Below, one piece after another: positions 1 through 36,577 of a stretch of DNA of 36,577 nucleotides (positions are counted from its first letter, which is position 1; every line of letters begins with the position of its first letter). This DNA comes from a virus. The stretch covers positions 1-36,577 of IMG/VR virus record IMGVR_UViG_3300034110_000200, one strand, 5' to 3'. The position numbers were made by a program, and so were the translations under genes. The notes under the pieces are model-generated. The model made no database searches. It was not told the origin of the DNA and was given only the letters and a program-made list of their open reading frames with translations.

Positions 1-40
1 ACCCTATCCTGTAGGAACACCAATACCAACAAAAAACTAA
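1..40 (+). CDS. C-terminal end of an upstream gene (partial)
   Basis: Frame 2 is open from the left edge and ends with TAA at 38-40, giving the tail PYPVGTPIPTKN. It stops six bases before the next start codon, the same tight spacing as the following genes, so it is probably the last 12 residues of a gene beginning outside the window. Proline-rich ends like this are common in phage tail proteins, but too little is visible to name a function. Confidence 0.4.
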   Translation, partial: PYPVGTPIPTKN

Positions 41-46
41 GAAACA

Positions 47-196
47 ATGGCTAAGCAAATGATCAAAAGAAAAGATGGTAGTACTTCACAAAGAGGTTTG
101 TGGGATAATATCAGAGCTAATAAAGGTTCTGGCAAAGCACCTACTAAAGAAATGCTTAAGCAAGAAAAAAAGATTAAAACTAAAAAGAAAAAGTAA
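47..196 (+). CDS. Small lysine-rich protein, 49 aa
   Basis: This 49-residue protein begins MAKQMIKRKDGS and ends in an almost pure lysine run. About a third of the residues are Lys or Arg, so it is strongly basic and probably binds nucleic acid or another acidic surface. It is the first of four tiny basic genes in a row (47-749), and its stop codon overlaps the next start (TAATG). The tryptophan-containing centre (RGLWDNIRANKGSGKAPT) resembles short proteins that recur in Bacteroidota and pelagic phages, but no function is known to me. The start is the only ATG that fits the tight spacing. Confidence 0.7.
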   Translation: MAKQMIKRKDGSTSQRGLWDNIRANKGSGKAPTKEMLKQEKKIKTKKKK

Positions 197-324
197 TGGC
201 AAAGAAAGTATCTACAAAAACATCAAAGAAGTCAGAGTGTGGAGAAAAGGTTAAAAAATCTTTTCAAGCAGGAATGATGATTGGTCGCAATATGAAAAAA
301 CCAATTACTAAAAAGAAAGGATAA
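196..324 (+). CDS. Small lysine-rich protein, 42 aa
   Basis: A 42-residue basic protein (MAKKVSTKTSKKSECGEKV at the start, KKPITKKKG at the end) with a short, less charged centre containing GMMIGRN. It overlaps both neighbours through TAATG junctions, which argues for translational coupling and for its being a real gene despite its size. A single cysteine at residue 15 is the only notable side chain. I do not recognise a family. Given the group of similar small basic proteins here, a role in DNA condensation or as a minor head component is possible, but this is inference only. Confidence 0.65.
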   Translation: MAKKVSTKTSKKSECGEKVKKSFQAGMMIGRNMKKPITKKKG

Positions 325-596
325 TGGCAAAGACAGCAGCTTGGACCAGAAAAGAAGGAAAGGATCCTAAAGGTGGATTGAATGCAAAGGGTGTAGCATC
401 TTATAGAGCAGCTAATCCCGGCAGTAAACTTCAGACAGCAGTAACAACTAAGCCGTCTAAGTTAAAAGCAGGAAGCAAAGATGCTAAGAGAAGAAAAAGT
501 TTTTGTGCTAGAATGTCTGGTATGCCAGGTCCTGCTAAAAAACCAAATGGAAAACCTACAAGAAAGACTCTTGCTCTTCGGAAATGGAACTGTTAA
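324..596 (+). CDS. Conserved small phage protein (KSFCARM family, DUF6321-like)
   Basis: A 90-residue basic protein with the signature of a small family widely seen in marine and freshwater phages: an N-terminal AWTRKEGKDPKGGLN segment, a central AVTTKPSKLK segment, the motif KSFCARMSGM at about residues 58-67 and a C-terminal LALRKWNC. I believe this corresponds to Pfam DUF6321, but that is from memory. The length fits the family. The conserved Cys and aromatic residues suggest a compact fold, and its function is not known to me. It is translationally coupled to the preceding gene by a TAATG overlap. Confidence 0.8.
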   Translation: MAKTAAWTRKEGKDPKGGLNAKGVASYRAANPGSKLQTAVTTKPSKLKAGSKDAKRRKSFCARMSGMPGPAKKPNGKPTRKTLALRKWNC

Positions 597-608
597 TAAA
601 TAATAATC

Positions 609-749
609 ATGGCAAAAATTAAAGACAGTGGTATGACCACTAAAGTAACAAAAAAGATTTCTAGACCAGGGATACATGCTAAGTCTGGTAGCTCACAATT
701 AAAGTCTTCAAAAAAATATAAAAAAATATATCGCGGTCAAGGAAAATAA
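609..749 (+). CDS. Small conserved basic phage protein, 46 aa
   Basis: A 46-residue protein beginning MAKIKDSGMTTKVTKK and carrying the pattern SRPGIHAKSGSS followed by KKYKKIYRGQGK at the C-terminus. Short proteins with an SRPG(I/V)HAK motif and an RGQG(K/R) tail recur in Bacteroidota phages, as I remember them, with no assigned role. It follows the previous gene by 12 bases and ends just before a possible promoter. The high Lys/Arg content fits nucleic-acid binding, which is an inference. Confidence 0.7.
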   Translation: MAKIKDSGMTTKVTKKISRPGIHAKSGSSQLKSSKKYKKIYRGQGK

Positions 750-752
750 TTA

Positions 753-760
753 TACATTTG
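753..760 (+). promoter_or_regulatory. Possible Bacteroidota -7 promoter element (TACATTTG)
   Basis: TACATTTG matches the Bacteroidota -7 consensus TAnnTTTG and sits in the gap after the small basic genes. No clear TTTG lies about 20 bases upstream, and the next ATG is only four bases downstream, so the call is weak. A second TAnnTTTG match (TACTTTTG) occurs at 819-826. Confidence 0.3.
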
Positions 761-764
761 TGAC

Positions 765-965
765 ATGACTGTCAGACATACTATAATGAACGGCCTCAGA
801 ATAAAGATTTATACGCATTACTTTTGTATAGGTATTGGTACAGATCAGATAACGCCTGCTTATTATAAGTATTCTATTAATGAAGAAGTTGGTTCATTAA
901 AAAAAGAGATCTATGAGGATAAGAAGATCCTTATGGAGCAGTTGCGAAACAGAAACAAAGCATAA
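765..965 (+). CDS. Small protein of unknown function, 66 aa
   Basis: A 66-residue reading frame whose stop overlaps the start of the GIY-YIG gene (TAATG), which supports translation of at least its C-terminal part. The last 30 residues (EEVGSLKKEIYEDKKILMEQLRNR) look like an amphipathic, charged helix able to form a coiled coil. The first 35 residues are of odd composition and contain no obvious domain. The first ATG lies four bases from a promoter-like TACATTTG, so the true start may be different (an alternative ATG is at 786). I do not recognise the protein. Confidence 0.45.
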   Translation: MTVRHTIMNGLRIKIYTHYFCIGIGTDQITPAYYKYSINEEVGSLKKEIYEDKKILMEQLRNRNKA

Positions 966-1381
966 TGTGGGTATACGAAGGAAAGGAGTTTACTGAAGAT
1001 ATGATCCCAGAGGGTGCTGTTGGGTTTGTGTATGAGATGCTTGCAATTACTAATGACCACTCCTACAGATATATCGGTAAGAAGAATTTCTATGCTGATG
1101 TAAAGACTAAGTTAAGCAAAAAGGATCTACCAAGTGATAAACGTCTGAAGACATATAAGCGAGTTCGCAAATCAACATATCAAAATTACTATAGTAGCAA
1201 TGAAGTATTAAAGCTTGCACATAAAGCAGGGATTGCTATCCGTAGAGAGATAATAATGATTTGCTATAGTAAACAGACTCTGTCGTATTATGAATGTAAG
1301 TACCAGTTCTCATTAGGAGTACTGGAGAATGACGAGTTTCTAAATGGTAATATATTAGGTAAATTTTATAAATTAAAATAG
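965..1381 (+). CDS. GIY-YIG family endonuclease, SegE-like
   Basis: This 138-residue protein has the order of motifs of SegE-type GIY-YIG nucleases found free-standing in phages: GFVYE at 20-24 (the GIY strand), YIGKKNF at 36-42 (the YIG strand), a charged linker with several Lys/Arg, YYSS at 75-78, RREI at 93-96 (catalytic Arg region), a YYE at 108-110 (metal-binding Glu) and a conserved Asn at about 127. The GIY-YIG fold cuts DNA with one divalent metal ion. Family members act as homing endonucleases or in phage DNA processing. It lies among late genes rather than in an intron. The starting MWVYEGKEFT also fits the family, which supports the ATG at 965. The family call is secure, the biological role is not. 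Confidence 0.8.
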   Translation: MWVYEGKEFTEDMIPEGAVGFVYEMLAITNDHSYRYIGKKNFYADVKTKLSKKDLPSDKRLKTYKRVRKSTYQNYYSSNEVLKLAHKAGIAIRREIIMICYSKQTLSYYECKYQFSLGVLENDEFLNGNILGKFYKLK

Positions 1382-1383
1382 TT

Positions 1384-1980
1384 ATGATATACATAAAAAA
1401 ACCAACAGTAGTAGAAGCAATTAAGTTTGTTGATGCGTCATTAAGAACAATGGATGAAATATCTGAGTTCATGGACGGAGAACAGTCAGTTCTCTTTGTT
1501 AAAGAAGGTCACCCTACAATTCAAGTTGATACTATAAATGGGCCAACTCGTGCTCATATAGGAGACATGATTGTTAAGCATGAGTATGAAGGATATTATG
1601 TAGCGGAAGAAGAAGAGTTCAATAAGATTTATGATAAAGATGGTCTTAAGGATCTAGGTAATATATCTGATGGACACCACACCTTTGATGAACTATATGC
1701 ATTTAGAAAAATGTATAATGCCGTAGCATTTAATGCGTGGGCTAAAGAAGGCCTTTATGATGTACATAAATCAACTTGTCATAACGATGGTACTCCGTGT
1801 TATAATGGAGGGTGGTTTATTGTAATGGCAATTCTTCCAGATGGTCAAATTTCAAATCATTATGAAATGTCAGATTGGGATTTGTTTCAATGTCCTGAAG
1901 AAATAATTATAAAACAAGCTTATGACGGGCATACCGCAGCAGATGTTTTATCAAGATTAAAAAATGTAATAATTAAATAA
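1384..1980 (+). CDS. Two-domain conserved phage protein (fusion)
   Basis: A 198-residue protein that appears to join two separate phage families. Residues 1-80 (KKPTVVEAIKF, then HIGDMIVKHEYEGYYVAEEEEFNKIY) match the small beta protein common in many phages that ends in a GD-(W/Y)-I-x-(R/K) ... F-x-x-x-Y pattern. Residues 94-198 (ISDGHHTFDELYAFRKMYN, HNDG, GGWFIVMAILPDGQISNHYE, WDLFQCPE, DGHTAADVLSRLK) match a widespread phage protein that usually stands alone and is often encoded near tail or terminase genes. Neither has a known function that I can name. The junction is in frame without a frameshift. It sits three bases after the GIY-YIG gene and is probably co-transcribed with it. Confidence 0.7.
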   Translation: MIYIKKPTVVEAIKFVDASLRTMDEISEFMDGEQSVLFVKEGHPTIQVDTINGPTRAHIGDMIVKHEYEGYYVAEEEEFNKIYDKDGLKDLGNISDGHHTFDELYAFRKMYNAVAFNAWAKEGLYDVHKSTCHNDGTPCYNGGWFIVMAILPDGQISNHYEMSDWDLFQCPEEIIIKQAYDGHTAADVLSRLKNVIIK

Positions 1981-1990
1981 ATAATAAAGT

Positions 1991-2275
1991 ATGAAAAAGT
2001 ATCAAGGAAATGTGGTTATTTTAAACAAACCAACTTATGAATCCAAAATTAAAGGATTAGAACTAAGTCAAGAAGCACAAGCATCGCTAGAAAAAGATCT
2101 TGTAAAACATTATACAAGATTAAAGGTGTTTGCTGTAGGAGAAAATGTTACATTCTGTAAAGAGGGTGATGAAGTTTTAATCACTCCGCGTCAATTATCT
2201 TATTGTGATGTAGTAGACATTGATGGAGGTACAAAATTTGTAGCCCAAGAGTCTAATTGCATTGGGATATATTAA
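1991..2275 (+). CDS. GroES-like co-chaperonin fold protein (putative)
   Basis: A 94-residue protein whose C-terminal half follows the GroES/Hsp10 pattern: KVFAVGENV (about 45-53), a KEGDEVLI strand (57-64), and the closing strand pattern GGTKFVAQESNCIGIY (79-94), equivalent to the G-x-x-Y-x-(I/V)-x-x-E-x-(D/N)-I-x-A(I) end of GroES. The N-terminal part (NVVILNKPTYESKIKGLELS) matches the first strand and is followed by a segment where the chaperonin-binding mobile loop would be. T4 gp31 shows that phages can replace the host co-chaperonin to fold their capsid protein. The identification is by pattern only; the mobile loop is not convincing. It is the last gene before a terminator. Confidence 0.5.
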   Translation: MKKYQGNVVILNKPTYESKIKGLELSQEAQASLEKDLVKHYTRLKVFAVGENVTFCKEGDEVLITPRQLSYCDVVDIDGGTKFVAQESNCIGIY

Positions 2276-2285
2276 TACTAATTAT

Positions 2286-2314
2286 AAAGACCTTGCAAAA
2301 ACAGGGTTTTTATT
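2286..2314 (+). terminator. Rho-independent terminator after the first operon
   Basis: AAAGACCTTG at 2286-2295 pairs with CAGGGTTTTT at 2302-2311 around a six-base loop, with two G-T pairs, and runs into a T-rich tail. It lies 10 bases after the stop of the GroES-like gene and before a promoter-like site. Confidence 0.7.
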
Positions 2315-2324
2315 GTTTATATAG

Positions 2325-2358
2325 GTTGCATAACTAGAATGTTTTTTGTATATTATAG
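2325..2358 (+). promoter_or_regulatory. Promoter, TTG / TATATTATAG type
   Basis: GTTG at 2325-2328, a 20-base spacer and TATATTATAG at 2349-2358. The same -7-like decamer occurs at 4154 and 25827 with a TTTG 19-20 bases upstream, so this is a recurrent element. It follows a terminator and precedes the fibre gene at 2392 by about 34 bases. Confidence 0.6.
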
Positions 2359-2391
2359 GTTATACCTAAAGAAAATTAACATAAATATTAA

Positions 2392-2709
2392 ATGGCAGTT
2401 GGCGAGTTTTCATTACAAGGAATTATAGATGTTGCAGGCACTACACTATGCATTGTTCCTGCAAAATTTATAATAAAAGTTACTGCAATAAGAGTTAATA
2501 ATAGCAACCCTCACACATTTCAAATATCAAAGTATGACGCTGCTACAGCATCTCTAATCACCATATATAGAGTAGACATGGCTGCGGGTGATACGCTCAC
2601 CGATAATTTTACATACTTTATTGAAGAGGGTGAAAACATAGTTTTAGAATCTACAATACCAAACACAAGTTATGTGCTATATGGCACCAAACTACAACTT
2701 ACTTTCTAA
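2392..2709 (+). CDS. Small beta-rich tail-associated protein, 105 aa
   Basis: A 105-residue protein made almost wholly of predicted beta strands with few charges (ATAIRVNNSN-like alternation, ending YVLYGTKLQLTF). It is the first gene of an operon starting from the promoter at 2325-2358 and its stop overlaps the start of the glycine-rich fibre gene (TAATG). In other Bacteroidota phages, small proteins of this kind precede fibre genes and probably form an adaptor or head domain on the tail. No domain is recognised by name, so the tail role is inferred from position and composition. Confidence 0.6.
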   Translation: MAVGEFSLQGIIDVAGTTLCIVPAKFIIKVTAIRVNNSNPHTFQISKYDAATASLITIYRVDMAAGDTLTDNFTYFIEEGENIVLESTIPNTSYVLYGTKLQLTF

Positions 2710-3962
2710 TGCAAGTAGTAAATGCAATAGGGCAAGTTTTTGCATTTGGATCTATTGAAATAGTTGATAAAAATGGGAAGCCTAAAAATTCAGGTGGTGG
2801 AGGAGGGGCTCCCACTGGACCCGCAGGCGGAAACTTATCCGGTACTTATCCTAATCCTTCTGTATTATGGGTTAATGGTACACCTACTTATGATCTAAGT
2901 TATTATCCGTTATCTACTAATCCAGCTGGCTATATTGATAGTTCTGCATTAGGCCCTTATCTTACTGCATCTACTGCAGCTTTAACTTATCAACCAATTT
3001 TAACTTTAACAAATACAGGCACATCAGGTGTATCTACTTTATCTACAGGAGGAACATTAAATATTCCTAATTATACTGCCGCAGTACCTACTATTGATAC
3101 TCAGCTTTTTACAAGCAGTGGTATATGGACAAAACCAGTTAATGCAAAATATGTAGAAATTTATTTAGTAGGAGGAGCTGGCGGAGGTGCATCAGGAAGA
3201 AGAGGTCTTACTTCAACTGCAAGATATGGTGGTGGAGGTGGTTCATCAGGCTTTGTTAATATTTCTAAAATAAATGCAAATAACTTAGCGGCAACAGAAA
3301 ATATTTGGATTGGTGCAGGAGGAACCGCTGCACCTGCTATAACTGTTGATAATACTAATGGTACAGCAGGAGGCACAGGTGCTGTTTCTATATTTGGTGG
3401 TTCAGGCACAACTACTAATGCAATACTTTGTTCTGCAAATGGTTTTGGTGGACTCGGTGGAACAGCAGTTGCACAATCAGGTAGTACTTTAGGAAATTCA
3501 ATAATTTTTGGAATATTTTATAACACATCTAATTTTGCTTCAGGTTCATCAGGTCCTGGTAATTTATCAGGGGGCATACAAAATTATGCGTCTAGACCAT
3601 TAATGGCAGGAGGAATAGGGGGGGGTCTTAGTGCAGTAAATGCACAAAATGTAGGAGGAGGTATTAACTTAACAGGTATGTCTTCAAGTCAAATAATAGC
3701 AACTGTTGCAGGAGGAACATTAGTAGGTAGTGCTGGAGGTAATGGAAGTTTAATAACTAATAGCCCTGCAGGATTATTTTTTTCAACCGCCGGTGGAGGG
3801 GGAGCTTCTGGAAATGCTATTGGTACAGTAGGTGGAGGTGCGGGTGGTAATGGTGGTCCTGGTGCAGGAGGAGGAGGTGGTGGTGCATCTTTAAATGGTG
3901 TAAACTCAGGAGCTGGTGGAACTGGAGGAAATGGTTTTTGTTTAATCATAACTTATTTTTAA
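2709..3962 (+). CDS. Glycine-rich tail fibre / adhesin
   Basis: A 417-residue protein with three parts. Residues 1-35 form a leader ending in a Gly5 run. Residues 36-130 contain SGTYPNPSV (44-52), a motif common in phage tail fibres, and a threonine-rich shaft-like stretch. From about residue 137 (SSGIWTKPVNAKYVEIYLVGGAGG) to the end, the chain is built from Gly-rich tracts such as GGGGG, GGAGGNGG and GGGGGGGA separated by short polar loops. Such tracts recall the polyglycine sandwich of the gp38 adhesins of T4-like phages, whose variable loops bind host surface proteins. The likely role is host recognition at the fibre tip. Its stop overlaps the small gene that follows, matching a fibre and assembly-factor pair. 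Confidence 0.75.
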   Translation: MQVVNAIGQVFAFGSIEIVDKNGKPKNSGGGGGAPTGPAGGNLSGTYPNPSVLWVNGTPTYDLSYYPLSTNPAGYIDSSALGPYLTASTAALTYQPILTLTNTGTSGVSTLSTGGTLNIPNYTAAVPTIDTQLFTSSGIWTKPVNAKYVEIYLVGGAGGGASGRRGLTSTARYGGGGGSSGFVNISKINANNLAATENIWIGAGGTAAPAITVDNTNGTAGGTGAVSIFGGSGTTTNAILCSANGFGGLGGTAVAQSGSTLGNSIIFGIFYNTSNFASGSSGPGNLSGGIQNYASRPLMAGGIGGGLSAVNAQNVGGGINLTGMSSSQIIATVAGGTLVGSAGGNGSLITNSPAGLFFSTAGGGGASGNAIGTVGGGAGGNGGPGAGGGGGGASLNGVNSGAGGTGGNGFCLIITYF

Positions 3963-4126
3963 TGAAAAAATTTGTAATAATAGAAAATGGTATAGTTGAA
4001 GGAGTAATTGTAGCCGATTCAGATATATCTCATATGACAGATTTATTATATATAGAAATAGATATGAATCAAAATGTAAGTATAGGAGATCTGTATGATG
4101 GAAAAACTTTTACATCTGTAGAATAA
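3962..4126 (+). CDS. Small fibre-assembly-type protein, 54 aa
   Basis: A 54-residue protein (MKKFVIIENGIVEGVIVAD at the start, NVSIGDLYDGKTFT near the end). The pattern of a short first strand with ENG-x-V-x-x-V-I-V-(A/W)-D and a closing (V/N)-x-IGDLYDG-x-x-F is shared by small proteins encoded next to phage fibre genes that act as assembly factors or fibre-tip caps. I chose ATG 3962, which overlaps the TAA of the fibre gene; an in-frame upstream ATG at 3938 would add eight residues inside that gene and lose the junction seen at other gene pairs here. It is the last gene before the promoter at 4131-4163. Confidence 0.65.
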   Translation: MKKFVIIENGIVEGVIVADSDISHMTDLLYIEIDMNQNVSIGDLYDGKTFTSVE

Positions 4127-4130
4127 TAGT

Positions 4131-4163
4131 TTTGTTATTTGAATAATTTTTAGTATATTATAG
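4131..4163 (+). promoter_or_regulatory. Promoter, TTTG / TATATTATAG type
   Basis: TTTG at 4131-4134, a 19-base spacer and TATATTATAG at 4154-4163, identical in its -7 decamer to the sites at 2349 and 25827. It starts the fibre operon whose first ATG is at 4182. A TTTGAA at 4138 with a 10-base gap to TATATT is repeated with the same gap at 35827. Confidence 0.6.
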
Positions 4164-4181
4164 TAACTAAACATATAAATC

Positions 4182-4538
4182 ATGGAATTATTAAATTTTA
4201 TACACTGGGTAAAATCAAAAAGCGTAGTTACTCAGGTTAATCCTGCGCAAACATTAATTCCTGTTGGTCTTAGAGATAACAGACGAACTGATGAGTATGT
4301 TGTTGGCGCAATTACTGTTCAAGATTTTATTGATCAACTTAATATAACTCCTAATACCCCATCAACCACAGCCATTGCAGCTTCAATTTGGGCAAATGGA
4401 TTTACAGTAGTAGGATGTATTAATGAAGATATTACATTACCAGCTAACTCAAACTTAACATATAAATCACCCTTAGCAATGTGTGTAGGGAAAACATTAA
4501 CTATTCCAGTAGGAACAACCTTAACAATAATACCATAA
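4182..4538 (+). CDS. Short fibre base protein sharing an N-terminal anchor with the 6705 fibre
   Basis: A 118-residue protein. Its first 50 residues (MELLNFIHWVKSK, then TLIPVGLRDNRRTDEYVVGAIT) closely match the first 50 of the fibre encoded at 6705 (MELLNFVSWVKKG, DLIPLGVRLSDREDSYVTTVIT). The shared part is probably a virion-attachment domain. The remaining 65 residues form a hydrophobic beta-rich segment (LPANSNLTYKSPLAMCVGKTLTIPVGTTLTIIP) reminiscent of the opening turn of a beta-helix or of a truncated fibre. The gene is complete, with no frameshift visible. It could be a short spike, or the base to which the next two fibres attach. Confidence 0.6.
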   Translation: MELLNFIHWVKSKSVVTQVNPAQTLIPVGLRDNRRTDEYVVGAITVQDFIDQLNITPNTPSTTAIAASIWANGFTVVGCINEDITLPANSNLTYKSPLAMCVGKTLTIPVGTTLTIIP

Positions 4539-4569
4539 TAAAAATTATAAACTTTAAGAAATAAATAAT

Positions 4570-5655
4570 ATGCCAGCAGGATTAATAGTTTTAGACATAG
4601 ATACAAATATAATAAATCCAATGACCGGAAATATGGTCACAGTAAATGGAATTGAAATTGTAAACCCCCTTGTTAATAACACCATTATAGGTTTAAATGC
4701 AGGACAATCAATTGTTGGTGGAATCAATCCTACAATGGGTACATTAAATACAGCGGTTGGTACAAATGCAATGGAATCATCAACCATTGGGCAAGCTAAT
4801 ACTGCTGTTGGACACGATGCTTATAAGTTAGGAGATGGTATAAATGATACTGCAATTGGAAGAGGTGCACTTTCAGCTATGAGTGGAGGGGCATCGTATG
4901 GTAATACTGCTGTTGGGGCAGCTGCATTTTTTCAATTAACTCCATCTACAACTGGCAATTCTGGATTTGGTTTAGGAGCAGGAGAGCAACTTCTTTCTGG
5001 TGATCATAATACTTTTATTGGATATGAAAGCGGCTCTCAATTTTCTGGTGGTATTAATAACACAACTTTAGGAACAAGAACAAGTGGTGGCGGAACACCA
5101 ACTGCGGGTAATCATAATATTTTGTTAGGCACTAATGCATGTTGGAATTATGCTGGAGGGGATGGTAATATAATTATTGGGGCTTATGATATTGCTCCTC
5201 CTTACACATCTGCCCAAACTGGTTCTAATAATATATTAATAGGGAGAAATGCTACGAAAGCAAGTACTAGCACTGCTAACTCAATTACCCTGGGCAATAG
5301 CTCTAATAATGTTTTAAGATGTGCAGTTACATCTATAACATCTCTTTCAGATGCCAGGGATAAAAAAGAAATTACTGAGTTATCTGCAGGACTTGATTTT
5401 GTAAATACTCTTAAGCCTGTAGAATTTATATGGGATGACAGAAATGAAGATGGTAGACATGATGCTAAAGATTTTGGATTTATAGCTCAAGACTTAAAGA
5501 AATCTCAAGAAGATGCAGAATTAGCTGATGTACTTAAATTAGTTTATGAAGAAAATCCTGAGAAATTAGAGGCTAGTTATGGTAAACTTATACCAATTTT
5601 AGTTAAAGCTATTCAGGAATTATCAGAAGAAGTTAAACAATTAAAAAATAAATAA
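4570..5655 (+). CDS. Tail fibre with C-terminal S74 self-cleaving chaperone (copy 1)
   Basis: A 361-residue protein. Residues 55-230 carry repeats of the kind NTAVG-x-x-A and NTFIG, which form left-handed trimeric beta-roll stalks as in YadA-like heads. Residues 256-361 are an intramolecular chaperone of the endosialidase type (peptidase S74): TSLSDARDKKEI at 258-269 holds the catalytic Ser260-Asp261 and Lys, DFGFIAQDLKK starts at 301, and the end is an amphipathic helix. In this family three chaperone tails guide trimer folding and then cut themselves off just before the Ser. The gene is followed three bases later by a paralogue of the same architecture. Confidence 0.85.
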   Translation: MPAGLIVLDIDTNIINPMTGNMVTVNGIEIVNPLVNNTIIGLNAGQSIVGGINPTMGTLNTAVGTNAMESSTIGQANTAVGHDAYKLGDGINDTAIGRGALSAMSGGASYGNTAVGAAAFFQLTPSTTGNSGFGLGAGEQLLSGDHNTFIGYESGSQFSGGINNTTLGTRTSGGGTPTAGNHNILLGTNACWNYAGGDGNIIIGAYDIAPPYTSAQTGSNNILIGRNATKASTSTANSITLGNSSNNVLRCAVTSITSLSDARDKKEITELSAGLDFVNTLKPVEFIWDDRNEDGRHDAKDFGFIAQDLKKSQEDAELADVLKLVYEENPEKLEASYGKLIPILVKAIQELSEEVKQLKNK

Positions 5656-5657
5656 CC

Positions 5658-6698
5658 ATGAGTACAATAAACGTAGATATAATAAATCCAACAGCAGGCA
5701 ATGTTGTTAATGTAAATGGAGTTGAAGTTTCAGCACACGGAACAAATAATATTTGCTTAGGAGATCAATCTGGTCAAGCAATTACAACTGGAATTCGTAG
5801 TGTTTCAATAGGCGACTTGTCTTTAAAAACAGCGACATACCATTCAGACAATGTTGCTATAGGGCATCAAGCTTTAGAGGCTAATGCCGGTGGTGGAAAT
5901 ACAGCTGTAGGTTCTTGGGCTTTAAGAGCTGTAACAAACGGTATTCAAAATGATGCTTTTGGAGCTTATTCTTTATTACAACTAACAACGGGTGGTAATA
6001 ATTCTGGTCTTGGTGGTAATGCAGGAGGAAATTTAGCAAGTGGTAACAGAAATACATTTGTAGGTTTTGGAGCGGGGTTACAGTTTACAAACACTGGTGA
6101 TGGCAATGTTATTGTTGGCAACACTAACGGGTATGCAAATGCAGGTGGAAGTGGAGACAATAACACTTTTGTTGGTAAAGATGCAGGTTGGTCTTTTGCA
6201 GGAGGTAACGATAATGTTATTTTAGGTAAATTTACTACATTCATGGGAACGGGCATAACAGGTAATAATAATATTCAAATAGGAACAGACTCTGTAAAAG
6301 CATCACTTACTGCTAGCAATTCAATTACATTAGGTAACTCATCTCACAATGTACTACGTTGCGCAGTTACTTCCATTACTTCATTATCAGATTCTAGAGA
6401 CAAAGAAGAAGTTGCTGAATTAGCAGTAGGCTTGGAATTTGTCAAAGAGCTTAATCCTGTATCGTTTGTTTGGAATGATAGAGATGAGTCTGGAAAACAT
6501 GGTGTAAAAGACTTTGGATTTATTGCTCAAGATTTAAAGTCTACTCAAGAAAAATATGAAATGGCTGAAACATTAGGCCTAGTATATGAAGAGAACCCAG
6601 AAAAGTTAGAAGCAAGTTATGGAAAATTAATTCCTATATTAGTACAAGCAATTAAAGAATTGTCTGCTAAAGTAGAGGCATTGGAATCTAAAAAATAA
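5658..6698 (+). CDS. Tail fibre with C-terminal S74 self-cleaving chaperone (copy 2)
   Basis: A 346-residue paralogue of the preceding gene. The N-terminus starts MSTINVDIINPTAGNVVNVNG, like MPAGLIVLDIDTNIINP in copy 1, then come NTAVG- and NTFVG-type stalk repeats (about 50-220). The S74 chaperone follows: TSLSDSRDKEEV at 242-253 with catalytic Ser244-Asp245, DFGFIAQDLK from 285, and a coiled-coil end. The chaperone parts are near-identical in protein but differ at many synonymous sites, so the duplication is old. The stalks have diverged, suggesting two fibres with different lengths or receptors, or a mixed fibre. Confidence 0.85.
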   Translation: MSTINVDIINPTAGNVVNVNGVEVSAHGTNNICLGDQSGQAITTGIRSVSIGDLSLKTATYHSDNVAIGHQALEANAGGGNTAVGSWALRAVTNGIQNDAFGAYSLLQLTTGGNNSGLGGNAGGNLASGNRNTFVGFGAGLQFTNTGDGNVIVGNTNGYANAGGSGDNNTFVGKDAGWSFAGGNDNVILGKFTTFMGTGITGNNNIQIGTDSVKASLTASNSITLGNSSHNVLRCAVTSITSLSDSRDKEEVAELAVGLEFVKELNPVSFVWNDRDESGKHGVKDFGFIAQDLKSTQEKYEMAETLGLVYEENPEKLEASYGKLIPILVQAIKELSAKVEALESKK

Positions 6699-6704
6699 AT
6701 AAAA

Positions 6705-7685
6705 ATGGAATTATTAAATTTTGTAAGTTGGGTTAAAAAGGGATTTGTATCTAAAACAGTTGCTCCTAAAGACCTAATTCCTTTAGGAGTAAGACTAAGT
6801 GATAGAGAAGATAGTTATGTAACAACTGTAATTACAGGAGAAGACTTAATAAACTCCATTACATCAGCTGTAGGAAGTACTGTTGGCCCAGTTGGTGCTC
6901 AAGGACCACAAGGTTCACAAGGAGTAGCAGGCCCGGTAGGACCGGCAGGATTAAATTGGCAAGGTGCTTGGGATACACTTGCAGTTTATGCACTTGATGA
7001 TGCTGTAGGTTATGCTGGAGCATCATGGTTTTGTATTAATCCAACAGGACCCAATTTACTTTCTCCTAATTTAGATCCATTAAATTGGGCATTATTAGCT
7101 TCTCAAGGTTCTCCTGGTCCTCAAGGTGCTCAAGGAATTCAGGGTCCATCTGGATCAGGCAGTTATGCTTTTACACAAGTTAATAATTCACCTCAATATT
7201 CTTATCCATCAGCTTCACCATATGTTGCAGATTTTATTACTATTCCAGCAAATACATTTAATGCAACTACTAAAGCTGTATTAGGACTAACTGCTTCAGT
7301 AAATAAGATTGGCACGAATGGTTTGTTTAAAATACAAGCATATATAACAACTACGTTGCCTGTATTAAACACTACACTTATTACTGGAACAAGATTAGGT
7401 GGCGCAGTAACAACAACTATAGCTCAAAGAGGACAGAAAATTGAAAGAGATCTTGCAATAAATGGTAATTCAATATACTATATTAATATTACAGATACAA
7501 ATGATTCTAATTCAGATGGTGCAATATTAGCAGCAAATGCAAATTATAATGGATTATTATTTGATACAGTGTTTTCATCTGTTCCAATAAACTGGACATC
7601 TACTGTATACATTAGTCTTATAATTAGTTCATTTAGCCCACTTGATTTATTTGGAGCAAGATATATAACTGTTAGTAAAAAATAA
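6705..7685 (+). CDS. Collagen-like tail fibre with carbohydrate-binding-like module
   Basis: A 326-residue protein in four parts. Residues 1-55 are the same anchor as in the 4182 protein. Residues 61-82 and 135-150 are Gly-X-Y collagen-like repeats (GPVGAQGPQGSQG and similar). Between them, residues 83-134 form a compact module rich in Trp and Tyr (NWQGAW, DDAVGYAGASWFC, NWALLASQG) that looks like the small chitin/cellulose-binding CBM5/12 fold and recurs in the fibre at 30949. Residues 155-326 are a beta-rich C-terminal domain, probably a jelly-roll tip. The trimeric collagen stalk plus two candidate binding domains indicate a receptor-binding fibre. Confidence 0.75.
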   Translation: MELLNFVSWVKKGFVSKTVAPKDLIPLGVRLSDREDSYVTTVITGEDLINSITSAVGSTVGPVGAQGPQGSQGVAGPVGPAGLNWQGAWDTLAVYALDDAVGYAGASWFCINPTGPNLLSPNLDPLNWALLASQGSPGPQGAQGIQGPSGSGSYAFTQVNNSPQYSYPSASPYVADFITIPANTFNATTKAVLGLTASVNKIGTNGLFKIQAYITTTLPVLNTTLITGTRLGGAVTTTIAQRGQKIERDLAINGNSIYYINITDTNDSNSDGAILAANANYNGLLFDTVFSSVPINWTSTVYISLIISSFSPLDLFGARYITVSKK

Positions 7686-7698
7686 AAAATAAGAAACT

Positions 7699-8373
7699 AT
7701 GTCTATTATAAATTCAGATGGCTTAAATGCTAATTGGCAATTAAATGTTTTAAGAGGATTACAAGGTACTGTTGATGAATTAAAACTAATTGAAGGTAAT
7801 ACTGATCAAGTAGAGGCTACGCTATTAGCAATATTAAGTTCATTGCAAAATGGTACTGACTATGAAGCAATGCTAGTAGTAGATAGTGTTGGTGTTACAT
7901 GGTTAGAAATAAGAATCTGGAATGGAACAACATTTAATCCTCCAGTTTATTATTTAGCTGGATCAAATGTTCCGGGAATTCCTGCAGCACCAATAACATA
8001 TATTAATCCTAATACATATTTAGCATTAATTACTTCGTATACACTTAATTTAGTAGCAATGGCTTCTTCATTAACTACTATACAAGGAGACACTAGTACT
8101 TTACCCCTTATTCAAACAAATACAAATCCAAATGCAAGAACACCTAGGTTTATTAGAGATATAGGAAATGTATCAGTTCTTCCGCAATGTTATAGTGCTT
8201 CTTTTGCTAGTGTAGGTACAGCAGATGCCATTATAAATGGTTCACCATTAAGTCCTGGACAAACTATTAATTTTGATGCAGGTTCATTAAACAACTATCT
8301 TATTGCTGGATCTTTTACCGCAGATACACTTTCAAATTTAGGTGCTGAATTACTCATAACTTATATAGATTAA
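7699..8373 (+). CDS. Tail fibre-associated structural protein, 224 aa
   Basis: A 224-residue protein starting MSIINSDGLNANWQLNVLRGL, an opening I associate with tail proteins of Bacteroidota phages. Residues 20-60 look helical (VDELKLIEGNTDQVEATLLAILSSL) and could trimerise. Residues 60-100 contain a WLEIRIWNG strand pair and the C-terminal part is beta-rich, ending with a strand pattern NLGAELLITYID. No catalytic residues are visible. It is in the fibre operon, 13 bases after the collagen-like fibre and one base before the next gene, so a structural tail or fibre-connector role is likely but not proven. Confidence 0.55.
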   Translation: MSIINSDGLNANWQLNVLRGLQGTVDELKLIEGNTDQVEATLLAILSSLQNGTDYEAMLVVDSVGVTWLEIRIWNGTTFNPPVYYLAGSNVPGIPAAPITYINPNTYLALITSYTLNLVAMASSLTTIQGDTSTLPLIQTNTNPNARTPRFIRDIGNVSVLPQCYSASFASVGTADAIINGSPLSPGQTINFDAGSLNNYLIAGSFTADTLSNLGAELLITYID

Positions 8374-8374
8374 G

Positions 8375-8938
8375 ATGAGCACTGTAATATACTTAGATCA
8401 ATCTGCCGCACTTCCTCCTAATTTATTAAGTGGATTTTATTCTCAAACTGCTGATAGCACACCTGTAACAGCAACAACAGTAGAAACAACAATAATAGGA
8501 CCAGGGGTAGGAACATTAACTGTACCTGCAAATGGATTCTCTATTGGAGATTCTTTTGTATGCGCATTAGATGGTATAATATCTTGTGTAAGTTCAGCAA
8601 CATTGCATGTGCATGTTAAAACAGCAGCCGGAGTAATTCTTGCCGATACTGGAATAATTACTATGGCTGCCGCAACTAACAAGTCATGGATAATGAATCT
8701 GTATTTTACAATCAGAACATTGGGAGCTCCTACAACTGCATCTATTTCATCAGGAGGGCAATTTTCTTATATTAGAAATGGAGGAACTAATTTTGAAGGA
8801 TATGTATTAAGTACAGTTAATAATACAACTTTTGATACTACTGTAAATAATACACTTAATATTACAATACAGTGGAATACAGTAAATGCTGGAAATTCAT
8901 TAACTACAAAAAACTTTGTATTAAGTAAGATATATTAA
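8375..8938 (+). CDS. Beta-sandwich tail fibre tip protein, 187 aa
   Basis: A 187-residue protein containing a beta-sandwich domain that I recognise from fibre proteins of Bacteroidota phages: TTVETTIIGPGVGTLTVPANGF (with up to 20 residues of this strand pair at about 36-57), GDSFVCALDGIISC, ILADTGIITM, then TFDTTVNNTLNITIQW and a short closing strand. The sequence has few charged residues and no signal peptide, consistent with assembly on the virion rather than export. It closes the first fibre block and is followed 11 bases later by the spanin gene. A receptor-contact or fibre-head role is inferred. Confidence 0.6.
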   Translation: MSTVIYLDQSAALPPNLLSGFYSQTADSTPVTATTVETTIIGPGVGTLTVPANGFSIGDSFVCALDGIISCVSSATLHVHVKTAAGVILADTGIITMAAATNKSWIMNLYFTIRTLGAPTTASISSGGQFSYIRNGGTNFEGYVLSTVNNTTFDTTVNNTLNITIQWNTVNAGNSLTTKNFVLSKIY

Positions 8939-8949
8939 AAAATAATAAT

Positions 8950-9438
8950 ATGAAATACTTAGTTATACTACTTATACTTTTATCTTCATGTTCTCTTGAA
9001 AAAAGACTTGCTAAATATTGCCCTTTGTGTACACAAAAAGATAGCACTATAACAGTAATACAAGTTAAAGACACAACCATAACTATCCCTGGAGAAACAA
9101 TAACGCTATTAGATACACTTTATTGTGACTCTCTTGGTAATGTTATATCTAAACTAAATGGTGACCTTAGAGATAAGGATGGTAAGCTAGTAAGTCTGCA
9201 AACAAAACTTCAAAATAATGTGTACTACACAAAAGCCAAAGTTGAAACAATCTATAAAACAATCAAGGGTAATGATATATATCATACCAATACTATAACC
9301 AAAACACTTAAACCAGAAAAGATTAAATATATTCCCGGGTGGATAAATTTCTTAGCTTGGTTTGGTGGTATATGGTTAATTTTAGTAATCCTATATATAG
9401 TGTATAGAATAATAAAAGCACAAATTCCAGTGTTATGA
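8950..9438 (+). CDS. Unimolecular spanin (u-spanin) candidate
   Basis: A 162-residue protein with both features of single-protein spanins. The N-terminus is a lipoprotein signal, MKYLVILLILLSSC, with lipobox LSSC and the lipidated Cys at 14. A single transmembrane segment lies near the C-terminus (about 133-153, FLAWFGGIWLILVILYIVY) followed by a short basic tail. The region between (15-130) is charged and strand/coil-forming. This topology links outer and inner membrane so that the two fuse at the end of lysis, as in phage T1 gp11. It is followed directly by holin and amidase genes with 4-base overlaps, completing a lysis cassette. Confidence 0.75.
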   Translation: MKYLVILLILLSSCSLEKRLAKYCPLCTQKDSTITVIQVKDTTITIPGETITLLDTLYCDSLGNVISKLNGDLRDKDGKLVSLQTKLQNNVYYTKAKVETIYKTIKGNDIYHTNTITKTLKPEKIKYIPGWINFLAWFGGIWLILVILYIVYRIIKAQIPVL

Positions 9439-9941
9439 AAACAAATTTAATTTTCTTTTTTAGTGCTATGTTCTCTTTTTTTGCTCCTATACAAATGCTT
9501 GTGTTAATTTTAATGTTTACAATTTTTGTAGATACTGTTGTTAAATTAATATCACTTAAAAAAATAGCTGAAGAAACAAATAGAAAATATAAAGATGTAT
9601 TTAAATCTAGAATATTAAGATTAGGTTATTTACATAAGACTGCTGGTTATTTAGTAATGGCAGCAGTTATATTTCCAATTGATTATTATGCATTAACACC
9701 ATTTATATCAGCAATGTTAAAGGTTTTTAATTTACAAGTTTTAATTATAACACCCGCAATATGTACTAACATTTTATTGGCAATACTTTGTCTTATGGAA
9801 GTATCTTCAATAAATGAAAATTGGTTTGACATATCAAAGAATAACATTTTAAAAAGTGTATCAAATTCTTTTAATAGAATTAAAAAAACTATTAAAACCG
9901 TTACAAGTGCATACAAGGACACAAAAGATGATGTATTATGA
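9435..9941 (+). CDS. Holin
   Basis: A 168-residue membrane protein. Hydrophobic segments lie at about 3-38 (two short helices or a hairpin), 68-88 and 97-122. Between them is a charged loop with the pattern FKSRILRLGYLHKTAGYLV, common to Bacteroidota phage holins, and the conserved E-x-S-S-I-x-E-N near residue 123-129. The C-terminal 40 residues are basic and cytoplasmic. Holins form lesions in the inner membrane that release the muralytic enzyme. The gene overlaps the spanin gene by ATGA and the amidase gene by ATGA, which fixes its start and fits coupled expression. Confidence 0.8.
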   Translation: MKTNLIFFFSAMFSFFAPIQMLVLILMFTIFVDTVVKLISLKKIAEETNRKYKDVFKSRILRLGYLHKTAGYLVMAAVIFPIDYYALTPFISAMLKVFNLQVLIITPAICTNILLAILCLMEVSSINENWFDISKNNILKSVSNSFNRIKKTIKTVTSAYKDTKDDVL

Positions 9942-10594
9942 AATTAGATATAAGTAAAATAGTTCAACACAGGTTAAGACCTGGTCAGTTTATGGAAGTA
10001 AAACATGAAAAGAAACAAATCTATTTGCACCACACAGCCGGTGGTCCGGATGCTTTATCTGTAGCTAAGTATTTTGATAATAAACCTGAAAGAGTTGCTA
10101 CAGCTTTTATTATAGGAGCAAACGGTACAATAGTACAATGTTTTAGTTCTAGAGATTGGGCATATCATTTAGGATTAAAAGAAAGCATCTTTAAAGCTAG
10201 CAAAGTTCCTTACATATCTTTAGATCCTATAAGTATAGGTATTGAAGTATGTAATTGGGGACCAATATCTTTTAAAAATGGTAAGTACTATAATTATGTA
10301 GGTGGAGAAGTAAATGCATCTAATGTGACAACTTTAGAAAAGCCTTATAAAAACCACAAACATTGGTTTACATATACAGATGCTCAGATAGAATCATTGA
10401 GACAATTAGTAGTATATCTTTGTGAAACTTATGATATACCCAAAGACTATAATGAATCTATATGGGATATAGATCTTGATGCACTTAAAGGAAATAAAGG
10501 TATCTTTACACACAACTCAGTAAGAAAAGATAAATCAGATATGTATCCTTGTCCAAGAGTAATAAAGATGTTAAAGAATCTAAAGGGTGAATAA
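9938..10594 (+). CDS. Endolysin: N-acetylmuramoyl-L-alanine amidase (Amidase_2)
   Basis: A 218-residue enzyme of the Amidase_2/PGRP fold that cuts the bond between MurNAc and the first L-Ala of the peptidoglycan stem. The zinc-ligand signature is present: YLHHTAGG at 29-36 (His31/32), WAYHLG at 74-79, GIEVCNWG at 101-108, and THNSVRKDKSDMYPCP at 191-206 with His192, catalytic-type Lys198 and Asp200 at the spacing seen between His122, Lys128 and Cys130 of T7 lysozyme. There is no signal peptide, so it depends on the holin just upstream, with which it overlaps by four bases. Its stop overlaps the next small basic gene. Confidence 0.9.
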   Translation: MKLDISKIVQHRLRPGQFMEVKHEKKQIYLHHTAGGPDALSVAKYFDNKPERVATAFIIGANGTIVQCFSSRDWAYHLGLKESIFKASKVPYISLDPISIGIEVCNWGPISFKNGKYYNYVGGEVNASNVTTLEKPYKNHKHWFTYTDAQIESLRQLVVYLCETYDIPKDYNESIWDIDLDALKGNKGIFTHNSVRKDKSDMYPCPRVIKMLKNLKGE

Positions 10595-10887
10595 TGGCAC
10601 GAAACACATTAGCGGGAAAATCTACAGGAACAAGTAAGTCTGCAAAGTATTTTGCTGAAAATTCAGATGCAAGAAAAAAAAAGAATGCGTATAATAAAGA
10701 ATACCATAGTTCACCAAGCAGAGTTAAGTATAGAGAAAAACTCAATGCTGCCAATAGAAAGTCTGGAACTTATGGCAACAAAGATGGTCTAGATAAGTCA
10801 CACACTAAAAAAGGAAAACTAGTAAGTGAGGTGGCATCAACAAACCGAGCCAGAAATGGTAAAGGTAATAATGCTAGAAAAAAATAA
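10594..10887 (+). CDS. Small basic conserved phage protein, 97 aa
   Basis: A 97-residue, strongly basic protein without hydrophobic core strands. It carries SKSAKYFAENSDARKKK, then EYHSSPSRVKYREKLNAANRK and GTYGNKDGLDKSH, a combination I associate with a small family that is frequent in large phages and is often encoded near terminase or lysis genes. Its function is unknown to me. The composition suggests DNA or RNA binding. It is coupled to the amidase gene by a TAATG overlap and is the last gene before an AT-rich terminator-like hairpin. Confidence 0.75.
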   Translation: MARNTLAGKSTGTSKSAKYFAENSDARKKKNAYNKEYHSSPSRVKYREKLNAANRKSGTYGNKDGLDKSHTKKGKLVSEVASTNRARNGKGNNARKK

Positions 10888-10890
10888 TCA

Positions 10891-10914
10891 AATTTATAAT
10901 ATAAATTGTTTTTT
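10891..10914 (+). terminator. AT-only hairpin with T-run, probable terminator
   Basis: AATTTAT at 10891-10897 pairs with ATAAATT at 10901-10907 across a three-base loop and is followed by GTTTTTT. The stem has no G-C pairs, so termination may be weak. It lies four bases after the stop of the 10594 gene. Confidence 0.45.
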
Positions 10915-10917
10915 ATT

Positions 10918-10946
10918 AATAAATATTTATTAGTTAAATATTTATT
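10918..10946 (+). repeat. Perfect 12-base AT-only inverted repeat
   Basis: AATAAATATTTA at 10918-10929 and its exact reverse complement at 10935-10946 flank a five-base spacer TTAGT. It ends two bases before the TATATTTG promoter element, so it covers the -33 region. It could be a protein-binding operator or part of the upstream terminator. Confidence 0.6.
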
Positions 10947-10948
10947 AT

Positions 10949-10956
10949 TATATTTG
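10949..10956 (+). promoter_or_regulatory. Bacteroidota -7 element (TATATTTG) for the packaging operon
   Basis: TATATTTG fits TAnnTTTG exactly. No TTTG is found 19-21 bases upstream, where the inverted repeat lies. The ATG of the first packaging gene is 20 bases downstream. This is the probable promoter of the 10977-18756 operon. Confidence 0.5.
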
Positions 10957-10976
10957 GCATATAAATAATAAATATT

Positions 10977-11246
10977 ATGTCAGAAGAAACCAACCAAAAA
11001 GAAACAACCATGACTCCGCAAGAGATGCAGGAGATGCGCAAAAAAACACTAGAATATTACAGAGATCAAAAAGTAATGCTTACTGCTCATTGTGATGTTG
11101 AAGAACTAAAAGCGCGTATTAAAAAAGCTCAACTTGAAGCTTTTGATTTTTCAATAAAGTTTATGCAGCTTGACCTTGCCATGAGAGAGGCTGAAGATGA
11201 AATTGAAGATGATGCTGAAGAAAGCTTAAAGCCTAAAACAGAATAA
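10977..11246 (+). CDS. Small acidic coiled-coil protein, 89 aa
   Basis: An 89-residue acidic, helical protein (MSEETNQKETTMTPQEMQEM at the start, EDEIEDDAEESLKPKTE at the end) with a heptad-like centre from about residue 40 to 70. It is the first gene of the packaging operon and lies two bases before the next gene. A second in-frame ATG at 11010 would remove 11 residues. I do not recognise its family; short acidic helical proteins at this position occur in related phages and could be assembly partners of the terminase or IHF-like proteins, which is speculation. Confidence 0.7.
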   Translation: MSEETNQKETTMTPQEMQEMRKKTLEYYRDQKVMLTAHCDVEELKARIKKAQLEAFDFSIKFMQLDLAMREAEDEIEDDAEESLKPKTE

Positions 11247-11247
11247 T

Positions 11248-11619
11248 ATGGCAAAGGCATTAGTTGTTAATAAGCAAGTGCCGCTTTCTTTAATTGAAAT
11301 AATTAAATTTCAAATAAACATGCACTGCTTTATTAAAAAAATAAGGCTGAGTCCAGCACAATTAGATTGTTTATCGCTATTGGGACTATATGGAGACATT
11401 AACATGTCTGATTTTTGTACAGAAGTTGTTTCTCAAGACATATTTGGAAATGTACAAACTACGCGTAACTTTATTACAAAATGTGTTAAAGATGATCTAG
11501 TTACCAGAAGTGGTTTGGGAAACAAATTAGTTTCAATTAATAAAGAGCTGGAATTATTATCTGAGGGTACTATATTATTAAACTTAAAAATATATTATCT
11601 TGAGACCAACAAAGGGTAA
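11248..11619 (+). CDS. Winged-helix-like protein, 123 aa
   Basis: A 123-residue protein whose centre reads like a winged helix: LSPAQLDCLSLLGLYG (about 35-50) as the first helix, a second helix around MSDFCTEVVSQDIF, and NVQTTRNFITKCVKDDLVTRSG (71-92) as the recognition helix and turn, followed by a wing-like strand. The pattern 'T-x-R-N-x-(I/L)-x-K-(C/A)-x-x-x-(D/G)-L-(V/I)' is typical of DNA-binding domains that read AT-rich or operator DNA. It sits between an acidic small gene and an IHF-like gene, so it may bind the packaging site. The 3' end overlaps the IHF-like gene by about 20 bases. Confidence 0.6.
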   Translation: MAKALVVNKQVPLSLIEIIKFQINMHCFIKKIRLSPAQLDCLSLLGLYGDINMSDFCTEVVSQDIFGNVQTTRNFITKCVKDDLVTRSGLGNKLVSINKELELLSEGTILLNLKIYYLETNKG

Positions 11620-11965
11620 GGATCTAATTAAAAAAACAGCAGAGCATTTAGGTCTGTCTGAAGAGTTAGTAAAAGATGTTGTAGATTTTTATTATGAAAG
11701 GGTAGCTAAAAAAATTGAATCATTAGAGCATCCCACAATATATCTACATGGACTAGGAACACTTAGATTAAGTAGAAAAAAATTACAAAGAGATATTGAT
11801 GGTCTTAAAAAAATACTAGATGGTGAAACACAAGAAGATTTCAAGAAGGTTATTAAGTATAACCTTTCTAAAGCTCTTCTTGATTCTAAGATTAAAGGTT
11901 TAGAAATCTGTAATGAATATTATAAAGAAATATATGAAAAACGTTATAAAGATCTGGAAAAGTAA
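11600..11965 (+). CDS. IHF/HU-like DNA-bending protein
   Basis: A 121-residue protein resembling the IHF-like proteins reported in crAss-like and other Bacteroidota phages: RPTKGKDLIKKTAEHLGLSE then VKDVVDFYYERVAKKIESL, IYLHGLGTLRLSRKKLQ (49-65, the HU-type beta ribbon start) and a long basic helical tail. HU/IHF proteins bend DNA, and in phages can act in packaging or replication. The start is unusual. A stop codon at 11585-11587 leaves only AAA, TAT, ATT, ATC and TTG codons before RPTKG, so initiation must use TTG 11600 or ATT 11594/ATC 11597. No ATG is available. The gene overlaps both neighbours. Confidence 0.75.
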   Translation: MRPTKGKDLIKKTAEHLGLSEELVKDVVDFYYERVAKKIESLEHPTIYLHGLGTLRLSRKKLQRDIDGLKKILDGETQEDFKKVIKYNLSKALLDSKIKGLEICNEYYKEIYEKRYKDLEK

Positions 11966-12251
11966 AGGTCAAATACTTGAGGGTATTAAAAATAATATTT
12001 TTAAGAATGAGCATGTAGAAGAGATAGCGGCAGATAGATGGAAAATTTGCAAAGGTTGTTCTTTTGTAGATTTACCTGGAGATAAATGTTTAGTTCCTGG
12101 AACAGGTCCTTGTTGTAGTTCATGCGGATGTAGCATGGGCTTAAAACTTCGCGCACTTGGATCAGAGTGCCCAGAAGGCAAATGGGAATCAATTCTTTCA
12201 CATGAAGAGTATTATTTATTAAATAAAAAACTACAAGATGATGACAACTAG
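11934..12251 (+). CDS. Zinc-finger-like protein, 105 aa
   Basis: A 105-residue protein with a cysteine cluster at about residues 38-75: ICKGC, then KCLVPG, PCCSSCGCSMGL and SECPEGKW. The CxxC plus CCxxCGC arrangement can bind one or two zinc ions. Proteins with a helical N-terminus (WKSKGQILEGIKNNIFK and HVEEIAADRWKICKGC) followed by such a cluster recur next to IHF-like genes in Bacteroidota phages. I prefer ATG 11934 (MKNVIKIWKSKG) over ATG 11913, because the extra seven residues lie wholly inside the IHF-like gene. The overlap with the downstream gene is 14 bases. Function unknown; DNA or protein binding is likely. Confidence 0.65.
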   Translation: MKNVIKIWKSKGQILEGIKNNIFKNEHVEEIAADRWKICKGCSFVDLPGDKCLVPGTGPCCSSCGCSMGLKLRALGSECPEGKWESILSHEEYYLLNKKLQDDDN

Positions 12252-12465
12252 CACATGGAATGGAACATGCACATCTACTAATACTTGGATTGTAAATTCA
12301 CATGAACAATATTATATTAATTTAGAATTTGCCGCTGATTTGCTTGCTTCTGGAACTATTTCATCAATAGATTACTTTAGAGCAAAGGAGATGTTGAAAA
12401 GCACAGATAGCGATATAGTTAGATTAGGAAGAACTTTTTTAGAAACTAAATCTGAAATGATATGA
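12238..12465 (+). CDS. Small helical protein of unknown function, 75 aa
   Basis: A 75-residue protein. The first 17 residues are Thr/Trp/Asn-rich and low in charge; from about residue 20 it is helical (HEQYYINLEFAADLLASG, then DYFRAKEMLKSTDSDIVRLG). It overlaps the zinc-finger gene by 14 bases and the nuclease gene by four bases (ATGA), so it is part of the coupled packaging operon. The double ATG at 12238 and 12241 makes the exact start uncertain by one residue. I do not recognise a family. Small helical proteins at this position could be terminase accessory factors, which is inference from location only. Confidence 0.6.
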   Translation: MMTTSTWNGTCTSTNTWIVNSHEQYYINLEFAADLLASGTISSIDYFRAKEMLKSTDSDIVRLGRTFLETKSEMI

Positions 12466-13301
12466 GTGTAAAATTTTATGCAGATGAACACAAGTATATT
12501 AGTATTGATGAATGCGACCCAATTGATTGGATTAGTGTAACAAGACTAATACATTTTTTTAAAGAACCCTTTGATACAAAAGCGCAAGCAGAAGCCTGCT
12601 CTAAAGGAAAAAATCCTAAATACAATAAACTTACACCACAAGAAATTATTGATTTGTGGGCATCAGAAAATAAAAGGGCAATAACTCTTGGCTCATGGTA
12701 TCATGATCAAAGAGAAAGAGATGTTCTCTCCTGTAACACAATTACCAGAAAGGGAAAAGAATTAATTATAATTAATCCATTAATGGATGGATTAGTTAAA
12801 TTGGCTCCGGATCAACAATTAGTAGAGGGTATATATCCTGAACACATGGTTTATCTTAAATCAGTTGGAATATGTGGGCAGGGCGATAGAATTGAAGTGG
12901 TTCATGATACAGTTGATGTATATGACTACAAAACAAATAAAGAAATTAAAATGCAAGGTTTTGTTACCAAGGGTGGTAAAAGTAAAAAAATGCTAGGCCC
13001 ACTTTCTCATTTAGATGAATGTAATTATAATGAGTATGCTTTGCAATTAAGTACATACATGTACATAATAATTAAACATAATTTTAATTTGGCACCAGGA
13101 AAAATTCAGTTAGATCATATTGAATTTGAAATTGATCATTTAGACAAGAATGGTTATCCAGTTATTGCAATGGATGCCATGGGAGATCCATTAGTAAAAA
13201 AAGTAACTCCTTATGAACTTCCATATATGAAAAAAGAAGTTATTGCAATGTTTAAATATGTTCAAGAAAATAGAGAAAAAATACTAACACATGGCCATTA
13301 A
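12462..13301 (+). CDS. PD-(D/E)XK superfamily nuclease
   Basis: A 279-residue protein with the motifs of the RecB/Cas4/lambda-exonuclease-like PD-(D/E)XK fold: GSWYHDQRERD at 77-87 (conserved His81 before the core), CGQGDRIEVV at 138-147 (catalytic Asp142), VDVYDYKTNK at 151-160 (Asp155-Tyr-Lys157, the D-x-K half of the active site) and YALQLSTYMYII at 192-203 (motif IV, Q-x-x-x-Y). Enzymes with these motifs use metal ions to trim DNA ends. Located four genes before the large terminase, it may act in concatemer resolution or end processing during packaging, though a role in recombination is equally possible. Confidence 0.8.
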   Translation: MSVKFYADEHKYISIDECDPIDWISVTRLIHFFKEPFDTKAQAEACSKGKNPKYNKLTPQEIIDLWASENKRAITLGSWYHDQRERDVLSCNTITRKGKELIIINPLMDGLVKLAPDQQLVEGIYPEHMVYLKSVGICGQGDRIEVVHDTVDVYDYKTNKEIKMQGFVTKGGKSKKMLGPLSHLDECNYNEYALQLSTYMYIIIKHNFNLAPGKIQLDHIEFEIDHLDKNGYPVIAMDAMGDPLVKKVTPYELPYMKKEVIAMFKYVQENREKILTHGH

Positions 13302-13803
13302 ATTATTTGATATACAAGGTGGAAAAGTTGTGCCAACGGAACACTGCCACATAATCCCATTCCTAAAGAGAATTATGGATGAGTACCCAGACAACTATCT
13401 TTCAATATATGCATATTTATTTTATATGTCTTGTAGGAGTTCTGAAAACCCATACTTTAATAGACCGCAAGAAGAACTCCAGGAAGAAATTTTAAAAGAT
13501 CTTGAGGCTCAGTTTGATCCTGAAGATAGGTTAATACGCATGGCGTTAGATAAATGCAAATCTATGTATGAGACACCAACAGTCCGAGCATATAATGGAA
13601 TTGTAAATATGCTAGAAAAATTAGCATTTTATATGGAAACACAAACTATTACAGATGGTAGGGATGGGAACATTACTGCAATTATTAGTGCGGCCAAAAA
13701 CTTTGATTCTATTAGAAAATCATTTAAGGGTGTTGCTAAAGATTTAGAAGAAGAACAATCATCTAGGGCAAGAGGTGGTCAAAAACTAAGCTACGATGAT
13801 TAA
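13291..13803 (+). CDS. Putative small terminase subunit or terminase partner
   Basis: A 170-residue protein immediately upstream of, and overlapping by eight bases, the large terminase. It begins MAIKLFDIQGGKVVPTEHCH, has an alpha-helical core (FLKRIMDEYPDNYLSIYAYLFYMSC), a central DRLIRMALDKCKSMYETPT and a conserved tail (TDGRDGNITAIISAAKNFDSI, RKSFKGVAKDLEEEQ). I recall proteins of this type upstream of TerL in Bacteroidota phages, usually annotated as hypothetical. The acidic C-terminus and helical make-up fit a small terminase, but no helix-turn-helix is obvious. Position is the main evidence for the packaging role. Confidence 0.55.
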   Translation: MAIKLFDIQGGKVVPTEHCHIIPFLKRIMDEYPDNYLSIYAYLFYMSCRSSENPYFNRPQEELQEEILKDLEAQFDPEDRLIRMALDKCKSMYETPTVRAYNGIVNMLEKLAFYMETQTITDGRDGNITAIISAAKNFDSIRKSFKGVAKDLEEEQSSRARGGQKLSYDD

Positions 13804-16021
13804 TGATGAACTAGGTTTAATTTATGAAGACATACCAACATGGGATAACGGTGTTTGGATACAAACTAGTTTTTCTAGCAGAAAAGAAATGGCCGATGCT
13901 CTTGTGTCTGAATATTATAAGGAACCTGGTTTATATGAGTTTGATGATATAGTATATGAGTTTCAAAAGGAAGGTATAAAATTTAAAAAGGATGGTTACT
14001 TTTGTGATGCCGCAGATGGAACAAAAGACTTTATTACATATTGGGATGATCAAAAATTAAAGTGTAGAAAGGGTGTGATTTTTTTTAAGGATGATAAAAA
14101 ATACTACCTATCACGAGAATATTACATGTGGCTAAACTTTTTGCCAATTGTTGATAAAGTAAAAAAGAAAACAGATTTTCCAGACATACATGATTCACAA
14201 TACCATATGGCTCTCTATGAAATAATAGGTGAGTTATTATTTCTTCATGGAGTTGTCTTAAAAAAACGTCAGTTTGGATCATCTTATTTTCATGCAGCCA
14301 AAATGGTTAATGTATTGTGGTTTGAATATGGTCCGGTAATAAAAATTGGTTCTTCTTTAAGTGCATATGTGACTGGCGTAAATGGTACATGGAAAATGAT
14401 TAACGAATACAGAAATTTTTTAAACCAACATACTGCATGGTACAGGCCAATGAATCCTGGTGGTGTTGGTGAATGGCAACAAAAAATTGAGTATGTTGAG
14501 AATGGTAGAAAAACAGAAAGAGGTAGAAAGGGTGTATTACAAGCATTGTCATTTGAACAATCAGATACGGCTGGTGTTGGTGGATTGTGTACTTTGTTTT
14601 TTTATGAAGAAGCCGGCATTGCTAAGTCAATGGATAAAACATACGAATTTATGTTGCCTGCATTACAGGCTGGAGAAATTACAACAGGATATTTTATTGC
14701 ATCAGGAACGGTTGGTGATTTAAAGCAATGTGAACCTTTGCGTAAATATATGTATAAGGCAAAGAAGAATGGTTTTTATGAGGTTCCTAATAGATATGCT
14801 GACTCAAGCGGTGCAATAATAAATTCAGGATTATTTATTCCAGAGCAATGGTCTATGCTTCCGCATATAGATGAGTTTGGAAATTCTTTAGTAGAACAAG
14901 CTTTAGTAGCATTAACTGAATTAAAGGCTCAGTGGAAAAAAGATTTAGATCCTGAAACATATCAGATTAGATGTTCACAAAGACCAACTAATATGGAAGA
15001 AGCATTTGCCTTTAGGGGCGAAAGTTTATTTCCATTAGAATTAGTTAAGTCACACAAAAGAGATATTGAGGAAGGTGACTATCCTTACAAATGCTATAGT
15101 CTAGCTTATGACAATACAGGTTCTATAATAGCTAACTTAACAAACAAGAAACCAATACTAACTTATCCTACAGAAAAAACAGCAGTAGATAAATCAGGGG
15201 CAATACAAGTATGGGAAGAGCCAGACGAAGAAAAAAGTTTTTGCACAACATATTATGCTTCAGTCGATCCAGTATCAGAAGGGAAAACAGTGACATCAGA
15301 TTCACTATGTTCTATTCATGTATATAAAAATCCAGTGCAAGTTCAAAGAGTAAAAGTAACTGGGGAGGTTGAGACTTATATTGAAGGCGATAAGATAGTG
15401 GCTTCGTGGTGCGGTAGGTATGATGATATTAATAAAACACATGAAAAACTTGAACTTATTATTGAATGGTATCAAGCATGGACAGTTGTTGAAAACAACG
15501 TGCCTCTGTTTATACAATATATGCAGTTCAAAAGGAAACAAAAGTATTTAGTGCCATCATCACAGATTGTATTCTCTAAAGAAGTACAACAATCAAAAAC
15601 ACAATTTCAACAATACGGCTGGAGAAATGTCTCAACAATATTTAAAACAATTATGTTGAGTTATTTAATTGAATACCTTAGAGAAGAGCTTGATGAAGAA
15701 ACAGATGAAGATGGAAAGGTTTATAAAAAGTATTATGGTATTAGTAGAATACCTGATTATATGTGTATGATTGAGATGGAGCACTATCAACCAGGAGTGA
15801 ATGTTGATAGATTAGTATCGTTAGCAGCCTTGATTACCTTTGTTAGAATACAAGAAGCAAGTAGAGGATTAAAGAAAAGAGTTGAATATGATAATGAAGA
15901 ACACTTGCATAAGTCAGAAAATTTGTATAAATTAAGTAAGAGTCCCTTTAGACACATTGGACAAAACGGAAACTCTTCAATTATGAAGAAGCCGCGGAAT
16001 CCTTTTAAAAATTTAAGATAA
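13796..16021 (+). CDS. terL: Terminase large subunit (packaging ATPase-nuclease)
   Basis: A 741-residue protein with ATPase and RNase H-like nuclease parts in the usual order. The P-loop position holds a degenerate Walker A, LKKRQFGSSYF (155-165); Walker B is LFFYEEAG (267-274) with the catalytic Glu; the coupling motif is SGTVGD (303-308). The nuclease carries VDP (490-492, catalytic Asp491) and further acidic candidates in VENN (566) and NVDRL (669-673). The protein threads genome DNA into the procapsid using ATP and cuts it at the end of packaging. It is longer than typical terminases (500-600 residues) because of about 100 extra N-terminal residues. Its stop overlaps the portal start (TAATG), a classic packaging arrangement. 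Confidence 0.85.
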   Translation: MINDELGLIYEDIPTWDNGVWIQTSFSSRKEMADALVSEYYKEPGLYEFDDIVYEFQKEGIKFKKDGYFCDAADGTKDFITYWDDQKLKCRKGVIFFKDDKKYYLSREYYMWLNFLPIVDKVKKKTDFPDIHDSQYHMALYEIIGELLFLHGVVLKKRQFGSSYFHAAKMVNVLWFEYGPVIKIGSSLSAYVTGVNGTWKMINEYRNFLNQHTAWYRPMNPGGVGEWQQKIEYVENGRKTERGRKGVLQALSFEQSDTAGVGGLCTLFFYEEAGIAKSMDKTYEFMLPALQAGEITTGYFIASGTVGDLKQCEPLRKYMYKAKKNGFYEVPNRYADSSGAIINSGLFIPEQWSMLPHIDEFGNSLVEQALVALTELKAQWKKDLDPETYQIRCSQRPTNMEEAFAFRGESLFPLELVKSHKRDIEEGDYPYKCYSLAYDNTGSIIANLTNKKPILTYPTEKTAVDKSGAIQVWEEPDEEKSFCTTYYASVDPVSEGKTVTSDSLCSIHVYKNPVQVQRVKVTGEVETYIEGDKIVASWCGRYDDINKTHEKLELIIEWYQAWTVVENNVPLFIQYMQFKRKQKYLVPSSQIVFSKEVQQSKTQFQQYGWRNVSTIFKTIMLSYLIEYLREELDEETDEDGKVYKKYYGISRIPDYMCMIEMEHYQPGVNVDRLVSLAALITFVRIQEASRGLKKRVEYDNEEHLHKSENLYKLSKSPFRHIGQNGNSSIMKKPRNPFKNLR

Positions 16022-18756
16022 TGGAAATAATAAATGCTATTGATATAAAGAAAGGTAAAAGAACCAAAAAAAATAGATTTGGAGTATTTACCCAACCAAT
16101 ACAATTTATTCCTCTTGAGGAAAAAGATGAAGAGTGGGCCAAGCATAATTTAGATTGGTTAGAGTGGCAGGGTGTAAAACAAATAATGCATAAGGCAAGA
16201 CGCATAATGAAAAATTATAAGCTTGCTAAAGGAACAATAGATAAGAGCGACTACCTTCCTGAAGTTGAAAATGAAATGACAGAAATGTTAGATGTTTTAA
16301 CTGAGGGAAACAATGAGTCATTGGAGTTAAAGTTTTATCCATTGATTCCAAACATTATTAACACAATGGTTTCTGAGTTTGCTAAAAGAAATACCAAGAT
16401 TGACTATAGAGCAATTGATGAGTATTCTTACAATGAAATTATGGATAAGAAAACAGAAGAGATTGGAAAAGTTCTTTTGGAATATGCTCAACAAAAATTA
16501 GTTGCTAAAATGGTTGAGATGGGAATGGATCCTAATTCAGAAGAAGCTCAAGAAAAACTTAATCCAGAAGCATTAAAAAAATTACCAGAAATTGAAGAAT
16601 TTTATTCTAAGAAATATCAAACGCTGGCAGAAAAGTGGGCAGTTAAACAACACGCCATAGATGTCAACCGTTTTAAAATGGATGAACTAGAAGAAACCGC
16701 TTTTAGAGATTCATTAATTACTGACAGTGAATTTTGGCATTTCAAAATGCTTGAAGATGATTATGATATTGAACTATTAAATCCAGCATTAACATATTAT
16801 CATAAGTCACCTGGAGTACATTACCTTTCTCAAGGTAATTGGGCAGGATGGATTGATATGCTTACAATCGCAGATGTTGTAGATAAGTATGGTTATCTTA
16901 TGACTGCCGAACAGTTAGAGTCACTTGAATTATTACATCCTGTACGATCAGCTAGATTAATGATTGATGGAATTCCAAATGATGGTTCATTATATAATTC
17001 AGATGACAGTTATGAATCTAATAGAAGATCAGGTGTTGATTTAAAAAGACATATGGCTTTTTTAGAAGGTGCACATGATCCGCATGATGTTGTTTCATAT
17101 ATTATAGGACAAAGTGAACATGCTGGTGACATACACACTTCTGGATTACTAAGGGTATCTACATCTTATTGGAAGACACAAAGAAAGGTTGGAAATCTTA
17201 CCAAGGTTGATGAAGACGGGGCAGTTATAACTGAAATTGTTGATGAGAATTATGTTGTTACTACAAAACCAATTTACAATAAAGTATTTGAGAAAAAAGA
17301 AACTGCTGAAAACTTAGTTTTTGGTGATCATATAGATTGGTTTTGGATTAATCAAACTTGGGGTGGTGTAAAGATTGGTAATAACAGAGCAATTTTTAAT
17401 ACAGAAACAGATACAGATTTTGATCCAATATACTTAGGTATAGATAGAGACAAACCGGGAGCTTTAAGATTCCAGTTCCGTGGAGACAAAACAATGTATG
17501 GTTGCAAAATTCCAATTGAAGGAAAAGTATTCTCTGATAGAAATACAAAATCAACATCACTGGTGGATCTAATGAAGCCTGCGCAAATTGGATATAACTT
17601 ATGCAATAATCAAATTGCTGATATATTAGTTGATGAACTTGGTTCTGTTATAGTACTTGATCAAAATGCAATTCCAAAACATTCAATGGGTGAAGATTGG
17701 GGCAAAAATAATTTAGCCAAAGCATATGTTGCAATGAAAGACTTTAGCATGCTTCCGTTAGACCCCTCTATAGCTAATACTGAATCAGCTACAAATTTTC
17801 AACATTATCAAGTATTAAACTTGGAACAATCACAAAGGTTAATGTCTAGAATACAGTTAGCTAATTATTTCAAACAACAATGTATGGAAGTTGTTGGATT
17901 AAATCCACAAAGAATGGGTCAACAACTTGGGCAAACAAATACAGCTACAGGTGTTGAACAGGCAATGGCTGGTTCTTATGCACAAACAGAAACATACTTT
18001 ATTCAGCATAGCGATCACCTAATGCCTAGAGTGCATGGAATGCGAACTGATTTAGCACAGTATTATCATTCAACCAAATCATCTACTAGACTACAAGGAA
18101 TGATTTCTCCAGATGAACGTGCAAATTTTGAAATAAATGGAACTGATCTTTTGTTAGTTGACTTAAATGTTTTCTGTATGACTAATGCAAACAACAGAAG
18201 TTTATTAGATCAACTTAAACAAGTGTTCATGAGTAACAATACTACAGGGGCATCTGTTTATGATCTTGGTAAATTAATGCAAGCAGACTCTTTAGGAACG
18301 ATTAATGTTGCGCTTAAAGCTATTGAGACCAAGGCTGAAGAACAAAGGGCTCAACAGATGCAGGCTGAACAACAAGCTCAAGAAGCTGAAATTGCAGCTA
18401 AGAAAGCAGAAAAACAAATGACATTTGATCATGAATCTCGTGAAAAAGAAAAAGACCGTAGATCTAGATTGCTTGAGGCAGAAATTAAGGCTGCTGGATA
18501 TGGTGCTATGCAAGACATGGATAAAAACATGCAATCAGACTTCCAAGATGTATTGAAAGATGTAAGGGATACTGAGCAATATGCTGATACTATGAACTTT
18601 AATAGAGAAAAAGAAAATAACAAGGCTGGATTAAATCAACAAAAAATTGATCTTGATAGAGAAAAGCTTTTAATTGATTCTCAAAATAAACAACTTGAGT
18701 TAGCTATTGCAAAAGAAAATAAAAATAAATTTGATCAGAAAAAACCTACTAAATAA
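16021..18756 (+). CDS. Portal protein
   Basis: A 911-residue protein encoded directly after the large terminase. The N-terminal 300 residues are mixed alpha/beta with many charged helices. The central segment at about 375-400 (LLRVSTSYWKTQRKVGNLT) resembles the wing strand of portals from crAss-like and related Bacteroidota phages, followed by WFWINQTWGGVKIG near 437. From about residue 770 the chain is a highly charged helical tail with repeated Glu/Lys/Gln (coiled coil) of about 140 residues. Twelve copies of a portal form the DNA channel and tail-docking ring at one capsid vertex. At 911 residues it is large for a portal, but size and position both fit the large portals of this phage group. 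Confidence 0.8.
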   Translation: MEIINAIDIKKGKRTKKNRFGVFTQPIQFIPLEEKDEEWAKHNLDWLEWQGVKQIMHKARRIMKNYKLAKGTIDKSDYLPEVENEMTEMLDVLTEGNNESLELKFYPLIPNIINTMVSEFAKRNTKIDYRAIDEYSYNEIMDKKTEEIGKVLLEYAQQKLVAKMVEMGMDPNSEEAQEKLNPEALKKLPEIEEFYSKKYQTLAEKWAVKQHAIDVNRFKMDELEETAFRDSLITDSEFWHFKMLEDDYDIELLNPALTYYHKSPGVHYLSQGNWAGWIDMLTIADVVDKYGYLMTAEQLESLELLHPVRSARLMIDGIPNDGSLYNSDDSYESNRRSGVDLKRHMAFLEGAHDPHDVVSYIIGQSEHAGDIHTSGLLRVSTSYWKTQRKVGNLTKVDEDGAVITEIVDENYVVTTKPIYNKVFEKKETAENLVFGDHIDWFWINQTWGGVKIGNNRAIFNTETDTDFDPIYLGIDRDKPGALRFQFRGDKTMYGCKIPIEGKVFSDRNTKSTSLVDLMKPAQIGYNLCNNQIADILVDELGSVIVLDQNAIPKHSMGEDWGKNNLAKAYVAMKDFSMLPLDPSIANTESATNFQHYQVLNLEQSQRLMSRIQLANYFKQQCMEVVGLNPQRMGQQLGQTNTATGVEQAMAGSYAQTETYFIQHSDHLMPRVHGMRTDLAQYYHSTKSSTRLQGMISPDERANFEINGTDLLLVDLNVFCMTNANNRSLLDQLKQVFMSNNTTGASVYDLGKLMQADSLGTINVALKAIETKAEEQRAQQMQAEQQAQEAEIAAKKAEKQMTFDHESREKEKDRRSRLLEAEIKAAGYGAMQDMDKNMQSDFQDVLKDVRDTEQYADTMNFNREKENNKAGLNQQKIDLDREKLLIDSQNKQLELAIAKENKNKFDQKKPTK

Positions 18757-18770
18757 TAATTTTCATCAAT

Positions 18771-18800
18771 ATAACTATAGTATGTTAAAGTTATTTTTTT
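18771..18800 (+). terminator. Possible weak terminator after the portal gene
   Basis: ATAACT at 18771-18776 pairs with AGTTAT at 18789-18794 over a 12-base loop and is followed by seven T. The stem is short and AT-rich, so the call is tentative. Confidence 0.35.
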
Positions 18801-18843
18801 GAACTTAAAATAGTTAAACAAATATTATTTAGAATTAAATAAA

Positions 18844-18862
18844 TTTGCGTATATTAATCATA
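18844..18862 (+). promoter_or_regulatory. Promoter-like site upstream of scaffold and capsid genes
   Basis: TTTGCGTATATTAATCATAG-like element; TATATTAA at 18850-18857. A similar site, TTTGTATATTAATAG, precedes the 29051 gene, and both have TTAG instead of TTTG upstream. The leader that follows contains GTCAGT at 18863 and the 15-base ACCAACCAAAAATGA at 18875-18889, shared with the gene at 22202. Confidence 0.5.
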
Positions 18863-18885
18863 GTCAGTAATAAAACCAACCAAAA

Positions 18886-20163
18886 ATGACAGAACAAGAA
18901 AAGGCAGCTAATGCTGCTAAACAAAATTCCTCCACAGCGGTAGAGGAAATTGATTTTGACAATTTAGATGATTTACTTGGTATCCCATCAGCTAGTTCTA
19001 TAATAACTGCTGTAGACTCTAAGCCATCTGTTTTAAAATCAAGCAAAGTTGACATATCGTTCCTAGATGAAATTGATGATAATGATACTGAATCTGCAAA
19101 GGACCCTGAAATAGCTAAGGCTATGGTAGCAGCAATAGTTGATGCTCCAATGGACTTAGATGAAGAAGATGATGCAGTAGAAAGTAAAAATCAAGGCGGA
19201 AGACCAAGGCTTGTTAAAGACGCAATGGTTGAAGCTGCAAATCGTTTAATTGAAAAAGGTGTATTACAACCATTTGATGATGGCAAAGCGCTTACTGATT
19301 ATACGGTTGATGATTTTGAAGAATTAATTCAGGCTAACATTCAGTCACAAACAAGTGAGGTAGCACAAAATGCTCCAGTTCAATTGTTTCAACAGTTACC
19401 TGAAGAAGTTCAAGCAGTTATTCATTATGCATTAAATGGCGGCCAAGATATTAAATCAGTATTTAGTCAATTGGCAAGAGCACAAGAAACATTTGATTTA
19501 GATGTGTCTAATGAGGTAGATCAAGAAAATATTGCTAGACAATATTTAAATCTTACCGGATTTGGTTCTACTGAAGAAATTGAAGATGAAGTAAATGTAC
19601 TTAAAGACCGTGGTGACTTAGCAAAGTATGCTGAAAGATATAAGCCAAAGTTAGATGCAAGACAGGCAGAGGTAATTGAGAGAAGGTTGAAAGAACAGCA
19701 ATCAGCTCAAACTCGCAAAGTAGACATGGAGAAAAAATATCATGATGTTGTTTACAACACGTTAAATTCAAATAATTTAAATGGTATTCCATTAAATAAC
19801 AAAGTGCAAACAATGTTATACTACGGCTTAACAGATGCCACTAAGTATCAAGATTCAAAAGGTAATCCTACGAATGCATTAGGTTACTTACTTGAACAAC
19901 ATCAGTTTGGTCCTAAAGCTAACCCGTCACTAGTGGCAGAAGCTTTATGGTTACTAGCTGATCCAGATGCTTACAGAACATCAGTAAAGCAATTGGGCGC
20001 TAATGTAGCAAATGCTAATACAGTTAGACAATTAAGAACTGAAGAAGCATCTAGGAATACATCATCTACAGGAATAGGTGATACAAATAATGGAAATGGA
20101 GGACGAGTGCCTGCCAAAAGAGAGCCCCTAAGAAGGCAAGGCAAATCACTTTTCTCCAGGTAA
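18886..20163 (+). CDS. Scaffolding protein (putative)
   Basis: A 425-residue, acidic and helical protein between portal and capsid genes, the normal place for a scaffold. Residues 1-100 are low-complexity and acidic (FDNLDDLLG, DEIDDNDTESA, DLDEEDDAVESK), 100-210 contain helical segments (PRLVKDAMVEAANRLIEKG and similar), 215-285 form a charged coiled-coil-like stretch (IEDEVNVLKDRGDLAKYAER, RRLKEQQSAQ), and the last 40 residues are Asn/Gly-rich then basic (PAKREPLRRQGKS). Scaffolds use a basic C-terminal end to hold coat protein and are removed before packaging. No protease gene is seen here. The role rests on position and composition. Confidence 0.65.
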   Translation: MTEQEKAANAAKQNSSTAVEEIDFDNLDDLLGIPSASSIITAVDSKPSVLKSSKVDISFLDEIDDNDTESAKDPEIAKAMVAAIVDAPMDLDEEDDAVESKNQGGRPRLVKDAMVEAANRLIEKGVLQPFDDGKALTDYTVDDFEELIQANIQSQTSEVAQNAPVQLFQQLPEEVQAVIHYALNGGQDIKSVFSQLARAQETFDLDVSNEVDQENIARQYLNLTGFGSTEEIEDEVNVLKDRGDLAKYAERYKPKLDARQAEVIERRLKEQQSAQTRKVDMEKKYHDVVYNTLNSNNLNGIPLNNKVQTMLYYGLTDATKYQDSKGNPTNALGYLLEQHQFGPKANPSLVAEALWLLADPDAYRTSVKQLGANVANANTVRQLRTEEASRNTSSTGIGDTNNGNGGRVPAKREPLRRQGKSLFSR

Positions 20164-20194
20164 TAAAGTGTAAACAATTAATATATATATAAAA

Positions 20195-21811
20195 ATGGCA
20201 ACTCCAGTTTTAAACAATGGCATGTTCCTTCGGGACAACATGTACACCGCAAGCTCTCATGTGGATTCTTACCACTTGATGAATTTGATGAAGGATTCTC
20301 AACCTGATGACTTAGGACCTATTGAATTATGGGCACAAGTTAAAAAGTTAGAAATGCCTTTATACCAAATGTCTTCTTTTAATGGCAAGAACGTTATTGA
20401 GGTTGATCATCCAAGAGGCGAATACAAGTGGTCTACACCTGTATCTGAAGAACTTCCTTTTATTATGGAAGATCTTGACGCAGGAAATACCGCAAAAGGT
20501 ATTGATGGAACTCCGTTCAAAATCAAATTGAACAAGCGTGTATTTGGACATGGTGATATTATCACTTATGACAAATTTAATGGAAAAGAACTTTATGTAA
20601 CTGATGAAGACATCCTTGATATGGGTGATGGTTTTATCTATACTGTTCAGATGCCAAATAATGATTCAGCTGGAACATTTGATAATAGATTTTTAGCTAA
20701 TAATACATACTACTTCCGAGTAGGTTCTGCAAGAGGTGAATATGGTGAAAGATATTCTGATCTTTCTATGACTCACTCATCTCGTGAATTTTACAACTAT
20801 GTTGGAAATGCTGATGCTCACGTTCACTATTCTATTTCTTCTAGAGTGAAGTTAATGGAAAAAGGTGGAATGAAAGCTGATGGTTCTATCCCAGTTACAG
20901 AAATTTGGAAAAACTTTGACACATCAATAGATCCTTCTATCAATTCATTAGAAGGAATGGTTGCTGCTAAAGGACAAGGTTATGTGAAAAAAGCAATGGA
21001 CAATGGTAACTTAGTGCGTTCATTTATTACTAAATTGGAAGCAGCTCACCTTTCTAAAATTGCTTATGATATTGAAACATACCTTATGTGGGGTAAAGGT
21101 GGTCGCATCAAACAAGATGGTCCAGATGATTTACGTTTATCAGTAGGTTTATGGAAGCAATTAGATTTATCTTACAAGCATGTTTACAATAAGTCTGATT
21201 TCAGATTAGACATCTTCCGTTCTGAGATCTTCAACTTCTTTAATGGTAAAGTTGATTTTCAAGGTCCAGATCCTAAGAGAGATCTTATTGTTCAAACAGG
21301 AATGGGTGGAATGAGACTTATTAATGAGGCTATCAAAAAAGAAGCGTTTGCTTCTGGTCTTGTTATGAATGCCCATGAATTAGATGCTATAAAAGGTAAC
21401 GGAATGGATTTATCTTTTGGTTTCTCTTTCACAAGTTATACAATTCCTTTCTTAGCAAACATCAAGTTTGTTTTGAATCCTGCATTTGACAACTTACAAA
21501 ACAATGAGATTGAAAATCCAATCATTGATGGTTTCCGTCTTTCTTCTTACTCTTTCATTATATTTGATGTTACTGATAATGGTTCAGACAATATTAAATT
21601 ATTGAAGTGTGCTTGGAACAAAGATTTAGTTTGGAGATATGTTAATGGTTCTATGGATTATATGGGAAGAACTCAAGGTTTTGCTTCTTCTGGTAACTTT
21701 AACGGATACCAAATCTACATGACGCAAGCAATGCCTGCAATCAAAGTAGAAGATCCTACCAAAGTGTTAAAAATTGTCATGAGAAACCCAGTAACTGGTG
21801 GTTCATTATAA
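20195..21811 (+). CDS. Major capsid protein
   Basis: A 538-residue protein immediately after the scaffold, followed by the strongest terminator so far, as expected for the most abundant virion protein. Its codon choice is distinct from its neighbours, with many ATC, TTC, AAC, CGT and CGC codons in an otherwise AT-rich genome, a mark of very high expression. The beta-rich central and C-terminal parts (IELWAQVKKLEMPLYQMSSF, RLDIFRSEIFNFFNGK, LVWRYVNGSMDYMGR) and length fit HK97-fold capsid proteins of large Bacteroidota phages, although no single diagnostic motif can be read by eye. The leader is a run of TA repeats without a Shine-Dalgarno sequence. Confidence 0.8.
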   Translation: MATPVLNNGMFLRDNMYTASSHVDSYHLMNLMKDSQPDDLGPIELWAQVKKLEMPLYQMSSFNGKNVIEVDHPRGEYKWSTPVSEELPFIMEDLDAGNTAKGIDGTPFKIKLNKRVFGHGDIITYDKFNGKELYVTDEDILDMGDGFIYTVQMPNNDSAGTFDNRFLANNTYYFRVGSARGEYGERYSDLSMTHSSREFYNYVGNADAHVHYSISSRVKLMEKGGMKADGSIPVTEIWKNFDTSIDPSINSLEGMVAAKGQGYVKKAMDNGNLVRSFITKLEAAHLSKIAYDIETYLMWGKGGRIKQDGPDDLRLSVGLWKQLDLSYKHVYNKSDFRLDIFRSEIFNFFNGKVDFQGPDPKRDLIVQTGMGGMRLINEAIKKEAFASGLVMNAHELDAIKGNGMDLSFGFSFTSYTIPFLANIKFVLNPAFDNLQNNEIENPIIDGFRLSSYSFIIFDVTDNGSDNIKLLKCAWNKDLVWRYVNGSMDYMGRTQGFASSGNFNGYQIYMTQAMPAIKVEDPTKVLKIVMRNPVTGGSL

Positions 21812-21830
21812 TTAATAATTTATAATATAA

Positions 21831-21858
21831 AGGGGCTGGGAAACCAGTCCCTTTTTTT
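21831..21858 (+). terminator. Strong rho-independent terminator after the capsid gene
   Basis: AGGGGCTGG at 21831-21839 pairs with CCAGTCCCT at 21844-21852 (one G-T pair) around a GAAA loop and runs into seven T. It lies 19 bases after the capsid stop codon. Confidence 0.9.
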
Positions 21859-21871
21859 AAACTTAAAAAAG

Positions 21872-22129
21872 ATGTCTGAAATTAAAATTGAGATTGCAAG
21901 TCCAGATCCAGTATTACAAAGAGCGTCTTATGCAGATACAGCAACAGCTCGTATTGCTCATGTAAATGAAGCGGTGCGTTTAATGAAAGCCGCGGTATCA
22001 ACAGTTGGTCCTTTGGCCCCATCTACAGCCTTAACAGGAACAACAGTAGCACCACTTCGTGCAGAAGTAGAAATAAGATTAGATAATATTGAAACAAAAT
22101 TAAATGCTATAATAGCATCATTATCCTAA
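21872..22129 (+). CDS. Small head or fibre protein with C-terminal coiled coil, 85 aa
   Basis: An 85-residue protein with a short beta start (MSEIKIEIASPDPVLQRA), a helical stretch (ATARIAHVNEAVRLMKAAV) and a C-terminal heptad pattern (LRAEVEIRLDNIETKLNAII) typical of trimeric or dimeric coiled coils. It lies 13 bases after the capsid terminator and has no obvious promoter of its own, so it is probably read by transcripts that pass the hairpin. Small proteins directly after the capsid gene are often capsid decoration or head-completion proteins. I do not recognise a family, so that role is inferred from position. Confidence 0.55.
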   Translation: MSEIKIEIASPDPVLQRASYADTATARIAHVNEAVRLMKAAVSTVGPLAPSTALTGTTVAPLRAEVEIRLDNIETKLNAIIASLS

Positions 22130-22166
22130 AATAACTAAACAACTCTATAAAATGAGCTGTTTTTAT

Positions 22167-22174
22167 TATATTTG
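22167..22174 (+). promoter_or_regulatory. Bacteroidota -7 element (TATATTTG) and conserved leader
   Basis: TATATTTG fits TAnnTTTG, though no TTTG is found 19-21 bases upstream. The transcript leader contains GTCAGT at 22174-22179 and ACCAACCAAAAATGA at 22191-22205, both shared with the scaffold leader at 18863-18889. It starts the 22202-25790 operon. Confidence 0.55.
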
Positions 22175-22201
22175 TCAGTCATAAACCAAAACCAACCAAA
22201 A

Positions 22202-23194
22202 ATGAATCAAAAATTAGAAACACTGGGAAAGGTAAGCATAAAAGCTTATACCGATCCTAACCAAGAAAACATGGGCTTAGAAAAGTATAACTATGTAGTA
22301 TTTCCAAACACCTTTCAAGTTGAAACACTTGCGGCCATTGAACAAAATGGTAAAACAAGATATTTAACAGGGTTAAATGAATATGCACCAGAAGTTAAAC
22401 AAATCAAAGACGCTGAAAGAAAAAGTGCGGTTATAAAAGATATTCGCGAAACCATTGCTACACTTGAAAGAGAAAGAGCATTTAATCAAATTGATCCAGA
22501 AGATAAAGAGTTTTGGTCTAAAGTAGAAATGTTTGGCCCAAGTAACTCAGAAGTATGGGGTAAGGTATTCCTAAAATTAGGAAATGATGATCAGTTATTA
22601 GACCCAAAAGAAAATTTAGATCATCTCATCATTGTTAAAGCTATAGAGAGTGGTGGCTTTTCATTAGTTGCTTCAAGTTTTGAAGAGGCAAAAAGAACAA
22701 AGCAAAAATGGTACTTAGATAGACAAATTGATTCTATAACTACTAAGACCAATGTCACCAAGTTGCGTAATAAAGCATTGTCTTTATTACAAGAAATTGC
22801 AGACAAAGATCCAAGAAAATTATTTTATATTGCCAAAAATATTGATGGTAACAGTTCTCAATATTCAAATAAGACATTACAAGATGTTATCTATGACAAC
22901 ATGGACAAATTTATTAATGGTCTTGGATATGATAGCGATAAGAAGCGTTGTGCTAAAACATTTATTGATTCAACTGAAATTTCAAGTGAAGATTTAAAAA
23001 TTAAAGCAATTATTAAAGACGCAAGTTTTTATAAGTATATTATAGTAAAACCTGACGGTATGTTGCATGAGGCTTCTCAAAATGTAATGTTAGGAAGAAA
23101 TGTTTCTGATATTTTAGAGTATCTTAAAAATCCAGTGAATGATGACATGTTGGATTTATTAATGGCTAAGGTTGAAGATATTTGGGGTAAGTAA
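22202..23194 (+). CDS. Conserved virion/head-region protein, 330 aa
   Basis: A 330-residue protein starting MNQKLETLGKVSIKAYTDPN. The first 50 residues are beta-rich (YNYVVFPNTFQVETLAAI); residues 60-100 are a charged helix (QIKDAERKSAVIKDIRETIA and similar); the rest alternates helices and polar loops (DNLDKFINGLGY-type segments, LLDLLMAKVEDIWGK end). It follows the capsid gene and a dedicated promoter. I chose ATG 22202 rather than the in-frame TTG at 22172, because the latter lies inside the TATATTTG promoter element. Genes of this size and place recur downstream of capsid genes in large Bacteroidota phages, with unknown function. Structural role is likely but unproven. Confidence 0.65.
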   Translation: MNQKLETLGKVSIKAYTDPNQENMGLEKYNYVVFPNTFQVETLAAIEQNGKTRYLTGLNEYAPEVKQIKDAERKSAVIKDIRETIATLERERAFNQIDPEDKEFWSKVEMFGPSNSEVWGKVFLKLGNDDQLLDPKENLDHLIIVKAIESGGFSLVASSFEEAKRTKQKWYLDRQIDSITTKTNVTKLRNKALSLLQEIADKDPRKLFYIAKNIDGNSSQYSNKTLQDVIYDNMDKFINGLGYDSDKKRCAKTFIDSTEISSEDLKIKAIIKDASFYKYIIVKPDGMLHEASQNVMLGRNVSDILEYLKNPVNDDMLDLLMAKVEDIWGK

Positions 23195-23212
23195 CTTTTA
23201 AATTTAAATACA

Positions 23213-23380
23213 ATGGCAGCAATGAAAATGGTAATGAAAGATGGGAAAAGTGTTCCAGCTTTCGCAGCAGATGGAAAAGGTAAAATGAAAAATGGTGGCA
23301 AAGTAGGTGCTAAAAAAATGGCTATGGGTGGCAAAACTCCTAAAAAAGCTATGGGTGGAAAGATGGGTAAAAAGTGCTAA
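23213..23380 (+). CDS. Small Lys/Gly/Met-rich protein, 55 aa
   Basis: A 55-residue basic protein that ends in repeated K-(A/M)-M-G-G-K units: KKMAMGGKTPKKAMGGKMGKKC at residues 34-55 read in short pieces. The front half (MAAMKMVMKDGKSVPAFAAD) contains many methionines. It is too short to appear in a simple long-frame search, but is well placed 18 bases after the previous stop and six bases before the next start. Small MGGK-repeat proteins are common in aquatic phages with unknown function. A DNA-binding or head-internal role is possible from the charge alone. Confidence 0.65.
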   Translation: MAAMKMVMKDGKSVPAFAADGKGKMKNGGKVGAKKMAMGGKTPKKAMGGKMGKKC

Positions 23381-23386
23381 TAATAA

Positions 23387-23554
23387 ATGGCAACTAAAAA
23401 ACACCCCGGTTTTAAAGCAGTTCAATCTAGTATTGCTGCTAAACAAGGAATTTCTAAAGAGGCTGCTGGTGCAATATTAGCGGCCTCTTCAAGAAAGGCA
23501 TCACCTGCCGCAAAACGCAAGAACCCAAAACTAAAAAAAGTTAAAGGAAAATGA
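23387..23554 (+). CDS. Small conserved basic protein (GFKAVQ family), 55 aa
   Basis: A 55-residue protein with a pattern I recognise from many Bacteroidota and pelagic phages: HPGFKAVQSSIAAKQG, then ISKEAAGAILAASSRKAS, then KRKNPKLKKVKGK. The centre looks like two helices joined by a turn and the tail is basic, so nucleic-acid binding is plausible, but the function has not been described to my knowledge. Its stop codon overlaps the start of the carbonic-anhydrase-like gene (ATGA), so the two are probably translated together. Confidence 0.75.
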   Translation: MATKKHPGFKAVQSSIAAKQGISKEAAGAILAASSRKASPAAKRKNPKLKKVKGK

Positions 23555-24480
23555 GTAATCTAAGAGCATTTGCATTAAAAGATAAACTAGGAAATATTGT
23601 TCCTGGTAGTTTAGTATATAGTCAAACTAAACCAAAAAATGGTAATTTTTTTCTTATTGCTGAGGCAGTTGAAAAAAATCAAATTAACCCAACGGCTTAT
23701 GGCAATACTGTTAAATCATTTTATCCAGGTTCTGTAACTGCAGAATATTTTGGAGATAAGGCTAAGTCTTTTATTTCTACTTATGGATATGCTCCAGACA
23801 ATGTTATCTTATCTGATTCTATTTGTTCAGATGATATTAATGGGCCTATCTATGTAGATGTAAACAATATAGGACAAACACCAGCATCACTTAATGAATT
23901 TTTAGGAGCGTTTATGTCTGGTGGTTTAGCTGGTTATCCACACACAGGTCGTCTTGGATTAATTGCGTGGGCTAGTCATGCAACAACAAATACAAAAGGA
24001 GCTTTGTTTTTAATTAACATGCCACACATAGGCGTGTCTATAGATGGACATTTAGGAAGAGTTAGACGTAGAGGACAAAACACAAGTGGTTTAGATAACA
24101 CATGTGGAGCTGTTGCTACAGCAATTGGATGGGTTATAGCAAATGCTGTTGCTCCTTTGGCGGTAAACTTTCCAGATGATTATCAAAACTTTGTTTTAAC
24201 TAATATACTATTCCCAAATCGATTAGCAATTATAGCTTTGCCTAATTATGGTGAGAGAATGAAGTATGCTACAGAATTAATTAGAGCTGCTTCAGATGCA
24301 TATTTAATTGGCGCTACTGGTATTTCAGCTAATGTGCCTGCAAATATAGATGTATTTTATTGTACTGGAACATTTATAAATACAGATGACACATATAGTT
24401 CTTATATAAAAATTACTTCTTTTAAAAAGTTTAATAATGGGTGGGTTGATTTAACAACTTCTTTTTTGAATACTTTATAA
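23551..24480 (+). CDS. LCIB/C-type beta-carbonic-anhydrase-fold protein (putative)
   Basis: A 309-residue protein whose centre follows the order of motifs of the LCIB/LCIC family (a beta-carbonic-anhydrase-related fold known from algae, diatoms and bacteria): ICSDDIN at 91-97 (Cys92, Asp94), MSGGLAGYPHTGRLG at 122-136, AWASH at 139-143, MPHIGVSIDGHLGRVRRRGQ at 157-176 (His159) and NTCGA at 183-187 (Cys185). Cys92, His159 and Cys185 would be the three zinc ligands, and Asp94 the acid of the Asp-Arg dyad; the Arg expected at 96 by simple beta-CA analogy is Ile, so activity is uncertain. In the family these proteins hydrate CO2 or bind it. Flanking regions are not recognised. It lies in the head/neck block and overlaps a small basic gene by four bases. 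Confidence 0.65.
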   Translation: MSNLRAFALKDKLGNIVPGSLVYSQTKPKNGNFFLIAEAVEKNQINPTAYGNTVKSFYPGSVTAEYFGDKAKSFISTYGYAPDNVILSDSICSDDINGPIYVDVNNIGQTPASLNEFLGAFMSGGLAGYPHTGRLGLIAWASHATTNTKGALFLINMPHIGVSIDGHLGRVRRRGQNTSGLDNTCGAVATAIGWVIANAVAPLAVNFPDDYQNFVLTNILFPNRLAIIALPNYGERMKYATELIRAASDAYLIGATGISANVPANIDVFYCTGTFINTDDTYSSYIKITSFKKFNNGWVDLTTSFLNTL

Positions 24481-24491
24481 TAATTTGAATA

Positions 24492-25196
24492 ATGACAAAT
24501 GACACTATACAAATAAAAGTTAAGCAGCGTATCAACAAGTTGGCTAGTAATGACTATGATAATATCATGCCTTGGCAAATTGTTGAAGCTTTTAACAAAG
24601 GGCAAGTTGCTTGGTGTAGGAGAAATTTAGTTGGAACAAACATGTCTAAAACGGGTGATGAGTCTAGCAAAAGAAGAATTGATGATCTCCAGGTGCTTTT
24701 AACTGAGAAAAAATTAAACATGGTAAAGAAGGATTTGTATTATGCATCTCCGACATTACCAACAAATTATTTTGAATGGAAGTCATTATCATCTAAAGCA
24801 TCATCTAAATGTTGCCCTGATAAAAGAGGAATGATGATTTATTTAGCTGAAGAAGCAAATATACAAGAGTTACTAAGGGACTATAATAAAAAACCAAGTT
24901 TTGATTGGTCTGAAACTTTTTGTACTATAGCTAATAACAAGGTTAAAATATTTACTAATAATGAGTTTGATATTGTAGACACAACACTTACTTATTATAG
25001 ACAACCTAGGAGAATAGAAATAAGTGGTGTATCTAATCCATATACAGGGCTCATCTCTACAGTTAATGTAGAGTGTGAGTTTAAAGATGATTTAATAGAA
25101 CTTTTTATTGATGAATGCGTTAAAATATTATCTGGTGATCTAGAAGATATAACCGCTAATCAAATTGCTGACAATTCAGTTGAAACAAATAATTAA
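24492..25196 (+). CDS. Conserved neck / tail-ring-type structural protein, 234 aa
   Basis: A 234-residue protein with a helical N-terminus (VKQRINKLASNDYDNIMPWQ, then IVEAFNKGQVAWCRRNLVG), a conserved DDLQVLLTEKKLN helix, a beta-rich middle (YLAEEANIQELLRDY, KVKIFTNNEFDIVD, TYYRQPRRIEISG) and a helical end (IELFIDECVKILSGDLED). I recall proteins with the pattern 'W-Q-I-V-E-A-F-N-K-x-Q' and 'E-F-D-I-x-x-x-x-L-T-Y-Y-R-x-P' in Bacteroidota phages, where they sit in the head-to-tail region and are often found in virions. This gene occurs in the same region, 11 bases after the carbonic-anhydrase-like gene. The exact part (ring, connector or stabiliser) is not certain. Confidence 0.6.
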   Translation: MTNDTIQIKVKQRINKLASNDYDNIMPWQIVEAFNKGQVAWCRRNLVGTNMSKTGDESSKRRIDDLQVLLTEKKLNMVKKDLYYASPTLPTNYFEWKSLSSKASSKCCPDKRGMMIYLAEEANIQELLRDYNKKPSFDWSETFCTIANNKVKIFTNNEFDIVDTTLTYYRQPRRIEISGVSNPYTGLISTVNVECEFKDDLIELFIDECVKILSGDLEDITANQIADNSVETNN

Positions 25197-25203
25197 GAAT
25201 AAA

Positions 25204-25665
25204 ATGAACACTCCACAAAGAGGTCTGTTAAAAAGGCCAACACAAGTAGTGACAAATCAAACCTATACAAAACCATCCGGTAGCCACTGTGTTGAGGAAA
25301 CAACTGTTTGTATTTGTGAATTAATGAATGCATCTATTTCATTTCATAAACTGCATTTAAAAGTAGCAGGCCCTGGTGCACACGCCGTGCATGTTGCAAT
25401 AGGCCCGCTGTATGAAGGGCTGCCAGATTTAATAGATACTATTACAGAGGCTTATCAAGGCGCAGCTGAAAGAATATTAATTCTTCCTGACTGTTGTCCA
25501 AGAAGTCTTAACTCTGTAGAGGAGGCTATTATTTACATTAGAGAAATATATGATATGATTTGTGCTTTGCAAGACATTATGTGTTTTTCAGAAATTAGCA
25601 ATGAGCTTGACAATGTAAAAAGATTGTTGTCATCAACAAAGTATAAACTTTTATTTTTAAAATAA
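25204..25665 (+). CDS. Ferritin/Dps-like four-helix protein (DUF5856-like)
   Basis: A 153-residue helical protein resembling Dps and the phage family DUF5856: ELMNASISFHKLHLK at about 39-53 is the first helix, VAIGPLYEGLPDLIDTITEA (68-87) the second with the Y-E-x-L-x-D-x-x-D motif of Dps proteins, EEAIIYIREIYDMICALQDI the third and NELDNVKRLLSSTKYKL the last. The E-G-L-P-D and His/Glu residues in the first two helices resemble Dps metal-binding positions, but which are kept cannot be settled by eye. The start ATG 25204 is chosen; an in-frame ATG at 25165 would lie in the preceding gene. It lies in the head/neck operon. Virion or DNA-protection roles are possible. Confidence 0.6.
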   Translation: MNTPQRGLLKRPTQVVTNQTYTKPSGSHCVEETTVCICELMNASISFHKLHLKVAGPGAHAVHVAIGPLYEGLPDLIDTITEAYQGAAERILILPDCCPRSLNSVEEAIIYIREIYDMICALQDIMCFSEISNELDNVKRLLSSTKYKLLFLK

Positions 25666-25667
25666 TC

Positions 25668-25790
25668 ATGGCAACAGCAAAGAAAAAAGCAGCGCCCGAA
25701 AAGGGCAAATGGATTCCACCTTGGATTAAGGGCGCAAAAGATAAAAAAGCTGGAGAAAAACCAAAGGCTAAACCCAAGGCTAAAAAATAA
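25668..25790 (+). CDS. Small lysine/proline-rich protein, 40 aa
   Basis: A 40-residue protein (MATAKKKAAPEKGKWIPPWI at the start, KPKAKPKAKK at the end) with Lys, Ala and Pro making up most of it, and a WIPPWIKG core that could form a short anchor. It follows the ferritin-like gene by two bases and precedes a promoter, so it is the last gene of its operon. The tail of KPKA repeats is like the ends of histone-type and DNA-condensing proteins. No family is recognised. It is below the length that an automatic search would report. Confidence 0.55.
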   Translation: MATAKKKAAPEKGKWIPPWIKGAKDKKAGEKPKAKPKAKK

Positions 25791-25802
25791 ATTTAATTTG
25801 CA

Positions 25803-25836
25803 TTTGCATATGTGAATATTATTTATTATATTATAG
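25803..25836 (+). promoter_or_regulatory. Promoter, TTTG / TATATTATAG type
   Basis: TTTG at 25803-25806, a 20-base spacer and TATATTATAG at 25827-25836, the same decamer as at 2349 and 4154. It drives the single structural gene at 25866, which has its own terminator, giving a monocistronic transcript. Confidence 0.65.
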
Positions 25837-25865
25837 TATTGTTTATAAATTAAAAAAATAGAAAA

Positions 25866-27446
25866 ATGAGTTATTTTAATCATGCGTACCGCAAATCATT
25901 TGTAGGTACAAAAGCATCTCAAGCATCAGTACCTGGTGTTTCTGCGGGTGTAATTGATGGACTTTTGGTTGACGCTGGTCTGTCCTCTTCAGTATTAAGT
26001 AATGCTGCAGCTCCTTTCGCTTTGGGCGTTGGAACATATGGATTTTTTAATCCAGATACCTACTTATCAGTAAACGCGGCTTCTGCTTCGGTTATTGCTG
26101 GTCAGCCATTGGTATTTGCTGCATCTTCATTAATGTTGAATGATAAAATTGGACCTTTCCACGGAGGGTACAAAGAGTCTAACAAGTCTAAGAAAATTAA
26201 TCCTAGATTTGTACACAAATTTTCTAAAATGACTGGTGCTGCTTCTGAGCAGTCTATCTGTCACATTGGAAATACAAACATCAACTTAAACTCAATTGCA
26301 ACTTTAGGTGTTATTGTAGGTGGTGGTGGTTATACTCCAGGTGTTTATACTAATGTATCATTAACAGGTGGTTCAGGTGTTGGAGCTTTAGCTTCAGTTA
26401 CAGTGAATGGTCTTGGCGTTGTTACAGTTATTACAATTACAGCTCCTGGTCAAGGATATGTTGTTGGTGATGTATTAACAGTAGGACCTTCTGTTCCTTT
26501 TATTCCAGGTATTGTATCTACTGTACCAGTTGCTACACTTAAATATAATAGCCGTGCTAGATGTGCTGCTGATTTTGTATGTGGTGAAACTTACAATCTT
26601 CGTTTAGATTTATGGGGTTCTCCAATCCTTAGATACTTAAATCATGATTTGTACAAAACTCTTGCTGCTTACACAGGATGTTGTCCAGCTGGAACAATTG
26701 TACCACCAAATGTTGATTCTACATTGGTAATGATTAATTGGGCTAACCAAATCATAAACGATATTTGGATGCAAAATTTTGTAAGACCAATCGTTTATAC
26801 TCAAAATGGTATTCCTTTATTTGCTACTGCTGCTGAAGCTGTTGCTGCTGGTTACCCTGGTACTAACGTATGGACTACTTATGTATCTCCAGGATTTATC
26901 GCAGGTTCACTTGCTGGTATCCGTTTAATTGGATCTTACATTGAAACTAAGTTTGGTAACTGTTCATTCCAGAATACAGATTTCTTTGAAAAAGAAGTTG
27001 TTCAAATGAATATATCTTTAACTGACTTAACTGGTGATCCATGTGACTTTTCAGCGCTTTGTGTATTTTGTGAATCTAAAGGATTTGCTGGACAAGGTTT
27101 TGGTGAGCAAGTTTTAAGAGATGTTATTCTTGATGAGTCTTACTTACAGAATCACTTCAGTAATGATAGCCGTATTCGTGAGATTACACAAGGAGATAAT
27201 TACTTTGCTGCAATTAATCGCAATGCATTATATACTCGCTATGTATTACAACACAGTGTTCCTCGTTATAATAATCCTTCTGGAATTTATGATGATGATC
27301 AGTATGCATTAAATATATATACTACCGTTGCAACTGCGGTTGCTTTTGAAGCGTTTATGGCAACTTGGTTAGGTGCTGCTGCTGTTGGTGGTGTTGTTAC
27401 TTTAACAACATTCGGACACACACCATTTGTTCCTGCTGCAATATAA
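25866..27446 (+). CDS. Abundant virion structural protein, 526 aa
   Basis: A 526-residue protein encoded alone between a promoter of the TATATTATAG type and a strong terminator. It shares the atypical codon choice of the capsid gene (many CGT, ATC, TTC and GTT codons), which suggests very high expression. About residues 148-208 form a Gly/Val-rich beta insertion (GGGGYTPGVYTNVSLTGGSG, then LGVVTVITITAPGQGYVVGD) of the sort found in surface-exposed adhesion or decoration domains. Other parts contain paired cysteines (GCCPAG, CVFCES) and a helix-poor end (VVTLTTFGHTPFVPAAI). It could be the tail tube or sheath-like major tail protein or a second capsid component. I do not recognise a family. 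Confidence 0.6.
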   Translation: MSYFNHAYRKSFVGTKASQASVPGVSAGVIDGLLVDAGLSSSVLSNAAAPFALGVGTYGFFNPDTYLSVNAASASVIAGQPLVFAASSLMLNDKIGPFHGGYKESNKSKKINPRFVHKFSKMTGAASEQSICHIGNTNINLNSIATLGVIVGGGGYTPGVYTNVSLTGGSGVGALASVTVNGLGVVTVITITAPGQGYVVGDVLTVGPSVPFIPGIVSTVPVATLKYNSRARCAADFVCGETYNLRLDLWGSPILRYLNHDLYKTLAAYTGCCPAGTIVPPNVDSTLVMINWANQIINDIWMQNFVRPIVYTQNGIPLFATAAEAVAAGYPGTNVWTTYVSPGFIAGSLAGIRLIGSYIETKFGNCSFQNTDFFEKEVVQMNISLTDLTGDPCDFSALCVFCESKGFAGQGFGEQVLRDVILDESYLQNHFSNDSRIREITQGDNYFAAINRNALYTRYVLQHSVPRYNNPSGIYDDDQYALNIYTTVATAVAFEAFMATWLGAAAVGGVVTLTTFGHTPFVPAAI

Positions 27447-27470
27447 GTATACAAAATTATATGTTTCCTA

Positions 27471-27509
27471 AATGGAGGATAGGGCTTTCTCTATTCTCCA
27501 TTTTTTTTT
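27471..27509 (+). terminator. Strong rho-independent terminator
   Basis: AATGGAGGATAG at 27471-27482 pairs with CTATTCTCCATT at 27491-27502 (one G-T pair) around GGCTTTCT, followed by T9. It lies 25 bases after the stop of the 25866 gene and separates it from the tail operon. Confidence 0.9.
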
Positions 27510-27521
27510 AAAACTATTTTC

Positions 27522-28082
27522 ATGGCAACAAATTCCTTAAGTTTAAATATTCCAAACATAATGACTGACTGTGTTCTTCGCATAGAAGACACCAGCATAT
27601 ATGATCCGCTTATGCCCTATGTTTGTCCTACGGTACAAGTGTTAGTTCCGGGATATAATGATTGCATTACATTTGACAACACTACAATACCACAAGTTGT
27701 TAAAGGATTCATCTTTAATTTATCAGCATGTGATCTTGAAATACAACTTGTATCTTGCGGGATTGAATTTGATTCAATACCTGATGGTATATATGTAATT
27801 AAATATGCTATTTCACCACATGATAAAATGTATGTTGAGTATAATCATCTGCGAGTTACAGCATTAAGAGCTAAATTAAAACAAGAGTGGTGTAATTTAA
27901 AATTAAGTGCGTGTGAACCTATACCCGAGACTTCAAATAAATTTATATCTTTGATGGAAATAACTGGTTATATAGATGCAGCGCAAGCAAAAGCAGAATA
28001 TTGTTTAGATGCAAAGCAGGCTATGGTTTTATATAACTATGCTAAAAAACTATTAGATAATTATTCATGTAAACTTTGTTAA
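27522..28082 (+). CDS. Conserved cysteine-containing tail-region protein, 186 aa
   Basis: A 186-residue protein. The N-terminal half is a beta domain (CVLRIEDTSIYDPLMPYVCP, then FIFNLSACDLEIQLVSCGIE). The C-terminal half is helical and begins with DGIYVIKYAISPHDKMYVEYNHLR (around residue 88-111, read in part), then LRAKLKQEWCNLKLSACEP and EYCLDAKQAMVLYNYAKKLLDN. I recall 'ISP-x-DK-x-Y-V-E-Y-N-x-L' and 'A-C-E-P' as a conserved pair in tail proteins of Bacteroidota phages. Four to six cysteines are spread so that disulfides are possible after lysis. It is the first gene after a strong terminator and is probably a tail or baseplate component. Confidence 0.55.
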   Translation: MATNSLSLNIPNIMTDCVLRIEDTSIYDPLMPYVCPTVQVLVPGYNDCITFDNTTIPQVVKGFIFNLSACDLEIQLVSCGIEFDSIPDGIYVIKYAISPHDKMYVEYNHLRVTALRAKLKQEWCNLKLSACEPIPETSNKFISLMEITGYIDAAQAKAEYCLDAKQAMVLYNYAKKLLDNYSCKLC

Positions 28083-28083
28083 A

Positions 28084-28224
28084 ATGTCAGCTCAAACTTG
28101 TCCTAATTGTGGTACATGTACATGTACCGGAACTTATTTAGTAAATGCAACAAATGGAAAACCTTGTTGCACAGCGTGTGTTAATTTTGTCAATAAGCAA
28201 ATAGCCGAAGGACAAACACCTTAA
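28084..28224 (+). CDS. Small cysteine-rich protein, 46 aa
   Basis: A 46-residue protein with eight cysteines: TCPNCGTCTCTG at residues 5-16 and KPCCTACVN at residues 26-34. The spacing CxxC...CxC...CC..C would suit zinc binding or disulfide cross-linking. It follows the previous stop by one base and precedes the next start by 10 bases. Cys-rich N-terminal tags of similar kind (MCVNC, MGCTKCKTDK, MCNCTDKTCC) begin several fibre proteins downstream, so this may be the same element as a separate peptide. No family is recognised. It is too short to be found by a length cut-off of 60 residues. Confidence 0.6.
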   Translation: MSAQTCPNCGTCTCTGTYLVNATNGKPCCTACVNFVNKQIAEGQTP

Positions 28225-28234
28225 TATTTTTATT

Positions 28235-29011
28235 ATGCCTATTTTAGATGAAAAATATCAGTTGACCTGTTGCTCAACAGGGAAAGCTTTAGAAGTAAAT
28301 GGTTTGTCTGCTGTATTTTTATTTAAAGGTGAGTATAGCAATGGTCATCATCCAGACACACTACTTGAATCTGTTCTTACAGCTATAAAAGATATAAATG
28401 GAAACATTATATCAGGATGCTTTAAGGTAGAAGAAGCTGGTTGTTTTGAAGAATATCAAGAACTTAAGTGGGAGGATGTTTTTATTGATGTGGAATGTGT
28501 AGAAACTTGCGCAGAATGTTTGCCATTACCAGAAGTAATTTTACCGCTTACAAACCACAAGCTTATTTACCCAGAGTTTATAGTAAACAATGTTGATCCA
28601 AATGAAGCAGAGTCTATATTTTGTACATTTGGAGATGCTATGTATCAAAAAGTTCTGGCACTAAGATATGGCGTGCAGTTTTGTTGCCCGGTTGATTTAC
28701 AACAAGCACAGATTGAATTGGAAATACTTAAAATGGATATAGCAACAGATGTTAAGGCTTGTTGTCCAGTATTACCATCTCCATTAACCTGTAAAAAATA
28801 TATTATTACTATTCCAAGCGGAATAGAAGGGTATTTATATTTTAAGAACTGCCTAGGTAATGTGACCATTGTTTCATTTTCAGAAGTAAATACACCTTAT
28901 CAAACATATGTGTGTGGTATTACTCTACAAACAAGTGCTAGCATTTATATTTTAGCAGACAATTTAATAGTACCCGTGCAATTCACCGAAAGCACAACAT
29001 CATGTTTATAA
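28235..29011 (+). CDS. Cysteine-rich tail protein, 258 aa
   Basis: A 258-residue protein with about 20 cysteines, many in pairs (TCCSTG, VETCAECLP, QFCCPVD, KACCPVLP). The centre contains SIFCTFGDAMYQKVLALRYG (about 132-151), a helical pattern I associate with proteins of the tail region in Bacteroidota phages, followed by QQAQIELEILKMDIA. The last 75 residues (KYIITIPSGIEGYLYFKN, then a beta segment ending VPVQFTESTTSCL) look like a small beta-sandwich. The cysteine density is unusual for proteins that fold in the cytoplasm and suggests metal binding or later disulfides. The gene precedes the promoter at 29034. Confidence 0.6.
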   Translation: MPILDEKYQLTCCSTGKALEVNGLSAVFLFKGEYSNGHHPDTLLESVLTAIKDINGNIISGCFKVEEAGCFEEYQELKWEDVFIDVECVETCAECLPLPEVILPLTNHKLIYPEFIVNNVDPNEAESIFCTFGDAMYQKVLALRYGVQFCCPVDLQQAQIELEILKMDIATDVKACCPVLPSPLTCKKYIITIPSGIEGYLYFKNCLGNVTIVSFSEVNTPYQTYVCGITLQTSASIYILADNLIVPVQFTESTTSCL

Positions 29012-29033
29012 TATTAGGATAATTAATTAAAAA

Positions 29034-29048
29034 TTTGTATATTAATAG
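29034..29048 (+). promoter_or_regulatory. Promoter-like site before the second fibre block
   Basis: TTTGTATATTAATAG with TATATT at 29038-29043, only eight bases before ATG 29051, so the leader would be very short. The site is similar to 18844-18862. The upstream -33 position reads TTAG instead of TTTG, so the promoter is only moderately supported. Confidence 0.45.
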
Positions 29049-29050
29049 TT

Positions 29051-29566
29051 ATGGGAAAGCCAACAAATACTAAAAGCAATGGGTGTGCTGTAACAACAAG
29101 TAACTGTGTTGTATGGCAAGGTCCAGATTTATGTTGTATTGATCTTTGTCACGGAGATTCAATCAGTGAAGTAATTAATGAACTTGCAAAAAAGATTTGT
29201 AAGATTTTTGAATTATTAGATGTTCAATCATATGATCTTTCAGGGCTTACTGATAAAGAATGTTTACCATCAAATTTTGTTGAATTAATTCAATTACTTA
29301 TTGACGAGGTAGCAGCACTTAAAAATGCAACTGGAACTGGCTTGATAGCTGGTACATCTGGCTGTCCTGATTGCGATATGGCGGTTGCCGCTTGTCTTCA
29401 ATTACAATATGGTACAGTTATGTCAATGACAGACTATGTTACGGCATTAGGAGTTGAATTTTGTAATCAACAAATTGTAATACAAACACAAAACAATACA
29501 ATTTTACAAATTACTCAGCAAATTGCAATCATGCAGGCGCAGTTAAATTTATTAATTGGAGGATAA
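29051..29566 (+). CDS. Cysteine-containing virion adaptor of fibre block 2, 171 aa
   Basis: A 171-residue protein with the N-terminal pattern SNCVVWQGPDLCCIDLCHGDS (about 17-37, read in part), which I recognise as the opening of many fibre or adaptor proteins in Bacteroidota phages and which probably attaches to the tail. It is followed by helical segments (SEVINELAKKICKIFELLD, FVELIQLLIDEVAALKNATG) and a C-terminal coiled coil with Gln/Ile heptads (IQTQNNTILQITQQIAIMQ). The C-x-x-C pair at GCPDC (about 108) is a possible metal or disulfide site. Its stop lies one base before the next ATG. Confidence 0.6.
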   Translation: MGKPTNTKSNGCAVTTSNCVVWQGPDLCCIDLCHGDSISEVINELAKKICKIFELLDVQSYDLSGLTDKECLPSNFVELIQLLIDEVAALKNATGTGLIAGTSGCPDCDMAVAACLQLQYGTVMSMTDYVTALGVEFCNQQIVIQTQNNTILQITQQIAIMQAQLNLLIGG

Positions 29567-29567
29567 G

Positions 29568-30191
29568 ATGAAAAAGAAATGTACATCTACAAATAATGCT
29601 ATTACATTGACATCTCATATTGAGTGTCCTGTTGTGGTTTCAGGAACTCCAATTTGTGTAAATCCAATTTTATATATTATTGATGAGGCAATCATTGCTT
29701 CTACAGAAAACAACACAACTCTTTTAACAGAAATACTTTTATTATTAAATGCAGGTGTGTCTGTTACTAATTCAAATAAATTTTGCTGTCCTACATGTGA
29801 TGATATATACTACTTAGGTACTCTATCTGCATTCATGTCATCTTTAGATACATTATTACCTTCATTGACTTGTTGTTATAATTACACTGGCCCAGCAGGA
29901 GCACCTGGATTAGCTACCTTGCAACTATTGCCTTGTTGTGATACCAACTTTGTTGATTGTGTTTCCTCTATTAATAGCGGTGGCTCAATTATAACCACAG
30001 GTCTTTTTGAATATAATTCCATGAATGGTGAGTCGTCTTTATGTATAATAAATGATTACTTAATTGCAGCAGGATACTATGATGTTGCAGCAACACTAAC
30101 CGGAATGTTTAATGCTGGTATTGTTATAAAGTGTGATGGGTGTAATTTATTTATAGGTTCAGCTAGCGCATATTTTACTATTTATTTATAG
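29568..30191 (+). CDS. Cysteine-rich tail protein, paralogue A, 207 aa
   Basis: A 207-residue protein with CINPILYIIDE-like helix at about 30-40, FCCPTC at 72-77, TCCYNY at 101-106, CCDTNF at 123-128 and IKCDGC at 187-192. The next gene repeats all four landmarks (LCCPDC, ICC, CCDTDF, VKCSDC), so the two are tandem paralogues. I used ATG 29568, preceded by a good Shine-Dalgarno-like GGAGG at 29558-29562, over the in-frame TTG at 29556. That ribosome site is unusual in this genome. A short collagen-like GPAGAPG occurs at 108-114. The role is probably structural in the tail. Confidence 0.6.
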   Translation: MKKKCTSTNNAITLTSHIECPVVVSGTPICVNPILYIIDEAIIASTENNTTLLTEILLLLNAGVSVTNSNKFCCPTCDDIYYLGTLSAFMSSLDTLLPSLTCCYNYTGPAGAPGLATLQLLPCCDTNFVDCVSSINSGGSIITTGLFEYNSMNGESSLCIINDYLIAAGYYDVAATLTGMFNAGIVIKCDGCNLFIGSASAYFTIYL

Positions 30192-30200
30192 ACTTAAAAG

Positions 30201-30926
30201 ATGGGATGTACAAAATGTAAGACAGACAAATGCTCATGTGCAACTTCACTATGCATAAATCCTTTAATCTATATGATGAAGGATGTGTTTTCATTAGTAG
30301 GAACTGATACTGATGATCTAATAGCAATGACAACCTTGTCTGGTATTTCTGTTAACTTTCCAGTTCCAGTGCCACCGCCTACTGAATACACATATACATT
30401 ACCTTTAGCAATGGTTCAAGTTTTATCTTCAGGAATATCAATTTCTAACAATAAAACCTTATGTTGCCCAGATTGTAGATCAGGTTTGTATTTTATTGGA
30501 AATGATCAATTAGTATTAGATTTAATTCAAGAAGTTCCGGTTACAGAAATTTGTTGTATTGAACATTTAAGTTCATTTTCAACATGGTCTACTGTTTTGG
30601 CCGCATGGGTTTTAGAATACACATCTCAACCAAGATGTTGTGATACAGATTTTTCTGAAGCATCTCAACTTTGGATACAGGCGGCAAGTGCATCTACTGA
30701 TTATTTTTATTTAAACACTATTATTGAAAGTGGAATTTTTGAAACATCTTCATTTAATAATTATAGTGGTATGGGTATTTTATTTAATTACCTACAACTT
30801 AATCATCCAGAACTAACTGCTGATGATTATTTAAATTTATTAGGAGTAATAGCAGCTTTGGGAATTGTTGTTAAATGTAGCGATTGCTCTATGTCTATTA
30901 GTTCTTTATTAACCTATATTGGATAG
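30201..30926 (+). CDS. Cysteine-rich tail protein, paralogue B, 241 aa
   Basis: A 241-residue tandem paralogue of the preceding gene, with LCCPDC at 87-92, EICCIE near 117, CCDTDF at 146-151 and VKCSDC at 224-229, plus a similar end (IAALGIVVKCSDCSMSIS against FNAGIVIKCDGCNLFIG). The N-terminus differs: it begins MGCTKCKTDKCSC, a cysteine tag like those of other fibre proteins here. The middle is longer by about 35 residues (LPLAMVQVLSSGISISN, then WSTVLAAWVLEY). Retention of all cysteines after divergence suggests they are functional. It may be a subunit of a tail-tip or fibre-base complex. Confidence 0.6.
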   Translation: MGCTKCKTDKCSCATSLCINPLIYMMKDVFSLVGTDTDDLIAMTTLSGISVNFPVPVPPPTEYTYTLPLAMVQVLSSGISISNNKTLCCPDCRSGLYFIGNDQLVLDLIQEVPVTEICCIEHLSSFSTWSTVLAAWVLEYTSQPRCCDTDFSEASQLWIQAASASTDYFYLNTIIESGIFETSSFNNYSGMGILFNYLQLNHPELTADDYLNLLGVIAALGIVVKCSDCSMSISSLLTYIG

Positions 30927-30948
30927 TCAATATTAAAAAACATATAAA

Positions 30949-32382
30949 ATGGCGTGTGCATCTTGTCAACAAAATAATCAGGTAGTAACCAATCAAACAA
31001 ATTGTGATTGTGCATGTGGATGCGTTGATCCTGTATGTCCAACACCACAACCGTGTACAGAAATTACTGATTCAAAATGTATTATATATACTGATCCAGC
31101 AATTATTTGCGGATTAGATACAGTTGTAACAGCTAACTCATCTGTTTCTACAGCTTTAAATAGCATAACTTCTTATTTTTGTGCTAATGGTGGAGGTGGT
31201 GGAGGTACTGGCCCCGCTGGTCCTATAGGTCCTGCTGGTGTTCAAGGAATTCAAGGAGTGGCTGGCCCTACTGGACCACAAGGAACTGCTGGTTCTGCAG
31301 GTGGTGCAGGCACAACAGGTGCTACTGGACCACAGGGTGCGCAAGGTGTTCCTGGGCCTATTGGACCCGCTGGCTTAAACTGGCAAGGTTCATGGTCACC
31401 TTTAGGTATTTATGCTCCTGATGACGCTGTAGGATTTAATGGTGCTTCATGGTTTTGTTTAAATGCCGTTGGTCCATTTCCAACTAATCCACTTTTAGAT
31501 CCAACCAACTGGGCTTTATTGGCTTCACAAGGTGCTGTCGGCCCTACTGGTCCAACTGGTGCCGCTGGGGTAGCTGGTGCTGCAGGTGCTACTGGCCCTC
31601 AAGGGGTTGCTGGTTCAGCGGGTGCTCAAGGCGCACAGGGTATACCAGGTCCAACGGGAGCACAAGGTATTCAGGGTATTCAAGGTGTTCCAGGGTCTGG
31701 AACTGCACAAAATACATGGTTAACTTTTAACTCTACAGCTGGTAATGTTTCAGCAAATTCACCAAATGAGGTAATTACATTTGTTGGACAAAAAGAAATC
31801 AATACAAGTATTTCTGGACAAACGGTAACAATAAACTCATGGAGATATGAAATTGGTGAATATGTAAATGCTCAAGGAGGAGTAATTTATCATAGATGGA
31901 TTTCATCTACACCAGGTGGACCTCCAGGTTTGGGTGCTACACAAAATTATTTAATTGTAGATCTTGTAGATTTATCTGTAGGCACAAATGTTCAATGGGC
32001 AACAGCATATGTAGACATAGCTAATGCTGAATCTACAAACACTGGATCTCTTAATACGGCTTTAATGATTGCAGCTGGGGCTCCGGCTGGTATAACAACG
32101 GGAACAGCCGCTGTTTTATGTGATTCTAGTACTAATTGGGGTCAAATAGATTGGTATCTTCCAGCTGTTGATGAATTATCTAAGTTATATAGCAATAGAT
32201 TTGAAGTTCAAATGGGACTTAGTATAGTAGGTGGTACCGAATTAAATTTTAATTCTTATTGGAGTAGTACTGAGTATGATGCTACTTTAGCATACCAGTA
32301 TTCTTTTACTAATGGTTATACTTGGGTACAAGGTAAGACCTCTGGATCCGCGGTACGGGCTGTAAGAAGATTTTCTATATAA
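30949..32382 (+). CDS. Collagen-like fibre with DUF1566/Lcl C-terminal domain
   Basis: A 477-residue fibre. Residues 1-36 are a Cys-rich tag (MACASCQQ, CDCACGCVDPVC). Residues 87-141 and 196-250 are Gly-X-Y collagen-like repeats. Between them at 142-195 is a Trp-rich module (NWQGSWSPLG, DDAVGFNGASWFC, NWALLASQG) nearly matching the one in the 6705 fibre. Residues 300-477 match the DUF1566/Lcl lectin-like fold: WYLPAVDELSKLY, YWSSTEY, then WVQGKTSGSAVRAVRRFSI at the end. Lcl-type domains are found on surface adhesins and on some phage fibres. The architecture is that of a multivalent receptor-binding fibre. Confidence 0.8.
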   Translation: MACASCQQNNQVVTNQTNCDCACGCVDPVCPTPQPCTEITDSKCIIYTDPAIICGLDTVVTANSSVSTALNSITSYFCANGGGGGGTGPAGPIGPAGVQGIQGVAGPTGPQGTAGSAGGAGTTGATGPQGAQGVPGPIGPAGLNWQGSWSPLGIYAPDDAVGFNGASWFCLNAVGPFPTNPLLDPTNWALLASQGAVGPTGPTGAAGVAGAAGATGPQGVAGSAGAQGAQGIPGPTGAQGIQGIQGVPGSGTAQNTWLTFNSTAGNVSANSPNEVITFVGQKEINTSISGQTVTINSWRYEIGEYVNAQGGVIYHRWISSTPGGPPGLGATQNYLIVDLVDLSVGTNVQWATAYVDIANAESTNTGSLNTALMIAAGAPAGITTGTAAVLCDSSTNWGQIDWYLPAVDELSKLYSNRFEVQMGLSIVGGTELNFNSYWSSTEYDATLAYQYSFTNGYTWVQGKTSGSAVRAVRRFSI

Positions 32383-32393
32383 AAAATAATAAG

Positions 32394-32891
32394 ATGTGTG
32401 TAAATTGTGAAAATACTAATTGTTCTGGATCTTGTAATGTAATCCCAAAAGGACTTAGAGGTCCGCGTGGATTTAAAGGAGACACAGGAGCAACCGGAGC
32501 GCAGGGGCTTATTGGTATCACTGGCCCGCAAGGACCAAGTGGCTTACAAGGACTACAGGGCATTCAAGGTATCCAAGGATTTACAGGAAGCGTTGGTCCA
32601 GCTGGTGCCGGTGGAACGGTTGGTTCTCCGGGATTGCCTGGGGCAAATGGTGTTAATGGTACAAATGGAATTGATGGTGCTCCTGGAGCAACTGGTTTGC
32701 AAGGCATACAGGGAGACCAAGGATATTCCGGTAGAGGATTAGCTATATTTTCTCAAGTTAGTCAACCAACTCCCGCTGATTTTAATACTCTTTATTCTAC
32801 AATTGAAGGATACGGTGTTAATTTTGTTCCCGCCTCTGGAAATAATGCGCTTAAACCAGGAGATATTTGGATTCAACCATGTAGTATATAA
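32394..32891 (+). CDS. Collagen-like short fibre, 165 aa
   Basis: A 165-residue protein beginning MCVNCENTNCSGSC, then Gly-X-Y repeats from about residue 20 to 115 (GLRGPRGFKGDTGATG, GPQGPSGLQGLQGIQGIQG, GLPGANGVNGTNG) and a short C-terminal head (VSQPTPADFNTLYSTIEGYG, ALKPGDIWIQPCSI). Repeats of GPP-like type form triple helices even without hydroxyproline, and phage fibres use them as rigid stalks. Cys residues in the N-terminal tag could lock the three chains. The C-terminal KPGDIWIQPC end is typical of small fibre caps. It follows the previous gene by 11 bases. Confidence 0.75.
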   Translation: MCVNCENTNCSGSCNVIPKGLRGPRGFKGDTGATGAQGLIGITGPQGPSGLQGLQGIQGIQGFTGSVGPAGAGGTVGSPGLPGANGVNGTNGIDGAPGATGLQGIQGDQGYSGRGLAIFSQVSQPTPADFNTLYSTIEGYGVNFVPASGNNALKPGDIWIQPCSI

Positions 32892-32894
32892 TAG

Positions 32895-34631
32895 ATGAGT
32901 ACTTATAAAATATTTGATGGTACTAATTGGGTTGATCCTTGTGATTGCAATGTAAGTATTATTGATAGTTCAGGTACATTTAAATTGCTAGACCCAAACA
33001 ATTGTGTTCTAAAGTATTTTGATGGTACCGGTTGGTGTGATATTACATGTCCTTGTGAATGTCCAGATGGACAAGTTTTAAATATTTTAACAAATGAATG
33101 CGAGCTAACTACAACCGTTGCTGCTACACCGTCTGGTGGAGCAACATATGAGTTAGGGGCCGGGGACATGAGTACAGCATATAGTAGTTCTGGAGCAAGA
33201 CTTTATGAAGACATAAGCACTAAAATATTTCCACTAAATGGATTTAGCCCTACAGGTTTTTCATCTGGCTATAAAGTTGTAGATGCCGCAGGCACAGGCA
33301 CTACAGTAACTATACAACAAACATCTTCAAATCCAATTTGGGATGAAGACGGCAGTGGAACAGCAGGAAGACTAAATATGTCTAGTGTGTGGGCATATGA
33401 TCCAACTCCATTTCCTGATGGTGAGTGGTTAACTTTAAGATACTGTATTAATATAACTGCTGAAAAACAATATGTTTTTGGCATGGCCGGAGACAATCAG
33501 GTTAAAGCAACAATAAATTCAACTACTTTTAATGGTGGCGGAATCACTAATCTAGTTAATTTATGGGCATCAGCATTTCCTGGAGGAGCACCGCTTACTG
33601 GTTTGCAAACAGGACCATTTGTTTTTTGGCACATGTTTCCAATAACTCTACCTATTGGAAGTCATATTTTAGAACTATCTGGATATAATATATTATCATA
33701 TCGCGCATTTGGTGCAGAGATATATGATATAAGTGAAACGGACATGATTAATAATTTAATGGTTCCATCATTAATTGTTCCTACAGCTATTGACCCATAC
33801 ATAATATTCTCTACAAAAGACCTTGTAAGTGTTCCTCCTTTATTAATTCCTGCACCAGGAGCAGTAATAACATGGAGTTGTGATCCAGGTTTTACTTTAT
33901 CTGAATGTAATGGTGCACCATCCTGCACTGAAGTTATATCAACTCCTTGCACAGAGATACCTCCTCCAATAAATTTAGATATAGATGATCAAATTAATAT
34001 TTGGTTTGACAATTCTGGTTCAATAGAAACTACAGAAGCACCATTGTTAGATTTATATGCAAATGAATTAAAGGCCTGTCTATTGCCATTCTATAATAAT
34101 GATCCGTTAATATATGCGGACAGGGTTAAACTATTTAATATGTTTGATATTAATGGAGTTTGGGATTATAGTGAGCGATTTGTAAAATGCTTAGGAACTG
34201 ATAGAAACTTTCAAAGGGGTGTGGGTACACCTGGAAAAGTAATAAACCTAACCTTTTCTGATGAGTCTTCTGTATATGGATATGGTGACACAAGACCATT
34301 TGATCCAAGCGGAAGAACAGTTCAATATGATAATGACATGGTAGATTGCCGCGCCAATATTGCTCAATCTATTCTTGATGGGTATAGAATATATGGAACT
34401 GCATTTAGGGTTACATCAGATCAAGATGTTTCTCATGGATTCAGAGGCTTGACACGAGCAACACTTATAAATGTTGGAGTGTATACACCTCCATTTAATT
34501 TAAATGACTACTACACATCTAATTTTAACTGCAACCTAGATACATTAGCAGCCGAAACACCTAGATATTATAGAGACCAAATTGTAGCGTCTTTAAAAGC
34601 TTTAGGAATAACTATTCCAAATTGTCCATAA
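32895..34631 (+). CDS. Adhesin with C-terminal von Willebrand A-like domain, 578 aa
   Basis: A 578-residue protein. Residues 5-50 contain two copies of a short beta unit, each with FDGT-N/G-W-x-D-(P)C (7-16 and 42-48), followed by a CPCECP cluster (52-57). Residues 90-290 are a beta-rich region (LRYCINITAEKQYVFGMAGD, PITLPIGSHILELSG). Residues 359-578 resemble a von Willebrand factor A domain: NIWFDNSGSIE at 368-378 has the MIDAS motif D-N-S-G-S (Asp372, Ser374, Ser376), VINLTFSDES (449-458) fits the Asp-containing strand and DMVDCRANIAQSILDGYRIY the neighbouring helix. vWA domains bind proteins through a metal ion. A receptor- or matrix-binding role is inferred. Confidence 0.6.
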   Translation: MSTYKIFDGTNWVDPCDCNVSIIDSSGTFKLLDPNNCVLKYFDGTGWCDITCPCECPDGQVLNILTNECELTTTVAATPSGGATYELGAGDMSTAYSSSGARLYEDISTKIFPLNGFSPTGFSSGYKVVDAAGTGTTVTIQQTSSNPIWDEDGSGTAGRLNMSSVWAYDPTPFPDGEWLTLRYCINITAEKQYVFGMAGDNQVKATINSTTFNGGGITNLVNLWASAFPGGAPLTGLQTGPFVFWHMFPITLPIGSHILELSGYNILSYRAFGAEIYDISETDMINNLMVPSLIVPTAIDPYIIFSTKDLVSVPPLLIPAPGAVITWSCDPGFTLSECNGAPSCTEVISTPCTEIPPPINLDIDDQINIWFDNSGSIETTEAPLLDLYANELKACLLPFYNNDPLIYADRVKLFNMFDINGVWDYSERFVKCLGTDRNFQRGVGTPGKVINLTFSDESSVYGYGDTRPFDPSGRTVQYDNDMVDCRANIAQSILDGYRIYGTAFRVTSDQDVSHGFRGLTRATLINVGVYTPPFNLNDYYTSNFNCNLDTLAAETPRYYRDQIVASLKALGITIPNCP

Positions 34632-34642
34632 ATTAAAAAGAT

Positions 34643-35713
34643 ATGTGTAATTGTACAGATAAAACATGTTGTAAGCATGCAGAAGTAAAGCTCAGAGGCC
34701 CTCGTGGATTTGTTGGGCCAGCAGGACCTGTTGGATTAACTGGTGCAATCGGCTTACAAGGTATTCAAGGAATACCCGGTATTGCAGGTTCAAATGGAGC
34801 AAATGGATTGAATGGCGCTCAAGGCATGCCTGGTATTCCAACATCAATATTAGATACAAATACTGTTGATTTAGATTACACCGGAGGCGTACTTGTTGCA
34901 AATGTTCAAGACACAGGATGGGTTAACTTATTAGGGTTTGCATTTATGGCTGCTAATCCAGGTAGACCACAATGTAGAAGAATTGGAAACGTAATTCACT
35001 TTAGAGGATATGCAGTTGTTCCTATGGGAACTGGTGATGGTGGTGCTAGTGGTGCTATTGAATTGTCAAATGATTCAGATGACTATGTTACATTTAAAAA
35101 AGGAAAAACATTTAATACTGTTGATTCTGGTAGCGCTGCTGATTCATGTGAATTACTTGGGTACGCGGGCGTTACTCCATGGTTAACAGCTACTACTGCA
35201 ATTGGTCTTAGGTTTAATAGAGGCAATTCAGTAATTCCAACATCAGTTATACCAGTAGGTAATACACTAGATGGTAGTTATGTTTTAAATACTAGAAATG
35301 TTATTGCTAGAACAGTAACAACTACTGGCAATAAAAATGCTGGTTTACATTCTTTAGTAGGTTTAACAATTGGAAGCAATGGGACGCTATTAATGTCTAG
35401 TATTTTATATGATGAAACATATCCTGGAGCATTAGCCGGCATTGAATATAGCTCTATAGGTAGAAGTATGATAAGTAATATTATATCTGGTGAAAATATA
35501 CCGGTTTTTACATCAACTGCTCCATCAAGTTATAATGCTACAGCAGCAGGTGCATATTCACCTGATATTACAGGTAGCGCTGACACTTGGGCCTTTAGTC
35601 AAAACGCTGGTCACGCTGATCAACTTGGTGGATTTATAATTCAATTGTCAGGACTAATGAGTTATATAAGTCCGTGTGCAACTTTAATACCAACACCAAC
35701 ACCATGTACTTAA
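34643..35713 (+). CDS. Collagen-like tail fibre, 356 aa
   Basis: A 356-residue fibre with N-terminal Cys-rich tag MCNCTDKTCCKH, Gly-X-Y repeats at about 17-66 (GPRGFVGPAGPVGLTGAIG, GLQGIQGIPGIAG), then a 280-residue C-terminal part. That part begins with a segment like DTGWVNLLGFAFMA and RIGNVIHFRGYAVV, typical of beta-sandwich tips, and ends with a Thr/Pro-rich tail (LIPTPTPCT). It is the last gene of the second fibre block before the terminator at 35778. The C-terminal part probably contacts the receptor. The family of the tip is not recognised. Confidence 0.7.
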   Translation: MCNCTDKTCCKHAEVKLRGPRGFVGPAGPVGLTGAIGLQGIQGIPGIAGSNGANGLNGAQGMPGIPTSILDTNTVDLDYTGGVLVANVQDTGWVNLLGFAFMAANPGRPQCRRIGNVIHFRGYAVVPMGTGDGGASGAIELSNDSDDYVTFKKGKTFNTVDSGSAADSCELLGYAGVTPWLTATTAIGLRFNRGNSVIPTSVIPVGNTLDGSYVLNTRNVIARTVTTTGNKNAGLHSLVGLTIGSNGTLLMSSILYDETYPGALAGIEYSSIGRSMISNIISGENIPVFTSTAPSSYNATAAGAYSPDITGSADTWAFSQNAGHADQLGGFIIQLSGLMSYISPCATLIPTPTPCT

Positions 35714-35745
35714 CTAATAAAAACAGCAACAACAACTTTAAGGAT

Positions 35746-35769
35746 GTCACAAGGTTGGTTTATTGTGGC
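35746..35769 (+). other. Small hairpin before the terminator
   Basis: GTCACAA at 35746-35752 pairs with TTGTGGC at 35763-35769 (one G-T pair) over a 10-base loop. It lies nine bases before the terminator hairpin. It has no T-run of its own, so it is probably not a terminator; it may protect the 3' end of the fibre mRNA. Confidence 0.4.
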
Positions 35770-35777
35770 TGACTAGA

Positions 35778-35809
35778 ACAAACCTCGGAGAGATTCGGGG
35801 TTTGTTTTT
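35778..35809 (+). terminator. Rho-independent terminator after the second fibre block
   Basis: ACAAACCTCG at 35778-35787 pairs with CGGGGTTTGT at 35796-35805 (one G-T pair) around GAGAGATT and continues into T5. It separates the fibre operon from the promoter at 35819. Confidence 0.9.
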
Positions 35810-35818
35810 ATAAATTAA

Positions 35819-35850
35819 TTTGTATTTTTGAACAAAAATTAGTATATTGT
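35819..35850 (+). promoter_or_regulatory. Promoter, TTTG / TATATTGTA type
   Basis: TTTG at 35819-35822, a 20-base spacer and TATATT at 35843-35848. A TTTGAA at 35827 lies 10 bases before it, as at 4138. The ATG of the next gene begins at 35851, directly after the element, so transcription may start within the gene's first codons or translation may begin further downstream. Confidence 0.5.
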
Positions 35851-36342
35851 ATGAGAGTTGACTTAAACAAACCGAGAGTTACTGAAAAGAAAAGTAAGGT
35901 AATTGACTATAAAGAAGTAAAAGATTTTAACAATCGTTATCCTGAGCACAATGTAAAGAAGACGGATATTGTAAAAATCATGCGGGCATTTAATTCAATA
36001 ATGACAGAGGAGACTATGATTAATATATATGGAGTTATAATTCCAGAAAATATTGGTGTGGTCTTTATTAATAATGCAGGTAAGCCTAAGCGTAAACCAG
36101 TTGATTATGCCAAGTCTAAAGAGCTTGGTACAATTGTTTACCATAAAAATTGGGACACTGATAATAATATTATGAGAATTGTTTTTATGAATAAAACTTT
36201 AAGAACAATGATTAGGAATACAAAGTTGTTTACGTTTAATCCTTTACAGGCATATAAAAGAAAAGCAAGTGCTTACTTTAAAAAAAGCTGGCCAAGATGT
36301 TTAAGTGTAAGTTATAATTCAACAATAGATATTAAAGTATAG
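35851..36342 (+). CDS. Conserved phage structural-operon protein, 163 aa
   Basis: A 163-residue basic protein. A helical N-terminus (DYKEVKDFNNRYPEHNVKKT) is followed by a beta part (MINIYGVIIPENIGVVFINN), then KPVDYAKSKELGTIVYHKNW and a basic C-terminal region (RTMIRNTKLFTFNP, YKRKASAYFKKSWPRCLSV). I recall the 'P-E-x-(I/L)-G-x-(V/L)-F-I' plus 'K-x-V-D-Y-x-x-S' plan from Bacteroidota phage structural operons, where it precedes connector-type genes, as here. No catalytic motif is visible. The start is uncertain: ATG 35851 touches the promoter element, and the next in-frame ATG is at 35980. Confidence 0.55.
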   Translation: MRVDLNKPRVTEKKSKVIDYKEVKDFNNRYPEHNVKKTDIVKIMRAFNSIMTEETMINIYGVIIPENIGVVFINNAGKPKRKPVDYAKSKELGTIVYHKNWDTDNNIMRIVFMNKTLRTMIRNTKLFTFNPLQAYKRKASAYFKKSWPRCLSVSYNSTIDIKV

Positions 36343-36344
36343 AT

Positions 36345-36577
36345 ATGACAAGCATTAGAGAATCCATATCAAGAATAAGAAATGTATTTAAGATTGTAAC
36401 TGAAGATGCATTCTTAACAGACAGGTTTATATATAGCTTGCTTCTAAAGCACTCTAAGACATTAATAAGAAGACAAGATGTAGAGAATAAGTTAATGCAG
36501 TACGATAGCTTATTTCAAACTCTCCCATATGTAGAACTAATAGAGATTGATAAGATAGAAGCAGATTGCGCTGGTAT
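36345..36577 (+). CDS. Head-tail connector-type structural protein (5' part only)
   Basis: A reading frame from ATG 36345, two bases after the previous stop, runs open to the right edge, giving the first 77 residues. The start MTSIRESISRIRNVFKIVTED, then FLTDRFIYSLLLKHSKTLIR and DVENKLMQYDSLFQTLPYVE, is a helical pattern I associate with virion proteins at the head-tail region of Bacteroidota phages, where D-x-F-(L/I)-(T/S)-x-R-(F/Y)-I and a Q-T-(L/I)-x-x-(V/I)-E motif recur. The C-terminal part is missing, so the call rests on those patterns. It would be the second gene of the operon begun at 35819. Confidence 0.5.
   Translation, partial: MTSIRESISRIRNVFKIVTEDAFLTDRFIYSLLLKHSKTLIRRQDVENKLMQYDSLFQTLPYVELIEIDKIEADCAG

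Follow-up and report, generated by a model that had tools for sequence, protein, structure and literature searches.

A putative LCIB-type beta-carbonic anhydrase in the structural gene block of a crAss-like phage, and its fusion to different N-terminal modules in related phages

A fragment of viral DNA of 36,577 nt (the whole stretch that was analysed, here called the window) encodes within its block of virion genes a 309 aa protein of the LCIB family of beta-carbonic anhydrases. The predicted active site is complete and is conserved throughout a large group of phage homologs, in which the same domain is joined to several different N-terminal modules. We consider the chances about even that this protein is, taking all parts of the statement together, a working carbonic anhydrase of the LCIB type that the virion bears on its surface or contains.

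An LCIB gene in a variable slot of a crassvirus genome

The window contains the following features around the gene in question:

16021..18756, + strand: portal protein (phrog_6547, E 5.7e-83)
20195..21811, + strand: major capsid protein, crassvirus type (PF23898, E 1.4e-25)
22172..23194, + strand: gene bordering the slot upstream, in the position of crAss001 gp33 (collinear, weak profile match)
23213..23380, + strand: small basic Lys/Gly-rich protein, 55 aa, of the ORF class that fills the slot in relatives
23387..23554, + strand: small basic protein, 55 aa, its stop overlapping the LCIB start (ATGA)
23551..24480, + strand: LCIB-type (PF18599) beta-carbonic-anhydrase-like protein, 309 aa (Pfam match, Foldseek)
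23551..23688, + strand: module A, residues 1–46, 'K-x-YA-x-D...IVPGSLVL..KP..G.W.EV', a putative virion anchor (profile of residues 1–60)
23737..24426, + strand: LCIB_C_CA domain, residues 63–292 (Pfam profile)
24492..25196, + strand: ring (tail barrel) protein, bordering the slot downstream (matches: 'ring protein' of csAssE-Sib, E 9e-9; a virion structural protein of phi17:2, E 1e-5; phrog_29507)

On account of the portal, the crassvirus capsid and the ring protein, the window is a fragment of Crassvirales, i.e. of a crAss-like phage, a virus of bacteria. A sequence-only reading had placed the LCIB gene in a head/neck block and had proposed its translational coupling to a small basic protein. 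Both statements hold: the gene is located downstream of the major capsid gene, between the gp33-like and the ring gene, and the stop codon of the ORF at 23387–23554 shares an ATGA with the LCIB start codon at 23551. Mis-binned host DNA was ruled out, as capsid and portal genes are on the same contig in the window and in many relatives.

The identity of the domain as LCIB_C_CA is near certain. All motifs from which the LCIB/LCIC type had been suggested (ICSDD, SGGLAGYPHTG, AWASH, PHIGVSIDG-HLGRVRRRGQ and TCGA) are present in the ORF, and the profile PF18599 confirms the assignment with 104.6 bits (E 6e-30; cut-off 25 bits) over residues 63–292, covering profile positions 3–220 of 223. In a six-frame search this profile found the window with an E of 4.9e-32 and had 0 matches in 14 control genomes. 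Comparison of the protein with the PDB by phmmer yielded 6kfs (E 1e-19) and PtLCIB4 (E 9e-13), and more weakly CrLCIB and CrLCIC (E about 1e-4), while among the PHROG and NCBIfam models none was found for it. A chance similarity to LCIB was ruled out by profile, fold and conservation together. Close pairs of the phage LCIB genes have dN/dS ratios mostly of 0.2–0.35, and these genes are under purifying selection. A scan for sigma-70 promoters gave no more sites than were found in shuffles.

The gene also marks the junction at which it is located as a variable gene slot of environmental crassviruses. Its upstream flank is identified by position plus a weak match, gp33 being the best, collinear match among 14 crAss001 proteins, and is conserved in relatives with and without LCIB. 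The gp33-like and ring genes are adjacent and without LCIB in crAss001 (gp33–gp34 junction, the same slot after the capsid gene, 4 bp apart), csAssE-Sib (3 bp) and Cellulophaga phage phi17:2 (0 bp), whereas in the window the two 55 aa basic ORFs and the LCIB gene lie between them. Three loci with capsid proteins 84–93% identical to that of the window (L157, L158 and L161) show a precise empty site, the basic ORF leading directly into the ring gene. Among 48 loci chosen by close capsid proteins and with both flanks found, LCIB occupies the slot in one; this sporadic occurrence we count against the explanation preferred below. In the other loci the slot is empty or filled by small basic ORFs rich in Lys and Gly, DUF6321 and DUF5872 proteins among them; runs of such ORFs ('MKKGG...KKK') occur in the slots of L002–L227, and their products are possibly DNA-binding content of the virion.

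Several further genes were observed in these neighbourhoods. DUF6321 genes adjoin LCIB in L010. A GIY-YIG gene with NUMOD3 is found next to LCIB in L019 (8208–8987) and GIY-YIG-like genes in L035 (9267–9890) and L071 (11342–11965); such homing-endonuclease-type genes may help the slot genes to spread. In the window, a gene for a DUF5856/Dps-like 'starvation-inducible' protein (25165–25665; phrog_858, E 1e-17) overlaps the end of the ring gene within the structural block, and the fibre genes at 4570–6698, 30949–32382 and 34643–35713 code for a pair of neighbouring Peptidase_S74 (intramolecular chaperone) proteins and for proteins with collagen repeats, one of the latter with a near-cut-off Lcl_C domain.

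Predicted fold and active site

LCIB proteins are known from the CO2-concentrating mechanisms of algae. An AlphaFold model of the 309 aa protein built from 56 aligned phage proteins (mean pLDDT 82, pTM 0.76), which superseded a model from 9 sequences (pLDDT 67.5), was compared with the PDB by Foldseek. The top match was 6kfs (E 1e-14, TM 0.80 on the target), together with PtLCIB4 (TM 0.80–0.82 on the known structure), followed by the S47R mutant, LCIB and LCIC, and then by ordinary beta-carbonic anhydrases. The best matches all belong to the LCIB family (E 1e-14 to 3e-7). The comparison with PtLCIB4 that the sequence-only reading had proposed shows a matching fold, and with the highly significant profile match this leaves its core claim unrefuted. 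PtLCIB4 of Phaeodactylum tricornutum (PDB 5b5y) and the CCM-related 6kfs have in common with the phage protein the fold, the positions of Cys-Ser-Asp, His, His and Cys and the RRG motif. They differ from it by an identity of only 21–25%, by the absence of the N-terminal module and by an insertion that characterizes the phage clade (NIGQ region, about residues 104–112). CrLCIB and CrLCIC (PDB 5k5w, 5b5x) share Pfam family and fold with it, albeit more weakly (TM 0.63–0.70). Model confidence is low at residues 109–121, near the active site, which we count against the explanation preferred below.

The residues of interest are encoded as follows:

23824..23832, + strand: Cys92-Ser93-Asp94, in this order a predicted zinc ligand, the counterpart of S47 in PtLCIB4 and the Asp of the Asp-Arg dyad (alignment to PtLCIB4 and the S47R chain; Cys92 and Asp94 also by conservation)
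23977..23979, + strand: His143, aligned with His88 of PtLCIB4 (H88A mutant chain) (alignment, conservation)
24025..24027, + strand: His159, predicted zinc ligand (alignment, conservation)
24067..24069, + strand: Arg173, invariant, candidate partner of Asp94 (conservation; by comparison with Arg194/193 of LCIB/LCIC, PMC5876011)
24103..24105, + strand: Cys185, predicted zinc ligand (alignment, conservation)

In the alignment to PtLCIB4, its CSD, HVG and CCG positions, which hold the zinc-binding residues, are taken by Cys92, His159 and Cys185, and the Asp of CxD by Asp94. Judged by alignment and fold match, the three predicted ligands should come together in space. The complete Cys-His-Cys zinc set that had been proposed is upheld at the level of aligned positions, and it is invariant in 79 proteins. 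Indeed, Cys92, Asp94, His143, His159, Arg173 and Cys185 are unchanged in 79 of 79 distinct phage LCIB proteins, the identity of which goes down to about 37–40%. These proteins were drawn from two scans of viral contigs, of which the best 80 of 105 and the best 80 of 130 relatives were kept. In the first scan the patterns were centred on the regions of His159 and Cys185, in the second a segment covering none of the six residues was used, and the proteins added by the latter also have an intact active site. All six belong to the 30 invariant positions out of 309, for which the chance would be 5e-7 if invariant sites were distributed at random. Residue 93 is Ser in nearly all relatives, as in wild-type PtLCIB4. 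Three apparent exceptions in the active site turned out to be other proteins having only module A in common.

As to the Arg partner of Asp94, a point raised by the sequence-only reading, Arg173 is most likely, since it is invariant in the 79 proteins and is the candidate counterpart of Arg194/193 in LCIB/LCIC. According to a review of LCIB structures, disorder of His162/161 and Arg194/193 goes with the inactivity of Chlamydomonas LCIB and LCIC, in which the fold and the zinc site are kept and carbonic anhydrase activity is reported to be absent (PMC5876011). Intact residues are therefore no guarantee of catalysis. However, the phage proteins keep His143 and Arg173, the likely counterparts of these two residues, without exception. 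A degenerate enzyme was ruled out by the conservation of the catalytic set in 79 of 79 proteins, and a dead enzyme reused as a structural part, one of the options considered earlier, appears unlikely for the same reason. We infer that the phage protein is quite probably active as a carbonic anhydrase.

Relatives and N-terminal modules

The viral-contig scans gave 105 and 130 LCIB relatives, and no cultured phage is known to carry the gene. Relatives were found neither in 50,697 annotated phage records nor in 72,556 plasmids, and two scans of genome contigs with phage-specific patterns, by which cellular LCIB is hardly sampled, likewise gave none. With regard to the capsid, 14 of 37 carrier records searched have the crassvirus type and 10 the T4-type Gp23, none both. 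In L024 and L026, both with the Gp23 capsid, LCIB is again located shortly downstream of the major capsid gene. A tree separates the phage LCIB proteins from three cellular sequences by a branch of 1.6 with a support of 100; with only three cellular rows it has no bearing on their origin. Two large-phage contigs possess two LCIB genes in tandem (L121, 5440–7506, a contig of 202,880 bp with a Gp23 capsid gene; L140, 5431–7555), the second copy starting at the domain itself. In L135 and L124 (5479–7809) the domain is found in the middle of 776 aa proteins (residues 149–364), with about 390 further C-terminal residues without Pfam match.

At least five different modules, termed A to E, precede the LCIB domain at the N-terminus. 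Module A occurs in crassvirus-type carriers, modules B to E in carriers including those with the Gp23 capsid. A profile made from residues 1–60 of the LCIB fusions shows that module A opens more than 20 other phage proteins in related loci, among them one with BspA-type leucine-rich repeats (LRR_5) and one with a FISUMP domain. Examples are, besides others, L034 (6873–8075), L039 (11002–12045), L010 (7447–7680) and L069 (7613–8116); in L039 it is present in tandem, and Thr-rich proteins bear it, too. Its consensus reads 'LKAYVRxDGSGRxVPGSLILRxxKPKVGxWxEI' and is here without Pfam or PHROG model. Module B, from the Gp23-capsid phages (L026 among its carriers), is also found on short ORFs nearby, and a 776 aa fibre-like protein begins with its signature; its consensus matches a 'tail fiber protein' of a Flavobacterium phage weakly (E 0.3), and for modules A, C, D and E no counterpart was found in annotated phages. 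For carrier phages neither a proteome nor a structure of the virion was found, and neither Pfam nor PHROG nor annotated phages hold a counterpart of the modules whose location is known; both points count against the explanation preferred below. Collagen-repeat genes are directly upstream of LCIB in L025 and L033, and as far as the stretch is covered another module-A or collagen-like protein is within 6 kb of 16 of the 79 LCIB genes only.

The presence of the same domain on different tail-fibre-like end pieces in many related phages speaks for transport of the enzyme on the virus particle; these observations on the modules are the principal, though indirect, argument for a place in the virion. 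Among the options named in the sequence-only reading, carriage in the virion would thus be the one favoured by the fusions, and a location of the protein in or on the virion appears reasonably likely to us.

Possible functions of the phage enzyme

In the explanation that we prefer, a zinc-dependent beta-carbonic anhydrase of the LCIB family with a complete active site would be attached to the virion by a short N-terminal module such as also occurs on fibre-like proteins in related phages. It would be exposed on appendages of the head or tail, or else be a cargo of the particle. It could then interconvert CO2 and bicarbonate at adsorption or just after DNA entry, close to or inside the host, which probably belongs to the Bacteroidota. 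The effect may be a changed local pH or a supply of bicarbonate for nucleotide and fatty-acid carboxylations, and presumably a benefit to infection.

The intact active site also fits an auxiliary metabolic enzyme made late in infection and working in the host cytoplasm, providing bicarbonate for the carboxylations of pyrimidine, purine and fatty-acid synthesis, with the modules serving only for oligomerisation or solubility and the position in the structural block resulting from chance insertion. The gene is a homolog of a cellular metabolic enzyme, is sporadic, and at one site occurs in some close relatives while others have a precise empty site, as is the case for auxiliary genes; moreover, the L121 and L140 lineages include the copy without N-terminal module. 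However, a cytosolic enzyme would not usually be fused again and again to different fibre-like modules, and module A is also borne by LRR_5 and FISUMP proteins, which are not metabolic enzymes. We regard this possibility as rather unlikely.

The LRR and FISUMP domains otherwise borne by module A are of a ligand-binding type, and this speaks for a virion adhesin in which the LCIB domain would be non-catalytic or merely bind a substrate. By analogy, vaccinia D8, an adhesion molecule for chondroitin sulfate E, offers a precedent (PMC4256255). Yet six catalytic-site positions invariant in 79 proteins would be needless in an adhesin, which makes this the least probable of the readings considered. 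Only slightly less improbable appears a zinc hydrolase of the beta-carbonic anhydrase fold acting at the cell surface on another substrate, for instance in COS or CS2 hydrolysis. Both reactions occur elsewhere in this fold, beta-carbonic anhydrase relatives with other substrates exist, and the phage clade is well apart from the three available cellular LCIB sequences. On the other hand, all catalytic positions equivalent to those of PtLCIB4 are kept, and Ser93 in nearly all proteins.

Known viral proteins provide partial parallels to an enzyme borne by the virion. Vaccinia D8 is likewise a virus-encoded carbonic-anhydrase-type domain and part of the virion, but it has an alpha-carbonic-anhydrase-like fold and binds chondroitin sulfate, whereas the phage protein has the beta-type (LCIB) fold and an intact active site. 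The carbonic anhydrases reported from giant viruses and viromes, among them those of Harvfovirus and of the Karenia brevis-associated giant virus vOTU6 (PMC13037468), are virus-encoded, too, but they are not from phages, show no fibre-like fusions and are not established as LCIB type. In BFVD, a collection of predicted viral protein structures, the phage model matched nothing at E < 0.001, the best hit being the Harvfovirus enzyme (E 0.02). In open-access papers on LCIB or on crAss-like phages with carbonic anhydrase, no report of a phage LCIB enzyme was found.

A large phage clade with invariant active sites and several fibre-like modules would represent a new use of carbonic anhydrase and widen the LCIB family. 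It is tentative, and to us somewhat doubtful, that in Crassvirales and in the unrelated T4-like phages with Gp23 capsid an active LCIB carbonic anhydrase serves as an interchangeable appendage domain of the virion, so that, while attaching to or entering the host, the particle itself may change CO2, bicarbonate or pH at the surface of the cell. The phage LCIB clade offers a concrete handle on the question whether the inorganic-carbon chemistry at the host cell is altered by phages.
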